Shown piece after piece: positions 1-64,000 of a stretch of DNA of 64,000 bases. Source of the stretch: Sandarakinorhabdus limnophila DSM 17366 (lineage in GTDB: Bacteria > Pseudomonadota > Alphaproteobacteria > Sphingomonadales > Sphingomonadaceae); NCBI RefSeq assembly GCF_000420765.1, contig NZ_ATVO01000005.1:248001-312000 (forward strand). Reading direction: 5' to 3'. The notes beneath the pieces are model-generated. The model saw only the letters and a program-made list of their open reading frames with translations, was not told where the DNA came from and did not search any database. Within the stretch, counting starts at the first letter, position 1, and each line of letters starts with the position of its first letter. The position numbers and the translations under genes were made by a program.

Positions 1-75
1 GATCTGCGCTGCGGCATTGGCCGCGGGCAAGAGGGACATGGCGGCGGCGCCCGCCAGAAATTGCCTGCGTTCCAT
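1..75 (-). CDS. Twin-arginine-exported protein, N-terminal fragment only
   Basis: Only the first 25 codons lie in the window; the gene runs off the left edge. They begin MERRQFLAGAAAMSLLPAA, with a twin-arginine motif (RRQFL), a short hydrophobic stretch and an Ala-rich end typical of a Tat signal peptide. The mature protein is therefore probably periplasmic and folded before export, often a cofactor-containing enzyme, but its identity cannot be read here. The neighbour at 174-611 is on the same strand, 98 bp upstream. Confidence 0.6.
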   Translation of the reverse strand, partial: MERRQFLAGAAAMSLLPAANAAAQI

Positions 76-173
76 TGCTATTCCCCAGACCAACCCTGGG
101 CCGAACGTGGCAGATGCAGGGGACATCGTCCAGCCGCCGGAACCGCCGCGCGGATACCGTGCCCGTTCGCCCC

Positions 174-611
174 TCAGACCAACCAGGATTGCGGCACCGG
201 CCGGGGCAGCACCTTGGCAAGATCGGGCAGCGACTGTGGGGCCAGCGAGACACCGTCGCCGCCCACCGCCCACAGCGCAGTGCCAATCAGGGCCAGCAGT
301 GCCAGCAGGATCACCACCAGCCGGCGCAAGGGATTGGGCGGCGGCAACAACGGCAAATCATGCACCCAGCTTTCGGCCGGCGGCAGCGTATCGAAACGAA
401 TGCGCCAATCCTTGTTGTCGGTGCGGCGCAGGTTCAGCCCCTCATCGCGGCGCACGCGGGCGATGGGGATGGCGCTGATGTTCGCCTCCACATTGATCAC
501 CAGCCGCGTTTCATGCGCCGTCACCACCACCTCGTCACGACGGCCATCGCACAGCAACAGGCCCGAAAGGGGCCGGCTCTTGGCACTGCGGCGGGCGGGC
601 GGGGCTGACAT
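174..611 (-). CDS. Unknown protein with one C-terminal membrane segment
   Basis: A 145-residue protein that I do not recognise. The first two-thirds is soluble and polar ([20 protein letters not shown], a beta-rich look). Near residues 108-126 a strongly hydrophobic run ([19 protein letters not shown]) is preceded by LRR, suggesting a tail-anchored or single-pass inner-membrane protein with most of its mass in the cytoplasm. The ATG at 611 was chosen; an upstream extension to 782 would run through the thrS promoter region with odd Arg/Pro-rich composition. It is divergent from thrS. Confidence 0.55.
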
Positions 612-781
612 TGGCACCAACCCTGCCAAGACACGGCCATGACTGCAAGTCGCCAAGCAACCGCTCCCTGCAAGTCTGGCACGCGCGGGCAGCGGAGGGC
701 GGGGGTGGCGGGGGCCGGCTTTTTTGGCTAAGCGCGGCGGGCCGCTGCTTGGGCGGCGCTGTTCGCAATCAAAGGCCACCA

Positions 782-2785
782 ATGTCCGACCTCATCACCC
801 TCACGCTTCCTGATGGTTCGCAGCGCGAAGTCGCGCGCGGGACTACCGGTGCGGACGTGGCGGCGAGCATCGGACCGGGCCTGGCCAAGGCGGCGCTCGC
901 AGCCAAGCTGAATGGCGAACTGGTCGATCTGTCGCGCCCGATCGAGAGCGATGCCGCGCTGGCGCTGGTGACGGCGAAGGACGAAGCCGACGCGCTGGAA
1001 CTGGCGCGCCACGATTTCGCGCACGTGCTGGCCGAAGCGGTTCAGGGCTTGTTCCCCGGCACGCAGATCACCTTTGGCCCATCGACAGACGATGGCTTCT
1101 ATTATGATTTCGCCCCCGCTCCCGGCCGCGGCCCGTTCACCGAAGATGACCTGCCGGCCATCGAGGAGGCGATGCGCACCATCGTCAAGGCCGACAAGCC
1201 GCTGCGCCGCGAAGTGTGGAGCCGCGCGCAACTGATCAGCCGCTGGAAGCAGCAGGGCGAGAATTTCAAGGCCGAATGGGCCGCCGAACTGCCGGGTGAC
1301 GAAGATCTGACGGTCTATTGGTCCGGCGATGACTGGCTCGACATGTGCCGCGGGCCGCACCTGCCCTCGACCGGCAAGCTCGACCCCCAGGCCTTCAAGC
1401 TGACGCGGGTTTCCGGCGCCTATTGGCGCGGCGATCAGAAGAACGCCATGCTCAGCCGCGTCTATGGCACCGCCTGGCTGAACAAGAAGCAGCTCGATGC
1501 GCATCTGCTGCGACTGGAGGAAGCCGCCAAGCGCGACCACCGCAAGCTGGGCCGCGAGATGGACCTGTTCCACCTGCAGGAAGAAGCCCATGGCAGCGTG
1601 TTCTGGCACCCGCGCGGCTTCATCATCTACCGCGAGCTGGAAGCCTATATGCGCCGCCGGCTGGACCCGGCCGGATACCAGGAGGTGAAGACCCCGCAGA
1701 TCATGGACGCGCGCCAGTGGGAACAATCCGGCCACTGGGGCAAGTATCGCGAGAACATGTTCGTCATCCCCGACGAAGTGCCCAACACCGAGGATGAAGG
1801 CCCGGTGGTGAGCAACGACGCGCAGTGGATGGCCCTGAAGCCGATGAACTGCCCGGCGCACGTGCTGATCTTCCGCCAGGGCATCAAATCCTACCGCGAT
1901 CTGCCGCTGCGCATGGCCGAAATGGGCTGCTGCCACCGCAACGAACCGCACGGCGCCCTGCACGGCCTGATGCGCGTGCGCCAGTTCACCCAGGACGACG
2001 GCCATATCTTCTGCCGTCAGGATCAGATCGTCGCCGAAATCGCGGCGTTCTGCGATCTGCTCGACGTGGTCTACAAGGATCTCGGCGGCTTCAGCTATGC
2101 CATCAAGCTGGCGCTGCGCCCCGAAAAGCGCTTCGGCAGCGATGCGATGTGGGACTGGTCCGAACAGTCGATGCGCGATGCCGTGAAGGCCACGGGGCGC
2201 GACAACGCCGATTGGGGCTGGGAAGAACTGCCCGGCGAAGGCGCCTTCTATGCGCCCAAGCTGGAATTCCACCTGACCGACGCCATCGGCCGTACCTGGC
2301 AGGTTGGCACCATCCAGACCGATACGGTGCTGCCGGAACGGCTCGACGCCTCCTACGTGGGCGAAGACGGCAATCGCCACCGGCCGGTGATGCTGCACCG
2401 GGCGATCCTGGGCAGCTATGAACGCTTCATCGGCATCCTGATCGAACATTTCGCCGGCTGGTTCCCGACCTGGCTGGCGCCCTGCCAGGCCGTGGTGGCG
2501 ACCATCGTTTCGGATGCGGATGATTATGCCGGCACCGTGGCCGACACGCTGCGCAAGGCCGGCATCCGGGTGGAAACCGATCTGCGCAACGAAAAGATCA
2601 ACCTGAAGGTGCGCGAACACAGCCTGCAGAAGGCGCCCTACATGCTGGTCGTCGGCCGCCGCGAGGCCGAAGAAGGCACGGTGGCGCTGCGCAGCCTGAA
2701 GGGCGGCGAGCAGAAGGTGATGCCGCTGGCCGACGCCGTGGCGCTGATCATGGCGGACGCCACGCCGCCCGATCTGAAAGCCTGA
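782..2785 (+). CDS. thrS: Threonyl-tRNA synthetase
   Basis: Charges tRNA-Thr with threonine in the cytoplasm. The 667-residue length is normal for the family. In order I see an N-terminal TGS domain (residues 1-62), the second additional (editing) domain with HDFAH at 77-81 and the later MCRGPH, and the class II catalytic core with zinc-ligand Cys in MNCPAH (about 357) and motif 2 CHRNEPHG (about 384-391). An anticodon-binding domain ends in the [12 protein letters not shown] stretch. The ATG at 782 gives the standard N-terminus ([13 protein letters not shown]); longer in-frame extensions to 611 are not homologous-looking. It stands alone, divergent from the unknown gene at 174-611. Confidence 0.97.
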
Positions 2786-2875
2786 TACACTGCGCCAATT
2801 GCGCCATTGGCGTTGGCGGCCGGCAAGGGATATGAAGAACGTCAGCCGTAGTGGCCTGAAAATGGGGAGTCCAAT

Positions 2876-3319
2876 ATGATGCGTGCTGTTCTTGCTGCCG
2901 TACTGGCAACCGCTGTGATCCTGCCGGCCACCGTCGCCTCCGCCGGGCCAATCGAAGATCGCAAGGCGATCATGAAGGGCAATGGCCGCGACACCAAGAT
3001 GGGCGGCGACATGCTGAAGGGCGTCGCGCCGTTTGATGCCGCCACCGCCAACAAGATCCTCGCCAACTATGCCGCCGCCGCCAAGGCCTTCCCGGCGCAT
3101 TTCCCGGCCACTTCCAAGACCGGCGGCGAAACCGAAGCCTCGTCTGCGATCTGGTCGATGCCGGCGGACTGGAAGATCGCCACCGAAAAGTTCGAGAAGG
3201 ACACGGTCGCCGCTGCGGCCCTGAAGCCCACCGACGCCGCTGGCTTCGGCAAGGCGTTCGGCATGGTCACCGCCAACTGCAAGAGCTGCCACGAAGGCTT
3301 CCGCATCAAGAAGAGCTGA
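2876..3319 (+). CDS. Cytochrome c' (class II c-type cytochrome)
   Basis: A 147-residue periplasmic protein. A signal peptide (cleavage near VASA-GP, residue 23) precedes an all-helical domain with the single haem motif CKSCH only ten residues from the C-terminus, the hallmark of class II cytochromes c. The conserved early pattern RKAIMK is also typical. Family members bind NO or CO, or buffer electrons. SD GGGGAG sits about 7 nt before the ATGATG start. It is separated by a single base from the diheme cytochrome downstream, so the two are surely co-transcribed. Confidence 0.92.
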   Translation: MMRAVLAAVLATAVILPATVASAGPIEDRKAIMKGNGRDTKMGGDMLKGVAPFDAATANKILANYAAAAKAFPAHFPATSKTGGETEASSAIWSMPADWKIATEKFEKDTVAAAALKPTDAAGFGKAFGMVTANCKSCHEGFRIKKS

Positions 3320-3320
3320 G

Positions 3321-4217
3321 ATGAAACGGCTGCTGGCAGGACTGGCCGGGCTGACGCTGCTGGGCGCGCTGGCCGGCTGGTTCGTCACCGCGCCGCAGCC
3401 GCTTGACCAGGCCGAGCGGGCGCAGCGTCCGGGCGATCCCGCCCGAGGCGCGCGTCTGTTTCATGCTGGCGGCTGCGCGTCCTGCCATGCCGCAAAGGGC
3501 GCCAAGGGCGAGGCCCGGCTGCGGCTGGGCGGCGGCGCGCCGCTGGTGACGCCGTTCGGCAGCTTCCAGCCGCCCAACATTTCGCCCGGCCCCGATGGCA
3601 TCGGCAACTGGAGCCTGGCCGAGTTCGACAACGCCATGCGCCGCGGCATCAGCCCGGATGGCCGCCATTATTATCCGGCCTTTCCCTACACCAGCTATGC
3701 CCGGATGACGCCCGGCGACATCGCCGATCTGTTTGCCTATCTCACCCGCCTGCCTGCCGTTGCCGGCAAGCCCGCCGCCGGCGATATCCCCTTCCCGTTC
3801 AATATCAGGCGCGGGATCGGCTTGTGGAAGCGGCTCTACCTCAATCCAGCGCCCATCGTGGCCTTGCCTGAAAATGCCCCGGCGGATGTGAAGGCCGGCC
3901 AGTATCTGGTGGAAGGGCCGGGCCATTGCGGCGAGTGCCACAGTCCGCGCGATGGTCTTGGCGGCGTCGATCGCGCCCGCTGGTTGGCCGGCGCAGCTGA
4001 TCCAGAGGGGAAAGGCCGCATCCCGAACATCACGCCGGGCAAGCTGGCGTGGAGCGCCGCCGAAATCGCCGACTATCTGAAAACTGGTTTCACGCCCGAT
4101 TATGACAGCGTGGGCGGCACCATGGTAGAGGTTCAGGCCAACATGGCTGAATTGTCCGATTCCGACAGAGCCGCCATTGCCGCCTATCTGAAGGCCGTGC
4201 CAACAGTGAAACCGTGA
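3321..4217 (+). CDS. Membrane-anchored diheme cytochrome c
   Basis: A 298-residue protein with an N-terminal hydrophobic anchor or uncleaved signal (residues 2-22) and two class I haem modules, CASCH near residue 52 and CGECH near residue 205. Each is followed by PNISPG or PNITPG loops and a later Met ligand. The layout resembles the cytochrome subunits of membrane dehydrogenases, where such proteins pass electrons to the respiratory chain. It immediately follows cytochrome c', so the two probably act as a periplasmic electron-transfer pair. No dehydrogenase subunit is adjacent, so the electron donor is unknown. Confidence 0.87.
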   Translation: MKRLLAGLAGLTLLGALAGWFVTAPQPLDQAERAQRPGDPARGARLFHAGGCASCHAAKGAKGEARLRLGGGAPLVTPFGSFQPPNISPGPDGIGNWSLAEFDNAMRRGISPDGRHYYPAFPYTSYARMTPGDIADLFAYLTRLPAVAGKPAAGDIPFPFNIRRGIGLWKRLYLNPAPIVALPENAPADVKAGQYLVEGPGHCGECHSPRDGLGGVDRARWLAGAADPEGKGRIPNITPGKLAWSAAEIADYLKTGFTPDYDSVGGTMVEVQANMAELSDSDRAAIAAYLKAVPTVKP

Positions 4218-4255
4218 CAAATTTGGTCGTTGCTCAAATTCGCGCGGTGGGCCAC

Positions 4256-4284
4256 TTGGCCAGCGGCTGTCTTGTCTCTATATG
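4256..4284 (+). promoter_or_regulatory. Predicted sigma-70 type promoter for tolC
   Basis: TTGGCC (4256-4261), a 17-bp spacer and TATATG (4279-4284) lie 64 bp upstream of the tolC start. The spacing is ideal, the -10 is close to TATAAT and the -35 is weaker. Assigned by eye. Confidence 0.45.
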
Positions 4285-4348
4285 GCACCGTTGAGAGGGG
4301 CGATGGCCGGCCTTTTCACGACAGGCCAGAATGTAAGGAAAACCGTGA

Positions 4349-5866
4349 ATGCAGACGCTTGGTCTGGGGGCAAGCCGTCCCGCCCGTTCCGTTGTTGCTG
4401 CCGCTCTGCTCGGCGTGTCGCTGTTCGGCCCCGTTCTTGCTTTGGGTTCGCCGGCTGCCGCTGAAACACTGCAGGGCGCGCTGGCAAAGGCCTATCAGAC
4501 CAACCCGACACTGAACGCCGCCCGCGCCAACCAGATGGCGACGGACGAGACGGTGCCGATCCAGCGCGCCGCCGGCCTGCCTGCAGCCACCATCAATTCC
4601 ACCTTCAACGAGAATGTGCTGATCCCCGGCGGCCAGTTCATCATCATCCCGCGCTCCATGCAGACGCAAGGCCAGTTGACTGTGCCCATCTATCAGGGCG
4701 GGCTGGTGAAGAATGGCATCAAGGCCGCCGATGCGCGTGTCGCTGCCGGCGAGGAAACGCTGCGCGCCACCGAAGCCAGCGTGTTCAGCCAGGTTGTCGC
4801 CGCTTATAACGACGTGCTGCGCGACACCCAGATCGTTGAGCTCAACCGCAACAATGTGAAGAACCTCGAGGTCAATCTGCGCGCCACGCAGGACCGGTTC
4901 GAAGTTGGCGATCTGACCCGCACCGATGTCGCCCAATCCGAAGCACGCCTCTCCCAGGCCCGCGCCGATCTGCGGAATGCTGAAGCCAATCTGATCGGCT
5001 CCAAGGAACGCTACATCCAGCAGGTGGGCGAAGTGCCGGCCGATCTGTCGCAGCCGCCGCCCCTGCCCGGCCTGCCGGCCGATGTTGGTGAAGCCGTGGA
5101 AATCGCCATCAAGGAAAATCCCGATATCGCCGCCGCAACGAAAAACAGCGAAGCCGCAGGTTTTGACGTGAAGGCCGCCCGCGCCGGCCGGCTGCCCACC
5201 CTGTCCGGCTTCGGCACGGTCAGCCGCAATGACAATTTCGGCGGCGCCATCGTGCCGCCTGGCTTCCCTGCACAGCCTTCGTCCCAAACTTCGGCCGTGA
5301 TCGGCGCCCGCATGGCACTGCCGATCTATCAGGGCGGCCGGCCTTCGGCGCAGATCCGCCAGTCCCAGGCCCGCAAGACAGCCGCGATGGAAAACCAGAT
5401 CGGCACCGAACGCGGCGTCGTCCAACAGGTACGCTCGGCCTTTGCCAGCTGGAAGGCCAGCCTTGACGTGATCAAGTCTGCCGAAGCCGCGATCGCTGCG
5501 AACAGTCTCAGCCTCGAAGGCGTGCGCGCTGAAAATGGCGTGGGCAACCGCACCATAATCGAAGTGCTGAACGCCGAACAGGAACTGATCAACACCCGCG
5601 TGCAGTTGGCCACGGCCCGCCGCAACGCCTATGTCGCCGGCTTCACCCTGCTCGCCGCCATGGGCAATGCCGAAGCCCGCGATCTCGATCTGCAGGGCAT
5701 CACCCTCTACAACGCCAAGGATCATTATCGCCGTTCAAAGGGCGAGTTCCTCGATTGGACCGGCCACGACGCGCCGATGATCCGCTCCACCCGCACGGTG
5801 ACGACGCCAGCGCAGGATGCAGCCGTTATCGCCGGTGAAGACGCCAGCGTGGTCGCGCCGAAGTAA
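4349..5866 (+). CDS. tolC: TolC-family outer-membrane efflux/secretion protein
   Basis: Forms the trimeric outer-membrane duct of tripartite efflux pumps or type I secretion. The 505-residue protein has a long signal peptide (to about AAA-ETLQGAL, residue 38) followed by two internally similar halves typical of the outer-membrane efflux fold. Signature stretches are TNPTLNAARA, the repeated PIYQGG (in PIYQGGLVKNG and PIYQGGRPSAQ), RTDVAQSEARLSQARADL and VLNAEQELINTRV. Start: SD GTAAGGAAAA lies about 8 nt upstream of the ATG. No pump partner is adjacent. A palindromic repeat (5867-5900) follows the stop closely and probably terminates transcription. Confidence 0.93.
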   Translation: MQTLGLGASRPARSVVAAALLGVSLFGPVLALGSPAAAETLQGALAKAYQTNPTLNAARANQMATDETVPIQRAAGLPAATINSTFNENVLIPGGQFIIIPRSMQTQGQLTVPIYQGGLVKNGIKAADARVAAGEETLRATEASVFSQVVAAYNDVLRDTQIVELNRNNVKNLEVNLRATQDRFEVGDLTRTDVAQSEARLSQARADLRNAEANLIGSKERYIQQVGEVPADLSQPPPLPGLPADVGEAVEIAIKENPDIAAATKNSEAAGFDVKAARAGRLPTLSGFGTVSRNDNFGGAIVPPGFPAQPSSQTSAVIGARMALPIYQGGRPSAQIRQSQARKTAAMENQIGTERGVVQQVRSAFASWKASLDVIKSAEAAIAANSLSLEGVRAENGVGNRTIIEVLNAEQELINTRVQLATARRNAYVAGFTLLAAMGNAEARDLDLQGITLYNAKDHYRRSKGEFLDWTGHDAPMIRSTRTVTTPAQDAAVIAGEDASVVAPK

Positions 5867-5900
5867 GGCTGGGCAGGGGCTGAGCCCCTGCACCCGCTTT
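5867..5900 (+). repeat. Intergenic hairpin repeat, copy A (after tolC)
   Basis: Core CAGGGGCTGAGCCCCTG within GGGC...CACCCG, starting right after the tolC stop. It matches copies at 19379-19418 and 20269-20311. The stem plus the following T-rich CTTTCGTTTCT could act as a terminator. This copy lacks the GGCCTCCGGC arm seen in the other two. Confidence 0.7.
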
Positions 5901-5917
5901 CGTTTCTGGTCGGCCCA

Positions 5918-7930
5918 TTACGGCGCCGAGTCCAATCGCGGCTTCAACCAATCCACCCAGCGCCGCCACACATCGCGGGCGCGGATCGGATCGGCGGGAC
6001 TGTGGCCAGGCACTGGATAGGCGACGAACTTCACCTCGACCTTGTTATCGGACAGCGCGCGATAGAGCTTGTAGGCCTGCGGAATCGTCACCCGCCAATC
6101 GCCGACATCGGACATGATCAGCGTCGGCGCGCGCGCCTTCCACGCCTGGAAGATCGGCGACTGGCGCGAATAGCTGGCCATATTGTCGCCCACGAAGGGT
6201 GACGGGCCATATTGCGCCGCCCGCCCGCGATTGCTGTCGGCAGTGGTGTATTGATCCAGAACATCGGTAACCGGCGCGCCGGCCACCGCCGCCTTCCACG
6301 CTTGCGGGTAGGCGCCGATCAGCCAGCTCGTCATCATCCCGCCGTAAGACCAGCCGGAAACCGCCATACGCTTGTCGTCAATCAGCCCGCGCCGCTTCAA
6401 TTCGGCCACGCCGGCCATGATATCGCGGCCCGGCCCGGCGGTGGCATCGCGGATGATCGATTGCTGAAACTTGTAGCCGCGGTTGTTGCTGCCGCGATAA
6501 TTGGGCTCCAGAACGATCCAGCCCTGCGCGGCCAATATCTGCGACGAGGTGGTGAAGGTCTGCAGCGACGCCGAAACCGGCCCGCCGTGGATATAGAGCA
6601 CCAGCGGGCGCTTCTCACCGGGCTTGTAGTCGGGCGGGTAGGTGATGACGCCATCGGCGATGTAGCCGTCGCTTTTCCAGGTCAGCGTTTCCTGCCGGCC
6701 CAGCGTCACGCCGTCGGTCACCGTCTGCAGGCTGGTCAGTTGCGCCGGCGCCTGTCCGGGCGCCGGCAGCACGAACAGTTCGGCCGGGCGGGTGGCGGTG
6801 GAGGCCGTGAAGGCGATGGTGCCAGTGCTGCCGATATCGGCACTGGCCGGATTGAGCCCACCCAGATCAAGCTTTGTCGCCTTGCCTTCCTTCGCCAGCC
6901 ACAGGCCATTGCGGGTGCCATCGGTGCCGCTCAGCACCACGGTCTGGCTGTCGGGCAACCAGCCCACCAATTCCACGGCCACATCCAGATCGGGCGCGGC
7001 ATCGCGCGGTGTGCCGCCTGCTGCCGGGGCGATCATCACCCGGGCCTGATGCGCCGGCACGCCATCGCGCGCCATGCCAAAAGCCAGGCTGCGGCCATCG
7101 GGGGACAGCGCCGGCACGCGCACGCTGGTGGGCGTGGGCAGCAGCGGCTGCACGCTGCCCGTGGCCACATCCACCCGCATCAACCGGCTGGTATCGGCAT
7201 CGCCGGTGGCCGGCGTTTATGCCTGCACGAAGATCAGGCTGGTGCCATCGGGGGTCCAGTTCAACTGGCTGGGCGCACCGGTGGGCGGGAGTCCCAGCGG
7301 CAACGAACGGGAACCGCTGGTGAGCCGCTTGGTGGCGCTGGTCACCACATCGACCGTCCAGATGTGGATCGGCTTGCGCGCAGCGCGATCGAGGAAGCTG
7401 TGATTTCCCACTTCGAACCCGTCTTCAAAGCGGGCGTCGCCGGTCTTTTCCGGCTCTTCATCGGCGGCGGCAAAAGCCAGCGTAGCCCCATTCGGTGCCC
7501 ACGCAAACTGCGTCACCGGCGTCTTGCCATTGGTCAGCTGGCGGGCATCGCCGCCATCCATCGACAGCACATGCACCTGCGCGCGGCCGCCCGCGTCCTG
7601 CGCCAGGAACGCGATGCTGCGGCCATCGGGCGACCAGCGCGCACTGCCCACGCCCATGCGGCGGCTGAGCACATGCTGCGCCTTGGTCGCCACATCGATC
7701 AGGGTGAGTTCGCCTTCCCAGCGATTGTCCTTCAGATTGGCGCGGGCAAGCACGCTGAGCACCGCCTGGCCATCCGGCGACAGCTGCGGATCGCCGATGC
7801 GCACGATCTTGGGCAGATCATCGGCCGAAAAACGCCGTTCCTGCGCCAGCGAGGTTGTCGACAGCAACAACGCGAATGCCAAACCCACGGCCCGCACGGC
7901 ACCAGCCGATTTGCCTGAAATCATCTGCAT
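5918..7930 (-). pseudogene. S9-family (prolyl oligopeptidase type) peptidase interrupted by an in-frame TAA
   Basis: One reading frame of about 670 codons, broken only by a TAA at 7217-7219 (codon 238). The upstream half has a signal peptide (ends LAQ-ERRF) and WD/PD40-like beta-propeller repeats (LSPDGQAVLSV, WSPDGRSIAFL). The downstream half continues the propeller and has the alpha/beta-hydrolase domain with nucleophile Ser in GWSYGGMM, a GDWRVT loop carrying the Asp, and His in VPGHSP. The triad is intact but lies beyond the stop. The same frame on both sides and seamless homology indicate a single substitution (Tyr codon to TAA is the simplest) or a sequencing error. If real, no full-length secreted peptidase is made. 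Confidence 0.82.
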
Positions 7931-8029
7931 ATCCGCCCCCAGCCGGGCCTGAATGCGGCCCGATCACATGAAGGCTAGCACCCGATCAAAGGGCCCACAA
8001 TCCCGCGTGCAGCGGAGTCCGGCCACGCC

Positions 8030-8407
8030 TCATGGCACCGGCACGGTGCGCGGCGCGCCCTTGGACTTGATGAAGAAGGCGAGGAAACGTGCCGGCGCGG
8101 TGGCGCTGGCATTGCGGCCAACTGTGTGGATATCGTCGGGCTGTTCATAGAAGGTCTGGCCCACGCCCAGTGTCTGCGGCGGTTTGTCCTTCACCTGCAT
8201 GGTGATGCGGCCTTCCAGGACATAGACGACGACATGGGCATTGTGGCGGTGCGCCGGGCTGGCACCGCCGGGCGGCAGCACCACTTCCACCAGGGTCACT
8301 TCCTTGCCCGGCAGATCGGGCAGCGCTTTTTCAAACAGTGGAGCCGGTTGGGCCAGAGCCGCCGTGGGGAGGGCCAGCACGGCCAGCAGGAAACGCATCG
8401 GCTTCAT
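8030..8407 (-). CDS. Exported cupin-domain protein
   Basis: A 125-residue protein with a signal peptide (cleavage near ALA-QPAP, residue 20) and one small beta-barrel cupin domain. Cupin motif 1 is visible as PAHRHNAHVVVYVLEG, giving His metal ligands, and motif 2 as EQPDDIHTVGRN. Such periplasmic single-cupin proteins are usually of unknown substrate. Start: an excellent SD (CAGGAGGG) lies 5-6 nt before the ATG. It begins 37 bp after argB on the same strand, so it may be the last gene of that transcript. Confidence 0.85.
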   Translation of the reverse strand: MKPMRFLLAVLALPTAALAQPAPLFEKALPDLPGKEVTLVEVVLPPGGASPAHRHNAHVVVYVLEGRITMQVKDKPPQTLGVGQTFYEQPDDIHTVGRNASATAPARFLAFFIKSKGAPRTVPVP

Positions 8408-8443
8408 TCTACCCTCCTGTGGTTGAGACGTGGACCGGCCGGT

Positions 8444-9346
8444 TCAGCCGGCCCTGACAAGTGTGCCGGCGCCCTTGCGGGTGAAAATCTCCAGCAGCAG
8501 CGCGTGCGGCACCCGGCCATCAAGGATCACGGCGGCATCCACGCCGGCATCAACGGCCGCCACACAGGTTTCCAGCTTGGGGATCATGCCGCCGGTGATG
8601 GTGCCATCGGCGATCAGGCCGGCGATGCCGGACGGTGTCAGATCGGTCATCAGCGCACCCTGCTTGTCGAGCACGCCGGCCACATCGGTCAGCAGGAACA
8701 GGCGGGCGGCATTCAGTGCGCCGGCAATGGCGCCGGCCATGGTATCGGCGTTGATATTATAGGTGTGGCCATCCTTGCCCACTGCCACCGGCGCGATCAC
8801 CGGCACGATGCCGGCGCTGGTCAGCGTGTCGATGATGCTGCGGTCAACACTGGCGGGTTCTCCCACGAAACCCAAGTCCACCACCTGTTCGATGGCGCTG
8901 CCCGGATCCTTGGTGGTGCGCTCCACTTTGATGGCGGTCACCAAACCGGCGTCCTTGCCGCTGATGCCCACGGCGCGGCCACCGGCCTGGGCGATGTGCG
9001 CAACGATTTCCTTGTTGATGCTGCCGGCCAGCACCATTTCCGCCACTTCAGCCGTGGCCGCATCCGTCACGCGCAGGCCATCGACAAAGCGGCTCTCAAT
9101 CCCCAGCCGCTTCAGCAGATTGCCGATCTGCGGCCCGCCGCCGTGCACCACCACCGGGTTGATGCCAACGGCTTTGAGCAGCACGATATCCTCGGCAAAA
9201 TCCTGCGCGCGTTCGGCATCGCCCATCGCGTGGCCGCCATATTTCACCACGAAGGTCTTGCCGGCATAGCGCTGCAGATAGGGCAGCGCCTCGATCAGCG
9301 TTTCCGTCTTGGCCAGCATGTCGGGGTGGGGGGCGTGTGCGCTCAT
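8444..9346 (-). CDS. argB: Acetylglutamate kinase
   Basis: Phosphorylates N-acetyl-L-glutamate, the second step of arginine synthesis. The 300-residue protein has the amino-acid kinase fold: KYGGHAMGD (phosphate-binding Lys near 40), [11 protein letters not shown] (glycine loop), [10 protein letters not shown] (acetylglutamate contact), [15 protein letters not shown] and a C-terminal [10 protein letters not shown] with [11 protein letters not shown]. The ATG at 9346 gives the expected short N-terminus. It lies 11 bp after an unknown small gene and upstream of the cupin gene; the other arginine genes here (argG, argJ) are distant. Confidence 0.96.
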
Positions 9347-9357
9347 GGGAATTCGCC

Positions 9358-9822
9358 TTATTGGGGATGGCCGGGGAGTTCCAGCACCATCTTGCCGCCC
9401 ACCGGCACGGCCGCCCACTGCGCGCTCACCTCGGCCATGCGGGCCCGGATGGCGGTCAGCAGTGCGCCGGTGATCGGCAGCGGTGTGTCGCCGCGTTCAT
9501 CGCAGGTGGTGGCATAGAGCGCGATGAACTCGTCATCGGGCAGCACCGTCTGGCTCCAGCCTTCGCCCTGGAACATCTCGACCAGCCGCTCCACGCTTTG
9601 CGCCGTCCGATCTTCGATGCCGGTGCGGAAACCGCCGTCACCGCCATCGGCAATCAGATGCAGGAAGCCGGCGGCTTCCGCGATCGATTCCACCGCCCAA
9701 TGCACCATGTCGTGCGGGATGATGCCCTGTTTCGGGCAGTCGATCGGCGGGCGCGGGCCATCGGCGGCCACGATGTCGAGCCGGTCATATTTGCCGGCGC
9801 CCTTGGTGAAGGTCAGTTTCAC
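9358..9822 (-). CDS. Conserved-looking unknown protein between hbd and argB
   Basis: About 154 residues, no signal peptide or membrane segment, not recognised. Features include a basic [13 protein letters not shown] start, a [21 protein letters not shown] segment (Cys, two His) and the LPGHP-containing C-terminus. Start: AGGA lies 6 nt before a GTG at 9822; a TTG two codons upstream (9828) is possible but abuts the SD. The SD overlaps the stop of the upstream dehydrogenase gene, so translation is probably coupled. Its position between fatty-acid and arginine genes gives no firm clue to role. Confidence 0.72.
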
Positions 9823-9830
9823 GGGCAATC

Positions 9831-10700
9831 CTAACGTGTCGGCACGGGCTCTGCGCCCGTGTAATCATAAAAGCCGCGGCCGGATTTGCGGCCATACCAG
9901 CCGGCCTCGACATATTTCACCAGCAGCGGTGCCGGGCGGTATTTCGGATCACCGGTGCCGTCCTGCATCACCTTCATGATGCTGAGCAGTGTATCGAGCC
10001 CAACGAAATCAGCCAGGGTCAGCGGCCCCATCGGGTGGTTGGCGCCCAGCTTCAGGCCAGTATCGATATCGACCACGCTGCCAACGCCATCACCCAGCGC
10101 AAAAATGGCTTCATTCAGCATCGGGCACAGCACGCGGTTGACGATGAAGGCCGGCGCATCACCGGCCAGGATCGCGGTCTTGCCCAGCCTGGCGGCAAAG
10201 CCCTGCATCGCTGCGGTGGTTTCGGAGGAGGTGGCGAGGCCGGGGATGATCTCCACCAGCGCCATAAGCGGCACGGGGTTGAAAAAGTGCAGCCCGCAGA
10301 ACCGATCGGCGCGGCCGGTGGCGGCGGCCAGCCGGGTGATGGAGATGGAACTGGTGTTGCTGGCCAGCAGCGCATCGGATTTCAGCACATCCTTCAGCCC
10401 GGCGAAGATCTGACCCTTGATGGCTTCATTCTCAGTCGCCGCCTCGATCACCAGATCGGCGGCAGCGAAGTCCGCGTTGCTGGTGGTGAGGCGGATGCGG
10501 GCCAACGCCGCATCGGCGTGTTCCTGCGTCAGCACGCCCTTGCCCACCTGCCGCGCCATGTTCTTCGCAATCGTCGCCTTGGCCGCCTCGCAGCGCTCCA
10601 TCGCCACGTCCGACAGGATGACATCATACCCGGCCTGCGCGGCCACATGGGCGATGCCATTGCCCATCAGGCCTGCGCCAATCACACCAACGGTCTGCAT
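9831..10700 (-). CDS. 3-hydroxybutyryl/3-hydroxyacyl-CoA dehydrogenase
   Basis: Oxidises 3-hydroxyacyl-CoA with NAD in beta-oxidation or butanoate metabolism. The 289-residue length is normal for the single-domain-pair enzyme. The Rossmann motif [17 protein letters not shown] is at residues 4-20, the catalytic region [17 protein letters not shown] (His at about 138) is clear, and a C-terminal helical dimerisation domain contains [12 protein letters not shown] and [15 protein letters not shown]. The ATG at 10700 has SD GAAGAGGG. It is divergent, by 51 bp, from an SDR gene and heads a probable four-gene transcript through argB. Confidence 0.93.
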
Positions 10701-10751
10701 GTCGCCCTCTTCCATCTTGTCGTTTTTCTGTTCGGGGGCGATAGCAGGGCA

Positions 10752-11531
10752 ATGAGAAGACTGGAAGGCAAGACCGCTCTTGTCACCGGCGCCGCGCGCG
10801 GCATCGGCGAAGCCATCGCCTGCCGCTTTGCCGCGGAAGGGGCGTTGGTGTGGGTGACCGATATCGATCCCGCTGCCAAGGCCGTGGCGGACAGCATCGG
10901 CGGGCACTTTGCCTTGCTCGATGTAACCGACGAAGCGACGTGGGATTTGGTGATGGCTGACGTCGGCGCGCTCGATATCCTCGTCAACAACGCCGGCATC
11001 ACCGGGTTCGAAGGCGCGCCGGCCGCGCATGATCCCGAACATGCCAGCCTGGCCGATTGGCGACATGTCCACGCCGTGAATCTTGATGGCACCTTCCTTG
11101 GCTGCCGCGCGGCGATCAGGGCCATGCGGCCGGCGGGCAAGGGCAGCATCATCAACATCTCGTCACGCTCCGGGATCGTCGGCATCCCGGCGGCGGCAGC
11201 CTATGCCAGTTCCAAGGCGGCGGTCAGGAACCACAGCAAATCTGTGGCCCTGTGGCGCGCGCAGGCTGGCCTCGCTATCCGCTGCAATTCCATCCACCCG
11301 GCCGCGATCATGACGCCGATGTGGGAACCGATGCTGGGTTCAACGCCGGCGGAACGTGAAGCCGCGATCAAGGCCTTCGTTGCCGACACGCCGCTGAAAC
11401 GCTTCGGCACGGCCGATGAAGTCGCCGCCATGACCGCCTATCTTGCCGCCGATGAAAGCGCCTATGTGACCGGCAGCGAATTCCACATTGATGGCGGAAT
11501 CCTGGCTGGATCGGCCGCATCACCTGAGTGA
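10752..11531 (+). CDS. Short-chain dehydrogenase/reductase (classical SDR)
   Basis: A 259-residue NAD(P)-dependent oxidoreductase of unknown substrate. Cofactor motif [10 protein letters not shown] is at about 12-21, NNAG appears as [10 protein letters not shown], the catalytic Ser is in INISSRSG and YxxxK is in [10 protein letters not shown]. The C-terminal [11 protein letters not shown] is characteristic. The DID after the second strand favours NAD over NADP. The divergent promoter region it shares with the hydroxyacyl-CoA dehydrogenase gene suggests a role in lipid or hydroxyacid metabolism, but that is inference. Confidence 0.9.
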
Positions 11532-11655
11532 ACGCGACCAGTCCTAGAGAATTGATGGGGTATAAGATCAAAATCATGGTACAACGACCATGTTGTTACG
11601 CTTTGACTGGGCAACACCCGACGTGACCAATCTTTGGTCTAAGGAGTAAAAGCTC

Positions 11656-11973
11656 ATGAAAACATTCACCCGCATCTTGATTCTTGGTGCTGCATCACTT
11701 GCTTTGGCTGCCTGTTCGCAGACGACCAAGGAAGAAACCAACGAAGCCGCCAATTCGGCCGCCGATGATACCGCTGCCAATGCCGAAAAGGCCGGCGACG
11801 CGATCGAAAAGGCCGGTGACAATGCCAGCGCTGCCATCGACAAGGCCGGCGAAAACGCCAGCGATGCCGTGGAGAAGGCCGGCGACAAGGCCGCTGCTTC
11901 TGCAGCCGAGGCCAAGCAGAACACTGGCGAGGCCATCGAAGAAGTTGGCAAGGACATGCAGCAGCCGAAATAA
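11656..11973 (+). CDS. Small lipoprotein with amphipathic Ala/Lys/Asp repeats
   Basis: A 105-residue lipoprotein precursor: the signal peptide ends in the lipobox LALAAC, giving Cys20 as the acylated residue. The rest is one long low-complexity helix made of about 11-14-residue units around EKAGD (AEKAGDAIEKAGDNASAAID and onward). It is rich in Ala, Lys, Asp and Glu and has no aromatics, like LEA-type or apolipoprotein-like helices. SD AAGGAG lies about 9 nt upstream. It is probably an envelope stress or spacer lipoprotein; no defined family is claimed. A strong terminator follows. Confidence 0.8.
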   Translation: MKTFTRILILGAASLALAACSQTTKEETNEAANSAADDTAANAEKAGDAIEKAGDNASAAIDKAGENASDAVEKAGDKAAASAAEAKQNTGEAIEEVGKDMQQPK

Positions 11974-11994
11974 CGGCAACTGCTGAACAAATTG

Positions 11995-12031
11995 GGGGCA
12001 GCCCGGCCACGCGGTCAGGCTGCCCCTTTTT
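11995..12031 (+). terminator. Rho-independent terminator after the lipoprotein gene
   Basis: A 9-bp perfect GC-rich stem (GGGGCAGCC with GGCTGCCCC) and a 14-nt loop are followed directly by TTTTT, 22 nt after the stop. Confidence 0.88.
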
Positions 12032-12034
12032 GCG

Positions 12035-13600
12035 TCAGTTCACCTTTCGCTCCCGCCCGGCCCAGAACGGCTCACGCAGGTCCTTCTTCAGGATCTTGCC
12101 GCTGGGATTGCGCGGCAGTTCAGCAATGAAGTCCACCGATTTGGGGACCTTGAACCCGGCTATGCGTTCCCGGGCGAAGGCGATCAGCTCCTCCGGCGTC
12201 ACATCGTGCTTCTTCACCACGATCGCCTTCACTGCCTCGCCCCACTTGTCATCCGGCACGCCGATCACGGCACAATCGGCCACCGCCGGGTGCTCGTGTA
12301 GGGCGTTTTCCACTTCGGCCGGATAGATATTCTCCGCGCCCGAAACGATCATGTCCTTCACGCGGTCGTGGATATAAAGATAGCCATCTTCATCCAGGTA
12401 GCCAGCGTCTCCCGTCAGATACCAGCCGTTCACCACGGCCTTGGCGGTGGCTTCGGGTTTGCCATGATAACCGCTCATCACGCTCACCGACTTGATGCAG
12501 ATCTCGCCTACCTGCCCCGACGCCAGTTCATGGCCATCGCCGTCGATGATCTTCACCTGGTTGCCAGGAAACGGCTTGCCGCAACCGCGCATGCGGGCGT
12601 TGCCGGCGGGATCATGATCATATGGCGGCAGATAGACGACCGTGCCGCAGGTTTCGGTGGCGCCATAGCACTGGATGAAGCCGGCATTGGGAAACGCCGC
12701 CATCGACCGGCGCAGCACATCGAGCGGAATCGGCGAGGCGCCATAGTAAAGCGCGGTCATGGCGGTGAGATCGGCCGGCACGGCTTCCAGATACTGGCAG
12801 ATGGCCAGCAGCACGGCCGGCACGGCAAACATGCGGGTGATGCGTTTCCTGGCGATGGCGTTCACCATGCCCGGCACATCGGGGCGCGGCAGAATCACCA
12901 TCGTGGCGCCGGCCTCCAGCGCGTGCAGAGCCCAACCGCTGCCACCGATGTGGAACAGCGGCATGGCGACCAGCGCCACGTCATGTTCGTCCCAGCGGCC
13001 CCAATCCTCCCCGGTCAGCCGGCCCTTTTCGATGGTGCCGAGCAGCTGACGGTGGCTGAGCAGCGCGCCCTTGGGAAAGCCGGTGGTGCCGCTGGTGTAA
13101 AGCTGCAGCGCGACATCATCCCGGGTGATGGCGGGCATGGCATCGTCAGCGGCATGGCCCGCAATCCACTCGGCAAAGGCCGGGCGGCGCTCGAACGGCG
13201 CATCGAGCAGGATCACGGTCTTCAGACCGGTCGTGGCTCGCGCTTCGTCCACCAGCGGCAGGAATCCAGTTTCCGAAACGATGATGCCGATGCCCGCATC
13301 CGACAGGATATAGGCGATTTCGCGCGCCACCAGCCGGGCATTGATCGCCACCAGCACCGCACCCAGCCGGAAACAGGCGCACATCAGCGTGACATAATCG
13401 GGATGATTGAGCGCCAGCCAGCCAACCCGATCACCCCTGCCCACCCCGGCGCTGCGCAGCGCCGCCACCGTTTGCAGCACGCGTTCATGCAAATCGCCAT
13501 AGCTCCACACCGCGCCGTCCACGCGGATGGCCGGCTTGTTCGGCGCGCTGGCAGCATGATGCCCGGTCAACGCCGCCAAGGTCGTGAAATTGCTGTCCAT
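12035..13600 (-). CDS. AMP-dependent acyl-CoA ligase (long/medium-chain fatty acid type)
   Basis: Activates a carboxylic acid to its CoA thioester through an acyl-adenylate. The 521-residue length is normal. The P-loop-like motif LYTSGTTGFPKGALLSH, the A5 motif CYGATETCG, the A7 motif WYLTGDAGYLDEDGYLYI, the A8 hinge DRVKDMIVSGAENIYPAEVE and the A10 lysine in PRNPSGKILKK are all present. The ATG at 13600 has a strong SD (GGGGAGGA). The substrate cannot be set from sequence; the nearby 3-hydroxyacyl-CoA dehydrogenase fits fatty-acid use. It is divergent from yggT. Confidence 0.92.
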   Translation of the reverse strand: MDSNFTTLAALTGHHAASAPNKPAIRVDGAVWSYGDLHERVLQTVAALRSAGVGRGDRVGWLALNHPDYVTLMCACFRLGAVLVAINARLVAREIAYILSDAGIGIIVSETGFLPLVDEARATTGLKTVILLDAPFERRPAFAEWIAGHAADDAMPAITRDDVALQLYTSGTTGFPKGALLSHRQLLGTIEKGRLTGEDWGRWDEHDVALVAMPLFHIGGSGWALHALEAGATMVILPRPDVPGMVNAIARKRITRMFAVPAVLLAICQYLEAVPADLTAMTALYYGASPIPLDVLRRSMAAFPNAGFIQCYGATETCGTVVYLPPYDHDPAGNARMRGCGKPFPGNQVKIIDGDGHELASGQVGEICIKSVSVMSGYHGKPEATAKAVVNGWYLTGDAGYLDEDGYLYIHDRVKDMIVSGAENIYPAEVENALHEHPAVADCAVIGVPDDKWGEAVKAIVVKKHDVTPEELIAFARERIAGFKVPKSVDFIAELPRNPSGKILKKDLREPFWAGRERKVN

Positions 13601-13692
13601 GCCGGTCCTCCCCAGGGATTTTCTGCCCGAGGGGGCGCGATTTTGCCACTCTCCATTGCGGGAAGCAGCCACGGTCTGTAAGGGCCACCGCC

Positions 13693-14004
13693 ATGGATAA
13701 TACGATTGTCGCCTTCGTGAATATCTTCACCATGATCACCGAAGTGGTGATCTGGGGCTTGATCGTTTGGGCGATCTCCAGCTGGCTAGTCGCCTTCAAC
13801 GTGGTCAACACCCGCAACCGTTTTGTCAGCGGCGTGCTGGACGCGCTCGACAAGATCTATGGCCCGATGGTGCGCCCCATCCGCCGCATCCTGCCGGATT
13901 TCGGCGGCATCGATCTGTCGCCGCTGGTGCTGTGGCTGCTGCTGCGCGGCCTGCAGATGCTGGTGCCGGCGCTGGTGCTGGATACGACAAGGCTGCTGCA
14001 GTGA
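13693..14004 (+). CDS. YggT-family integral membrane protein
   Basis: A 103-residue inner-membrane protein with two hydrophobic regions (residues 14-34 and 76-97) flanking the conserved loop [20 protein letters not shown] and [20 protein letters not shown], which define the YggT family. Family members are linked to osmotic tolerance and cell envelope or division. The stop overlaps the folD start (GTGA), so translation is likely coupled. It heads the yggT-folD-marC transcript. Confidence 0.92.
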
Positions 14005-14885
14005 GTGCTGTGCTGATTGACGGCAAGGCCCGCGCCGCCGCCCTGCGCGCCGAAGTGGCGACTGGTGTGGCCGCATTCGTGGCCGCCCATGGCCGCGCAC
14101 CGGGGCTCACCGTCGTGCTGGTTGGCGATGATCCGGCCAGCGCGGTCTATGTCGGCTCCAAGGGCAAGGCCACGCGCAAAGCCGGGATGATCTCGGGCGA
14201 GTATCGCCTGCCGGCCGATACAAGCGAGGCCGATCTGCTCGCCCTGGTGGCCACCTTGAACGCCGATCCTGCAGTGGATGGCATCCTTGTCCAGATGCCG
14301 TTGCCGAAACAGATCGACAGTGATCGCGTGATTGCCGCCATCGATCCGGCCAAGGATGTCGATGGCCTGCACCCGATCAGCACCGGCCTGCTGGTCAGTG
14401 GCCGCGACGGGTTGGTGCCGTGCACACCATCGGGCTGCATGCTGCTGATCAAGGAAGCATTTGGAGGCAGTTCGGGGGGCAACATCGCCGGCGCGGAAGC
14501 CGTGGTGATCGGCCGTTCGATCCTGGTCGGCAAGCCGATGGCCGCGCTGCTCACCAACGCCAGCGCCACCGTTACCGTTGCCCACAGCCGCACCCGCGAT
14601 CTGGCCGGCCACGTGGGGCGCGCCGATATCGTCGTGGCCGCTGTCGGCATCCCCGGCATGGTGAAAGGTGAATGGATCAAGCCCGGCGCCTGCGTGATCG
14701 ATGTCGGCATCAATCGCATCGCCTTGCCCGATGGCAAGACGCGCCTGGTGGGCGATGTCGATTTCGAAGGCGCCATGGATCGCGCCGGCTGGATCACCCC
14801 GGTGCCCGGCGGCGTTGGCCCGATGACCATCGCCTGCCTGCTGGCCAACACATTGAAGGCCGCGCGCGCCCGGGCTGGCGCGTGA
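14001..14885 (+). CDS. folD: Bifunctional methylenetetrahydrofolate dehydrogenase/cyclohydrolase
   Basis: Interconverts 5,10-methylene-, methenyl- and 10-formyl-tetrahydrofolate for purine and formyl-Met synthesis. The protein has 294 residues with a GTG start overlapping the yggT stop. Diagnostic motifs are [14 protein letters not shown] (catalytic Lys), [31 protein letters not shown], the NADP-binding [17 protein letters not shown] and the C-terminal [16 protein letters not shown]. Its own stop overlaps the next gene's start in the same GTGA fashion. Confidence 0.97.
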
Positions 14886-15556
14886 CCGATCTTTCGCTCA
14901 ACGGCCCGCTGGTTCAGCTGTTCATCTCGGCGTTTGTCACCCTGTTCGTGGTGATTGATCCGCCGGGCTGCGTGCCGATTTTCTCCAGCCTCACCGCCGG
15001 CACAACCCCCAAGCACCGCCGCGACATGGCGGTGCGGTCCAGCCTGATTGCGGCAGGCGTCCTGATCGCGTTTGCGTTGGGCGGCGAGGCGTTTCTGTCG
15101 GCGCTGGGCATCACCCTGCCCGCCTTCAAGATCGCTGGCGGCCTGATGGTGTTCGTGATTGCCATCGACATGGTGTTTGAAAAGCGCACTCAGCGCCGCG
15201 AAACCCGCGCCGAAGGTGTGAAATCCGCCGCCGATGCCGCTGGCAAGCCGCTGGAGGAAGAAGATATCTCGGTCTTCCCGATGGCCATTCCGATGCTGGC
15301 CGGGCCGGGATCGATCGCTTCGGTGATGCTGCTGTCGGCGCGCACCGATGGCGATGTCACCAAGGAAGCCGTGGTGCTGGGCGCGCTGGTCACCGTTCTG
15401 CTGCTCACCCTGCTCTGCCTGCTTGCAGCAGGGCCGATGATGAAGCTGATGGGCGCCAAGTTCGAAGGCGCGCTCACCCGTCTGCTGGGCGTGGTGCTGG
15501 CGGCGCTGGCGGCGCAGTTCGTGATCGACGGTATCAAGCAGAGCTTTGGGCTGTAA
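14882..15556 (+). CDS. MarC/UPF0056-family membrane protein
   Basis: A 224-residue inner-membrane protein with about six hydrophobic segments. It shows the family features [17 protein letters not shown] near the start, the [17 protein letters not shown] region and the second-half [20 protein letters not shown]. MarC proteins were once linked to multiple antibiotic resistance, but their transport role is unproven. The GTG start at 14882 overlaps the folD stop; no better downstream start retains the first membrane helix. It is followed after 70 bp by an SDR gene with its own SD. Confidence 0.92.
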
Positions 15557-15626
15557 CAGCCGGGATTGCTCGACAGGTTAAACGGCGCGGGCCAGACTGC
15601 CTCCTGCAACCACAGGAGTCTCGACC

Positions 15627-16292
15627 ATGCCCTCAGCTCTCATCATCGGTGCCTCGCGCGGCATCGGCCTTGGCCTCACGGCCGAACTGATCGGCCGCGG
15701 CTGGGACGTGGTGGCCACCCAGCGCAGTTCATCGCCCGCCCTGGCCGCGACCGGCGCGGATGTGGCAACTGTAGATATCGACGACAGCGAGACGGTGACG
15801 GCGCTGGCCGATAGCCTTGCCGGCAAGACCTTCGATCATGTGCTGATCAACGCTGGCATCACCGGTGGCCGCGCCGATACCGCCAGCACCGTGAGCCGTG
15901 ATGCCATGACGCAGTTGTTCTGGACCAACGCCATCGCCCCGATCAGCGCCGGCCGCATCCTGCTGCCACTGGTCAAGGAAGACGGCTCGATCGGCTTCAT
16001 GACCTCGATCCTGGGTTCGGTGGGCGGCCGCACGCACGGCTATGCCGAACTCTACAGCGCCTCGAAAGCGGCGCTCAACAGCCTGAGCCGGGGCTTTGCC
16101 GTGCAGGATGTCGGCAACCGCGCCGTGGCCGTGCTCAACCTGCACCCGGGCTGGGTGAAGACCGACATGGGCGGTGCCGATGCCGATATCGATGTCGCCA
16201 CCAGCGTGAGGGGCCTGGCCGATGTGATCGCAGCGGCGCACCCGCCCGGTCAGGTCTATGTGGACTACAAGGGCAGCAGCATCCCCTGGTAG
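15627..16292 (+). CDS. Short-chain dehydrogenase, C-factor-like
   Basis: A 221-residue SDR. The cofactor motif is at the very N-terminus (IIGASRGIGLGL), then VLINAGITGG, a catalytic Ser in GFMTSILGSVGG, Tyr and Lys in YSASKAALN, and HPGWVKTDMGG. The compact size and the late PGWVxTDMGG motif resemble the C-signal/YwfD-like SDR subgroup. Its substrate is unknown. SD AGGAG lies about 8 nt upstream of the ATG. A bidirectional terminator separates it from the PEP-CTERM gene. Confidence 0.88.
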   Translation: MPSALIIGASRGIGLGLTAELIGRGWDVVATQRSSSPALAATGADVATVDIDDSETVTALADSLAGKTFDHVLINAGITGGRADTASTVSRDAMTQLFWTNAIAPISAGRILLPLVKEDGSIGFMTSILGSVGGRTHGYAELYSASKAALNSLSRGFAVQDVGNRAVAVLNLHPGWVKTDMGGADADIDVATSVRGLADVIAAAHPPGQVYVDYKGSSIPW

Positions 16293-16308
16293 GCAGCAGA
16301 CAGACAAA

Positions 16309-16335
16309 GGGCGCCGCTCCGGTGGAGCGGCGCCC
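16309..16335. terminator. Bidirectional terminator between the SDR and PEP-CTERM genes
   Basis: A perfect 12-bp inverted repeat (GGGCGCCGCTCC with GGAGCGGCGCCC) around a 3-nt loop. Rightward it is followed by GTTCTTCT, leftward by TTTGTCTG, so it can serve both convergent genes. Confidence 0.82.
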
Positions 16336-16376
16336 GTTCTTCTCGACCAGGGCCGGAAGAACCGACCCTTGCCAGA

Positions 16377-17060
16377 TCAGGCAGCAACGCTGCTGCGACG
16401 ACGGCGGGCAGCGATGCCGACCATGCCGAAGCCGGCAATCAGCATCAGCCAGCTGGCCGGTTCCGGAACCGCGCTGTCGACCAGGATGTTATCGAGGATC
16501 GGACCGCGGGCATCGTTGTTACCCGTGGCGCTGAACACCAAGCTCAGCGTGCCCGAGCTGGTGGGCACGAACGACAGCACATAGCTCAGGAACGGACGGG
16601 TGCGGTTGATGCTCTCGCTGTAGGTACCGAAACCACTTACCACGCCGGTGGTGCCATAGCCAGTCTGGAAGCCCGACGAGGAGACGCTGGCGATGTTTTC
16701 GGGATCGGTGAAGCCCAGCGCGAAGTTGAAGATATCGGCCGGGGTGCCGGCGCGCGGGTTGCCGCTGAGGTGGAACGACACGGTGATCAGGCGACCGGCG
16801 TTGAAGTTGATTGGTGTGGACGTGATCGAACCGACGTTCGGCGAACCGACGAGATCGAGGCAGCGACCGGCCGCACCGGCACACAGCACGCCCGCCGTGC
16901 CGTTGCTGATGATGTCAACACCACCAGTGACGGTGAAGCCCGGCACGTTGGTGGTGTTGTTGGCCCGCGACGCCGAATCAAAATTTTGGCTGAAGATGGT
17001 CACGGCAGACGCCGGCATGGCCATCACGGCGGCAGCAGCAAGAGCAGTCAGGATACGCAT
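16377..17060 (-). CDS. PEP-CTERM sorting-domain protein
   Basis: A 227-residue exported protein. An N-terminal signal peptide (MRILTALAAAAVMAMPASA) precedes a beta-rich body (Asn/Ser/Gly-rich, FSQNFDSASRANNTTNVPGF) and the C-terminal VPEPASW motif, a hydrophobic helix (LMLIAGFGMVGIA) and an ARRRR tail. That tripartite C-terminus is the substrate signal for exosortase (EpsH/XrtA type), which cleaves the helix off and helps place the protein at the surface or in the biofilm matrix. The ATG at 17060 has SD GGGAGA. No exosortase gene is in this window. A sigma-54-type promoter lies just upstream (17091-17106). Confidence 0.93.
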   Translation of the reverse strand: MRILTALAAAAVMAMPASAVTIFSQNFDSASRANNTTNVPGFTVTGGVDIISNGTAGVLCAGAAGRCLDLVGSPNVGSITSTPINFNAGRLITVSFHLSGNPRAGTPADIFNFALGFTDPENIASVSSSGFQTGYGTTGVVSGFGTYSESINRTRPFLSYVLSFVPTSSGTLSLVFSATGNNDARGPILDNILVDSAVPEPASWLMLIAGFGMVGIAARRRRSSVAA

Positions 17061-17090
17061 CGAAATCTCCCTGTGATACGTCGCCTGCCC

Positions 17091-17106
17091 TGCAAACAAC
17101 ATGCCA
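17091..17106 (-). promoter_or_regulatory. Predicted sigma-54 (-24/-12) promoter for the PEP-CTERM gene
   Basis: Reading leftward the sequence is TGGCATGTTGTTTGCA, matching the RpoN consensus TGGCAYG-N4-TTGCW with exact GG-to-GC spacing. It predicts transcription starting near 17080, leaving a 20-nt leader that carries SD GGGAGA. Confidence 0.75.
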
Positions 17107-17149
17107 AAATGGATATTTCGAAATTTCTGTTTATTTTGCTGGGCGTTGA

Positions 17150-17168
17150 GACCATTGCACGAATGGTC
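17150..17168. promoter_or_regulatory. Candidate upstream activator site (dyad) for the sigma-54 promoter
   Basis: A perfect inverted repeat GACCATT-GCACG-AATGGTC is centred about 79 bp upstream of the predicted start, the usual zone for enhancer-binding activators of RpoN promoters. The AT-rich stretch between it and the promoter would suit DNA bending. A second smaller dyad, CATCC-AAAAC-GGATG, abuts it at 17169-17183. Confidence 0.5.
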
Positions 17169-17479
17169 CATCCAAAACGGATGTAAAGCAGGCCGACAAG
17201 GCGCGTGCCGCTGGCAAGCACCCGGTCCGGTCAGGTTTTCCCCTGACAAACAGCCATACTGACCGCCCCGCGCCTCGAATCGGCCCTGTCTGACGAGCCG
17301 GATTCATCATGCCTTAAAACTTCTGAAGTGAAAATTAGAAATTGGTTAACAATATTCGGTTCTGACCCTGCCAGAAGCCGTTGCCCATCTCAGTCCCCGT
17401 GTGTGTAAAGATTCCCGACACATGCGCATGCCCGCCAGCGAGCCGAACGAAAGCGATGAGAGCGGCGGCACCCCGGCCG

Positions 17480-17578
17480 TCAGGCGATTTCGGAACGACG
17501 GCGGTGGCCGGCCGCGCCGATGAGACCGAAGCCGGCAATGAGCCTGGCCCGGTTGGGCAGTTCAGCATTGGCTGTTGA
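17480..17578 (-). pseudogene. Decayed C-terminal fragment of a second PEP-CTERM gene
   Basis: This leftward frame reads ELPNRARLIAGFGLIGAA and then GHRRRSEIA followed by a stop. It lines up with the intact protein's EPASWLMLIAGFGMVGIA and ARRRR. The hydrophobic helix and Arg cluster are kept, but the PEP box is degraded (ELPN), and a TGA codon lies directly upstream with no coding body. It is most simply the truncated tail of a former tandem PEP-CTERM gene. Confidence 0.6.
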
Positions 17579-17660
17579 TCACGACCGGACGTTGAGGCGC
17601 ATAACAAGCATCGCCACAGCGGGCGCACGCGTCAATCACACCACAGCAAAACCGCAGGGC

Positions 17661-18881
17661 TCAGCGCCCGTCGCGCCGTCCCAGCAGGCGCAGGCGCAGC
17701 GCATTCAGCTTGATGAAGCCGGCCGCATCGCGCTGGTCATAGGCGCCGCGGTCATCCTCGAAGGTGACGATGCCGGCCGAATAGAGGCTGTAGGGCGATT
17801 TGCGCCCCACCACGCCCACATTGCCCTTGTACAGCTTCAGCCGCACCGTGCCGGTCACCTTGTCCTGGCTGTGATCGACGGCGGCCTGCAGCATCTCGCG
17901 CTCCGGGCTGAACCAGAAGCCGTTGTAAAGCAGCTCGGCATATTTCGGCATCAACTCATCCTTCAGATGCGCCGCGCCGCGATCGAGCGTGATCTGTTCG
18001 ATGCCGCGATGCGCGATGTGCAGGATGGTGCCGCCTGGCGTTTCATACATCCCGCGCGATTTCATGCCGACAAAGCGGTTTTCCAGTAGATCAAGCCGGC
18101 CAATGCCATGCCGCTTGCCCAGCTCATTGAGCTTGGCCAGCAGCGTCGCCGGGCTCAGCCCCTCGCCATTGATCGCGACCGCATCGCCGGACTGGAAATC
18201 GATGGTGATATATTCCGGCGTGTCCGGCGCCTCTTCCGGGTGATCGGTGCGGCTGTAGACATAGTCCGGCACCTCTTCCCACGGATCTTCCAGCACCTTG
18301 CCTTCGCTGCTTGTGTGCAACAGGTTCGCATCGGTGGAAAACGGGCTTTCGCCGCGCTTGTCCTTCGCCACCGGGATCTGGTGCTGTTCGGCAAAGGCGA
18401 TCAGCGCTTCACGGCTGGTCAGATCCCATTCCCTCCACGGCGCGATGATGCGGATATCGGGCGCCAGCGCATAATAGCCCAGCTCAAACCGCACCTGGTC
18501 ATTGCCCTTGCCCGTCGCGCCGTGGGACACGGCATCGGCACCCGTCATCTTGGCAATCTCGATTTGGCGCTTGGCAATCAGCGGCCGCGCGATCGACGTG
18601 CCGAGCAGATACAGCCCTTCATACAGCGCGTTGGCGCGCATCATCGGGAACACATAATCCTTCACGAACTCTTCGCGCAGATCGTCGATGAAGATATTCT
18701 CCGGCTTGATGCCGAGCAGCAGCGCCTTGGCCCGCGCCGGCTCCAGCTCTTCACCTTGGCCCAGATCGGCGGTGAAGGTGACGACCTCGCACTGATATTC
18801 CGTCTGCAGCCACTTCAGGATCACGCTGGTATCCAGCCCGCCCGAATAGGCCAGCACCACCTTGTTGATCGAATCAGCCAT
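17661..18881 (-). CDS. argG: Argininosuccinate synthase
   Basis: Condenses citrulline and aspartate with ATP to argininosuccinate in the arginine pathway. The 406-residue length is normal. The ATP pyrophosphatase P-loop is [10 protein letters not shown] near residue 12, and [30 protein letters not shown] and [15 protein letters not shown] are all diagnostic. Start: GAGGG lies 7-8 nt before the ATG at 18881; an ATG two codons upstream (18887) is too close to the SD. It is separated from the PEP-CTERM gene by a long intergenic region, and no operon partners are evident. Confidence 0.97.
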
Positions 18882-18950
18882 CGTCATTCCCTCACGTTGT
18901 GGTTGCGCGCCTATTTGCTAAGCTCCCGCAACGCAAGCGGAGGCGTTACC

Positions 18951-19373
18951 GTGGCCGACACACCAAAGACATTACCCACCGATACCAGCGTCTCGGCTTT
19001 CCTGGCCGCCCTTGAACCCGCCCGCCGCCGCGACGAAGCCCAGGCCATCGCCGCCCTGCTCGAAACGTTCGCCGGCTGCCCACCCGTGCTGTGGGGCAGC
19101 AGCATCATCGGCTATGGTCACTATGATTACACCTATGCCTCCGGCCGCACCGGCATCTGGCCCCGCCTCGGCTTCTCCCCGCGCAAGGCCCAGCACGTCG
19201 TCTATCTGATGGACGGCTTCGACGGCCAAGCCGACCTGCTGGCCGGGCTGGGCAAGGCGACAACCGGGGTGTCGTGCCTCTACATCAAGAAATTGGCCGA
19301 TATCGATATGGACGTGCTCGCCGAAATGGCGCGGCGATCATGGGCGATGATGGCGACGCGATATCCGGGCTAA
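18951..19373 (+). CDS. DUF1801-type (YdhG-like) small protein
   Basis: A 140-residue soluble protein. The stretches LEPARRRDEAQAIAALLETF, LWGSSIIGYGHYDYTYASGR and the C-terminal CLYIKKLADIDMDVLAEMA match the DUF1801/YdhG-like fold, a small alpha/beta domain of undefined biochemical function that is often found alone. Start: a GTG at 18951 with SD GCGGAGG about 8 nt upstream. It is divergent from argG, with 69 bp between. A hairpin repeat (copy B) starts 5 nt after its stop. Confidence 0.85.
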   Translation: MADTPKTLPTDTSVSAFLAALEPARRRDEAQAIAALLETFAGCPPVLWGSSIIGYGHYDYTYASGRTGIWPRLGFSPRKAQHVVYLMDGFDGQADLLAGLGKATTGVSCLYIKKLADIDMDVLAEMARRSWAMMATRYPG

Positions 19374-19378
19374 GAAAG

Positions 19379-19418
19379 AGGGCCTCCGGCGGGCAGGGAC
19401 CCGTCCCTGCACCCGTTT
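19379..19418 (+). repeat. Intergenic hairpin repeat, copy B (after the DUF1801 gene)
   Basis: GGCCTCCGGCGGGCAGGG, then ACCCGTCCCTGCACCCG. It aligns with copies A and C, but the stem bases differ in pairs (GGGAC/GTCCC instead of GGGGC/GCCCC), so pairing is preserved. Confidence 0.72.
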
Positions 19419-19582
19419 ACTCTCGAGCACCCCTCACCTTCCACACGTCAGCCCGGACATGATCCGGCTGCGATGCGATGGACCCTTCGACGTGAGTAGA
19501 CTCCACGGCTGCGGTGGCAACGCGCCCGCCGCTAGTCTGGTTGATCCGAGATCAAGGCAATGCAGAGGAGGGCTCACACATA

Positions 19583-20164
19583 ATGATTCCGCAGAACGTG
19601 CCAATTATCTGCGTGGGCGGGTCGGCGGGCGGGCTCGACGCCTATGAACGCTTGCTCGCGAATCTGCCGCCCGATCTCGGGACGGCGATTGTCATCGTGA
19701 ACCACCTGCGGACGGTATCGACCCGTCTGCACGAAATTCTACCGAACTATACCGATATGCCTGTCGAATTGACTACCGAAGGCCTCGATATCAAGCCGAA
19801 CCACGTGTTCATCATTCCATCCAAGCGGGATTTGCATGTGCTGAACGGCGAATTTCGCCTGATGCCCATTTCCAAGCCAAGAGGATGGCCCGATGTCATC
19901 ACCGTCTTCCTCCAGTCTTTGACCGAGCACTGGCATGGCAAGCTGGTTGCAGTGATCGTGTCCGGTTTCGACGGCGACGGTGCGGACGCCTTGTGCGCAA
20001 TCCGAAAGTGCGGGGGCACGACGATCGCACAATTGCCGGCCTCAGCGGGACAGCCCGACATGCCAGACAGCGCCATTGCCAGCGGGTGCGTGGATTTCAT
20101 CCTGACGCCCGAGCAAATCGCCGATCAGATCATGAAGATCATTGGGCCGACACAATCGAATTGA
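19583..20164 (+). CDS. Stand-alone CheB-type methylesterase domain
   Basis: A 193-residue protein that corresponds only to the CheB catalytic domain, which demethylates glutamate methyl esters of chemoreceptors; the usual N-terminal receiver is absent. The catalytic Ser is in CVGGSAGGLDAY, the His in IVNHLRT and the Asp in GFDGDGADAL, matching the Ser-His-Asp triad. SD GAGGAGGG is about 10 nt before the ATG. No che or methyltransferase gene is nearby. Base composition is visibly less GC-rich than neighbours. Hairpin repeats lie on both sides in opposite orientation. Such lone domains also occur in stress-signalling CheB/CheR pairs. Confidence 0.87.
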   Translation: MIPQNVPIICVGGSAGGLDAYERLLANLPPDLGTAIVIVNHLRTVSTRLHEILPNYTDMPVELTTEGLDIKPNHVFIIPSKRDLHVLNGEFRLMPISKPRGWPDVITVFLQSLTEHWHGKLVAVIVSGFDGDGADALCAIRKCGGTTIAQLPASAGQPDMPDSAIASGCVDFILTPEQIADQIMKIIGPTQSN

Positions 20165-20268
20165 TGGTTCGCCCTTGCTTCAGCCGTCCATATCGATGGA
20201 CGATCACGATCAATCCGCGCCCCTCAAACGGGGCGCACGCTCGTCAAACAGCGCGCCTGAAAACGAAC

Positions 20269-20311
20269 GTGGGTGCAGGGGCTCAGCCCCTGCCCGCCGG
20301 AGGCCTCCTCC
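20269..20311 (-). repeat. Intergenic hairpin repeat, copy C (after the S10 peptidase)
   Basis: Read leftward it gives GGCCTCCGGCGGGCAGGGGC and TGAGCCCCTGCACCC, the fullest copy of the family. It is inverted relative to copy B and lies 55 bp past the stop of the leftward peptidase gene, so it keeps the same orientation relative to a gene 3' end as A and B. Confidence 0.72.
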
Positions 20312-20365
20312 TTGCTTTCAGCCTTTGACCTCGCGGCCGGCAGCGCGGCCACGGCCGCCTTAGCC

Positions 20366-21859
20366 TCACTTCTGGCGTCGGATGAAGTCCCTCAGATCAT
20401 TGGACAGTTTCAGCCGATCTTGGCCGCGCACGTACATCATGTGGCCGGCGTCGTAATAGTGGAACTCGGTGCGGCCTTCGGGCCAGCCGGGGCGGTTCAT
20501 CGAATATTCGGCGAAGTGGAACGGCGTGGCGAAATCATACCAGCCCTGGCCGACCCACACCTTCGTCTTGCTGTTTTCGCGCAAGGTGCGGGCGAGGCCA
20601 GGGGCGACGTTGACATAGGCATCGCGGCCATTGCCTACGCGCCAGTCCCACGGGCCGACGCCGCCGATGGAAACATAGCTGCGATCCGTCTTGTAGCCGA
20701 GATCGCCGCGCAGGTAGGCGTTCACCGCCGCCGGATAGGAGGCATCGATCCCGTAGAAGCTGGGGTCGTTATCGGGCCCTTCGCCGGCGTTGTCGTAATC
20801 CTTGCCGGTGTAGCGGGCATCGAGGCGGCCGATGGTGAGGCCACGGTCGCGCAGCAGTTCCTTGTAGAATCGGCCGGGCGTGACGCGCAGATTGGCTTGT
20901 TCCAGATATGTTTCCGACAGGCCGGTGAAGCGGGCCAGTTCCTTGCGGATGGCGGAGCGTTCGGCGGCGGGCAGACTGTTCCCCTTGATCAGCGCCGTGA
21001 TGTAGGCGCCGCTGGCAAAGGCGCGGGCTTCGGCGGCCCAGGCTTCGACACTGGCGGGCTTGTTCGGGATCTTGTCGTGATACCAGGCGGCGGCCGCATA
21101 GCTGGGCAGCAGACCCATATATTGCATCTCGTTGCCCTCATCCTCGGCTTCCAGCCCGAAATCGAGGATGGCGGAGATGAGGATGACGCCGTTGAACGCG
21201 ACATCATTATATTGCCGGTTCAACTCATAGGCCACGGCGGCCGAGCGGGTGGTGCCATAGGATTCGCCGCCGAGGAACTTGGGTGCGTTCCAGCGGTTGT
21301 GCTCGTTCAGCCACAGGCGGATGAACTCCGCGACGGACTTGGCATCGCTGTTAACGCCCCAGAAGTCTTTGGGATCGGTCTTGCCCAGGGCATGGCTCCA
21401 GCCGGTGCCGACCGGATCGATAAACACCAGATCGGCGACATCGAGCAGCGATTCGGGGTTGTCGCTGATGTCATAGGGCGGCGCGCCGTCGTCCTTGGCA
21501 TCGGGGATGTTCACCCGCTTCGGGCCAAAGGCACCCATGTGCAGCCACAGGCTGCCAGACCCAGGCCCGCCGTTGAACAGGAAGAACACCGGGCGGTTCG
21601 GCTCCGGATTGTCCTTCAGATAGGTGGTGGAGAAGATGGCGGCAGTGGGCTTGCCCTCCTTGTCCTTCAAGAAGGTTTCGCCAACCACGGCGGTATAATT
21701 CATCTTCACCCCGCCAAAGATGCCGCTGCGCTTGGCGACGACGCGGTTGGGAGCGGGGGCGGCTTCGGCGGCCTTTTCGACTGGTTTGTCAGCGGTTTGG
21801 GCGAAAGCGGGAACCGCCAGCGCAGCGGCCAGCGCGATCAGCGAAACGAAACGAGCCAT
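20366..21859 (-). CDS. Exported S10-family serine carboxypeptidase-like peptidase
   Basis: A 497-residue secreted hydrolase. A signal peptide (cleavage at AFA-QTAD, about residue 21) and an Ala/Pro-rich linker precede the carboxypeptidase fold. NGGPGSGSLWLHMGAFGP forms the oxyanion region, GGESYGTTRS holds the nucleophile Ser, and DAGHMMY holds the catalytic His near the C-terminus, with Asp likely in WYDFATPF. S10 enzymes remove C-terminal residues from peptides at acidic pH; in bacteria they are mostly uncharacterised. Start: MARFVS at 21859 with SD GGGAGATT. A small unknown gene lies 47 bp upstream on the same strand. Confidence 0.92.
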   Translation of the reverse strand: MARFVSLIALAAALAVPAFAQTADKPVEKAAEAAPAPNRVVAKRSGIFGGVKMNYTAVVGETFLKDKEGKPTAAIFSTTYLKDNPEPNRPVFFLFNGGPGSGSLWLHMGAFGPKRVNIPDAKDDGAPPYDISDNPESLLDVADLVFIDPVGTGWSHALGKTDPKDFWGVNSDAKSVAEFIRLWLNEHNRWNAPKFLGGESYGTTRSAAVAYELNRQYNDVAFNGVILISAILDFGLEAEDEGNEMQYMGLLPSYAAAAWYHDKIPNKPASVEAWAAEARAFASGAYITALIKGNSLPAAERSAIRKELARFTGLSETYLEQANLRVTPGRFYKELLRDRGLTIGRLDARYTGKDYDNAGEGPDNDPSFYGIDASYPAAVNAYLRGDLGYKTDRSYVSIGGVGPWDWRVGNGRDAYVNVAPGLARTLRENSKTKVWVGQGWYDFATPFHFAEYSMNRPGWPEGRTEFHYYDAGHMMYVRGQDRLKLSNDLRDFIRRQK

Positions 21860-21906
21860 GATAATCTCCCCTTTGACCCTCCGGATAGCCGGCAGTCTCG
21901 GGGAGT

Positions 21907-22164
21907 TCAATCAGAAGCCTTTGGCGACGCCGGGTCGATGGGCGCGTCAGCCGGTGCTGATTTCACCAATTTGCCAACGCCCCAGGCACCGATCGCCGCT
22001 GCCGCAAGACCGAGCGGCGACACACGGCGCAGCACGAACGGCAGGGCAACGGCGGCGACATTGCCGATCGGCCCCAGCTGCGATCCCGAAACGCGCGAGG
22101 CGATCTGGCGGCTGGCGGCAGCAGCAACGGCACGAACAGCAAGGCGGGCAAGCGGATTGGCCAT
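21907..22164 (-). CDS. Small unknown protein with a hydrophobic Gly/Ala-rich centre
   Basis: 85 residues, not recognised. It begins MANPLARLAVRAVAAAASRQ, an amphipathic basic helix, followed by two weakly hydrophobic stretches (VAAVALPFVLRRV, LAAAAIGAWGVGKLV) and an acidic/Pro C-terminus. It may associate with membrane. The good SD (AAGGGAG) and GC-typical codon use support it as a real gene. It lies just upstream of the S10 peptidase on the same strand and may share its transcript. Confidence 0.6.
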   Translation of the reverse strand: MANPLARLAVRAVAAAASRQIASRVSGSQLGPIGNVAAVALPFVLRRVSPLGLAAAAIGAWGVGKLVKSAPADAPIDPASPKASD

Positions 22165-22251
22165 GAGCCGGCTCCCTTTGTTCACATCATCATAGCACAG
22201 GTGAAGCGCACAAGCCTCGCGCCGTGCAGGCCGTCGCGCTATGGGCTCGCC

Positions 22252-22665
22252 ATGTCGCCTGCCAATCTTTCACCCGCCGATGCGCTGCTGCGGCTGTGGA
22301 TGCTGGCGGCAATCGCCATCGCCGGCCTCTATGGCTGGCTGGGCTGGCGCATGCGCGACTGGCCGGCCGATCTGCCGGCGCCGCAGCCGCTGCCGGCGGT
22401 GGAGATCAGCGAATTCATGATATTGTTCGTTGTCGCGCCGGCCGCCGTGGTGGTGGCGCAGCGCTTGTGGGCGACGCGCGATCGGCCGCTGGCAGCACTG
22501 GCCCTGGCGTTTGGCGGGCTGACGCTATGGTCGTTCATCGCCTGGAACAGTGCATTCGAAGATGGTGCCGCGCTCGCCGGTGAGGTGTTGCGGCTGCGCT
22601 TCGCCGATGCCGCCATTGCACTGGCCGGCGTCCCTGTTGCGATCAGGGCTTTGCGGCTGGGGTGA
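22252..22665 (+). CDS. Unknown integral membrane protein
   Basis: 137 residues with three clear hydrophobic segments (about residues 15-31, 54-71 and 81-95) and a possible fourth near the C-terminus (ALAGVPVAIRAL). I do not recognise the family. The ATG at 22252 begins the protein just before the first segment; an upstream GTG at 22201 would add a basic stretch with no SD. It is convergent with the exported protein at 22643-23332; the two coding ends overlap by 23 bp. Confidence 0.6.
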   Translation: MSPANLSPADALLRLWMLAAIAIAGLYGWLGWRMRDWPADLPAPQPLPAVEISEFMILFVVAPAAVVVAQRLWATRDRPLAALALAFGGLTLWSFIAWNSAFEDGAALAGEVLRLRFADAAIALAGVPVAIRALRLG

Positions 22666-23332
22666 TTTTCGCGGCGCTGGTGGCGCCTGAAAATGTGTCG
22701 ACCGCCGTCACCCAAACGGCGCCTGCCGGAACGGCGCCGGCAAAACGCCCGGTCTGCCCGGCCCACTTCATCGGCACGGCGTTGCCGCCCACCCAGGCCT
22801 TCACCTCGAAGCGCTTTTCATCCCACAGCGTGCGCGGTGCGATCGGGCAGCCGCACAGCATCGATACATCGGCCACCACTTGGCCGCCCTCGCGCCGCGC
22901 CGTGAGCGCCAGGCCGGGCAATTCCACCACCCAGCCATCGCCCACCACCGGCTGGCCAGGGATCAGCCAGCGGGTTTCGGCCTTGGACACCACCACGCCG
23001 GCCGGCTTCATCGGACCCGTGATCACCACCCGGATTTCCCTGGGCTCGCTGATGTCGATGCTGGTGGTGAAGTGCGCCGACTTGTCATCCGCCATCGGGG
23101 TGCCGCGCGGGCTGCCGGGCATGATCTTCGCGGTATCGCCGGTGCCGCCGTCAATATGCCCCTCGGCCAGCTTGGCGCCGCTGGCGGCATCGGCCAGCAC
23201 GACATCCACGCCGCCCATGCCGGTGCCAATGAACTTGGCGCCCTGGCTCAACACCCGCACCGTCACCGGCGTCGGCACGGCCAACGACGGAGTAGCAGCA
23301 AGCAGAGAAGCAATCAGGATCAGGCGGTTCAT
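22643..23332 (-). CDS. Exported protein of unknown function
   Basis: A 229-residue secreted or periplasmic protein with a signal peptide (MNRLILIASLLAATPSLA) and a beta-rich mature part. It has two similar-looking immunoglobulin-like halves (VTVRVLSQGAKFIGTG... and VSMLCGCPIAPRTLW...). The CGC pair and the WDEKRFEVKAWVGG strand are notable, but no family is recognised. Its ATG overlaps the stop of the upstream DJ-1-like gene (ATGA), with SD GGGAGA inside that gene, so the two are translationally coupled. Confidence 0.7.
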   Translation of the reverse strand: MNRLILIASLLAATPSLAVPTPVTVRVLSQGAKFIGTGMGGVDVVLADAASGAKLAEGHIDGGTGDTAKIMPGSPRGTPMADDKSAHFTTSIDISEPREIRVVITGPMKPAGVVVSKAETRWLIPGQPVVGDGWVVELPGLALTARREGGQVVADVSMLCGCPIAPRTLWDEKRFEVKAWVGGNAVPMKWAGQTGRFAGAVPAGAVWVTAVDTFSGATSAAKITPAAKP

Positions 23333-24012
23333 GGGTTTTCTCCCGTCAGGCGGGCGGCAGCAGCCCGCATTTCGGCATCGCGGTGGCCCAGACGCTGGGC
23401 GGTGATGGCCCGCACATTGGCGACGATATCGGGTCGCGCCGAAGCAGGCGTGCCGCCCTCATGGCTTTCCGGATCATATTCCAGCGCCAGCCGGATGGTG
23501 GCGGCCACATCCGGCCCGTGCAGATGATCCAGCACCCGGAAGGCGAAATCGATGCCGCAAGTGACGCCGCCGGCGGTGATGACGTTGCCATCGAAAACGG
23601 TGCGTTGCGCCACCCATTCGGCGTCGAACAGCGGCAGATAATCGCCCCACGCCCAATGGCAGGCCGCGCGGCGACCCTTCAGCAGGCCGGCGGCGGCAAG
23701 AATGAGGGAGCCGGTGCACACGCTGGTGAGCCATTTGAGCCCCGGCGCTTGGCGCCGCAGCCAGCCCAGAGTCTCCTCGTCATTCATCACCGCCGAACAG
23801 CCATAGCCACCGGGCACGCAGAGCAGATCAAACTGGCCCGACTCGGCCAGGGTGAGCGTTGGCATCAGCGCCAGTCGGCAATCGCTCATCACCGGGTCCA
23901 TGGTCTTGGCGACATAGTCCACGCTGGCACCGGGCATGCGGCTCAGCACCTGGGCCGGGCCGGTCATGTCGAGCTGGGTGAGTTGGTCATAGAGCAGGAA
24001 GGCGATGCGCAT
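23329..24012 (-). CDS. DJ-1/PfpI (GATase1-like) family protein
   Basis: 227 residues of class I amidotransferase-like fold. It begins MRIAFLLYDQLTQLDMTGPA, the typical first strand and acidic residue of the isonitrile hydratase/AraC N-domain branch. The nucleophile elbow SVCTGSLIL carries the reactive Cys, preceded by LLCVPGGYG, with CHWAWGDY supplying the His. No DNA-binding domain follows, so this is a free enzyme. Possible roles are isonitrile hydratase or glyoxalase-like activity; this is not resolvable from sequence. SD GGGGAG is upstream. It is coupled to the exported protein downstream. Confidence 0.87.
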   Translation of the reverse strand: MRIAFLLYDQLTQLDMTGPAQVLSRMPGASVDYVAKTMDPVMSDCRLALMPTLTLAESGQFDLLCVPGGYGCSAVMNDEETLGWLRRQAPGLKWLTSVCTGSLILAAAGLLKGRRAACHWAWGDYLPLFDAEWVAQRTVFDGNVITAGGVTCGIDFAFRVLDHLHGPDVAATIRLALEYDPESHEGGTPASARPDIVANVRAITAQRLGHRDAEMRAAAARLTGENP

Positions 24013-24167
24013 GGTTCAGGCTCCCCTGGTTCAGACTCCGTCTGTGGCCAGCCATAGCGCGGGCGGGGGGCAGCCGCCAGTCTGACGCATGCGCCGCCTG
24101 CCGATGCCGCATTGCAGCAACGTGGGCGCTGTGCTAACCGGCGCAACCTTTTCGGATAGGCATTCAC

Positions 24168-26081
24168 ATGTCGGAAAATGGCGCTGCGGCGTCTGGCACT
24201 GCCACCCATGCTGATCATCACGGGCATCAACAATCGCTGCTGAAGCTGGCGATTGGCGCCGTTGGTGTGGTGTTCGGTGATATCGGCACGAGCCCGCTCT
24301 ATGCCTTCAAGGAAACCTTTGCGGGCCACCATCCGCTGGGGTTGTCCACGGTCAGCATCTATGGCGTCATCTCGCTGATCTTCTGGACGATGATGCTGGT
24401 GGTGACGCTGAAATATGTCTCTGTCATCATGCGGGCCGACAATCGCGGCGAAGGCGGCAGCCTCGCCCTGATCGCGCTGATCTCGCGCCTGTCACCCGGC
24501 GATACGCGTTCGGCGCAACTGGTGCTGCTTGGCGTGATGGCCACCGCGCTGTTCTTCGGCGACGCCATCATCACGCCGGCCATGTCGGTGCTGTCGGCGG
24601 TGGAGGGCATCACCGTGGTCGAAGCCCGAATGCAGCCGCTGGTGGTGCCTATCGCCATCGCCATCCTGCTCGGCCTGTTCCTGTTCCAGAGCCGCGGCAC
24701 GGCCAAGGTCGGCGCCATCTTCGGCCCAATCGTGCTGATCTATTTCGCCACGCTGGCAGTGCTGGGGATCAGCAACATCATGGCCAACCCGGACATCTTG
24801 TGGGCGCTGAACCCCTGGTATGCCTTCCAGTTCATTGCTGCCATGCCGGGCGCGGCGTTCCTGGCGCTGGGCAGTGTCGTGCTGGCGGTGACCGGCGCCG
24901 AAGCGCTTTATGCCGACATGGGCCATTTCGGCCGCAACCCCATTCGCCTTGCCTGGTTCGCGCTGGTGCTGCCGGCGCTGATGATCAACTATCTTGGCCA
25001 GGGTGCGCTGCTCACCGCCCATCCCGAAGCCGTCTCCAACCCCTTCTTCCTGATGGCGCCGGAATGGGCACGGCTGCCGCTGGTGGTGCTGGCGACGCTG
25101 GCCACTATCATCGCATCGCAGGCTGTCATTTCGGGTGCTTTCTCGGTCACCCAGCAGGCCATCCAGCTCGGCTTTCTGCCGCGCATGAAGATCGTCCACA
25201 CCTCAGCCTCAGCATTCGGACAGATCTACATTCCGGCGGTGAACTGGACGCTGCTGGTGCTGGTGATGTTCCTGGTGCTGGCGTTCCAGTCCTCCTCCAA
25301 CCTCGCCGCCGCCTATGGTATCGCCGTCACCGGCACGATGCTGATCGACACGCTGTTGGTGGGCGTGCTGGTGCTGACCATCTGGCGCTGGCCGGCGTGG
25401 TGGGCGGCGCCGCTGCTGGCGATCTTCCTCATCGTCGATTTCGCCTATTTCGCGTCCAACCTGACCAAGGTGCCTGATGGCGGCTGGTTCCCGTTGGTGA
25501 TCGGCATCATCGGTTTCACCGGCCTCACCACCTGGTCACGCGGCCGGGCGCTGATGCAGGAACGGCTGCGTGACAGTTCGATGCCGATGGAGGTGTTCAT
25601 CAAGTCCGCCGCGGCGGCTGCCACCCGCGTGCCGGGCACCGCCGTCTTCATGACCACATCAACGGTGGGCGTGCCGCAGGCGCTGCTGCACAATCTGAAA
25701 CACAACAAGATCCTGCACGAACGCATCATGATCCTGACCGTGGTGATCGATGAGGTGCCCTATGTATCGGACGAGGATCGCATGGGCGTGAAGGATCTGG
25801 GCGGCGGCTTCTACCGCATCCTCGTTCGCTATGGCTTCATGCAGGAAATCGATATTCCTGCCGTGCTGAAAAAGGTCGAAAACTGTGGGCCGAAGCTGAA
25901 GATGATTGAAACCAGCTTCTTCCTCTCCCGCCAGACCCTGCTGGCAAGCGACAAGCCCGGCATGGCGATTTGGCGCGAGCATCTGTTCAGCTGGATGATG
26001 CGCAACGCCGAAAGCGCGATGGACTTCTTCAAGCTGCCCACCAATCGCGTGGTGGAACTGGGCAGCCAGGTCGAAATCTAG
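24168..26081 (+). CDS. kup: Low-affinity potassium transporter Kup
   Basis: Proton-coupled K+ uptake across the inner membrane. The 637-residue length is normal. After a His-rich 20-residue head comes the family signature [17 protein letters not shown], then about twelve hydrophobic helices including [36 protein letters not shown] and [14 protein letters not shown] cytoplasmic C-terminal domain of about 170 residues contains [10 protein letters not shown] and FFLSRQTL. It is a single gene with its own upstream region, with SD GGATAGG about 8 nt before the ATG. Confidence 0.96.
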
Positions 26082-26153
26082 CCTCCCGCAGCCAAGAGGT
26101 GCGGTGGGCCGGCAATGCGGCTAGGGTGGCTCCAACCAAAGGAGAAACCCATC

Positions 26154-27155
26154 ATGACCACTTCCCGCGAAATCTTCCTTGCCAGCCGCCCGGTCGGCAT
26201 GCCCGCCGCCGAGAATTTTGCACTCGCAAACCGCGAATTGGCTGCTCCTGGTGCCGGCGAAGTGCTGGTGCAGAACAAGTTCATGTCTGTCGACCCCTAC
26301 ATGCGGGGCCGCATGTATGACCGGCCGAGTTATGTGCCGCCGTTCCAGATCGGCGAGGCGCTGCAGGGCGGTGCCATCGGCGTGGTGGTGGAAAGCAACG
26401 CGGAAGGGCTGAGGAAGGGCGACATCGTCTCCTCCATGATCGGCTGGCGCGAGGCGTTCGTTGCCCCGGCTGCAGCACTGGAAAAGCTCGACGTGCCGGG
26501 TGGCATTCCGATGGAAAGCTTCCTGGGCGTGCTCGGCATGCCCGGCCTCACCGCCTGGGCCGGCCTGACGCAGATCGGCAAGCCCAAGCCGGGCGACGTG
26601 GTGTTCGTTTCCGGCGCGGCCGGTGCCGTGGGCAGCATCGTCGCGCAGGTTGCCAAGCTGAAGGGCTGCACCGTGGTCGCCAGCGCCGGCAGTGACGACA
26701 AGTGCGCATGGCTGAACAGCCTCGGCATCGATCATGTCATCAACTATCGCACCTGCGGCAATCTGCTGGCCGCCGTGCAGGCCGCTGCCCCCAAGGGCAT
26801 CGACATCTATTTCGACAATGTTGGCGGCGAGCATCTGGAAGTCGCCATCGAAGTCGCGCGCCCGTTTGCGCGGCTGATCGAATGCGGCATGATTTCCGCC
26901 TACAACGACACCGAGCCGACGCCCGGCCCGCGCAACATCATCCAGGTGGTGGGCAAATCGTTGACCATGCGCGGCTTCATTGTGATGGAATTTGCCGGCC
27001 TGCGCGACAATTTCCTGGCCGAGATGGGCCCGTGGATCCGCGCCGGCAAGCTGAAGTGGCAGGAAACTGTGCTGGAAGGCATCGAGAATGCGCCGGAAGC
27101 GTTCATCGGCCTGTTCGAAGGCAAGAACACCGGCAAGATGCTGGTAAAACTCTAA
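26154..27155 (+). CDS. NADP-dependent medium-chain oxidoreductase (alkenal/one reductase type)
   Basis: 333 residues of zinc-free MDR fold. The substrate-domain features [14 protein letters not shown] and [11 protein letters not shown] and the nucleotide-binding motif [19 protein letters not shown] are characteristic of the leukotriene B4 12-hydroxydehydrogenase/NADP-dependent oxidoreductase branch, with [10 protein letters not shown] and GLRDNF also conserved. It probably reduces alpha,beta-unsaturated carbonyls with NADPH as detoxification. SD GGAGA lies 7 nt upstream of the ATG. Its stop interlocks with the recR stop on the other strand. Confidence 0.93.
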
Positions 27156-27748
27156 CCGACAGGCCGGCGGGCGTTCAGGGCGAGGGCCAATGTGCCCTCG
27201 TCCAGCCAGTCAAGTTCGCCGCCCATCGGCAGGCCCTGCGCCAGTTGGCTGACCTTGACGCCGGTGGAGGCCAGTGCCTCGGCGACATAATGCATGGTCG
27301 CCTGCCCCTCCACCGTGGCGGACAAGGCGAGCACCACTTCCTTCACCATGCCGTCACCGGCACGGGCGACGAGCGCCGGAATCGCCAGATCCTCCGGCCC
27401 AACCCCATCGAGCGCCGAAAGCCGCCCGCCCAGCACGTGATAACGGCCGGGGAAGAGGTGGCGTCCATCCAGCGCCCACAGATCCGCCACATCGGCGACC
27501 ACGCACAGCAAGGATGGATCGCGGCGCGGATCGCGGCAGATGGCGCAGGGGTCGCTGGTTTCGACATTGCCGCAAACCCCGCACACCACCAGATTGGCCG
27601 CCACGGCCTGCAGCGCTTCGAGCAGCGGAAACAGCGCCACTTCGCGCCGCTTGATCAGATGCAGCACCGCGCGCCGCGCCGAGCGCGGGCCCAGACCCGG
27701 CAATCGCGCCAGCGCATTGGTGAGGGCATCAATTTCGGGCGAAGCCAT
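27152..27748 (-). CDS. recR: Recombination mediator protein RecR
   Basis: Works with RecO/RecF to load RecA at gaps. The 198-residue length is normal. A helix-hairpin-helix ([19 protein letters not shown]) is followed by a four-Cys zinc finger ([16 protein letters not shown]), a Toprim domain beginning [14 protein letters not shown], and a Walker-like LNARRP end. The dnaX-ybaB-recR arrangement common elsewhere is absent; here recR is alone, convergent with an oxidoreductase and divergent from acnA. Confidence 0.96.
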
Positions 27749-27890
27749 GGCCCCTTATGGTGACAGATTTTTACCGGCGCAACCGGTCTGGATTTTGACA
27801 CGAATTCCCCATGGGCAGGCTTTTCGCGCTGCACCATCTGGGCTAGACCGTGCGACAACTTGTCAAAGCACATACAAAGGGAGAGGCGCC

Positions 27891-30571
<2,681 letters not shown>

Positions 30572-30575
<4 letters not shown>

Positions 30576-30817
30576 ATTGGCAAACGCTCGCCATCGAGGC
30601 GGCAGGCTGGATCGGAGCGGTGCTGGTGCTGGCGGCCTACGCGCTGGCCAGCGCTGGCCGCCTTGATGGCAAATCGCCGCTGTTCCAGTGGCTGAACCTC
30701 GTTGGCGCGGCCGGCTTCGTGGTCAACACGGCCTATCACGGCGCCATCCCATCGATGGTGCTCAACATCATCTGGTGCGGGATTGCCGTGTTCACGTTGT
30801 GGCGGCGGCGAGCCTAG
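30572..30817 (+). CDS. Small CBU_0592-like membrane protein
   Basis: 81 residues with three hydrophobic segments (residues 6-28, 40-55 and 61-76) and a short Arg-rich tail. The pattern [20 protein letters not shown], then [18 protein letters not shown] and [13 protein letters not shown], matches the small bacterial CBU_0592-like membrane family, of unknown function. Its start overlaps the acnA stop (ATGA), so it is co-translated with aconitase. Its stop interlocks with that of the convergent HAD gene (CTAG). Confidence 0.8.
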
Positions 30818-31530
30818 GCCCGTTCCAGCAGACTGCCCCGGATCCGGCCCCACAGCGCCACCGGCCAGCCCCGATCCGCCGCCAGTGCCGCCAGTTTCGC
30901 CGACGGATTGGCACACAATACGCTGCCGCCCGTTTCCAGCGCCAGTTCGAAACAGGGCGCATCGCTGTGATGATCACTGGTGAAATGCACGACCGCGCCG
31001 GCCAGGCCTTCATGTGCCAGCCACTGCTCAAGTGCTGCCCGCTTGGCCGAGCCATAGCAATTGGCGCCGTCCAGCGCGGGCGTGACATCGCCGCCATCAC
31101 GTTGCGCTTCGGTGGCCACCACATCGGCCACGCCAAAGCGCGCCGCAATGGCGCGCACGTAGAAGGCATGGCTGGCCGACGCGATCACCACCCGCCGTCC
31201 GGCCACGGCATCGGCTGCGATCGCAGCCCGCGCCGGGGCCAGCGCATGATCAGCAACAAAGCCCAGCGCAAAGGCGTCAGCCACGGCCAGCAGCCGGCCT
31301 TCCGCCACGCGGGGGCCGATCAGCCAGCGGTGTGACCAGCTCTTGATCTGCCCGCGCGACAGCAGGCCCAGCCCATAGGCAACGCCGCCCAGCACCACCA
31401 TCGGCAACAGCAGCACCCGCCACGGCGCCTCGCGCGCCAGCCAGAAACGGATGAAGGGCGCCCAACTGCCGGTATCGGTCAGCGTGCGGTCCAGATCATA
31501 AACCGCGATTTCGGTGGGTATGGAGGTCAT
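30814..31530 (-). CDS. HAD-superfamily IB phosphatase
   Basis: 238 residues. The catalytic motif I is AVYDLDRTLTDTGSW (nucleophile and acid Asp), motif II VIASASHAFY, a Lys in GSAKRAALEQWL and motif III VVHFTSDHHSDAP. The helical cap with WLIGPRVAEGRLLAVADAF places it in the PSP-like IB group that includes phosphoserine phosphatase-like enzymes; the substrate is not evident. A hydrophobic stretch near residues 38-57 could be a membrane-contacting helix. The ATG at 31530 has SD AAGGGGA. It is divergent from the Mla operon. Confidence 0.88.
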   Translation of the reverse strand: MTSIPTEIAVYDLDRTLTDTGSWAPFIRFWLAREAPWRVLLLPMVVLGGVAYGLGLLSRGQIKSWSHRWLIGPRVAEGRLLAVADAFALGFVADHALAPARAAIAADAVAGRRVVIASASHAFYVRAIAARFGVADVVATEAQRDGGDVTPALDGANCYGSAKRAALEQWLAHEGLAGAVVHFTSDHHSDAPCFELALETGGSVLCANPSAKLAALAADRGWPVALWGRIRGSLLERA

Positions 31531-31574
31531 TGTTCCCCTTGGCTTTTGCTCCCGCATAGCCCAGTTTGCTCGCT

Positions 31575-32702
31575 ATGGGCAGCAGCATCAGCTGGCAGGA
31601 GACAGGCGACGGCGGCGCCCGCGTGGTGCTGTCGGGCCGGCTGACCATCGATGATGTTGCCACGCTGGCCGACGCGCTAGCCACGGTTGCGCCGCGCGCG
31701 CCGGGGCTTTCTGTCGATCTTTCGGCCGCAACCGCGATCGATACCGCGGGTGCCTGGGCCATCAACAGCCTGATCAACCGTTGGAACGACGCGGGCCACA
31801 CGGCCGAGGTGCAAGGCGCTGCTCCGGATATCGTTCGGCTGATCCGCGCCCTCACCGTACCGCCGCCGCCCGTGAAGCGCCGGGCCGATAGGGGCAATCC
31901 GGTGTTTGCCAGGCTGGAGCAGATCGGCCGGGCCGTGGTGCACCAGGCCGACAATGCCGGCGGGTTCCTCGCCTTTCTGGGACAGACTTTGGTGGTGCTG
32001 GCCTTGACGCTGATCGGCCGCCGCCGCTTGCGCTGGCATGCCGTGGCGCATCAGGGCGAAGCCATTGGCGTCAACGCGCTGGGCATTATCGGGCTGCTGC
32101 TGTTTCTGGTCGGCCTAGTGGTGGCACAACAGGGCGCCGTGCAATTGCGCCAGTTCGGGGCCGAGGTGTTCACCGTCAACCTGATCGGCCGCGCCACCAC
32201 GCGCGAACTGGGTATCCTGCTCACCGCGATCATGGTGGCGGGCCGGTCGGGATCAGCGTTTGCGGCCCAGATCGGTTCGATGAAGCTCAACCAGGAAATC
32301 GATGCGCTGCGCACCATCGGCCTCGATCCGATCGAGGTGCTGGTGGTACCGCGCGTGATCGCCTGTTCGCTGATGCTGCTCGGCCTCGCCTTCTATGGCG
32401 GGATGTGTGCGCTGATCGCCGGCGGCCTGTTTGCGTGGAGCGAGTTGGCGATGCCACCGGCCGCCTACATCACCCGCCTGCAGGAAGTGATCCTGGTTTC
32501 CGATTTTGCCATCGGCATGATCAAGGCGCCGGTGTTCGGTTTCATCATCGCCATCATGGGCTGTTTCCACGGCTTTCAGGTGACCGGTAACGCCGAATCG
32601 GTCGGCAGCCGCACCACCCAGGCCGTGGTGGAAGCCATTTTCGTCGTCATCGTGTTCGATGCTTTTTTCGCCTTTTTCTTCAGCGCGATGGGCTACAATT
32701 GA
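31575..32702 (+). CDS. mlaE: MlaE-type lipid ABC transporter permease with N-terminal STAS domain
   Basis: Permease of a phospholipid trafficking ABC system that maintains outer-membrane asymmetry. 375 residues. The first 100 form a STAS-like domain (VVLSGRLTIDDVATLADAL, VDLSAATAIDTAGAWAI) fused to the MlaE permease with about five membrane helices and the signature QIGSMKLNQEIDALRTIGLDPIEVLVVPRV (in parts). The fusion lets one chain replace MlaE plus MlaB. The ATG at 31575 was chosen; an upstream TTG (31566) adds three residues. It overlaps the next gene (TGATG). Confidence 0.92.
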   Translation: MGSSISWQETGDGGARVVLSGRLTIDDVATLADALATVAPRAPGLSVDLSAATAIDTAGAWAINSLINRWNDAGHTAEVQGAAPDIVRLIRALTVPPPPVKRRADRGNPVFARLEQIGRAVVHQADNAGGFLAFLGQTLVVLALTLIGRRRLRWHAVAHQGEAIGVNALGIIGLLLFLVGLVVAQQGAVQLRQFGAEVFTVNLIGRATTRELGILLTAIMVAGRSGSAFAAQIGSMKLNQEIDALRTIGLDPIEVLVVPRVIACSLMLLGLAFYGGMCALIAGGLFAWSELAMPPAAYITRLQEVILVSDFAIGMIKAPVFGFIIAIMGCFHGFQVTGNAESVGSRTTQAVVEAIFVVIVFDAFFAFFFSAMGYN

Positions 32703-33499
32703 TGGCTGCGCTCTCTGCGACCTTGCCTGATGATGCCGATGTGGCGGTGCGGGTGCGCGGGTTGGTCACCGGCTTTGGTGATCATGTCCTGCACGATCAT
32801 CTCGATCTCGACGTGGCGCGCGGCGAAATCCTTGGCCTTGTTGGCGGTTCGGGCAGCGGCAAATCGGTGCTGATGCGCACCATCATCGGGCTGAATCCGG
32901 CGCGGGCGGGCAGCGTTTCCATCTTCGGCCAGGATGCGCTCGCCGCCGATCCGGAAGCGCAGCGGGCCTTGCGCCGGCAATGGGGCGTGCTGTTCCAGGA
33001 AGGTGCGCTGTTTTCCGGCCTTACGGTGGCCGAGAATATCGAAGTGCCGATGCGCGAGTTCCTGGCACTGCCCGATGCGGTGATGGACGGTCTGGCGGCC
33101 GCCCGCCTGCGCCAGGTCGGCCTGCCGGCGGAGAGCTGCACCAAGTTCCCGTCGGAACTGTCGGGCGGCATGAAGAAACGCGCCGGGCTTGCCCGCGCAT
33201 TAGCGCTCGATCCGCCGCTTTTGTTTCTGGATGAACCAACCGCGGGGCTCGATCCGATTTCGGCGGCGGCTTTTGACAATCTCATCAAGCTGCTGAAAGA
33301 CACGTTGGGGCTCACATTGTTCCTGATCACCCACGATCTTGATACGTTGATCGCGATCTGTGACCGGGTGGCAGTATTGGGCGACGGCAAGGTGCTGGCC
33401 TGTGGCACGGTTGATCAACTGCGCGCGTTTGATCATCCGTGGGTGCAGGAATATTTCGGCGGACCGCGCGGGCGAGCCGCAACCGGGGATTCAACCTGA
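32702..33499 (+). CDS. mlaF: MlaF-type ABC transporter ATPase
   Basis: 265 residues. It powers the Mla lipid transporter. Walker A is GGSGSGKSVLM, the Q-loop LFQEGALFSGLTV is of the characteristic Mla/Mkl type, the signature is ELSGGMKKRAGLARAL (SGGMxKR is typical of MlaF), Walker B is PLLFLDEPTAGLDP and the switch is LITHDLDT. Start ATG and stop overlap with the genes on either side by one base (TGATG), so the operon is tightly coupled. Confidence 0.95.
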   Translation: MAALSATLPDDADVAVRVRGLVTGFGDHVLHDHLDLDVARGEILGLVGGSGSGKSVLMRTIIGLNPARAGSVSIFGQDALAADPEAQRALRRQWGVLFQEGALFSGLTVAENIEVPMREFLALPDAVMDGLAAARLRQVGLPAESCTKFPSELSGGMKKRAGLARALALDPPLLFLDEPTAGLDPISAAAFDNLIKLLKDTLGLTLFLITHDLDTLIAICDRVAVLGDGKVLACGTVDQLRAFDHPWVQEYFGGPRGRAATGDST

Positions 33500-34458
33500 T
33501 GGAGAACCGCAGCAACTATGTGATCGTGGGCAGCATTGCGCTGGCCATGGTGGTGGGCATCTTCCTGATGGTGCTGTGGCTGGCGCGCTTTTCCGGAAGC
33601 GACAGCAAGGTGTACGACATCTATTTCAAGCAATCGATCACCGGCCTGGCGCTGGGATCGCCGGTGCAGTTCAACGGTGTGACCGTGGGCAAGATCACCC
33701 AGATCCGCCTGCTGCCGCAGCGCCCGGAATTTGTGCGGGTGCGCATCAACATCGATGGCGAAGTGCCGGTGCTGGAAGGCACCACGGCCGGGGTGGAAGG
33801 CGTGGGCTTCACCGGCGTGTCGCAGATTCAGCTGGATGGTGCAGTTCAGGGCGCCAAGCCGATCACCGAGCCCGGCCCCGACGGTGCCCCGGTCATCCCG
33901 CCGCGCACCGGCGGCCTGAACGATCTGCTCGCCACCGCGCCGGAAGTGCTGTCGAACGTGTCGCTGCTCACCAAGCGGCTGAACGATGTGTTGAAGGACG
34001 AAAATCGCGAAGCATTGGCCGGCATCTTGAAGAACACTGATGTCGCCACCGCTGCGCTCGCCAAGGGCGCCCCCGATCTGGCTACGGCGCTGGCCGAAGC
34101 GCGCACCACAATGACCGCCGCCACCGCCACCCTGCAGCGCATCGAGGCGCTGGCCGGTTCGGGGCAAGCGCTGATGGATTCAGACCTGCGCCCGCTCGCG
34201 GCAGATTTGCGGCGCACCGTCACCAGCGCCAATGCGACGCTGGCCAAGGTGGATGCCCTGGCCGGCAGCGCCCAGCCGGGGGTGGAGATGCTGGCCAATC
34301 AGACCATTCCGGAAACCACCCAGTTGATCCGCGAGCTGCGCGAGACCACGTCGCGGCTGGGGGCCATCGCCGCGAAACTGGATGAAGACCCGGCCGGTGC
34401 CCTGATCGGCGGCCGCCGCCTGCCCGAATATCAACCGCCCAAGGGAGACGCGAAATGA
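33499..34458 (+). CDS. mlaD: MlaD/MCE-domain lipid transport protein
   Basis: 319 residues, anchored by one N-terminal membrane helix (VIVGSIALAMVVGIFLMVLW). The periplasmic MCE domain (residues 37-125) shows GLALGSPVQFNGVTVGKI and VEGVGFTGVSQIQL, followed by a long helical C-terminal region rich in Ala/Thr/Leu with regular LATALAEARTTM-type repeats. The long helical tail is usual for single-MCE proteins of Gram-negatives outside Enterobacteria and may form a tube through the periplasm. It is coupled to both neighbours. Confidence 0.93.
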   Translation: MENRSNYVIVGSIALAMVVGIFLMVLWLARFSGSDSKVYDIYFKQSITGLALGSPVQFNGVTVGKITQIRLLPQRPEFVRVRINIDGEVPVLEGTTAGVEGVGFTGVSQIQLDGAVQGAKPITEPGPDGAPVIPPRTGGLNDLLATAPEVLSNVSLLTKRLNDVLKDENREALAGILKNTDVATAALAKGAPDLATALAEARTTMTAATATLQRIEALAGSGQALMDSDLRPLAADLRRTVTSANATLAKVDALAGSAQPGVEMLANQTIPETTQLIRELRETTSRLGAIAAKLDEDPAGALIGGRRLPEYQPPKGDAK

Positions 34459-35054
34459 TGCAGCAATTTGCGCCGATCATCGCGGCCCTGACGCTGGCCG
34501 GCTGCGGCCCGCTGGTGCAGCTGGGCGGCAACGCGCCCGCCCCTGATGCACTGCTGGTGCTGCGCGCCGATGCGCCGCCGCCGCAGTGGGCTGGACCGAC
34601 CGCCGTGGGGGACACGCTGGCGGTTGCCATCCCCGATGTGCCGGCCGAACTGCAAACGCTGCGCCTGCCGGTGCAGCTGACTTCGGCCACCGTGCAATAT
34701 CTGGCCGGCGCCAGTTGGGCAGAGCAACCCAATCGCCAGTTCCAACGCTTGCTCGCCGATACGCTGGCCGGCGCTGGTGTGGCGGTGCTGGACACACGGC
34801 AAGGCGGTGTCGCCCCGGCGCGGGCGCTCACCGGCCATTTGCGCGAATTCGGCCTGGATGTGCGCGGCGCCCCGGTGGTGCGCGTGCGTTATGACGCGCA
34901 ACTGGCCGGGCCACGTGGGGCCGGCACCGTGGCGCTGCGCAGCTTTGTGGCCGAGGAAAAAGTGACGAGCCAGCAACCTGCGGTGGTCGCCGCGGCCCTC
35001 AACCGCGCCGCCAACCGGCTGGCCGGCGAAGTGGCGGCATGGGTGAAGGGCTAA
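34455..35054 (+). CDS. ABC-type transport auxiliary lipoprotein (PqiC/YmbA-like)
   Basis: 199 residues. A lipobox (LTLAGC) puts Cys17 at the acylated N-terminus. The body has VAIPDVPAELQTLRLPVQL and ASWAEQPNRQFQRLLADTLA, typical of the ABC-type transport auxiliary lipoprotein family that works with MCE proteins at the outer membrane. Its ATG overlaps the mlaD stop. As the last gene of mlaEFD-lipoprotein it probably replaces MlaC/MlaA-like partners, which are not seen here. Confidence 0.88.
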   Translation: MMQQFAPIIAALTLAGCGPLVQLGGNAPAPDALLVLRADAPPPQWAGPTAVGDTLAVAIPDVPAELQTLRLPVQLTSATVQYLAGASWAEQPNRQFQRLLADTLAGAGVAVLDTRQGGVAPARALTGHLREFGLDVRGAPVVRVRYDAQLAGPRGAGTVALRSFVAEEKVTSQQPAVVAAALNRAANRLAGEVAAWVKG

Positions 35055-35130
35055 GCCCAACCAAATTCACCGGTTGCTCAACGGTTGCACCGGCCTAGAA
35101 CAGCACAAAACCACCTTGGGAGTTTCCGCC

Positions 35131-36069
35131 ATGCCCGCCAAAACGCCGTATGTTCGCCCCGATGTTGCCAACCTGCTCGCCATGATGGCTGCCAATCCGG
35201 GCCCTTCGTTCACCGACATGAGCCCCGCCGAAGGCCGCGCCATGTATAACGCCATGGGCCAGATGCTGGAATTGCCACGCGGCGAGATCAACAGCACGGA
35301 CTTGACGCTGCCCGGCGGCATCAAGGCCCGGCTCTATACTCCAGCGGCGCTGGAAGACGGCAGTGTGGTGGCCTATTATCATGGCGGCGGCTGGGTGATC
35401 GGCGATCTGGACACGCATGATCCGCTGTGTGCCGAAATTGCCCGCGCCCTGGGCCGCCGCGTGTTGTCGGTGGATTATCGCCTTGCCCCCGAAGCCCGGT
35501 TCCCGGCAGCAGCCGAAGATTGCCTTGCCGCCACCCGCTGGCTGGCCGGCTCGCCCGCCGAAATGGGCAGTGCCGTCACCGGCATCATCCCGGCGGGCGA
35601 CAGCGCCGGCGGGCACATGGCGGCGCTCGTCACCCGCGAACTGCATGGCCAGTTGCCAGTGCCGTTCGTGGCCCAATGGCTGATTTATCCCGTGACCGAC
35701 ATGACGGCCACCGAAGGTTCGATGGTGGAACTGGGCGAAGGCTATGTGCTGACCAAGGGCACCATGGACTGGTTCATCGACGCCTATATGGGCAGCGCAA
35801 CCGACAAGTTGCTCCACCCCTGGGCCAGCCCGCTGCTCGCCGAAACGCTGGACGGCCTGCCGCCAGCGATGCTGCTCACGTGCGGGCTCGATCCACTGCG
35901 CGATCAGGGCCGCGCCTATGCTGGCCGGCTGATCGAACATGGCGTGCGCACGATTTTCCGCGAGGCCGCCGGGCAGATCCACGGCTGCTTCACGATGCGG
36001 CAGGGCATCCCCTCCGCGCAGGATGATCTGGCCGGCTGCATCGCGGATCTGAAGCTGCTACTGGCATGA
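35131..36069 (+). CDS. HSL-family alpha/beta hydrolase (lipase/esterase)
   Basis: 312 residues. An oxyanion motif [16 protein letters not shown] and nucleophile motif [13 protein letters not shown] mark the hormone-sensitive-lipase branch. The catalytic Asp is in GLDPLRDQG and the His in GQIHGCFTM. It is a cytoplasmic esterase with short-chain acyl substrates by family precedent. SD GGGAG is about 10 nt before the ATG. Its stop overlaps the rppH start (ATGA), an unusual pairing that gives co-expression but no obvious shared pathway. Confidence 0.92.
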
Positions 36070-36566
36070 TACCCCCTTCTGCCATTCCGCGCGAACATCC
36101 TTCCGGCCTGCCCTATCGCCCCTGTGTGGGGGTGATGCTGGTCAATCCGGTTGGCCTGGTGTTCACCGGACAGCGCCTCGATCAGATGGTGGAAGCCTGG
36201 CAGATGCCACAAGGCGGGATCGATCCCGGCGAAGACCCGTATGAAACCGCGCTGCGCGAATTGTGGGAGGAAACCGGCGTCGATCCGGCGTTGACGAGCC
36301 TGCTCGGCACGACGCCGGAATGGCATTATTATGATCTGCCCGATGATCTGATCGGCCGCATCTGGAAGGGCAAATACGCTGGCCAACGCCAGAAATGGTA
36401 TGCCCTGCGCTTCCACGGGACGGACGCAGACGTGAACATCGCGACGGAGCATCCCGAATTCCGCCACTGGCGCTGGAGCCCGGTCGACACGCTGGTCGAG
36501 ATGGCGGCGCCGTTCAAGCGCGAGCTCTATGCCGATGTGATCGGAGTGCTTTCGCCCTATCTCTGA
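36066..36566 (+). CDS. rppH: RNA pyrophosphohydrolase
   Basis: Removes pyrophosphate from 5'-triphosphate RNA ends to trigger decay. 166 residues. It has the family start [20 protein letters not shown], the [20 protein letters not shown] and WEETGV Nudix box, [11 protein letters not shown] and the C-terminal half with [11 protein letters not shown] and EFRHWRWSP. All are typical of the RppH/IalA group. The start overlaps the upstream hydrolase stop. Confidence 0.95.
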
Positions 36567-36641
36567 ACTCGAAATTGGCGAGAAATTGTGCCGGCCCGGC
36601 TGGCGCGTTATGATTGCCATCATTTCGCAAAGGGGGCTGCC

Positions 36642-37049
36642 GTGGCAAATCTGAAAGGTGGATGCTTGTGCGGGGCGGTGCGCTACAGCGTGTCGGCCGA
36701 ACCAGCGATGCAGGCTGTGTGCCATTGCAGGAATTGCCAGCGCCAAGCCGGCAGCGGCTGGTCGATGATCATGGGTGTGCCGGCGGCGGCTCTGGCCATC
36801 ACCGGCGAGGTGAAGAGCTATCAGGACCATGGCGAATCCGGCGGCGACGTGCTGCGCCAGTTCTGCCCCAACTGCGGATCGCCGCTGTTCAGCCAGGTTT
36901 CGGCGGCGCCTGATCTGGTGTTCATCAAGGCCGGTACGTTGGACGATACCAGCCAATTCACGCCGCAGATGCAGCTCTGGACCGACAGCAAACAACATTG
37001 GGTCGATATCGCCGGTGTGCCCGGCTTTCCCCGACTGCCCGGGGGCTAG
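36642..37049 (+). CDS. GFA-family (Gfa/CENP-V) zinc protein
   Basis: 135 residues. The zinc-binding Cys pattern is complete: [18 protein letters not shown] and FCPNCGSP, as in glutathione-dependent formaldehyde-activating-like proteins. Actual substrates of most members are unknown. Start: a GTG with AAAGGGGG 6 nt upstream; an ATG-less upstream extension to 36588 crosses an SD-poor region. The stop interlocks with that of thiSG (CTAG). Confidence 0.87.
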
Positions 37050-38029
37050 ATCAGCCCCGCCAGCGGGCTCGACGGATCGGCATAGCGGCGCTTGCCCATG
37101 CGGCCTGCGCGGTAGGCGAGGCGGCCAGATTCGACCGCGAGCTTCATGGCGCGGGCCATCAGGATGGGGTCCTTGGCTTCCGCGATGGCGGTGTTCATCA
37201 GCACGCCGTCGCAGCCCAGTTCCATGGCGACCGCTGCATCGGATGCCGTGCCCACCCCGGCATCGACCAGCACCGGCACCTTGGCATTCTCGATGATCAG
37301 CCGCAGGGTCACCGGGTTCTGGATGCCCAGGCCCGATCCGATCAGGCTGCCCAGCGGCATGATGGCGGCGGCGCCCAGTTCTTCCAGTTTCTTCGCCGCG
37401 ATGGGATCATCGGCGCAATAGACCATGACGTCGAAGCCATCCTTCACGAGAATGTCGGTCGCCCGCAGCGTTTCGGCCATGTTGGGATAGAGGGTGCGGG
37501 CTTCGCCGAGCACTTCCAGCTTCACCAAGTTCCATCCACCCGCTTCGCGCGCCAGCCGCAGCGTGCGCACGGCATCATCGCCGGTGAAACAGCCGGCGGT
37601 GTTGGGCAGATAGGTGAAGCGCTTGGGATCAAGGAAATCGGTCAGCATCGGCTGGCTGCGATCGGTCACATTCACGCGCCGCACCGCCACCGTCACGATT
37701 TCCGCGCCGCTGGCTTCAGCGGCGGCAGCGTTCTGGGCATAATCCTTGTACTTGCCGGTGCCAACGATCAGCCGCGAGGTAAAGCGGCGGCCGGCCACTT
37801 CCCACGTGTCGCCATCATCTTGTCCGCCGCCAACGAAATGCACGATCTCCAAGGCGTCCCCTTCGGCCAGTTGCACATCGGCAAAGGTCGAACGCGGCAC
37901 GATGGCCAGGTTTCGCTCCACTGCCACCTTTTCGGCCGGCAGATCGAGGCTCGCCAGCAAATCGGCCACGCTGCTGCCGGCGGCAACACGGCGCGGATCG
38001 CCATTCAGGGTTATGGTCAGCTCGCTCAT
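37046..38029 (-). CDS. thiSG: Fused ThiS-ThiG, thiazole synthase with sulfur carrier
   Basis: Makes the thiazole phosphate of thiamine. The 327-residue protein has two parts. Residues 1-69 are ThiS ([20 protein letters not shown] start, ending IVHFVGGG, the Gly-Gly that carries the sulfur). From about 75 is ThiG ([14 protein letters not shown], Schiff-base Lys in [28 protein letters not shown] and [14 protein letters not shown]). In separate-protein systems the ThiS C-terminus must be free; here it is internal. Start: ATG at 38029; ATGs at 38044 and 38041 overlapping the engB stop are alternatives. Confidence 0.93.
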
Positions 38030-38040
38030 TACGGTCGTCA

Positions 38041-38691
38041 TCATTGGCCCGTGGCAGCGGCCAGCACGGCGGCGCGCAATTCGGGGATGCCCTCGCCCTT
38101 TTCGGCAGAGGTGGCGATCACTTCCGGATAGGCGGCGGGGTGGATGCGGGCCGCCGCAGAAACGGCCTCGTGCACTTTGGCCAGCTCGGTCGGCTTGATC
38201 TTGTCGCCCTTGGTCAGCACCACCTGGAAACTCACGGCGGCCTTGTCCAGCATGCTCATGATCTCGCGGTCCACCGGCTTGATGCCGTGACGGCAATCGA
38301 TCAGCACCAGCACCCGGCGCAGCACCGTGCGCCCGCGCAGATAGTCGAACACCAGATGCTTCCACTGCCGCACCACGTCCTTGGGTGCTTCGGCAAAGCC
38401 ATAGCCGGGCATGTCGATGATGCGAAACAGCGTCGGCTCGCCCACTTCGAACACGTTCAGTTCCTGCGTGCGCCCCGGCGTGACCGATGCGCGCGCCAGG
38501 CCATTGCGGCCGGTGATGGCATTCAACAGCGATGATTTGCCCACGTTCGACCGGCCGGCCACTGCGATTTCCGGCACATCCGGCGCCGGCAGGAACCGCA
38601 GTTCCGGCGCCGACAGCAGGAAGCTGACCGGCCCAGCAAAACGCTTGCGCGCGGCCTCAATCAGATCGGCATTTGCCTGTTCCTCGGTCAC
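38041..38691 (-). CDS. engB: Ribosome-biogenesis GTPase EngB/YsxC/YihA
   Basis: 216 residues. GTPase motifs are G1 [16 protein letters not shown]2 near [10 protein letters not shown]3 DMPGYGFA, G4 LTKGDKIK and G5 TSAEKGEG, typical of the EngB family needed for 50S assembly. The start is a GTG at 38691 overlapping the yidC stop (GTGA); extensions further upstream lie inside yidC's repetitive tail and are spurious. It is part of the rpmH-rnpA-yidD-yidC-engB cluster. Confidence 0.94.
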
Positions 38692-40550
38692 TTGCGGCGG
38701 CGTCCTGCAGTCGGCTTTGGCGCACCCGGCTTCGGGCCAGCAGGCTTCGGGCCAGCAGGCTTCGGCGCTGCCTTGGGCGGATTGGGCTTCACATCGATCA
38801 CGGCGGCCGATGGCGGGGTCGCTGGCGCCGGATATTTGCGGTTCATGTACAGCTGCTGCCCGATCGAAACCAGGTTGTTGATCGTCCAGTACAGCTGCAG
38901 GCCGGCCGCGAACGGCGCCATGAAGAACATGAACAGCCATGGCATCAGCGCAAACACTTGCTGCTGCACAGGATCCATCTGCGCCGGGGAAAGCTTCTGC
39001 TGCAGCCACATGGTGACACCCAGCAGGATCGGCAGCACGCCCAACGCGATCATCGCCGGCGGCTGCCAGGCAATCAGGCCGAACAGGTTCAAGGGCGTCA
39101 GCGGATCAGGCGCGGACAGATCGGTGAGCCACAGCACGAACGGCTGGTGACGCATTTCAATGGAGATCAGCAGCGTCTTGTAGAGCGCGTAAAAGATCGG
39201 AATCTGCAGCAGGATCGGCAGGCACCCGGCCAGCGGATTGACCTTCTCGGTCTTGTAGATGGCCATGATTTCCTGCTGCGCGCGCAGCTTGTCGTCGCCG
39301 TACTTCTCCTGGATCGCCTTCATGCGCGGGCCGATCAGGCGCATCTTGGCCATCGATTCATATTGCTTGTTGGCAATCGGGAACATGATGGCGCGCACGA
39401 TCAGCGTCAGCCCGATGATGGCGACACCGAAATTGCCGGTGAACTTGAACAGGAAATCGAGCAGGTAGAAAATCGGCTTGGCGATGATCTCGAACCAGCC
39501 CCAGCTCACCGATTTGTCGAGGCGCGGAATACCGGCTTCGGTGTAGCGGTCGATCAGGTCGACTTCCTTGGCACCGGCAAACAATTTGGCGGTGCTGGCA
39601 TTGCGACCACCCGCCGGCACGGTGACCGCCCCGGCCAGCCAATCGGCCTGATATTGGCCGGCAGCCTGCGTGAACGTGGCCGCAATGCTGGACTTCTGAT
39701 CCGGCACACTGGCGGCCAACCAGTATTTTTCTGTCAGGCCCACCCAGCCGTTCTTGAAATTATACTCCTGCGGGCCGTCATCGATCAGCTTCTTGTAAGT
39801 CAAGTCGGTACAATTGAAAGCAAGGAAAAAGCAGGTGTCCTTCAGCGTGCCATCCAGCATGGCAATCGGCCCGACATGAACATTGGCTTCCGCCGCCGCC
39901 GGTTCACCGCGCCGCGACACGAGGCCGAACGGCTGCAACGCCACCGGCACCGCGCCGGGATTGGCGATGCTCTGTTCGACGGTGAACATGAAATCGGCGT
40001 CAACGCTGATCTTCTGCTGGAAGATGAGGCCCTGCGGCGAGGTCCAGCGCAGCGACACCGGCGTGGCGGGTGTCAGCGTGGTGCGATCTGACGTCCACAC
40101 GGCCGTGGCCGGCGGTGCGACCGTGCCCACCCAACCGAATTGGGCGAATTGCGCGTCGGCGGTGCGGCTTGGCGAGAAAAGGCGGACGGGCGGCGACGTC
40201 TTGTCCTTGGTCTGGCGATAATTGGGCAACACCAGATCATCGAAGCGCGCGCCGATGAGGTTGATCGAGCCCTTCAGGCGCGGCGTATCGATGGCAACGC
40301 GCGGGCTTGCGGCCAGCGCGGCATCACGGCCAAGGATGACGCCCGGCCCGGCAATGGCCGGGGCGGCACCCGGCAGGGCGGCCACAGCCGGATCGCCAGC
40401 CGGCGCTGCCGTACTGACAACCGGGGTGGGCGCTTCGGTGGGGAAGAAGCGATCGGCAACAACAGTCCAGCCGAGCAGCACCATGGTGGAAAGCACCACG
40501 GCGAGCACGATGTTCTTCACGTCGGGCGATTGATTGTCCTGAGGAGGCAA
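38688..40550 (-). CDS. yidC: Membrane protein insertase YidC
   Basis: Inserts and folds inner-membrane proteins. 620 residues, Gram-negative type. First helix (NIVLAVVLSTMVLLGWTVV), large periplasmic P1 domain (about residues 50-340) and the five-helix core beginning near GWFEIIAKPIFYLLDFLFK, with KMRLIGPRMKAIQEKYGDD and PLAGCLPILLQIPIFYALYK. The tail is basic and Pro/Lys-rich with PKPAG repeats ending GRRRK, suited to ribosome contact. The start is a TTG at 40550; a GTG ten codons later is possible but would cut the DNQ head. Confidence 0.95.
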   Translation of the reverse strand: MPPQDNQSPDVKNIVLAVVLSTMVLLGWTVVADRFFPTEAPTPVVSTAAPAGDPAVAALPGAAPAIAGPGVILGRDAALAASPRVAIDTPRLKGSINLIGARFDDLVLPNYRQTKDKTSPPVRLFSPSRTADAQFAQFGWVGTVAPPATAVWTSDRTTLTPATPVSLRWTSPQGLIFQQKISVDADFMFTVEQSIANPGAVPVALQPFGLVSRRGEPAAAEANVHVGPIAMLDGTLKDTCFFLAFNCTDLTYKKLIDDGPQEYNFKNGWVGLTEKYWLAASVPDQKSSIAATFTQAAGQYQADWLAGAVTVPAGGRNASTAKLFAGAKEVDLIDRYTEAGIPRLDKSVSWGWFEIIAKPIFYLLDFLFKFTGNFGVAIIGLTLIVRAIMFPIANKQYESMAKMRLIGPRMKAIQEKYGDDKLRAQQEIMAIYKTEKVNPLAGCLPILLQIPIFYALYKTLLISIEMRHQPFVLWLTDLSAPDPLTPLNLFGLIAWQPPAMIALGVLPILLGVTMWLQQKLSPAQMDPVQQQVFALMPWLFMFFMAPFAAGLQLYWTINNLVSIGQQLYMNRKYPAPATPPSAAVIDVKPNPPKAAPKPAGPKPAGPKPGAPKPTAGRRRK

Positions 40551-40608
40551 GATTGTCTCTCTGGCTGGAAGGGCAGGATTCGGATGGGATCGCGGCTGCT
40601 ATAGCCGC

Positions 40609-40818
40609 TCAGGGCACCGGGTCATAGCCCGAACCCCCCCAGGGGTGGCAGCGGGCAATGCGGCGCACGGCAAGGCCAAAACCCCGCACCGGTCCGTGGC
40701 GTTCGATGGCGGTAATGGCATAGGCCGAACAACTCGGCGAAAAACGGCAGGAGGGGGGCAGGACGGCCGAAAATGTCACCTGCCACAGGCGGATCGGCCA
40801 GATCAGCAGTGTTTTCAT
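40609..40818 (-). CDS. yidD: Membrane protein insertion efficiency factor YidD
   Basis: 69 residues. The family pattern is complete: LLPxSCRFxPSCSxYA appears as LPPSCRFSPSCSAYAITAIE, and the end reads RIARCHPWGGSGYDPVP. It helps YidC and Sec-dependent insertion. The ATG at 40818 overlaps the rnpA stop (ATGA), so the two are coupled. Confidence 0.95.
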   Translation of the reverse strand: MKTLLIWPIRLWQVTFSAVLPPSCRFSPSCSAYAITAIERHGPVRGFGLAVRRIARCHPWGGSGYDPVP

Positions 40819-41192
40819 CGCCGGGTTCCCTCCCAAGGTTTTTCTGTGTCCTTGGGCGGGAGATGGGCCTTGGCCAGCGCCTTTTCCAGATCGGCCTTCA
40901 ACACGGCGAAATCACGGGTGAGGCCGGCCTCGCGCCCGATCAGCACATGATCGGCGCCGGGATGGCCGTGGGTGGGCAGGGTGAGGAGCACGATCTCACG
41001 CAGGCGGCGCTTCAGCCGGTTGCGGATCACGCTGTTGCCGATCTTCTTGGTGACGGTATAACCGGCGCGCATCAGGGGCGCGCCATCACTCCGCTGCCGC
41101 ACGAGCAGCACAAAGCCGGCGGATGGTACCCGCCGGCCCTGATTTGCAGCCAGGAAATCCCGTCGCTGCCGGATGGTCTCCGGCGCGCGCAT
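40815..41192 (-). CDS. rnpA: Ribonuclease P protein component
   Basis: 125 residues, the protein partner of RNase P RNA in tRNA 5' processing. Recognisable features are the F-x-x-x-x-x-R start (RRDFLAANQGRRVPSAGF), the GYTVTKKIGNSVIRNRLKRR and LRE RNA-binding motif, and a DHVLIGREAG strand. The C-terminal end (PPKDTEKPWEGTRR) is somewhat extended. It starts 5 bp after the rpmH stop. Confidence 0.95.
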   Translation of the reverse strand: MRAPETIRQRRDFLAANQGRRVPSAGFVLLVRQRSDGAPLMRAGYTVTKKIGNSVIRNRLKRRLREIVLLTLPTHGHPGADHVLIGREAGLTRDFAVLKADLEKALAKAHLPPKDTEKPWEGTRR

Positions 41193-41197
41193 CAGCG

Positions 41198-41332
41198 TCA
41201 GGCCGAAAGCTTCTTGCGGCCGCGGGCGCGACGGGCGCGGATGACATTACGGCCGCCGACAGTGGCCATACGCGCGCGGTAGCCGTGACGGCGGGCGCGG
41301 ACGAGCTTGGACGGCTGATAAGTGCGCTTCAT
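41198..41332 (-). CDS. rpmH: Ribosomal protein L34
   Basis: 44 residues, too short for many gene finders. The sequence begins [20 protein letters not shown] and ends [10 protein letters not shown], an almost invariant L34. It heads the rpmH-rnpA-yidD-yidC-engB run, and its promoter is predicted at 41396-41424. Confidence 0.97.
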
Positions 41333-41395
41333 GGGAAACAGTCCTGAAAATAGATTCGGTCAGGCCGCAGTCGCCTGCGTCCGGAAAGAATGGTG

Positions 41396-41424
41396 CCGAT
41401 AATGTGCCGGCCCCACAGAGTCAA
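41396..41424 (-). promoter_or_regulatory. Predicted sigma-70 type promoter for rpmH
   Basis: Leftward TTGACT (41419-41424), 17-bp spacer and TATCGG (41396-41401). It predicts a leader of about 57 nt before rpmH. The -35 is strong, the -10 moderate. Confidence 0.5.
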
Positions 41425-41472
41425 CGCACTTGTCACTGGACAAGCTGCATATTGGCAGCAAAGGCGAAATCC

Positions 41473-42696
41473 ATGGAACGCTCCCCGCTCGCCCTGCCCT
41501 TCCCCGCCCTTGCCTCCATCGCCGGGGTGCGCATCGGCACGGCCAGCGTCGCCTACAAGAAATGGACGCGGGACTGCGTGACGCTGGTGGAACTTGCCCC
41601 CGGCACCGTGGTGGCCGGTGTGACAACGCAATCGAAATGCCCGTCGCCCGAAGTGGAGTTGTGCCGGGCCAAGCTGCCGCAGGGCCAAGCGCGCGGGCTG
41701 ATCGTCAACGCCGGCAACAGCAATGCCTTTACTGGCATGTCAGGCCGTGAGGCGGCCAGAGCGCAGGCCGCGCGGGTGGCCGAAGTGCTGGGTTGCAACC
41801 CGGACCACGTGTTCAGTGCCTCCACCGGCGTGATCGGCGTTCCGCTGCCAGTCGATCTGGCGCTATCCGGCGTAACACAGGCCCATGCGGCACTGGGCCA
41901 GGCCGATTGGCTGGCCGCCACCAACGCCATCGGCACCACCGACACCTTCCCCAAGGCCGCCACGGCCAGCGCCATCGTCGCCGGCACGCGCGTGACCATC
42001 GTGGGGATCGTGAAGGGCAGCGGCATGATCATGCCCGACATGGCAACGATGCTCGGCTTCATCTTCAGCGATGCCGCCGTCACCGCAGGCCTGTGGCAGC
42101 AGATGCTGCAGGCCGCCGTCGCCCCCACGTTCAACAGCATCACGGTGGACAGTGACACCAGCACATCGGACACGGTGCTGGCCTTCGCCACCGGCGCCGC
42201 CGACCATCCCGTGCTCACAAGCATGGATGACGCGGGCGCCGACGCGCTGGCCGCCGCATTGGCAGACGTGTGCCGCCAACTCGCCATCCTGGTGGTGCGC
42301 GACGGTGAGGGCGCGCAGAAACTGATCGAGGTGAATGTGACCGGCGCGGTGGACGATAGCTCGGCCAAGCGCGTCGCCATGAGCATCGCCAATTCGCCCC
42401 TGCTGAAAACCGCGATTGCCGGCGGCGACGCCAATTGGGGCCGGGTGGTGATGGCCGTCGGCAAGGCCGGCGAACCCGCCGAGCGCGACCTGCTTTCGAT
42501 CCGTTTCGGCGACACGCTGGTGGCCGAACAGGGCATGGTCGTGCCCGGTTATGACGAGGCACCGGTGGCGGCGCATCTTGACGGGCAAGAGGTGCGCATC
42601 ACCGTCGATCTCGGCCTTGGGCAAGGCCGGGCCCGCGTGTGGACCTGCGATCTCACCCACGGCTACATCCGCATCAATGCTGATTATCGCAGCTGA
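41473..42696 (+). CDS. argJ: Bifunctional ornithine acetyltransferase / N-acetylglutamate synthase
   Basis: Recycles the acetyl group between acetylornithine and glutamate in arginine synthesis. 407 residues. The self-cleavage region KGSGMIMPDMATMLGFIFSD carries the nucleophile Thr in ATML. NAGNSNAFTGMSG, STGVIGVPLP, NSITVDSDTSTSDTV and GGDANWGRVVMAVGKAG are all diagnostic. Using ArgJ means the cyclic arginine pathway operates, so no ArgE is needed. The ATG at 41473 was chosen for its fit to the family N-terminus. It is divergent from rpmH. Confidence 0.96.
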   Translation: MERSPLALPFPALASIAGVRIGTASVAYKKWTRDCVTLVELAPGTVVAGVTTQSKCPSPEVELCRAKLPQGQARGLIVNAGNSNAFTGMSGREAARAQAARVAEVLGCNPDHVFSASTGVIGVPLPVDLALSGVTQAHAALGQADWLAATNAIGTTDTFPKAATASAIVAGTRVTIVGIVKGSGMIMPDMATMLGFIFSDAAVTAGLWQQMLQAAVAPTFNSITVDSDTSTSDTVLAFATGAADHPVLTSMDDAGADALAAALADVCRQLAILVVRDGEGAQKLIEVNVTGAVDDSSAKRVAMSIANSPLLKTAIAGGDANWGRVVMAVGKAGEPAERDLLSIRFGDTLVAEQGMVVPGYDEAPVAAHLDGQEVRITVDLGLGQGRARVWTCDLTHGYIRINADYRS

Positions 42697-42781
42697 ACGC
42701 TGCTGGGGCCGACTACCGCAGCTGGCCCCCTCCCCATAATGGCACTGGGGGCAGGCCGGTTTGAGGGGCATCATCTCGGCC

Positions 42782-43690
42782 ATGATCCCGATCCTCTACC
42801 ATTATGAAGCCTCGCCCTTTGCCGAACTGGTGCGGGCCGCCTTTGGCGTGAAAGGCCTCACATGGGGCAGCCTGCTCGTCCCCCGCATCATGCCCAAGCC
42901 GGACCAGACCCAGCTGACCGGTGCCTACGGCCGGACGCCTGTCGTGCAGATCGGGGCGGACATCTATTGCGACACCGGCGCCATCCTGCCGGCTCTCGAA
43001 TCCCTGCCCGGCCCCAGTCTCTATCCCGCGCCATTGGGCCCGCTGCACAGACTGGTGGCAAGCTGGGCCAACGGGCCGCAATTCTTTGCCCATGTCGGCG
43101 CGGCGATGGGCGGCATGACGCCTGAGATGATGGGCGAGGATTTCATCAAGGACCGCCAGGCGCGTTTCGGCATGGACCTGGCCGCGCTGGGCCGCGCCGC
43201 GCCGCATCTGGCCGGCCAGGCGCTGGTGGCGAGCCAATGGCTTTCGGACACACTGTCCGATGGCCGCGCCTTCATCGGCGGCGACGAACCTGGGGCGGGT
43301 GATCTGGCGCTCTACAGCAACATCTGGTTCGTGAAGGCCGTGCCGACAGCGGCAGCCAATGCGGCCGCCATGCTGGCGCTGCCGGGCGTGGAAGACTGGT
43401 TTGCGCGCATGGCCGGATTCGGCCACGGCGAGCGGCGCGAAATGACAGCCGATGATGCGTTGGCTGCCGCCCGCGCCGCCACCCCCGCCACGATCAGCGG
43501 CGGAGTGGATGAGCCCTACGTGGCCGGCATGATGGTGGGCGTTGCCCAAGAAGGCATGAAGGACGCGCCCAGCGTTGGCCGACTGCTGCGCTGCTGTTCA
43601 ACCGGGATCAGCATTGCCCGTGAAGTGGAGGACGGGCTCACCGCCCATGTCCACTTCCCGCGCCTGGGGCAGGTCGTGGCGCCGGCTTAA
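42782..43690 (+). CDS. Glutathione S-transferase-like protein
   Basis: 302 residues. An N-terminal thioredoxin-like domain (PILYHYEASPFAELVRAAFG, GRTPVVQIGADIYCDTGAIL) is followed by an all-alpha domain with FIGGDEPGAGDLALYSNIWF, the N-capping motif of GSTs. A further C-terminal region of about 100 residues (GVDEPYVAGMMVGVAQEGMKD onward) goes beyond the usual 200-residue GST length. The substrate is unknown. The ATG at 42782 was chosen; a TTG at 42761 is possible. Its stop codon lies inside a 21-bp direct repeat shared with the end of trxA. Confidence 0.87.
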   Translation: MIPILYHYEASPFAELVRAAFGVKGLTWGSLLVPRIMPKPDQTQLTGAYGRTPVVQIGADIYCDTGAILPALESLPGPSLYPAPLGPLHRLVASWANGPQFFAHVGAAMGGMTPEMMGEDFIKDRQARFGMDLAALGRAAPHLAGQALVASQWLSDTLSDGRAFIGGDEPGAGDLALYSNIWFVKAVPTAAANAAAMLALPGVEDWFARMAGFGHGERREMTADDALAAARAATPATISGGVDEPYVAGMMVGVAQEGMKDAPSVGRLLRCCSTGISIAREVEDGLTAHVHFPRLGQVVAPA

Positions 43691-43744
43691 GCCAGCGCGC
43701 CCGTCAACCCCAGCGCTGGCCTCAAGCCAGCGCGCCCGTCAACC
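43689..43744. repeat. Direct repeat (21 bp, two copies) containing a duplicated trxA 3' end
   Basis: The same 21 bp occurs at 43689-43709 and 43724-43744, offset 35 bp. The second copy is the last codons of trxA; the first spans the stop of the GST-like gene. Arms GCCAGCGC (43691-43698) and GCGCTGGC (43713-43720) could form a hairpin between the two convergent genes. Confidence 0.85.
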
Positions 43745-44039
43745 ACGCCTTCAGTTCGCCCTTGGGCCGCGCGCCGACCATAGTGGCCGCCGCCTTGCCG
43801 TCCTTGAACAGGATCATGGTCGGGATCGACATCACACCATAACGGCCCGGCGCATCCGGGTTCTCGTCGATGTTGACCTTGACGATCTCCACCCCGTCCA
43901 GCTCGTTGTTCAGTTCTTCCAGCGCCGGGGCGATCATACGACACGGGCCGCACCATTCAGCCCAGAAATCGACCAGCACCGGCTTGTCGGCACTGATCAC
44001 ATCGGCATGGAAGCTGGCATCGGTCACGGCTTTGGTCAT
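43722..44039 (-). CDS. trxA: Thioredoxin 1
   Basis: 105 residues with the active site [14 protein letters not shown], the cis-Pro region [13 protein letters not shown] and the buried Asp in VLVDFWAE. It is a general cytoplasmic disulfide reductase. It follows addA closely on the same strand, the standard alphaproteobacterial addB-addA-trxA order. The ATG at 44039 has a GGAG-containing leader; the gene start lies before the addA stop by 22 bp. Confidence 0.96.
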
Positions 44040-44061
44040 AGGAAGGCTCCGCAAATAAGAT

Positions 44062-47000
44062 TCACGACGGATAGATAGGCGCTGGCCCCGCCGGCTGCAA
44101 TGCGGCTGATGGCTGCCATGCGCTGAGCACATCGGCGGACACCTCGATCAGGCGCGGCCCGGCGGTGTAGAGCAGCCCGGCGCGCACCGTGCGGCCCGGA
44201 AACACACGGGCCAGTGCAGCGGCATAGGCGCCCATTTGCGCCAGGTGCGATGGCGGCACCATGTCAAGCCCAGCCGGCACGCGGCTGCCGGTCTTGAAAT
44301 CGACGGCCAGCACTTCGGTCTCGCTCACCAGCAGCCGATCGATGCTGCCGGCGATCACCGCCTCGCCCACCACGGCCGCCACCGGCGCTTCGGTGAGCGC
44401 ACCAGCCGCGAACACCGCTGCAAAGGCCGGATCGTCGAGCACGGCCAGCACCGTCGCCACAAGTTCCTCAGCCTCCAGATCAGGCACGTTCAGCAAGCAC
44501 CATTGCAGCGCCACGTTGCGCCGCACGTCGGCCGCCAGCCCCGGCAGCGTTTCGAACAACCGGTGCAGCGCCGTGCCGCGCCGAGCGGCGGCCTTGCGGC
44601 CGGCATCCGGCGGCGGATCGGCCACCGTGTCTGGCCCCAGACTCGATGGCACCAGCGGGCGCGGCGGGCGGGCTTCGGTGGGGGCCTGCCGCTGCCACCA
44701 GCGATCCGTGGTCAGCAGCGTCGCATCGGGTTTCATCTCAACATCGCGCAGTACCGTCGCCGGGCCAGAGCGGAACTGCCGCACCGGTTGCGGCCAATGC
44801 GGATCGTCCACCGCCTCCAGATCGGTGAGCGCCTCATCGACAAGGCTGTACCAACTTTCCGGGTGCACATCCCATAACTTACCGGGCTTGGTGGCGCCGC
44901 AAATGCACAACACTTCCTCGGCACGGGTGAGCGCCACGTAGAGCAGCCGCCGATGTTCGCGCGCGGCTCTGGCGACCCGTTCATTCTGCGCGTCGGTGAG
45001 GAAAGCCGGCGGCGCCACCAGTCCGGGCGGCAGCCACAGCGGCAGTTCCGCGTCATTGTTCAGCGCCAGCACCAGCGCACCCTTTTCCGTCGGCGGCACA
45101 TGGCAGGCATCAGCCATGATCACGATCGGCGCCTGCAAGCCCTTGGCGCCGTGCACCGTCATCAGCCGCACGGCGTCGATGGCGGCTTCGGGATCGCGCT
45201 TCACCTCCAGATCCTCGGCGGCCATCCAGGCGATGAATGCCTGCAAGCTGGCCGCGCCCGCGGCTTCACAGGCCAACGCCTGATCAAGCACGGTGTCGAT
45301 GGCATCGCGGGCTTCCTCGCCCAGCCGCGCCAGCAGCTTGCGGCGGCCGGCCAGCGGGCCAGACAGGATGGTTTCGAGGAAGCGATAGGGCGAAACATCG
45401 GCTGCCAGCCGCAGCACCTCGGCCAGCACGGCGCGCGGGGCGGCCATGGCGGGATCCTCGCTGGCCAGCACGGCCGCCCACAAGCTGCCCGGACGCACGG
45501 CGGCCAGCCCGGTGAGCTGATCATGATCAAGGCCGCAGAAGGGCGAGACCAGCAGCGCCGCCAACGTGAGATCATCATCGGGCTGGCAGGCGAATTGCAC
45601 CAGCGCCAGCAGATCGGCCACGGCCAGCGGTTCGGCCAGATTGAGGCGGTCGGCACCGGCCACCGGCACGCCGGCTTCGTGCAGCGCCGTCACCAGCGCG
45701 TTCATCAGCCCGCTGCGCTTGCGCACCAGCACCAATATATCCTGCGCCGCCGCCCGCCGGCCACTGGCGGGCAGGATGAGCGCGGTATCCGGCGCCAGCC
45801 AGCCGGCGATGGTGGCGGCGATCCGGCGCGCCATATCGATGTCCTGCGCCAGCGGCGGGGCGTCATCGTCCTCCACCTCGTCCTCATCCTCGCTGCCGGC
45901 GTCGGGCAGCAATGGCGGCCACAGCATCACCAGCCCGGCACCGGACTTGTGGGCGACATGCGGCTCCACCCCCTGCGGGTCGAAGAGCTGCGGGCCGACA
46001 TGGTCGATCACCCGGTCCACCACATCCAATATCGCCGGCACCGATCGGAAATTCACCGTGAGCGGCAGTTCCTTCCAGCGTTCCGGTTCCGCCTCGCACA
46101 ACCCGACGAAATCATCCTTCATGTCGGCATAGATCTGCGGATCGGCGCCTTGGAAGCCGAAGATCGACTGTTTGAAATCGCCGACCACGAACAGGCTGCG
46201 AAACTGGTCTCGCTGGCCGCGCCCGGCGAAATATTCCTCCACCAGCGCGCGGATCACCTGCCATTGCAACAGGTTGGTATCCTGCGCCTCATCAACCAGC
46301 ACATGATCGATGCGGCTGTCGAGCTTGAAGCGCACCCAGTCCGCCGCGCCGGGTTCGCCGAGCAGGCGCGCGGCGGCGGCGATCATGTCGTCATAATCGA
46401 TCACCCCGGCCCGGTGCTTGGCCGCCCGCCAATCCTGCGCCAGCCGCACTGCGACGCGCAGGTGGCGGCCGGCAAAATCCAATATCTGCCAGCGTTCCAG
46501 ATCAGCGCGGATGCCTAGCAACTGCGTCTGCAGATCGGCACAGAAAGGCCGCCATTCAGGATTTTCGTCATCGAGAGCCTTGGGCACCAGCGTCGTCAGC
46601 GCGAGCGGCTCATTCTTGGTGGAATGGAACATCCGCCACAGATCAGGCCACAGCTTCGCCTTGTCGCTGGCGGCCTGAAAACCGGCGAGTGCTCCGGCAA
46701 GCTTCTGGGCGTTGACCCCTTTTTGCCGGCCCAGCGCCTGCGCGAACTGCTGCAATTTCAGCAGCGGCAGCGCCACGATCCCCGTCGCCAGCGTTGCCGC
46801 CTGGCTGTCATCATCGGCCAGCCCCAACGCCCGGCGCAGCAGCGGCTCCACGCCTTCAATGCGAAGTTTGGCCAGCGCCTCGCCGTGGCGGGAGAGCGCC
46901 GTCATGATCGCGTGTAACCGGGCTTCGCCACCATCGATGGCGATTTCCGCCACATCGGCCAGAAAGCCGGGATTGCGCGTGTCGGTGAGTGCGTCGGTCA

Positions 47001-47490
47001 GCACGCGGCGGCGCAGCAGCGCAGCGGCACGGTCATCCAGCGTCTGAAACCCTGGCGTGATGCCGGCTTCCACCGGGAAGCTGGCGATCAGCCCTTGCGC
47101 GAAACTGTGAATGGTCTGGATGGCCAGACCGGCTGGCGCCTCCTGCACGGCGGCAAACAGCCCGCGCGCGGTGGCAAATGTTTCCGCATCGGTGGGCGCA
47201 CCGATGGCGGCAAGATCGCTGGCCAGCCCGGCCTCATCACAGCCGGCCCAACGCGCCAGCCGCGCCATCACCCGGTCCTGCATTTCAGCGGCAGCCAGCT
47301 TGGTGAAGGTCAGGCACAAGATCGCATGCGGCCGCGCCCCGGCCAGCAACAGGCGCAGCACACGCGCAGAGAGCACCTGCGTCTTGCCGGTGCCAGCCGA
47401 TGCCGCGACCCAAGCATGGACCTCAGGATCGGCAGCGGCGGCCTGCGCCGGCTTCAGCGGTTCCAGCGGCTTCGTGCGTCCCCGGCTCAT
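44062..47490 (-). CDS. addA: AddA helicase-nuclease subunit (double-strand break repair)
   Basis: With AddB it resects broken DNA ends for RecA-dependent repair (the RecBCD analogue). About 1142 residues. UvrD-type helicase motifs: Walker [21 protein letters not shown], Ia [66 protein letters not shown] and [15 protein letters not shown]. The C-terminal nuclease has AVDFKTG. The start is an ATG at 47490; a GTG at 47502 overlapping the addB stop is an equally possible coupled start. Confidence 0.96.
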
Positions 47491-47498
47491 GGCACCAC

Positions 47499-50400
47499 TC
47501 ACGATTGGCGCTCCCGCCGGTTGATCCATTCGGCGACGCGAGCAAGATGATCAAAATCACCCCAGGCCCATTGCGGCTGCAGCTTGGCCGGGAACGGCGT
47601 TTGCGCCAGCAGATATTGCGCCACCAATTGCTCGGCCCGGATCAGCGCCCGGGTCACATGATCGGGCACATCGGCGCCCTTGCCCAACGGATTGCTGCGC
47701 TTGCCTTTTTCCCGCCGACTGCCGTTCAGCTGCCAATACTCGATGGCACCAGCATTGCCGCCCGGCACCGGCTTGTCACCATGGCGCAAGCCGCCAGCTA
47801 CCGCGATCCCCAGCCCCAGCGCCAATTGGTTGGCCGCCAGCGCCTTGACCCGCGTGCCCGATGGCGGTGTGCCGGTCTTGTAATCAATCACGCGCAGATT
47901 GCCGTCGGCATGGCGGTCCAATCGGTCGATGCGCCCGCTCAGCATCACCCCGCCGGTCAACTCCAACTCGCCCTTCACTTCGGCCAGCATCTGCGCCCAG
48001 CCGGCGTCTTCCTCGTTCAATATCTCTTGGCCCGCCCAACCCAGCGCCCGCTGGATGCGCGGCACCCAAGCGGCGGCCAGCAGCGGGAAATGCGAAGTGG
48101 CGCTGCTCAGCACTTCGGCGGTGATCTGCTGCAGCTGCGGCAGGCTGCCGTGACGGGCGGCGACCCACTTGTCGAGCACCTCGTGGGCAAGATTGCCGCG
48201 CATCATCGCGGTGGGATCCTGATCGAGCGGATCAAGCTTGCGCAGTTTCAAGATATGCTTGGCGTGGAAGGCGAAGGGATCTGCGATCAGCGTGTCGATC
48301 TCGGTGATGCTGATGCGGCGGGGGCGAAGGGACAGCGCCGGGTTGGGCCGCGGCTGCGGTGCCGGCCGTGGCCCGCCGCTGGCACCATCCAATGCGCGGG
48401 CAATCAGGATCAGATCGTCCCGGCGCGGCAGCACATCGGCACCAGCGCGTTCAAACTGCGCCACCAGTCTCAGCCACAGGCGTGATGCCACTTGTGGCCC
48501 GCCGGCATCGCGGCGCGCCCGGGTGATCAGCACGCGCTTGGCGCTGGCGGCGCGCAGGAAATCCTGCGCGGCAAGGCCCTGCGCCCGCGCCGTGCCGGGC
48601 AGGCCAAGCGCGCGGCGGATGGCCGGCGCCAGCCACGGATCGGGCGAGGGGCGGCCGGGCCAGGTGGCTTCATTGAGGCCGGCCAGCACCAGCGTGTCGG
48701 CGCGGGTCAACTGCGCTTCGACTGGGCCCAATATGGCGAGGCGCGGATGCCCCTGCCCCGGCACCCGCACACTGCAGCCGGCCATCAGCGTGGCCAGCAG
48801 CGCCGGGGCTTCATCGGGGCGCAAGCTGCCGAACAGCGCGCCATGCAGTTCGATTTCGGCCACCAATGCTGCGAGTTGCCGCCCGTCAGGCCCGGCCCAG
48901 GCGCCATCACCGGCCAGTGCACCCAGCGCATCGCGCAACGCCTGCATCAGATCGGGCAGGGTGATGGCAGTGCGTTGGCGCAGGCCATCCAGCGGCTCCA
49001 GCGCCGGGGCCAGATCGTGCCACCAGTCCATCAACCGGGCGGCAAGGCGATCTGTGCGCCCATCCCGTTCGTGCAGCCAGCGATCAAGGCCGGCGCCGGC
49101 ACCATCGAGACCGGGCGCTGGCCGCACACCGCGCAGGGCAATATCGGCCAGCCGCACACCGGCGCTGAACACCACGTCATCGGGCCGCACCAGCCCATGT
49201 TTCAGCACGGCGAGCAGCCGCGCCGGGGCAAATTCCTCGGCCATCGCCTCCACCAGCGCCAGCGCCAGCGCGCCCGGCGGCGTGAGCAGCAACGGCTGGC
49301 CGGCGGAGGAATCGATGGCAATGCCCCAGCGCCGGCAATGGGCGGCAACGCGCCGGGCGAGCAGCGGATCGGGCGTGATCAGCGCGGCGCGCTCCCCCGG
49401 CTGCTCCAGCGCCTCACGCAGCGCCAGCGCCACCACCTGGGCTTCCTCGGCCGCGGTGGCGCATTCGGCCAGCGCCAGGCCTTCGATGGCGGCGGGCGGC
49501 GGTGGCGGCGGGGCCGTCGCGGCAGCCGCCGGGGCCAGCGCCGCCAGCAATGCCGCCGCGCGTTCGGGCGGGCCATCCAGTTTGCCGCCGTGTGCGGGCC
49601 AAGGTTGAACGTCCGCACGCTCCAACCCAAGCGCGGCCAACAGTTTCTTCAGCGCCCATTGCGGGTGGCCCGGATCATCGCGGCCGCCCTCGGCGCTGCT
49701 GATCGGGATCGCCTCCCACCGCGCAATGCCGGCATCGGACAGGTCGTCATCAAGGCCGGGCAGCACCACCAGGCCCTGCGGCAGGTGCAGCACCGCACCC
49801 AGCAGCCGCACCAGCGCCGGGGTGGGATTGGCCAGGCCAGCCGCCACCACCAAGCCAGTGGGCGGCGCCACCCGCCAGCGTGCGATGGTGGCATCGATCA
49901 GCGCCGCGAGACGCGTTGCGCCTTCAGTGCCGCCATGGCCGGTGCGCGCTTCAGGCCAGACGGCGATGATCAGTTCAAGCAAGGCCAGCGTCTTCTGCCA
50001 ATGGTCCGCCAGATCCTGGCCGTCGGCGGCAGCGCGCAGGGCTTCGGGTTCGATTTCCTCGGCCAGCAGCGCATCCAGCACTTCACCCAGCGCATCGCCC
50101 AGTCGCAGCCGCTCCACCGCCGAACGGTCGCTGCCCGGAAGGCCGCCCGCCAGCCGCGCCAGCTCCAGCCGGCGCAGCAGCGGCGCCACGGCGGGCAGCA
50201 GCACATCCGCGCCCGCCGCCAGCCGATCGAAACCGCCGTCATCCAGATCCCCCACCGGCACCATGCGCGGCAGCAGCAGGCCGCCACCGGATTCGGCACC
50301 GGATTTGGCATTGGGTAATTGCCGCACAAAGGCTTCAGTGAGCGCCGTCACCGCACGGCGGTTGGGCAGCAGCACCAGGGCCCGCGCCAGCGCCAGCGGA

Positions 50401-50513
50401 TCACCAGCCGTGCGCGCCAGCAACCCGGCCGCCAGCGCATCGGCAAAGGCGACGTGCAACGCGATGTTGAATATCGGTGGGCGCAGAGGCAGGCTGGTCA
50501 CGTCGTCCAGCAT
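47499..50513 (-). CDS. addB: AddB helicase-nuclease subunit
   Basis: 1004 residues, partner of AddA. The N-terminal inactivated helicase domain shows LVLLPNRRAVTALTEAF in place of a true Walker A and TLVLAGLNEATWPGRPSPDP. The C-terminal PD-(D/E)XK nuclease has GRIDRLDRHADGNLRVIDYKTGT. A poly-Pro linker (APPPPPPAA) near residue 340 is lineage-specific. The alphaproteobacterial-type AddB lacks the Cys iron-sulfur cluster of Firmicutes; only a few Cys are visible. It is coupled to addA. Confidence 0.95.
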   Translation of the reverse strand: MLDDVTSLPLRPPIFNIALHVAFADALAAGLLARTAGDPLALARALVLLPNRRAVTALTEAFVRQLPNAKSGAESGGGLLLPRMVPVGDLDDGGFDRLAAGADVLLPAVAPLLRRLELARLAGGLPGSDRSAVERLRLGDALGEVLDALLAEEIEPEALRAAADGQDLADHWQKTLALLELIIAVWPEARTGHGGTEGATRLAALIDATIARWRVAPPTGLVVAAGLANPTPALVRLLGAVLHLPQGLVVLPGLDDDLSDAGIARWEAIPISSAEGGRDDPGHPQWALKKLLAALGLERADVQPWPAHGGKLDGPPERAAALLAALAPAAAATAPPPPPPAAIEGLALAECATAAEEAQVVALALREALEQPGERAALITPDPLLARRVAAHCRRWGIAIDSSAGQPLLLTPPGALALALVEAMAEEFAPARLLAVLKHGLVRPDDVVFSAGVRLADIALRGVRPAPGLDGAGAGLDRWLHERDGRTDRLAARLMDWWHDLAPALEPLDGLRQRTAITLPDLMQALRDALGALAGDGAWAGPDGRQLAALVAEIELHGALFGSLRPDEAPALLATLMAGCSVRVPGQGHPRLAILGPVEAQLTRADTLVLAGLNEATWPGRPSPDPWLAPAIRRALGLPGTARAQGLAAQDFLRAASAKRVLITRARRDAGGPQVASRLWLRLVAQFERAGADVLPRRDDLILIARALDGASGGPRPAPQPRPNPALSLRPRRISITEIDTLIADPFAFHAKHILKLRKLDPLDQDPTAMMRGNLAHEVLDKWVAARHGSLPQLQQITAEVLSSATSHFPLLAAAWVPRIQRALGWAGQEILNEEDAGWAQMLAEVKGELELTGGVMLSGRIDRLDRHADGNLRVIDYKTGTPPSGTRVKALAANQLALGLGIAVAGGLRHGDKPVPGGNAGAIEYWQLNGSRREKGKRSNPLGKGADVPDHVTRALIRAEQLVAQYLLAQTPFPAKLQPQWAWGDFDHLARVAEWINRRERQS

Positions 50514-50678
50514 AGGGCCAGTTGCAGCGCCTGCCAGCCCCTGATTGGGGATATCGCCATCAGCGCGGCTCTGGTGCAGCGATGTTCCCGACGCCTTGTG
50601 GCTGGGGAGAAGACGGCGGGTGCGTGGGCCACCCGCCGCCGCCCCGCCCAGTTGGGAAAAATGGGGGAGAGCTTCAGA

Positions 50679-51458
50679 TCAGGCGGCCGCGCTGCGCTGA
50701 TAGCGGGCGCGGACTCGATCCCCGGTGCGCAGCGCATCGGCCGCCAGCGCCAGCATCCTCTGATAGGATTCGGGCGAAATGCCCAGAAAACTGCGGCGGC
50801 CATCGCGCTGGCACGGCCGCCGCACGATCAGGCCTTCCTTGGTCATGCCATTGATCCAGCGCAGCGCCGTGGTGCTCGGCACATCGGCGGCGATGCACAG
50901 GCTGGTGACCGAGGTTTCGCGGCGCCAATAATGCGCCACCGCCAGATCGAGCAAGATGTCCCACGCCGGTTTACCCAGCGACAGGCCGGGCAGATGCCGG
51001 ACGCGCAAGCGACGGATGCGGAACTGGCCTTCCAGAAAGGCGATGCAATCGGCTTCGGCGACATCAGCGCTGCTGGCTGGCGGCTGGCCCACCAGTTTGT
51101 CGGCCAGCGCCGCCAGGCCCTGGGCCATATCGGCGACCTGGCGGGCAATGGCGGCGGACGGTTCACCGCTGCCGGCCAGCGCCTGCAGGGCTGCCAGATC
51201 CAGATTGGGGAAATCGGCATGCGGCCGTTCCATGCCCGACGATGCAGAGCCGGGCGAATCCCGGTCAACCACACGCCCGTTCGGCAATGCCGGTTCGGGC
51301 GATTTCTGTTCAGCCCCGTCCGGCACGGCTTGGGCCTTTTCCAGCTCCGTCGCGGCACCTCGTGAAGATAAGGTTCCGGCGGTCGGGCGACCGGCACCAA
51401 ACAAGCCGGAATCGCCGAAGTCGCGCGAAAAACCCGTGTCGTATCCGACGTCTATCAT
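50679..51458 (-). CDS. Winged-helix (MarR-like) DNA-binding protein with unknown N-terminal region
   Basis: About 259 residues. The C-terminal half carries a winged helix: PAWDILLDLAVAHYWR, then SVTSLCIAADVPSTTALRWI as the recognition region and EGLIVRRPCQRDGRRSFLGI as the wing, close to MarR-type regulators. The N-terminal third is low complexity, Gly/Ser/Pro-rich and probably disordered. The central ALQALAGSGEPSAAIARQVA region looks helical. It was annotated from the ATG at 51458 (an upstream TTG at 51488 is possible). It follows the unknown gene at 51490-51942 on the same strand. Target genes are unknown; addB is 165 bp downstream. Confidence 0.75.
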   Translation of the reverse strand: MIDVGYDTGFSRDFGDSGLFGAGRPTAGTLSSRGAATELEKAQAVPDGAEQKSPEPALPNGRVVDRDSPGSASSGMERPHADFPNLDLAALQALAGSGEPSAAIARQVADMAQGLAALADKLVGQPPASSADVAEADCIAFLEGQFRIRRLRVRHLPGLSLGKPAWDILLDLAVAHYWRRETSVTSLCIAADVPSTTALRWINGMTKEGLIVRRPCQRDGRRSFLGISPESYQRMLALAADALRTGDRVRARYQRSAAA

Positions 51459-51489
51459 CGAAACTACGCCCCCATAGCCTGCGAACAAA

Positions 51490-51942
51490 CTATGGTTCGC
51501 AGACCAAGGTCTCTAACATTTGCTCCACTCTGGTGACGCACAGGGGCTGGTCCATTATGGACAAACCGGCTTGGGAAATGAGTTCATTAAGGTTTAATTC
51601 TGGCGACCACGCCGCAATTGGCCCGCGTTCGCCGGGACTGGCGGGCAACATGGCCAGGCACAGGCGCGCCGGCGGACACACGGCCAGACCGGATGGGAAG
51701 CTCTCCACCTGCCAGCCAAGGATTTCGGCCAGCATCGTCACCGGTTCGGCCAGCCCCGGCGGCAATCCGAACAGCACCAGCCGGCGCGGTGGCTGCGGGT
51801 CTCGGTGTCGGGCTGGGTGCTGGTCCGGCACCGCCCACTCCCCCACAGACGGCACGGCGCCAAAGCCGTCCGGCTGAGCCCAGCCCGGCCATTCGGCGCT
51901 TCCCACCTGATCGAAACTGAAGATCCGCTGCGCAACAGTCAC
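51490..51942 (-). CDS. Unknown protein B, resembles a degenerate receiver domain
   Basis: 150 residues, no confident family. The middle starts as RRLVLFGLPPGLAEPVTMLA, EILGWQVESFPSG, a strand-helix-strand order like a CheY-type receiver. Later come LCLAMLPAS where the phospho-Asp strand would be and GLSIMDQPLCVTRVEQMLET, similar to the receiver's last helix. The conserved Asp and Lys of true receivers are missing, so phosphorylation is unlikely. Start: a GTG with GGAAGGAG 9 nt upstream. It belongs to a leftward three-gene set with the winged-helix gene and the related-looking gene at 52099-52608. The receiver assignment is inference. Confidence 0.6.
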   Translation of the reverse strand: MTVAQRIFSFDQVGSAEWPGWAQPDGFGAVPSVGEWAVPDQHPARHRDPQPPRRLVLFGLPPGLAEPVTMLAEILGWQVESFPSGLAVCPPARLCLAMLPASPGERGPIAAWSPELNLNELISQAGLSIMDQPLCVTRVEQMLETLVCEP

Positions 51943-52098
51943 TGGCCACCACTCCTTCCGCCCGGCGCTGAAGCGCCACAGCGGCGATAACGGCGGGTGA
52001 ATGATCAGCTTGCACTTGCAGCGGCAAAGTGCGCGAAAAATGGTTACCACTGCCAAACCCGGCGCCACTGGCGTTAGGGGCCAGGCAGCGCGCCACTG

Positions 52099-52608
52099 TC
52101 ATCCGGCAAAGGCCAGCAATTCCTCCAGCGGCGGTAGCGAAACTGGCAGCACCAGGCGATCCAGCCCCAAGCGCGCCAATTGATCTGCCAGGGCGATGTC
52201 ATCGGCGTCGACCCGGATCACATTGTCAGTCTGGCGCAGCACCAGCCTGGGCGAGCCCGCGGGCCGATCGGCACCGGGGTCCCGGCCCGGATCGCACTGT
52301 GCCCAACCGCCTTGCAAAAACATGCTATTGTTCGAACTACCTTTGGCCGATCCGCCTTTCACCAACACCACTTCGCCCCCGTCCGCTGTCGTCCAAGGCA
52401 CCGTATCGCGTGCACCAAAGGCATCCGGAAAGCCGCCAACCCAGCTGCGCATCCGGCCGGTTCCGTCAGGAGGCTCAACCGCCCACCCCAGGATCGCCGC
52501 CAGCAATCCGATTTTCTCAGCCTCGTCCGACTGCACCCCCATCAAGCGGATGGAACGATTTGAGCATGCGTCGGCCCTCTCCGACGACGCCGGCGATAAT
52601 ATCTCCAC
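52099..52608 (-). CDS. Unknown protein A, second degenerate receiver-like protein
   Basis: 169 residues, not recognised. It opens its core as RSIRLMGVQSDEAEKIGLLA, AILGWAVEPPDG, paralleling the start of protein B (both have an ILGWxVE turn). It ends RLGLDRLVLPVSLPPLEELL, like the last strand and helix of a receiver, with Val where the usual Lys-Pro would be. The middle is Gly/Asp/Ser-rich and unlike a receiver. Start: GTG at 52608 with GGGGAA upstream. A 156-bp gap separates it from protein B. It may be a paralogue; an alignment is needed to say so. Confidence 0.55.
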   Translation of the reverse strand: MEILSPASSERADACSNRSIRLMGVQSDEAEKIGLLAAILGWAVEPPDGTGRMRSWVGGFPDAFGARDTVPWTTADGGEVVLVKGGSAKGSSNNSMFLQGGWAQCDPGRDPGADRPAGSPRLVLRQTDNVIRVDADDIALADQLARLGLDRLVLPVSLPPLEELLAFAG

Positions 52609-52794
52609 AATTGTTCCCCAACTCAGACCCTCGCACCGATGTGGTTAACCGCTTGGTAACGGACGGCAAGATGCAACTCGGTCCATTCTGGTTCTGATCG
52701 CCGGTTAACCGTGGAGAGGCACACGCCATCTCGACAGAGTGCCGGCAATTTGCTTCCCTGTCTGTCCACACACACACCACGGGGGGAAATGCCC

Positions 52795-53178
52795 ATGTTC
52801 AGCCACATCATGGTCGGCGCCAACGACACAGCCGCATCCAAGGCCTTTTACGACGCCACCTTCGCCGCCATGGGCATCGGCCCCGGCCACGCCGACGACA
52901 AGGGCCGGGTGTTCTGGATGACGCCCACCGGCATCTTTGCCATCACCCCGCCGATCGACGGCAACCCGGCCTGCAATGGCAACGGCAGCACCATCGGCTT
53001 TGCCATGGCCGGCCCGGAAATGGCCGATGCCTGGCATGCCGCCGGCGTCGCCAATGGCGGCACCACCTGCGAAGATCCGCCCGGCGTGCGCCAGGGCGGC
53101 ATGGGCGCGCTTTACCTCGCCTATCTGCGTGATCCGGCCGGCAACAAATTGTGCGCCCTGTATCGGATGCCCGCCTGA
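52795..53178 (+). CDS. VOC-family (glyoxalase/bleomycin-resistance fold) protein
   Basis: 127 residues. It begins with FSHIMVGANDTAASKAFYDA, typical of the vicinal oxygen chelate fold, and ends GALYLAYLRDPAGNKLCALY with the Glu/Asp-bearing last strand. A His in the first strand and a C-terminal acidic residue could bind metal. No substrate is evident. Start: GGGGGG sits 8 nt before the ATG at 52795; the ATG at 52789 is too close. Its stop overlaps the next start (TGATG). Confidence 0.88.
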   Translation: MFSHIMVGANDTAASKAFYDATFAAMGIGPGHADDKGRVFWMTPTGIFAITPPIDGNPACNGNGSTIGFAMAGPEMADAWHAAGVANGGTTCEDPPGVRQGGMGALYLAYLRDPAGNKLCALYRMPA

Positions 53179-53669
53179 TGCGCGGCCTTTCCCTTCTGGG
53201 CGCGGCGCTGCTGCTGGCCGCCCCGGCCGCGGCGCAGCTGGTGAAGGACAAGCCGGTGCTGACGCTCGACGGCGCCCGCATCGTCACCGATGCCGCCCAG
53301 GCCGAGGCCGACAAGCGCGGGCTGAAAGTGACCATCGTGGTTGTCGATCCGGCCGGAATTCTGATTGCGCTGCGCCGGATGGATGATGCGTCGATCGCCG
53401 GGCCGGACATCGCCACCGGCAAGGCGCAGACGGCGGCGCGTTTTGGCAACCCCACCGCGCTGTTCGAACAGCGGCTGCAGAAGGAAGGCCAACTGCGCTA
53501 CCTCACCTTCCCGGTGGGTGTGGTCGCGTCCGAAGGCGGTGTGCCCATCAAGCGGGACGGCAAGACCGTGGGCGCGGTCGGCGTTTCAGGCGCCACCAGC
53601 CAGGAAGACGGCCTGATCGCGGCGGCCGGCATCGCGGCGCTGGAGGCCGCGCTCGCCCCGAAGAAATAA
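53178..53669 (+). CDS. Exported GlcG/HbpS-family heme-binding-like protein
   Basis: 163 residues with a signal peptide (cleavage near AAA-QLV, residue 20). The mature part shows ADKRGLKVTIVVVDPAGILI, ALRRMDDASIAGPDIATGKA and GGVPIKRDGKTVGAVGVSGA, the GlcG/HbpS-like fold known to bind haem or act as an accessory sensor in some members. Its start overlaps the VOC stop, so the two are co-translated. Role unknown. Confidence 0.87.
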   Translation: MRGLSLLGAALLLAAPAAAQLVKDKPVLTLDGARIVTDAAQAEADKRGLKVTIVVVDPAGILIALRRMDDASIAGPDIATGKAQTAARFGNPTALFEQRLQKEGQLRYLTFPVGVVASEGGVPIKRDGKTVGAVGVSGATSQEDGLIAAAGIAALEAALAPKK

Positions 53670-53771
53670 CTCGTCTTTTTGGCTGAATCCGGCCGGTTCA
53701 CCTGCGCCCTCTTGCCGCTGGTGGGCCGGCCGCGCTATTGAGGCGCGTAACACTGCACAGGAGAGACTGCC

Positions 53772-54317
53772 ATACCATCCCCCCCACGCCGCATGATGAA
53801 CACGCCCGCGCCGATGACCGGCCCGCGTTATGATGAATTCATCACTGTTCCCAAGGTCCGTGTCATCGATCAGGACGGGGAAAATCTGGGTGTTCTTTAC
53901 ACCCGTGAAGCCATTGCGATCGCACAGGAAGCCGGGCTGAATCTGGTGGAAGTCTCCCCTGGCGCCGATCCGCCGGTGTGCAAGATTCTCGATATCGGCA
54001 AGTTCAAATATGAAAGCCAGAAAAAGGCTGCCGCAGCTCGCAAGAACCAGAAGACGCAGGAGATCAAGGAGATCAAGATGCGTCCCAATATCGACGAGCA
54101 TGATTATCAGACCAAGATGAAAGCCATCAATCGCTTCCTGGAAGACGGCGACAAGGTGAAGCTCACCCTGCGCTTCCGCGGCCGTGAGCTTTCGCATGGC
54201 GAGCTTGGCCTGAAGTTGCTGGAGCGCGTACGCGACGAAACCGCAGAACTGGCCAAGGTGGAGCAGTTGCCCCGCCTGGAAGGCCGCCAGATGCTGATGG
54301 TGATCGCACCGAAGTAA
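53772..54317 (+). CDS. infC: Translation initiation factor IF-3 with a probable ATA start codon
   Basis: IF-3 binds the 30S subunit and rejects wrong start codons. 181 residues from the proposed start. PKVRVIDQDGENLGVLYTRE, LVEVSPGADPPVCKILDIGK and the linker FKYESQKKAAAARKNQK are classic, followed by the C-domain from EIKEIKMRPNIDEHDY. The best SD (AGGAGA, 53759-53764) sits 8 nt before an in-frame ATA at 53772, while the first ATG (53793) is about 29 nt from it. Non-AUG starts on infC are known to mediate autoregulation, so ATA is the preferred start. rpmI and rplT do not follow. Confidence 0.93.
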   Translation: MPSPPRRMMNTPAPMTGPRYDEFITVPKVRVIDQDGENLGVLYTREAIAIAQEAGLNLVEVSPGADPPVCKILDIGKFKYESQKKAAAARKNQKTQEIKEIKMRPNIDEHDYQTKMKAINRFLEDGDKVKLTLRFRGRELSHGELGLKLLERVRDETAELAKVEQLPRLEGRQMLMVIAPK

Positions 54318-54340
54318 TTCGGGCTTCATCCACGACAATG

Positions 54341-54369
54341 AACGCCGCCGGCTCACCCCGGCGGCGTTT
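54341..54369 (+). terminator. Rho-independent terminator after infC
   Basis: An 11-bp perfect stem (AACGCCGCCGG with CCGGCGGCGTT), a 6-nt loop and a TTT end, 24 nt after the stop. It ends the infC transcript before msrC. Confidence 0.85.
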
Positions 54370-54402
54370 GCGTTTCCGGGGCTGCGGCGCTAACGCCCGG
54401 CC

Positions 54403-54894
54403 ATGTCATTCTTTGCCCCCGCCCTCGAAGGCACAAAGCCCGAACGCTATGTGCAGCTGAACCAGGAGTTGGCCGCGTTGATCGGCGACGAGCGTGATTT
54501 CGTCGCCAACATGGCCAATATGGCGGCGCTGCTCTTCCACCAGCTGCCCGATCTCAATTGGGCCGGTTTCTACCTGATGCGCGAAGGCGAACTGGTGCTC
54601 GGCCCGTTTCAGGGCAAGCCGGCCTGCATCCGCATCCCGCTCGGCCGCGGCGTGTGCGGCACGGCAGCGGCGACCCGCGAAACCCAACTGGTGCCCGATG
54701 TGCACGCCTTCCCCGGCCATATCGCCTGCGATGCCGACAGCCGCTCCGAAATCGTCGTGCCGCTGATCCGTGATGGCATGATCATCGGCGTGCTCGATCT
54801 CGACAGCCCGAAACCCGGCCGCTTCGATGAAGACGACCGGGCCGGGCTGGAATCCGCAGCGGGGCTCTTGCTGGGGGCCAGCCTGATGCTCTGA
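54403..54894 (+). CDS. msrC: Free methionine-(R)-sulfoxide reductase (GAF type)
   Basis: 163 residues of a single GAF domain. It reduces free Met-R-sulfoxide using thioredoxin. The motifs NWAGFYLMREGELVLGPFQG and GRGVCGTAAATRETQLVPDV, the second Cys in FPGHIACDADSRSEIVVP and GVLDLDSPKPGRFDE are diagnostic of the fRMsr/YebR family. Both catalytic Cys are present. It is convergent with the M56 gene. The ATG at 54403 gives a normal family N-terminus. Confidence 0.93.
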   Translation: MSFFAPALEGTKPERYVQLNQELAALIGDERDFVANMANMAALLFHQLPDLNWAGFYLMREGELVLGPFQGKPACIRIPLGRGVCGTAAATRETQLVPDVHAFPGHIACDADSRSEIVVPLIRDGMIIGVLDLDSPKPGRFDEDDRAGLESAAGLLLGASLML

Positions 54895-54945
54895 ACCTGT
54901 GCCGCCCGGCCTGAAAGGGGCCAGAACTGGGCAGCACGGATCAGA

Positions 54946-56576
54946 TCATTTCTCGACCTTCACGATCACTTCGGTGCGTTGGTTGGCCATCGCCGCATCG
55001 ATGCCCTTCAGCGCAGCGGCGCGCTGTTCGGCAGACAGATCGCGGGATTTCTCGATGGCGGCACGGGCCGAGGCCATGGCCTCGCGCACCTTCTTCTGCA
55101 TTTCCATGCCGCAGGTGGCAAGCTGCGCCATGTCGGCATCGGCGGGCAGCTTCACACCCTCGCTTTCGCAACGGGCGCGCATGCGGGTCTTCACCTCGGC
55201 CATGCGGGATTCGACGTCCTTGCCAGCCAGCGCGGCGTGCTTGCCGGCCATTTCGGCGATTTCCTGGTGGCGGATCATCACCATCTTCTTGCCTTCGGCG
55301 GTTTCCATCACCTTGACCATCTCGCCCGGGCCGCCGCCGTGCATCATCATCACGTGCGGGCCGTCGCCGCTGGTCTCGTCCGACACCACCTTGCCATCCT
55401 TCATGATGATCTTGCGGACGATCTTCTCGCCTGGCTTGCCTTGCGCGCCGTCGATCTTGTGGGTGAACACCATCACCTTGGGGGCAGCCGGAGCACTGGG
55501 CGCAGCCGGAGCACTGGGCGCAGCCGGCGGCGACACCGGGGCGGGCGGCGACACAGCGGCCGGCGGTGACACCGGCGCGGGCGGCGAGACGGGTGCGGGC
55601 GGTGCTGGTGGGGCCGCTAGTGCGGGCTGGGCACCCGACGCGGTGGCGATCAGGCCGCCGGCAGCGAGGCCGGTGACGGCGAGCAGGCCAAACAGGCGGC
55701 CAAAGCGGCCCAGCTTGCGATCCTTCATCATGGAAAACCGTTCCTTCAACTGGCTCTTGTGGTTCATGGCACAAGCGGCGACTGGGGTGGCGACGCACGC
55801 AGATTTCAACACGGCCCGGCCATAGGTGGCGCGGGTGTCACCATCGCTGCCGGCCAGCACGCTGGCATCGCAGGCGAGTTCCTGATCGGCGCGGAAGGCG
55901 CGCCAGGCGGCATGGGCAATCGGGTTCCACCAATGCGCCGCCAGCACCACCAGCCCGGCCAGATTGGCGGCAAGATCCAACCGATCATGGTGGGCTCCTT
56001 CGTGCAGCAGCGCCATGCGGCGCTCGGCTGGCGAGTAGCGGGTGAGGAAATCGGCCGGCAGCAGGATGCGGCGCTGGATGATGCCGGCCGCCATCGGGCC
56101 GGGCACATGGGCAGAGACGATCACGTCCACGCCGCCCTGACGGGTGAGCAGGTCGCCGTCGCGCACCGCCTGGCCCACAAAGCGCACATGCCGCGCCCAT
56201 TGGATGGCGAGAAAGGCAATCGCGCCCAGCGCCCAGACCCCAAGCAGCAGCACAGGCCAATCCGGCAGCAGGCTCACGTCTGGTCCCATTTGCAGCGTGA
56301 CCGGCGGCAGCGGCTGGGTGTAAAGTTTGGCGTCGGCCGGCGGCATCAGGGCAAGCGCCATGTCGCCATCGGGTTTGGCCTGCGCCACTGGCACATAAAG
56401 CGGCTGCCAGCCCGGAATCGCCGGCAGCACCATGCGCAGCGCCGGCAGTGCCCACAGCCATAGGCCATATGGGCGCCCCACAGTCGGGCCACCGGTTTGC
56501 GCACGATCAGCACCAACAACATCAGCAGCGTGGCGCCAATAAGCGCCTCCACCAGCCAGGCAGGATCAGGCATCAT
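54946..56576 (-). pseudogene. BlaR1-like M56 metallopeptidase sensor with a frameshift
   Basis: The gene starts at ATG 56576, overlapping the blaI stop (ATGA). The first helix MMPDPAWLVEALIGATLLML and RKPVARLWGAHMAYG are in one frame. The expected continuation LWALPALRMVLPAIPGW is in another, so one base appears lost near 56457. Downstream, four-helix membrane parts and the zinc motif HEGAHHDRLD are intact. A second helix (FGLLAVTGLAAGGLI) then a PPAPVS-repeat linker and a periplasmic helical domain with a Met/Lys-rich face follow. The reading frame of 511 codons from 56481 (GTG) would lose the first helix. It may be a true inactivation or a sequencing error. Confidence 0.78.
55481..55609. 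repeat. Tandem repeats in the M56 proline-rich linker
   Basis: Two 18-bp copies of a GCAGCCGGAGCACTGGGC unit are followed by about five degenerate 18-21-bp units encoding PPAPVS/PPAAVS. This is coding repetition, liable to expand or contract. Confidence 0.75.
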
Positions 56577-56938
56577 TGCTTCAACTCCCGGATCAGGGCT
56601 TCCAGTTCGGCAATATCGGCAGGAGAAAGCTCGCCGCGTTCGGCCAAATGGGCGACCAGCGGCGCCGGGCGGCCACCGAACAGGCGATCAACCAGCCGGC
56701 GGGATTCGCCGGCGGCAATGGCGGCGCGATCAACGGCGGGTGCGTACAGATAGCGGCGGCCATCTTCCGTGGTGGTCAGCGCGCCCTTGGCGGCGAGGCG
56801 GGAAAGCAACGTCTTCACCGTCGTCAGGCCCCAGCCAGTGGGTTGCAGCCGGGCCGCCACATCCTGCGCAGTGAGCGGATGCTGTGTCCACAACACCTCC
56901 ATCACCTGCCATTCGGCTTCGCTGATACGCTCTGACAT
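56573..56938 (-). CDS. BlaI/MecI/CopY-family transcriptional repressor
   Basis: 121 residues. The winged-helix N-domain ISEAEWQVMEVLWTQHPLTA and TTVKTLLSRLAAKGALTTTE and the C-terminal dimerisation tail (ELSPADIAELEALIREL) match BlaI-family repressors cleaved after signal from their M56 partner. The M56 gene directly follows, overlapping by ATGA. Two TACA/TGTA-type dyads overlap its own promoter (56957-56968 and 56979-56994), so autoregulation is expected. Start: ATG at 56938; a GTG three codons upstream is possible. No beta-lactamase gene is nearby. Confidence 0.93.
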   Translation of the reverse strand: MSERISEAEWQVMEVLWTQHPLTAQDVAARLQPTGWGLTTVKTLLSRLAAKGALTTTEDGRRYLYAPAVDRAAIAAGESRRLVDRLFGGRPAPLVAHLAERGELSPADIAELEALIRELKQ

Positions 56939-56956
56939 GATCGGCACCCGAGTCGT

Positions 56957-56968
56957 TTACATCTGTAA
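56957..56968. promoter_or_regulatory. BlaI-type operator 1 (proximal)
   Basis: TTACATCTGTAA, a 5-2-5 dyad with the TACA/TGTA half-sites used by BlaI/MecI repressors, lying between the -10 and the blaI start. Confidence 0.68.
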
Positions 56969-56970
56969 TC

Positions 56971-56999
56971 GATGTATCGACTACGTATGTAGTCGTCAA
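56971..56999 (-). promoter_or_regulatory. Predicted blaI promoter
   Basis: Leftward TTGACG (56994-56999), exactly 17 bp, then TACATC (56971-56976). Operator 2 fills the spacer, so repressor and polymerase binding would exclude each other. Confidence 0.65.
56979..56994. promoter_or_regulatory. BlaI-type operator 2 (in the promoter spacer)
   Basis: GACTACGTATGTAGTC, a 16-bp near-perfect palindrome close to the TACTACATATGTAGTA consensus for BlaI/MecI-type repressors. Confidence 0.75.
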
Positions 57000-57111
57000 G
57001 CGCTGTTGCGCGGGGGTGGGACACTCCTGCGCCTCGCCGGCTTGCTGGTCGATGAATGGCCTGATTGCTTGACGAACCGGGCATGACGGTGGCAAGCGGA
57101 CGCCGGCTTCT

Positions 57112-57185
57112 GCGGGTATGATGTAATGGTAGCCTGCCAGCTTCCCAAGCTGAACGCGCGGGTTCGATTCCCGCTACCCGCTCCA
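57112..57185 (+). tRNA. tRNA-Gly (anticodon CCC)
   Basis: A 74-nt cloverleaf with encoded CCA: acceptor arms GCGGGTA and TACCCGC, discriminator T, D-arm with AATGGTAG, anticodon loop TTCCCAA within CAGC/GCTG, and T-arm GCGGGTTCGATTCCCGC. The anticodon CCC reads GGG codons. A terminator follows 62 nt downstream. Confidence 0.95.
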
Positions 57186-57247
57186 TCGCTGCCGGGCGCG
57201 TGAATAGCGCAGCCACTCACCGACTCCGACAAGATCGGCCGGCGACC

Positions 57248-57276
57248 AAAAAAGGCGGCCCTCAGGCCGCCTTTTT
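57248..57276. terminator. Strong terminator after tRNA-Gly
   Basis: A perfect stem (AAAAAGGCGGCC with GGCCGCCTTTTT) around the 4-nt loop CTCA, ending in five T. The A-run on the other side means it can also stop leftward transcription from the mutase gene. Confidence 0.92.
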
Positions 57277-57292
57277 CGTGTGTCGTCCGACG

Positions 57293-57360
57293 GCGTGGCT
57301 CCGCCACGCTCTTCCTTCTTGCTTCCTGCCTTCAAGGCAGACTCGGCGGCTCCGCCGCCG
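57293..57360. repeat. Three back-to-back small hairpins
   Basis: GCGTGGC-TCC-GCCACGC (57293-57309), CTGCCTT-C-AAGGCAG (57326-57340) and CGGCGGC-TCC-GCCGCCG (57344-57360). The first and third share a TCC loop and 7-bp perfect stems. They lie between the tRNA terminator and the mutase 3' end. Function unknown. Confidence 0.7.
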
Positions 57361-57368
57361 GCTGCCCC

Positions 57369-59507
57369 TTACTCCGCCGCTTCCCCCAATGGCGGCAGAT
57401 TATGCCCCAGCAGCCGGAGCAACTCAGCCGCCGCCTCGACAATATTCGTCCCCGGCCCAAAGATCGCCACCGTGCCCACCGATTTCAGGAAGTCATAATC
57501 CTGCGCCGGGATCACCCCGCCGGCGATCACCTTGATGTCCGATCGGCCAGCCTGCTTCAGTTCATCGATCAACGCCGGCACCAGAGTCTTGTGCCCCGCT
57601 GCCAGCGACGACGACGCCACCAGATCCACGTCGAGCTGCAACGCCAGGTCGCGGGCCTCTTCCGGCGTCTGGAACAAGGGGCCGACGGTGGCATCAAAGC
57701 CCAGATCGGCCAGCGCCGTGCCGACCACTTTGGCGCCGCGGTCATGCCCGTCCTGGCCCATCTTCACGATCAGCACCCGCGGTTTGCGCCCCGTCCGGCG
57801 CTCGAACGCCTCCACGCCTTCGGCCACGCGCACATAGGCGGGATCGGCCTTGTAGGCATCGGCATAAACGCCCTTCACCATCTTCACGACGGCGGCATGG
57901 CGGCCGAACACATCTTCCATCGCGGCGCTGATTTCGCCCAGCGTGCAGCGGGCGCGGGCGCATTCGATGGCCAGCGCCAGCAGATTTTCGCTGCCGCGTG
58001 CACCTTCGCGCAGCGCATCCAGCGCGGCCTGCGCCCGATCGGAATCGCGCGCCGCCTTCACGGCTTCGATCCGCGTGATCTGGCTGGCGCGCACCGCCAC
58101 ATTGTCCACGTCCAGCACCGGCACCTCGTCCACGCTGCCGGGCTTGTACTTGTTGACGCCCACGATCACGGTCTCGCCCATGTCGATGCCGGCCTGCTTG
58201 GCAGCGGCTGCGGCTTCGATGTTGAGCTTGGGCAGGCCGCTGGCGACCGCCTTGGTCATGCCGCCGAGCGATTCCACTTCATCGATGATGGCCTGCGCAC
58301 CATCCACCAGCTGCTTGGTAAGCGCCTCCACATAGTAGCTGCCGCCCAGCGGATCGACGACCTTGGTGATGCCGGTTTCTTCCTGCAGCACGATCTGGGT
58401 GTTGCGGGCGATGCGGGCGGAAAAATCGGTGGGCAGCGCAATGGCTTCATCCAGCGCGTTGGTGTGCAGCGATTGCGTGCCGCCCAGCGCAGCGGCCAGC
58501 GCCTCCACCGTGGTGCGGATGACGTTGTTGTACGGGTCCTGCTCCTGCAGCGACACGCCCGACGTTTGGCAATGGGTGCGCAGCATCAGGCTGCGCGGGT
58601 CCTTGGCGCCAAAGTTGGTCATGATGCGCGCCCACAAGGTGCGGGCAGCGCGCAGCTTGGCCACTTCCATGAAAAAGTTCATGCCGATGGCGAAGAAGAA
58701 GCTCAGCCGCCCGGCAAATTCATCGACATCCAGGCCCTGGGCCTGGGCGGCGCGGACATATTCCATGCCATCGGCCAGCGTGTAGGACAGTTCCTGCAGC
58801 GCCGTCGCCCCGGCTTCGTGCATGTGATAGCCGGAGATTGAAATGCTGTTGAATTTCGGCATGTTGCGCGCGGTGTGGCTGATGATGTCGGCCACGATCC
58901 GCATCGAAGGTTCGGGCGGATAGATATAGGTGTTGCGGACCATGAACTCCTTCAGGATGTCGTTCTGGATGGTGCCATCCAGTTTGGCCTGAGGGACGCC
59001 GGCTTCCTCGGCCGCCACAATGAAGAAGGCGAGGCACGGGATCACCGCGCCGTTCATCGTCATCGAAACCGACATCTGATCGAGCGGGATGCCGTCGAAC
59101 AGGATCTTCATGTCCTCCACGCTGTCGATGGCCACGCCGGCCTTGCCGACGTCGCCTGACACGCGCGGGTGATCCGAATCATAGCCCCGGTGGGTGGCCA
59201 GATCGAACGCGACCGAAAGCCCCTTCTGCCCGGCCGCCAGGTTGCGGCGATAGAAGGCGTTGGATTCTTCCGCCGTCGAGAAGCCAGCGTACTGCCTGAC
59301 GGTCCACGGCCGACCCGCATACATGGAGGCGCGCACGCCGCGCGTGTACGGCGCAAAGCCCGGCAGGCCGGGCTCCCAACCTTGGGTATCTTCGGCGGTA
59401 TAGAGCGGCTTGACGGTGAAGCCTTCAGGGGTGTGCCAGTCCAGCGACTGCCCCTTCACTTCCTTGGCGGCCATCGCGGCCCAATCGTTCACGGTTGGCT
59501 TGGTCAT
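57369..59507 (-). CDS. scpA: Methylmalonyl-CoA mutase, large chain
   Basis: Isomerises methylmalonyl-CoA and succinyl-CoA using adenosylcobalamin, for propionate and odd-chain fatty-acid use. 712 residues. The TIM-barrel part shows [53 protein letters not shown] and [18 protein letters not shown]. The C-terminal B12 domain has [20 protein letters not shown] (base-off His), [18 protein letters not shown] and [12 protein letters not shown]. One chain has the length of the catalytic subunit; whether a small subunit exists elsewhere is not visible. SD GGAGAG is upstream of the ATG. Confidence 0.96.
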
Positions 59508-59630
59508 GTCACTCTCCGTCTTGCCATCCGCTTAAGCAAGGCGCAGCGCGGCTGGCAAGCTGGAGGAACTGCGATGTGGTCGCAGGGGGCCGATCGGGAA
59601 CCAATCCGCTGCTGCGGCGTTGATTTCTTC

Positions 59631-59831
59631 ATGGCCATTGAACCCACGACACAAGCAGACCCGCCCGAAATCATCTCCACCGTGAAGGCGCGCGGTGGCG
59701 TGACCGGCAACAAGGTGCGTTATGTGTTGGCGATTTCGCTGTTGCTGGTGGTTGCCGGCATGGTGGCTGTCCATCTCGGTGTGCCCGGCGGCCTGATGGA
59801 CGGAGCCACCAGCGCACCAGGGAAGAACTGA
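59631..59831 (+). CDS. Small single-pass membrane protein of unknown function
   Basis: 66 residues with one central membrane helix (YVLAISLLLVVAGMVAVHL) preceded by a basic NKVR turn; the first 28 residues are polar. Not recognised. The small size, the helix and the codon use suggest a real gene, but no strong SD is seen. It is divergent from the mutase, and its stop abuts glnD on the other strand (59831 versus 59833). Confidence 0.55.
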   Translation: MAIEPTTQADPPEIISTVKARGGVTGNKVRYVLAISLLLVVAGMVAVHLGVPGGLMDGATSAPGKN

Positions 59832-59832
59832 C

Positions 59833-62595
59833 TCACTCCGCCGCTTCGGCCAGCATTTCCACCTTGGAGCTGGCGGTCGCGGCAATGGCCAACAGGCGCT
59901 TTTCGATGGCTTTCAGGCGCACTGGATTGTCGATCTTGGCGCCGGTGAGATCGGTCACGTAGAAGGTGTCAGTGGCCTTTTCGCCGTAGGTGGCGATGTG
60001 GGCGCTGTGGATAGTCAGCTTCTGCTGGAACAGCCCATTGGTCAGCGCATAAAGCAAAGCCGGGCGGTCAGAGGCGTTGACCTCGATCACCGTGTAACGA
60101 TTGCTGGCCTTGTTATCGATCAGCACGCGCGGTTCCACCCGGAACAGTTCGGCCTTGCGGCGGGCCAGTGGCCGGGCGGCGAGCTTGTCGGCGAGACGGA
60201 TGCGGCCTGACAACACATCCTCGATGCTGCGCCGCAGCCGCGCCAGTTGCGCCGGTTCAACGAACGGCCGGCCCAGCGGATCGAGCACGACGAAATTGTC
60301 GATCGCCATGCCATCGCGGGTGGTGTGGATGCGGGCATCGAAAATGTTGCCGCCGGCCAGGGAAATGGCGCCGGCGATGCGGTAGAACAGGCCGGGGTGA
60401 TCGGTGGCATAGATGGCGACCAACGTGGTGCCACGCGCCGGATCGGGCGTGCAGGCAATCGCCAGGGGGGCATCGCCGGCACCTTCAACCAGCGCGGCGT
60501 TGGCGGTGAGCACGTCTGACGCTTCGGCCACCCAATAGCTGTCGGCAAAGCGGCGGGCATAGGTGGCAAAGCGCTGTTCGGGCCAGCCCAGCGCATCGCG
60601 CAGGCCGGCCTGTTTGGCGGCGATGCGTGTCGCGCGCCCTGTCTGCTTGTGGCCCAACCGCAGCACTTCTTCGGCCGAATCATACAGTTCGCGCAGCAAT
60701 TGCGCTTTCCAGCCGTTCCACACGCCGGGGCCGACGGCGCGGATATCGACCACGGTCAGGATCAGCAGCAGGCGCAGCCGTTCCGGGCTGGCAACGGCTT
60801 CAGCAAAATCCAGGATGGTCTTGAAATCGGAAAGGTCACGCTTGAAGGCGGTGCGGCTCATCAGCAGGTGATGTTCCACCAGCCAGGCCACGGTTTCGGT
60901 CTCTTCTTTGCTCAGCCCCAGCCGCGGGCACAGGCGCCGCGCGATATCGGCGCCCAACAGGCTGTGATCGCCGCCGCGCCCCTTAGCGATATCGTGCAGC
61001 AGCACCGCAACATGCAGAACGCGCCGGTTGATCAGCTGGTGGATGATGGCGCTCGACAGGCTGTGATCGGATTTCAGCTCACCGCGCTCGATCCGGGCAA
61101 GCAGGCCGATGGCGCGGATCGTGTGTTCGTCCACCGTGTAATGGTGGTACATGTCGTACTGCATCTGCGCGACGACACGGCCGAAATCCGGAACAAAGCG
61201 CCCGAAGACACCGGCCTCGTTCATCCACCTGAGCACGGTTTCCGGATCACGCGGCGAAATGAGCACCTCAAGGAACAGCGCATTGGCGGTCTTGTCGCGC
61301 CGCACGCGTTCGTCGATCAGCTGCGCATCGCGCGCGGCGGCGCGCATGGCGAGCGGATGGATGGCCAGCCCCTGACTGTCGGCCAGCGCGAAGATCTCCA
61401 GCAGGTGCACCGGATCAGCCTTGAAGAATTCATCATTGGGCACGCCGATCTGGCCGCGCCGCAGGGTGAAGCCCTTCAGCCGGGCCGGCCGGCGGGTGAG
61501 CGTGGGCAACCAGGCGAGGCGGGCGGTCGATTCATCGAGGTGGGCGAGGAACAGGCCCGTCAGGTCGCCCACCGATTTCACCATCAGGAAATAATGGCGC
61601 ATGAACCGCTCCACCGCGCTCATGCTGTCACGATTGGCATAGGCCAGGCGGGCGGCAAGCTCGCGCTGCACGTCGAAGGTGAGGCGTTCCTCGGCGCGGC
61701 CGGTGATGTGGTGCAGCATGATGCGCACCGACCACAGGAAGCTTTCGGCGCGGCGGAACTGGCGCAATTCGTCCGCGGTGAGCAGGCCCTTGTCTACCAG
61801 TTCGGCAACGCTGTGCACCTGGTGCAGATATTTGCCGATCCAGAACAGGGCGTGCAGATCGCGCAGGCCGCCCTTGCCTTCCTTCAGATTGGGTTCGACG
61901 ACATAGCGGCTGTCGCCCATGCGCTGGTGACGGGCTTCGCGCTCGGCCAGCTTTTCGGCCACGAAGGCGCGGGCGGTGCCGGCCACCACTTCCTTGCGGA
62001 ACCGGGCATTGGCTTCGTCGAACAGCGGCTGATCACCCCAGACGAAGCGGGCTTCCAGAAAGGCGGTGCGCACCGTCATGTCGGAACGAGCGATGCGGAT
62101 CACGTCGTCCAGGCTGCGGGTGGCGTTGCCCACCTTCAAGCCCAGATCCCACAGCAGATAGAGCAGAGTTTCGATGACCTGTTCGCCCCACGGCGTCTGC
62201 TTCCACGGCGTGATGAACACGATGTCCACATCGGAAAACGGCGCCATCTGGCCGCGGCCGTAACCACCCACCGCCGCCAGCGCCAGCCGTTCGGATTGGG
62301 TGGGATTGGCCAGCGGATATAGGCTGGCCACCACCGTATCGCAGGCAAGGCGCAGCAGCTGATCGGTCAGGAAGCTTTGGGCGGTGGCCATTTCCAGGCC
62401 GCGGCCGGGGTGCGCTTCCAGCCGTTCGGCAATCTCGGTACGGCCAGCGAGCAGCGCCCCGCGCAGCGTATCTGCGAGCAGACGGCGGCGATCGGCAAAA
62501 CTCTCGCAGCGGGCCAGCCCGCTGGCCAAGCCATCGGCCAAGGCGCGGCGATCGATGATCGCGCGGCGATTGTGGATGGCATCAACCCTCAACAT
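59833..62595 (-). CDS. glnD: PII uridylyltransferase / uridylyl-removing enzyme
   Basis: Senses glutamine and modifies PII proteins to control nitrogen assimilation. 920 residues. The nucleotidyltransferase core is GGYGRGQMAPFSDVDIVF near residue 109, the helical domain has RDLHALFWIGKYL, the HD domain VAVLLHDIAKGRGGDHSLLG lies near 530, and two ACT domains start about 720 (FYRIAGAISLAGGNIFDARI) and 830 (RPALLYALTNGLFQQKL). The length is normal. No PII gene (glnB/glnK) is adjacent here. Confidence 0.96.
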   Translation of the reverse strand: MLRVDAIHNRRAIIDRRALADGLASGLARCESFADRRRLLADTLRGALLAGRTEIAERLEAHPGRGLEMATAQSFLTDQLLRLACDTVVASLYPLANPTQSERLALAAVGGYGRGQMAPFSDVDIVFITPWKQTPWGEQVIETLLYLLWDLGLKVGNATRSLDDVIRIARSDMTVRTAFLEARFVWGDQPLFDEANARFRKEVVAGTARAFVAEKLAEREARHQRMGDSRYVVEPNLKEGKGGLRDLHALFWIGKYLHQVHSVAELVDKGLLTADELRQFRRAESFLWSVRIMLHHITGRAEERLTFDVQRELAARLAYANRDSMSAVERFMRHYFLMVKSVGDLTGLFLAHLDESTARLAWLPTLTRRPARLKGFTLRRGQIGVPNDEFFKADPVHLLEIFALADSQGLAIHPLAMRAAARDAQLIDERVRRDKTANALFLEVLISPRDPETVLRWMNEAGVFGRFVPDFGRVVAQMQYDMYHHYTVDEHTIRAIGLLARIERGELKSDHSLSSAIIHQLINRRVLHVAVLLHDIAKGRGGDHSLLGADIARRLCPRLGLSKEETETVAWLVEHHLLMSRTAFKRDLSDFKTILDFAEAVASPERLRLLLILTVVDIRAVGPGVWNGWKAQLLRELYDSAEEVLRLGHKQTGRATRIAAKQAGLRDALGWPEQRFATYARRFADSYWVAEASDVLTANAALVEGAGDAPLAIACTPDPARGTTLVAIYATDHPGLFYRIAGAISLAGGNIFDARIHTTRDGMAIDNFVVLDPLGRPFVEPAQLARLRRSIEDVLSGRIRLADKLAARPLARRKAELFRVEPRVLIDNKASNRYTVIEVNASDRPALLYALTNGLFQQKLTIHSAHIATYGEKATDTFYVTDLTGAKIDNPVRLKAIEKRLLAIAATASSKVEMLAEAAE

Positions 62596-62637
62596 TGCAG
62601 TGCAGCATAGGCCCTGCGCGGTGCAAAGGCCATGGCC

Positions 62638-63630
62638 TCATCCCCACAACGCTGCGTCCGGCGGATAGACGTCGCTGCCCTCGAAGCGCAGGCCGTGCGG
62701 GCGGTCCTCAATCAACAATGGTCCATCCAAATCGGCGTAGCTGCCCTGCATGGCGACCATGAACGCTGGCGCAATGGCAAGGCTTGTGCACAGCATGCAC
62801 CCCGTCATCACGCCCAGCCCGCGCGTGGCGGCAGCATGGCGCAGGGCCAGAGCCTCGGTGAGGCCGCCGGCTTTATCGAGCTTGATATTGATGAAGCGAT
62901 AGCGGCCGATGATGGCATCAAGACTGTCGCGGTCATGGCAGCTTTCATCGGCGGCCAGCGGCACGGCGCAGTTCAGCCCCTCCAGTTCGGCGTCACGGCC
63001 GGCAGGCACCGGCTGTTCGACCAGCTCCACGCCAAGCGGTGCCAACTGGCGCAGCGTGCGTTCGATATCGGTGCCGCCCCAGGCTTCATTGGCATCGACG
63101 ATCAACCGGGCATCAGGCGCGGCGCGGCGCACGGCGGCCATACGCTCCACGTCCGCCTGCGGGCCGCCGTCGCCGCCCAGCTTGACCTTCAACAATTCGC
63201 GGCCCCGCACCGCGCTTGCTGCTGCCGCCATCGCCGCCGGATCGCCCAAACTGATGGTGTAGGCGGTGAGCATCGGCTGCGGCACCGGCAGGCCGAGCGT
63301 TTGCCAGACGCGGCGGCCGGACTGTTTGGCTTCCAGATCCCACAGCGCACAATCAAGCGCGTTGCGCGCCGCACCGGCGGGCAGCAGCGCCAGCAAATTG
63401 GCACGGCCGGCACCCGCCGCCACCGCGCCGGCACAGCCCGTCAGCGCGGCCAGTGCCAGTTCCGCCGAATCGCCCTTGTAATAGATGGCGGTGCCCTCGC
63501 CGCGGCCAGTGTGCGGGCCATCGCTGACCTCTGCCACGACGACATCGACATGGGTTTTGGCTCCGCGCGAAATGGTAAAGCTGCCTTGCACAGGAAAGCG
63601 TTCGATGCGGGCGGCGAGCGAGCGGGCCAT
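62638..63630 (-). CDS. Dipeptide epimerase (enolase superfamily)
   Basis: 330 residues. A capping domain (SFTISRGAKTHVDVVVAEVS) is followed by the barrel with catalytic Lys pair in LLKVKLGGDG, metal ligands in VDANEAWGG, VELVEQPVP and LAADESCHD, and Lys in INIKLDKAGGLTEAL, then GVMTGCMLCTSLAIAPA. The KxK-D-E-D-K set and the last motif fit L-Ala-D/L-Glu-type dipeptide epimerases in peptidoglycan peptide recycling. Exact dipeptide specificity is unknown. Start: ATG at 63630; GTG at 63636 is possible. It begins 43 bp from glnD on the same strand. Confidence 0.9.
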   Translation of the reverse strand: MARSLAARIERFPVQGSFTISRGAKTHVDVVVAEVSDGPHTGRGEGTAIYYKGDSAELALAALTGCAGAVAAGAGRANLLALLPAGAARNALDCALWDLEAKQSGRRVWQTLGLPVPQPMLTAYTISLGDPAAMAAAASAVRGRELLKVKLGGDGGPQADVERMAAVRRAAPDARLIVDANEAWGGTDIERTLRQLAPLGVELVEQPVPAGRDAELEGLNCAVPLAADESCHDRDSLDAIIGRYRFINIKLDKAGGLTEALALRHAAATRGLGVMTGCMLCTSLAIAPAFMVAMQGSYADLDGPLLIEDRPHGLRFEGSDVYPPDAALWG

Positions 63631-63706
63631 TTGCACCGCACTGCCCCAAGCTGCCCCCGCCTGCAACAGGCTTTGCGTCAAGAGCAAAGCAGGGCATGCT
63701 TCCGCA

Positions 63707-64000
63707 ATGAGCGATGAGGAATCAGTCGAACTAGACGCGGTTGCCACCGTGTCGCGCATCACCGCCCTGGAAATGCTGGTGCGCCAGATCATGATCGTGC
63801 AGCTTCGCATCCTCGACAAGATGGGCGAGATCAAACTTGATCCCGATTATATGCAGACCATCCACAAGGCCTATGCCGAAAAGGTCGATGAAAGCCCGAT
63901 CATCCAAAGCGCCAGCCCAGACGTGAACTATGAATTCAAGATGATGGTGTTGCACAATCTGGAGCGCTTCTTCGACGATATCGAACGCCACGTGAAGGAC
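63707..64000 (+). CDS. Unknown soluble protein, N-terminal 98 residues only
   Basis: The gene runs off the right edge. The visible part, MSDEESVELDAVATVSRITA and onward, is mostly helical with many charged residues and a repeated Met/Leu/Ile pattern (EMLVRQIMIVQLRILDKMGE) suggesting coiled coil. No signal peptide or membrane helix is seen. Not recognised. SD AGGG lies about 10 nt upstream; it is divergent from the epimerase gene. Confidence 0.7.
   Translation, partial: MSDEESVELDAVATVSRITALEMLVRQIMIVQLRILDKMGEIKLDPDYMQTIHKAYAEKVDESPIIQSASPDVNYEFKMMVLHNLERFFDDIERHVKD

Follow-up and report, generated by a model that had tools for sequence, protein, structure and literature searches.

A candidate PrsR box in helical phase with a predicted RpoN promoter of a PEP-CTERM gene in Sandarakinorhabdus limnophila DSM 17366

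A PEP-CTERM gene of Sandarakinorhabdus limnophila DSM 17366 is very probably expressed from an RpoN (sigma-54) promoter at positions 17091-17106 that is driven by PrsR from a helically phased box at 17182-17198, the 19-bp dyad between the two not being the PrsR site. Positions are those of the window, that is, the whole 64-kb stretch of DNA that was analyzed. Among the results of the analysis, the strict helical phasing of the box is the one of greatest interest. Computation established the motifs, how they recur, how they are conserved and how they are phased, as well as that rpoN and prsR are present. The features of the upstream region are as follows.

16377-17060, minus strand: gene for the 227-aa PEP-CTERM protein, over the cut-offs of NF035944, TIGR02595 and PF07589
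17066-17072, minus strand: Shine-Dalgarno-like AGGGAGA, read from the sequence, within the predicted 20-nt leader (17061-17080)
17091-17106, minus strand: sigma-54 (RpoN) -24/-12 promoter TGGCATGTTGTTTGCA, from a pattern search and six of six orthologous promoters
17150-17168, no strand assigned: 19-bp dyad GACCATT-N5-AATGGTC, GACCATTGCACGAATGGTC, an exact match and most likely a chance palindrome
17182-17198, minus strand: proximal candidate PrsR box TGTCGGCCTGCTTTACA, an exact match, 75 nt from the promoter and in helical phase with it
17404-17420, minus strand: distal candidate PrsR box TGTCGGGAATCTTTACA, an exact match, separated from the proximal box by 222 bp (21.1 turns)

The 227-aa protein, a predicted exported protein of the cell surface, scored above the cut-off of each of three families: 46.5 bits against NF035944 (cut-off 35), 22 bits against TIGR02595 (cut-off 16) and 33.1 bits against PF07589 (cut-off 20.7). 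Its C-terminal part is VPEPASWLMLIAGFGMVGIAARRRR, and a signal peptide was recognized by eye. The first-pass annotation had placed a sigma-54 promoter on this gene, and its spacing and coordinates were borne out by TGGCATGTTGTTTGCA, the sole match to TGGCAYGN4TTGCW within the window. By itself, this match is not significant: shuffled versions of the window contained a mean of 0.13 matches, and 13 of 100 contained at least one. The genome-wide search at other PEP-CTERM genes that the same annotation suggested yielded eight matches in the 2.61-Mb genome versus none for the reversed control, with four of the eight preceding PEPxxWA-CTERM genes. This genomic recurrence supports the reading of 17091-17106 as a promoter. 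With the -24 G at 17104, the -24/-12 geometry predicts a transcription start at approximately 17080, 20 nt ahead of the ATG (17060-17058). The proposed 20-nt leader with AGGGAGA as its Shine-Dalgarno element thus agrees with the sequence.

The proteins required for such a promoter are encoded in the genome. The first-pass annotation had made its reading depend on rpoN and prsR, and both were found: a single rpoN (382.5 bits; cut-off 277.35) and a single PrsR over the family cut-off (674.6 bits; cut-off 502.6). The latter contains Response_reg, Sigma54_activat and HTH_8 domains, corresponding to a receiver, a sigma-54 activation domain and a Fis-type HTH. Together with the occurrence of this type of promoter at 6 of the 23 PEPxxWA-CTERM genes that exceed the cut-off, these results support the assignment to sigma-54.

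A box, TGTCGG-N5-TTTACA, was noticed as common to the regions above the sigma-54 promoters. It occurs exactly seven times in the 2.61-Mb genome; allowing up to one mismatch, there were nine matches versus two for the reversed control. Downstream of six of the seven exact boxes there is a sigma-54 site, the spacers being 63, 74, 52, 76, 75 and 65 nt; in one case, the -12 element reads GTGC in place of TTGC. Five of the six precede PEPxxWA-CTERM genes and the other precedes the gene for a 41-aa predicted membrane protein. A variant, TGTAAA-N5-TTTACA, lies at 63 nt and precedes a sixth PEP-CTERM gene; in recognizable form, the arrangement is missing from the other 17 of the 23 genes. The seventh exact box is the distal one, above the same 227-aa PEP-CTERM gene. 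A sigma-54 site belonging to the distal box itself was considered and rejected, the best in-range match being 5 of 12. The two exact boxes of the window had been overlooked in the first-pass annotation, and shuffling yielded none in 100 trials. That annotation had proposed PrsR as the activator of this promoter and the dyad as its binding site. The first part stands, PrsR being the likely activator; the second does not, and TGTCGG-N5-TTTACA is the likely PrsR site on the basis of its recurrence.

We searched 199 genomes of the family for the strict box and promoter, allowing spacers of 48-78 nt. The search returned 83 sites in 31 genomes, and the reversed control returned none in all 199. All 83 spacers fell into three classes: 29 at 51-54 nt, 39 at 61-65 nt and 15 at 72-76 nt. 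At a period of 10.5 bp, the spacers gave R = 0.82, a value that none of 200,000 uniform draws equalled. To allow for the non-independence of sites from the same genome or genus, the test was also run with one site per genus (16 genera, 2000 draws). The median R was then 0.83 and the lowest 0.70, the latter reached by 0.012% of uniform draws. As an internal control, the distance from promoter to ORF start was unphased (R 0.08, n = 55).

The same pattern was seen across the phylum. Using a looser box, with 31-91 nt allowed between it and the promoter, 398 genomes yielded 38 sites in 23 genomes and one control match. All 38 spacers were at 40, 43-44, 51-54, 61-66, 73-75 or 82-85 nt only. Six of the sites were also in the family set, and 23, from 15 genomes, lay outside the family; for these 23, R was 0.79, again with no value as high in 200,000 draws. 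The best-fitting period was not exactly 10.5: it was 10.85 in the family, 10.7 outside it and 10.35 in the phylum set without the own genome. In the open-licence PMC papers searched, we found no report of helical phasing at PEP-CTERM promoters; one may exist in other papers or passages. A further observation concerns the spacers themselves, in which GTTAAC/TTAACC was overrepresented at no fixed position, 15 of the 83 containing GTTAAC versus 1.1 in shuffles. It is possibly the site of a bending protein or another regulator.

The conservation of the region was evaluated among 24 genomes of the genus, the own genome included. The 227-aa protein had some match in 15 of these at E 1e-10 or better, and full-length matches at 65-82% identity in six only, DSM 17366 and five others. 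The end of argG lies upstream in all six orthologous regions. The proximal box, the distal box and the sigma-54 site are kept in all six promoters, the distal box ending TTTACG in one, and the proximal spacers are 74-76 nt. The two boxes are 222, 221, 222, 219, 190 and 180 bp apart, and none of these distances departs from whole turns by more than 1.5 bp. When the five distinct values are taken, the probability of this occurring by chance was 0.03; it was 0.011 with 222/190/180 and 0.25 with 219/190/180. The phasing of the distal box is therefore statistically weak and suggestive only. Separately, a conserved block around GTTAACCAATTTCTAATTTTCA lies between the distal and proximal boxes (17329-17350, minus strand); of the six orthologous promoters, four show it clearly and one more shows it less well. 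One further feature was found farther upstream.

17480-17578, minus strand: remnant of a decayed PEP-CTERM gene, lying just after argG and ahead of the distal box, with a C-terminal match of 15.2 bits, below the cut-off

A regular-expression match to this fragment was obtained in DSM 17366 and in one other genome, G020, and in none of the four other orthologous regions.

The dyad behaves differently from the boxes. The first-pass annotation had described a perfect 19-bp dyad approximately 79 bp above the start, and it was confirmed as exact, with 79 bp between its centre and the predicted start. Taken as one specific 19-mer, the pattern is improbable, none of 100 shuffles containing it. The class as a whole is nevertheless common: for arms of 7 or more and spacers from 0 to 12, the window contains 146 position/spacer combinations that form a perfect dyad, and the spacer is exactly 5 in 12 of these. 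Such a dyad is therefore not remarkable by itself. In the genome, the dyad was found in one exact place, one more with one mismatch and six with two mismatches; the reversed control gave two matches on each strand. A terminator function was rejected, as a T-run is lacking on both sides.

Its position had made the dyad a plausible PrsR site. A centre 79 bp above the predicted start is in the right range, and the end of the 17-bp core of the dyad is separated from the promoter by 44 nt, which is in phase; a geometry such as that of the core is common for Fis-type regulators. However, the first-pass annotation had stated that its proposal would fail if other PEP-CTERM promoters lacked the dyad, and the exact dyad is absent from the other five sigma-54 PEP-CTERM promoters found in the genome. 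Moreover, three of the six orthologous promoters are without it, all of them keeping both TGTCGG boxes, and by eye its sequence is unlike the recurrent box. It is thus highly improbable that PrsR binds the dyad.

The three orthologous promoters that carry the dyad are those of DSM 17366, G010 and G020. Between DSM 17366 and G010, whose protein is 82% identical, the spacer has changed at 18 of its 75 bases. Two of these changes fall in the 5-nt loop of the dyad, and all 14 arm bases are the same (hypergeometric chance 0.014). These unchanged arms are the main evidence that the dyad might be the site of a second regulator modulating the promoter in part of the genus. Two other observations point in the same direction and add little: the dyad lies 31 bp (2.95 turns) from the centre of the proximal box, and perfect arm-7 dyads are commoner in the 83 family spacers than in shuffled ones (6 of 83; shuffled mean 1.4, largest of 300 shuffles 6), two of the six being this promoter and its G010 ortholog. 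Against a second regulator, the conservation comes from just two independent sequences, since the upstream half of G020 is almost identical to that of DSM 17366, and its dyad cannot be counted separately. In addition, no second promoter of the genome carries the dyad, and the other spacer dyads are unrelated to it in sequence. Nor was there any sign of a dyad regulon among 14 one-mismatch places across the 24 genomes of the genus. Thirteen of these places have a locus; stop-free stretches of 240-622 codons enclose 12 of them and a stretch of 97 the other (L147), a weak measure because the G010 copy of the dyad itself sits in a stop-free stretch of 299. A second-regulator site accordingly has a small, minority chance. 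Most likely, the dyad is an accidental palindrome without function, as the abundance of such dyads in the window, its patchy presence among the orthologs and the lack of a regulon suggest, although its arms are the same in G010 where the surroundings diverge.

The G020 promoter (L067) also has the appearance of a mosaic. It is nearly identical to DSM 17366 as far as the dyad and resembles G010 from there to the gene, the product of which is 78% identical to that of DSM 17366. This suggests recombination, with a putative breakpoint at or just past the dyad.

Regarding the input to PrsR, the first-pass annotation had pointed to prsK, the gene for the partner kinase. The gene is present beside prsR (526.7 bits), and its reading frame is interrupted.

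14251-16515 of locus L060 (contig C5, DSM 17366): prsK, with two in-frame stops, one TGA and one TAG

With these stops, the activating signal to PrsR may be broken or rerouted, and the input to PrsR in DSM 17366 is uncertain. The promoter could accordingly be a relic in this strain, PrsR no longer being activated and the gene being silent or constitutive. The interrupted prsK is the only such copy among 23 found in the 24 genus genomes, the other 22 (two of them partial matches) being without in-frame stops, and the C-terminal part of PrsK with HATPase_c forms a separate 348-aa open frame beginning with ATG. On the other hand, prsR is undamaged, as are the two boxes and the promoter, and the interruption could also reflect a sequencing error or a split but working kinase. 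We consider a relic possible but unlikely.

The link between the arrangement and PrsR was also evaluated across the family. The strict box and promoter occurred in 30 of 166 PrsR-positive genomes versus 1 of 33 PrsR-negative genomes (Fisher p = 0.033). The lone negative genome with the arrangement, G173, is 67% complete and was counted as PrsR-negative because it is absent from the list of positives. The remaining 136 PrsR-positive genomes are without the strict pattern. Considering these together with the 17 PEPxxWA-CTERM genes of DSM 17366 that lack the arrangement, PrsR must have other targets or looser sites. Among the 83 family sites, only approximately 55-57 have a PEP-CTERM-type gene downstream; the regular-expression count of 55 includes at least two likely wrong-frame matches (L095, L121) and has at least four visible misses (L094, L097, L119, L172). 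The box and sigma-54 promoter were also observed ahead of a recurrent 35-62-aa predicted single-helix membrane protein (C3:276795, which is L112 of the own genome, and L111, L114, L108, L207 and L182) with a pattern, judged by eye, of approximately hVWhhGLxxGxxAG. Five of these proteins were tried against NCBIfam, and none was over the cut-off of any family.

From these data, we infer PrsR binding to the box, RpoN dependence, the start site and a reason for the phasing. RNA polymerase with RpoN would transcribe the PEP-CTERM gene from 17091-17106. PrsR, with its receiver, AAA+ sigma-54 domain and Fis-type HTH, would bind the 17-bp box at 17182-17198, probably assisted by the second box at 17404-17420. 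If PrsR touches the polymerase from nearby, the box has to lie on the promoter's side of the helix; among spacer classes around 52, 63 and 74, the 75-nt spacer would then represent the longest. The dyad between box and promoter would be a chance palindrome or a secondary regulator's site. More broadly, it is probable that PrsR is a phase-locked, short-range activator throughout the Pseudomonadota, with its box approximately 4-8 turns out and always on the same face, that the conserved second box described here lies approximately 17-21 turns further on that face at a changing distance, and that the regulon includes the recurrent small membrane protein.

The predicted PrsR box, and not the palindrome, would thereby be central to PEP-CTERM control in this sphingomonad lineage. 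Enhancers of this class are usually regarded as distance-tolerant. The phasing provides a testable geometric rule for them: one helix face, in steps of approximately 10.5 bp. If true, the rule would sharpen the genome-wide prediction of exosortase-substrate promoters, and half-turn insertions are predicted to abolish activation.

The betaproteobacterium Aquincola tertiaricarbonis provides one comparison. Its pepA resembles the gene described here in being an RpoN-dependent PEP-CTERM gene with a TGGCAC -24 element and a predicted enhancer upstream (PMC9850573). In that system, the RpoN1 dependence and the start site of the -24/-12 promoter were measured, whereas here they are predicted, and a plasmid carrying prsK or prsK-prsR failed to restore flocculation of the mutant (PMC9850573). 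In Desulfovibrio vulgaris, DVUA0057 is likewise a PrsR-type response regulator that activates with sigma-54 and binds above PEP-CTERM genes (PMC3333781, PMC4641369). Its five predicted PEP-CTERM targets were enriched in DAP-chip (PMC3333781), although its predicted motif is shared with DVU0110 and not assignable to one alone, and some DAP-chip targets are without a site (PMC4641369). Binding was thus observed in vitro there and is predicted here, and the likeness concerns the type of regulator and its targets.

The closest comparison is with Haft et al. 2006 (PMC1569441), who predicted a motif 1 and a sigma-54 motif 2 before PEP-CTERM genes in 13 proteobacterial species and proposed a cognate PrsR. 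Their motif 1 is 17 nt long and ends TTTACA, with a spacer of mean 62.8 and SD 10.6 (published range 32-92), and 'motif 1 is sometimes repeated' (PMC1569441). Similarly, the box described here is 17 nt, ends TTTACA and is followed at 75 nt by a sigma-54 motif and a PEP-CTERM gene; it fits motif 1 by length, 3′ end, spacer and gene context. The first-pass annotation had supposed that the activator site was unmapped in this lineage. A matching motif had in fact been predicted in 2006, and that claim holds insofar as the stems Erythrobacter, Novosphingobium and Sphingo are absent from the text of PMC1569441. A term search of its main text, figures excluded, did not find phasing either. The present case differs in concerning a sphingomonad of the Sandarakinorhabdus lineage with two boxes 222 bp apart. 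Most likely, the promoter belongs to the RpoN/PrsR kind predicted in 2006 and has a further, conserved box at the distal position.
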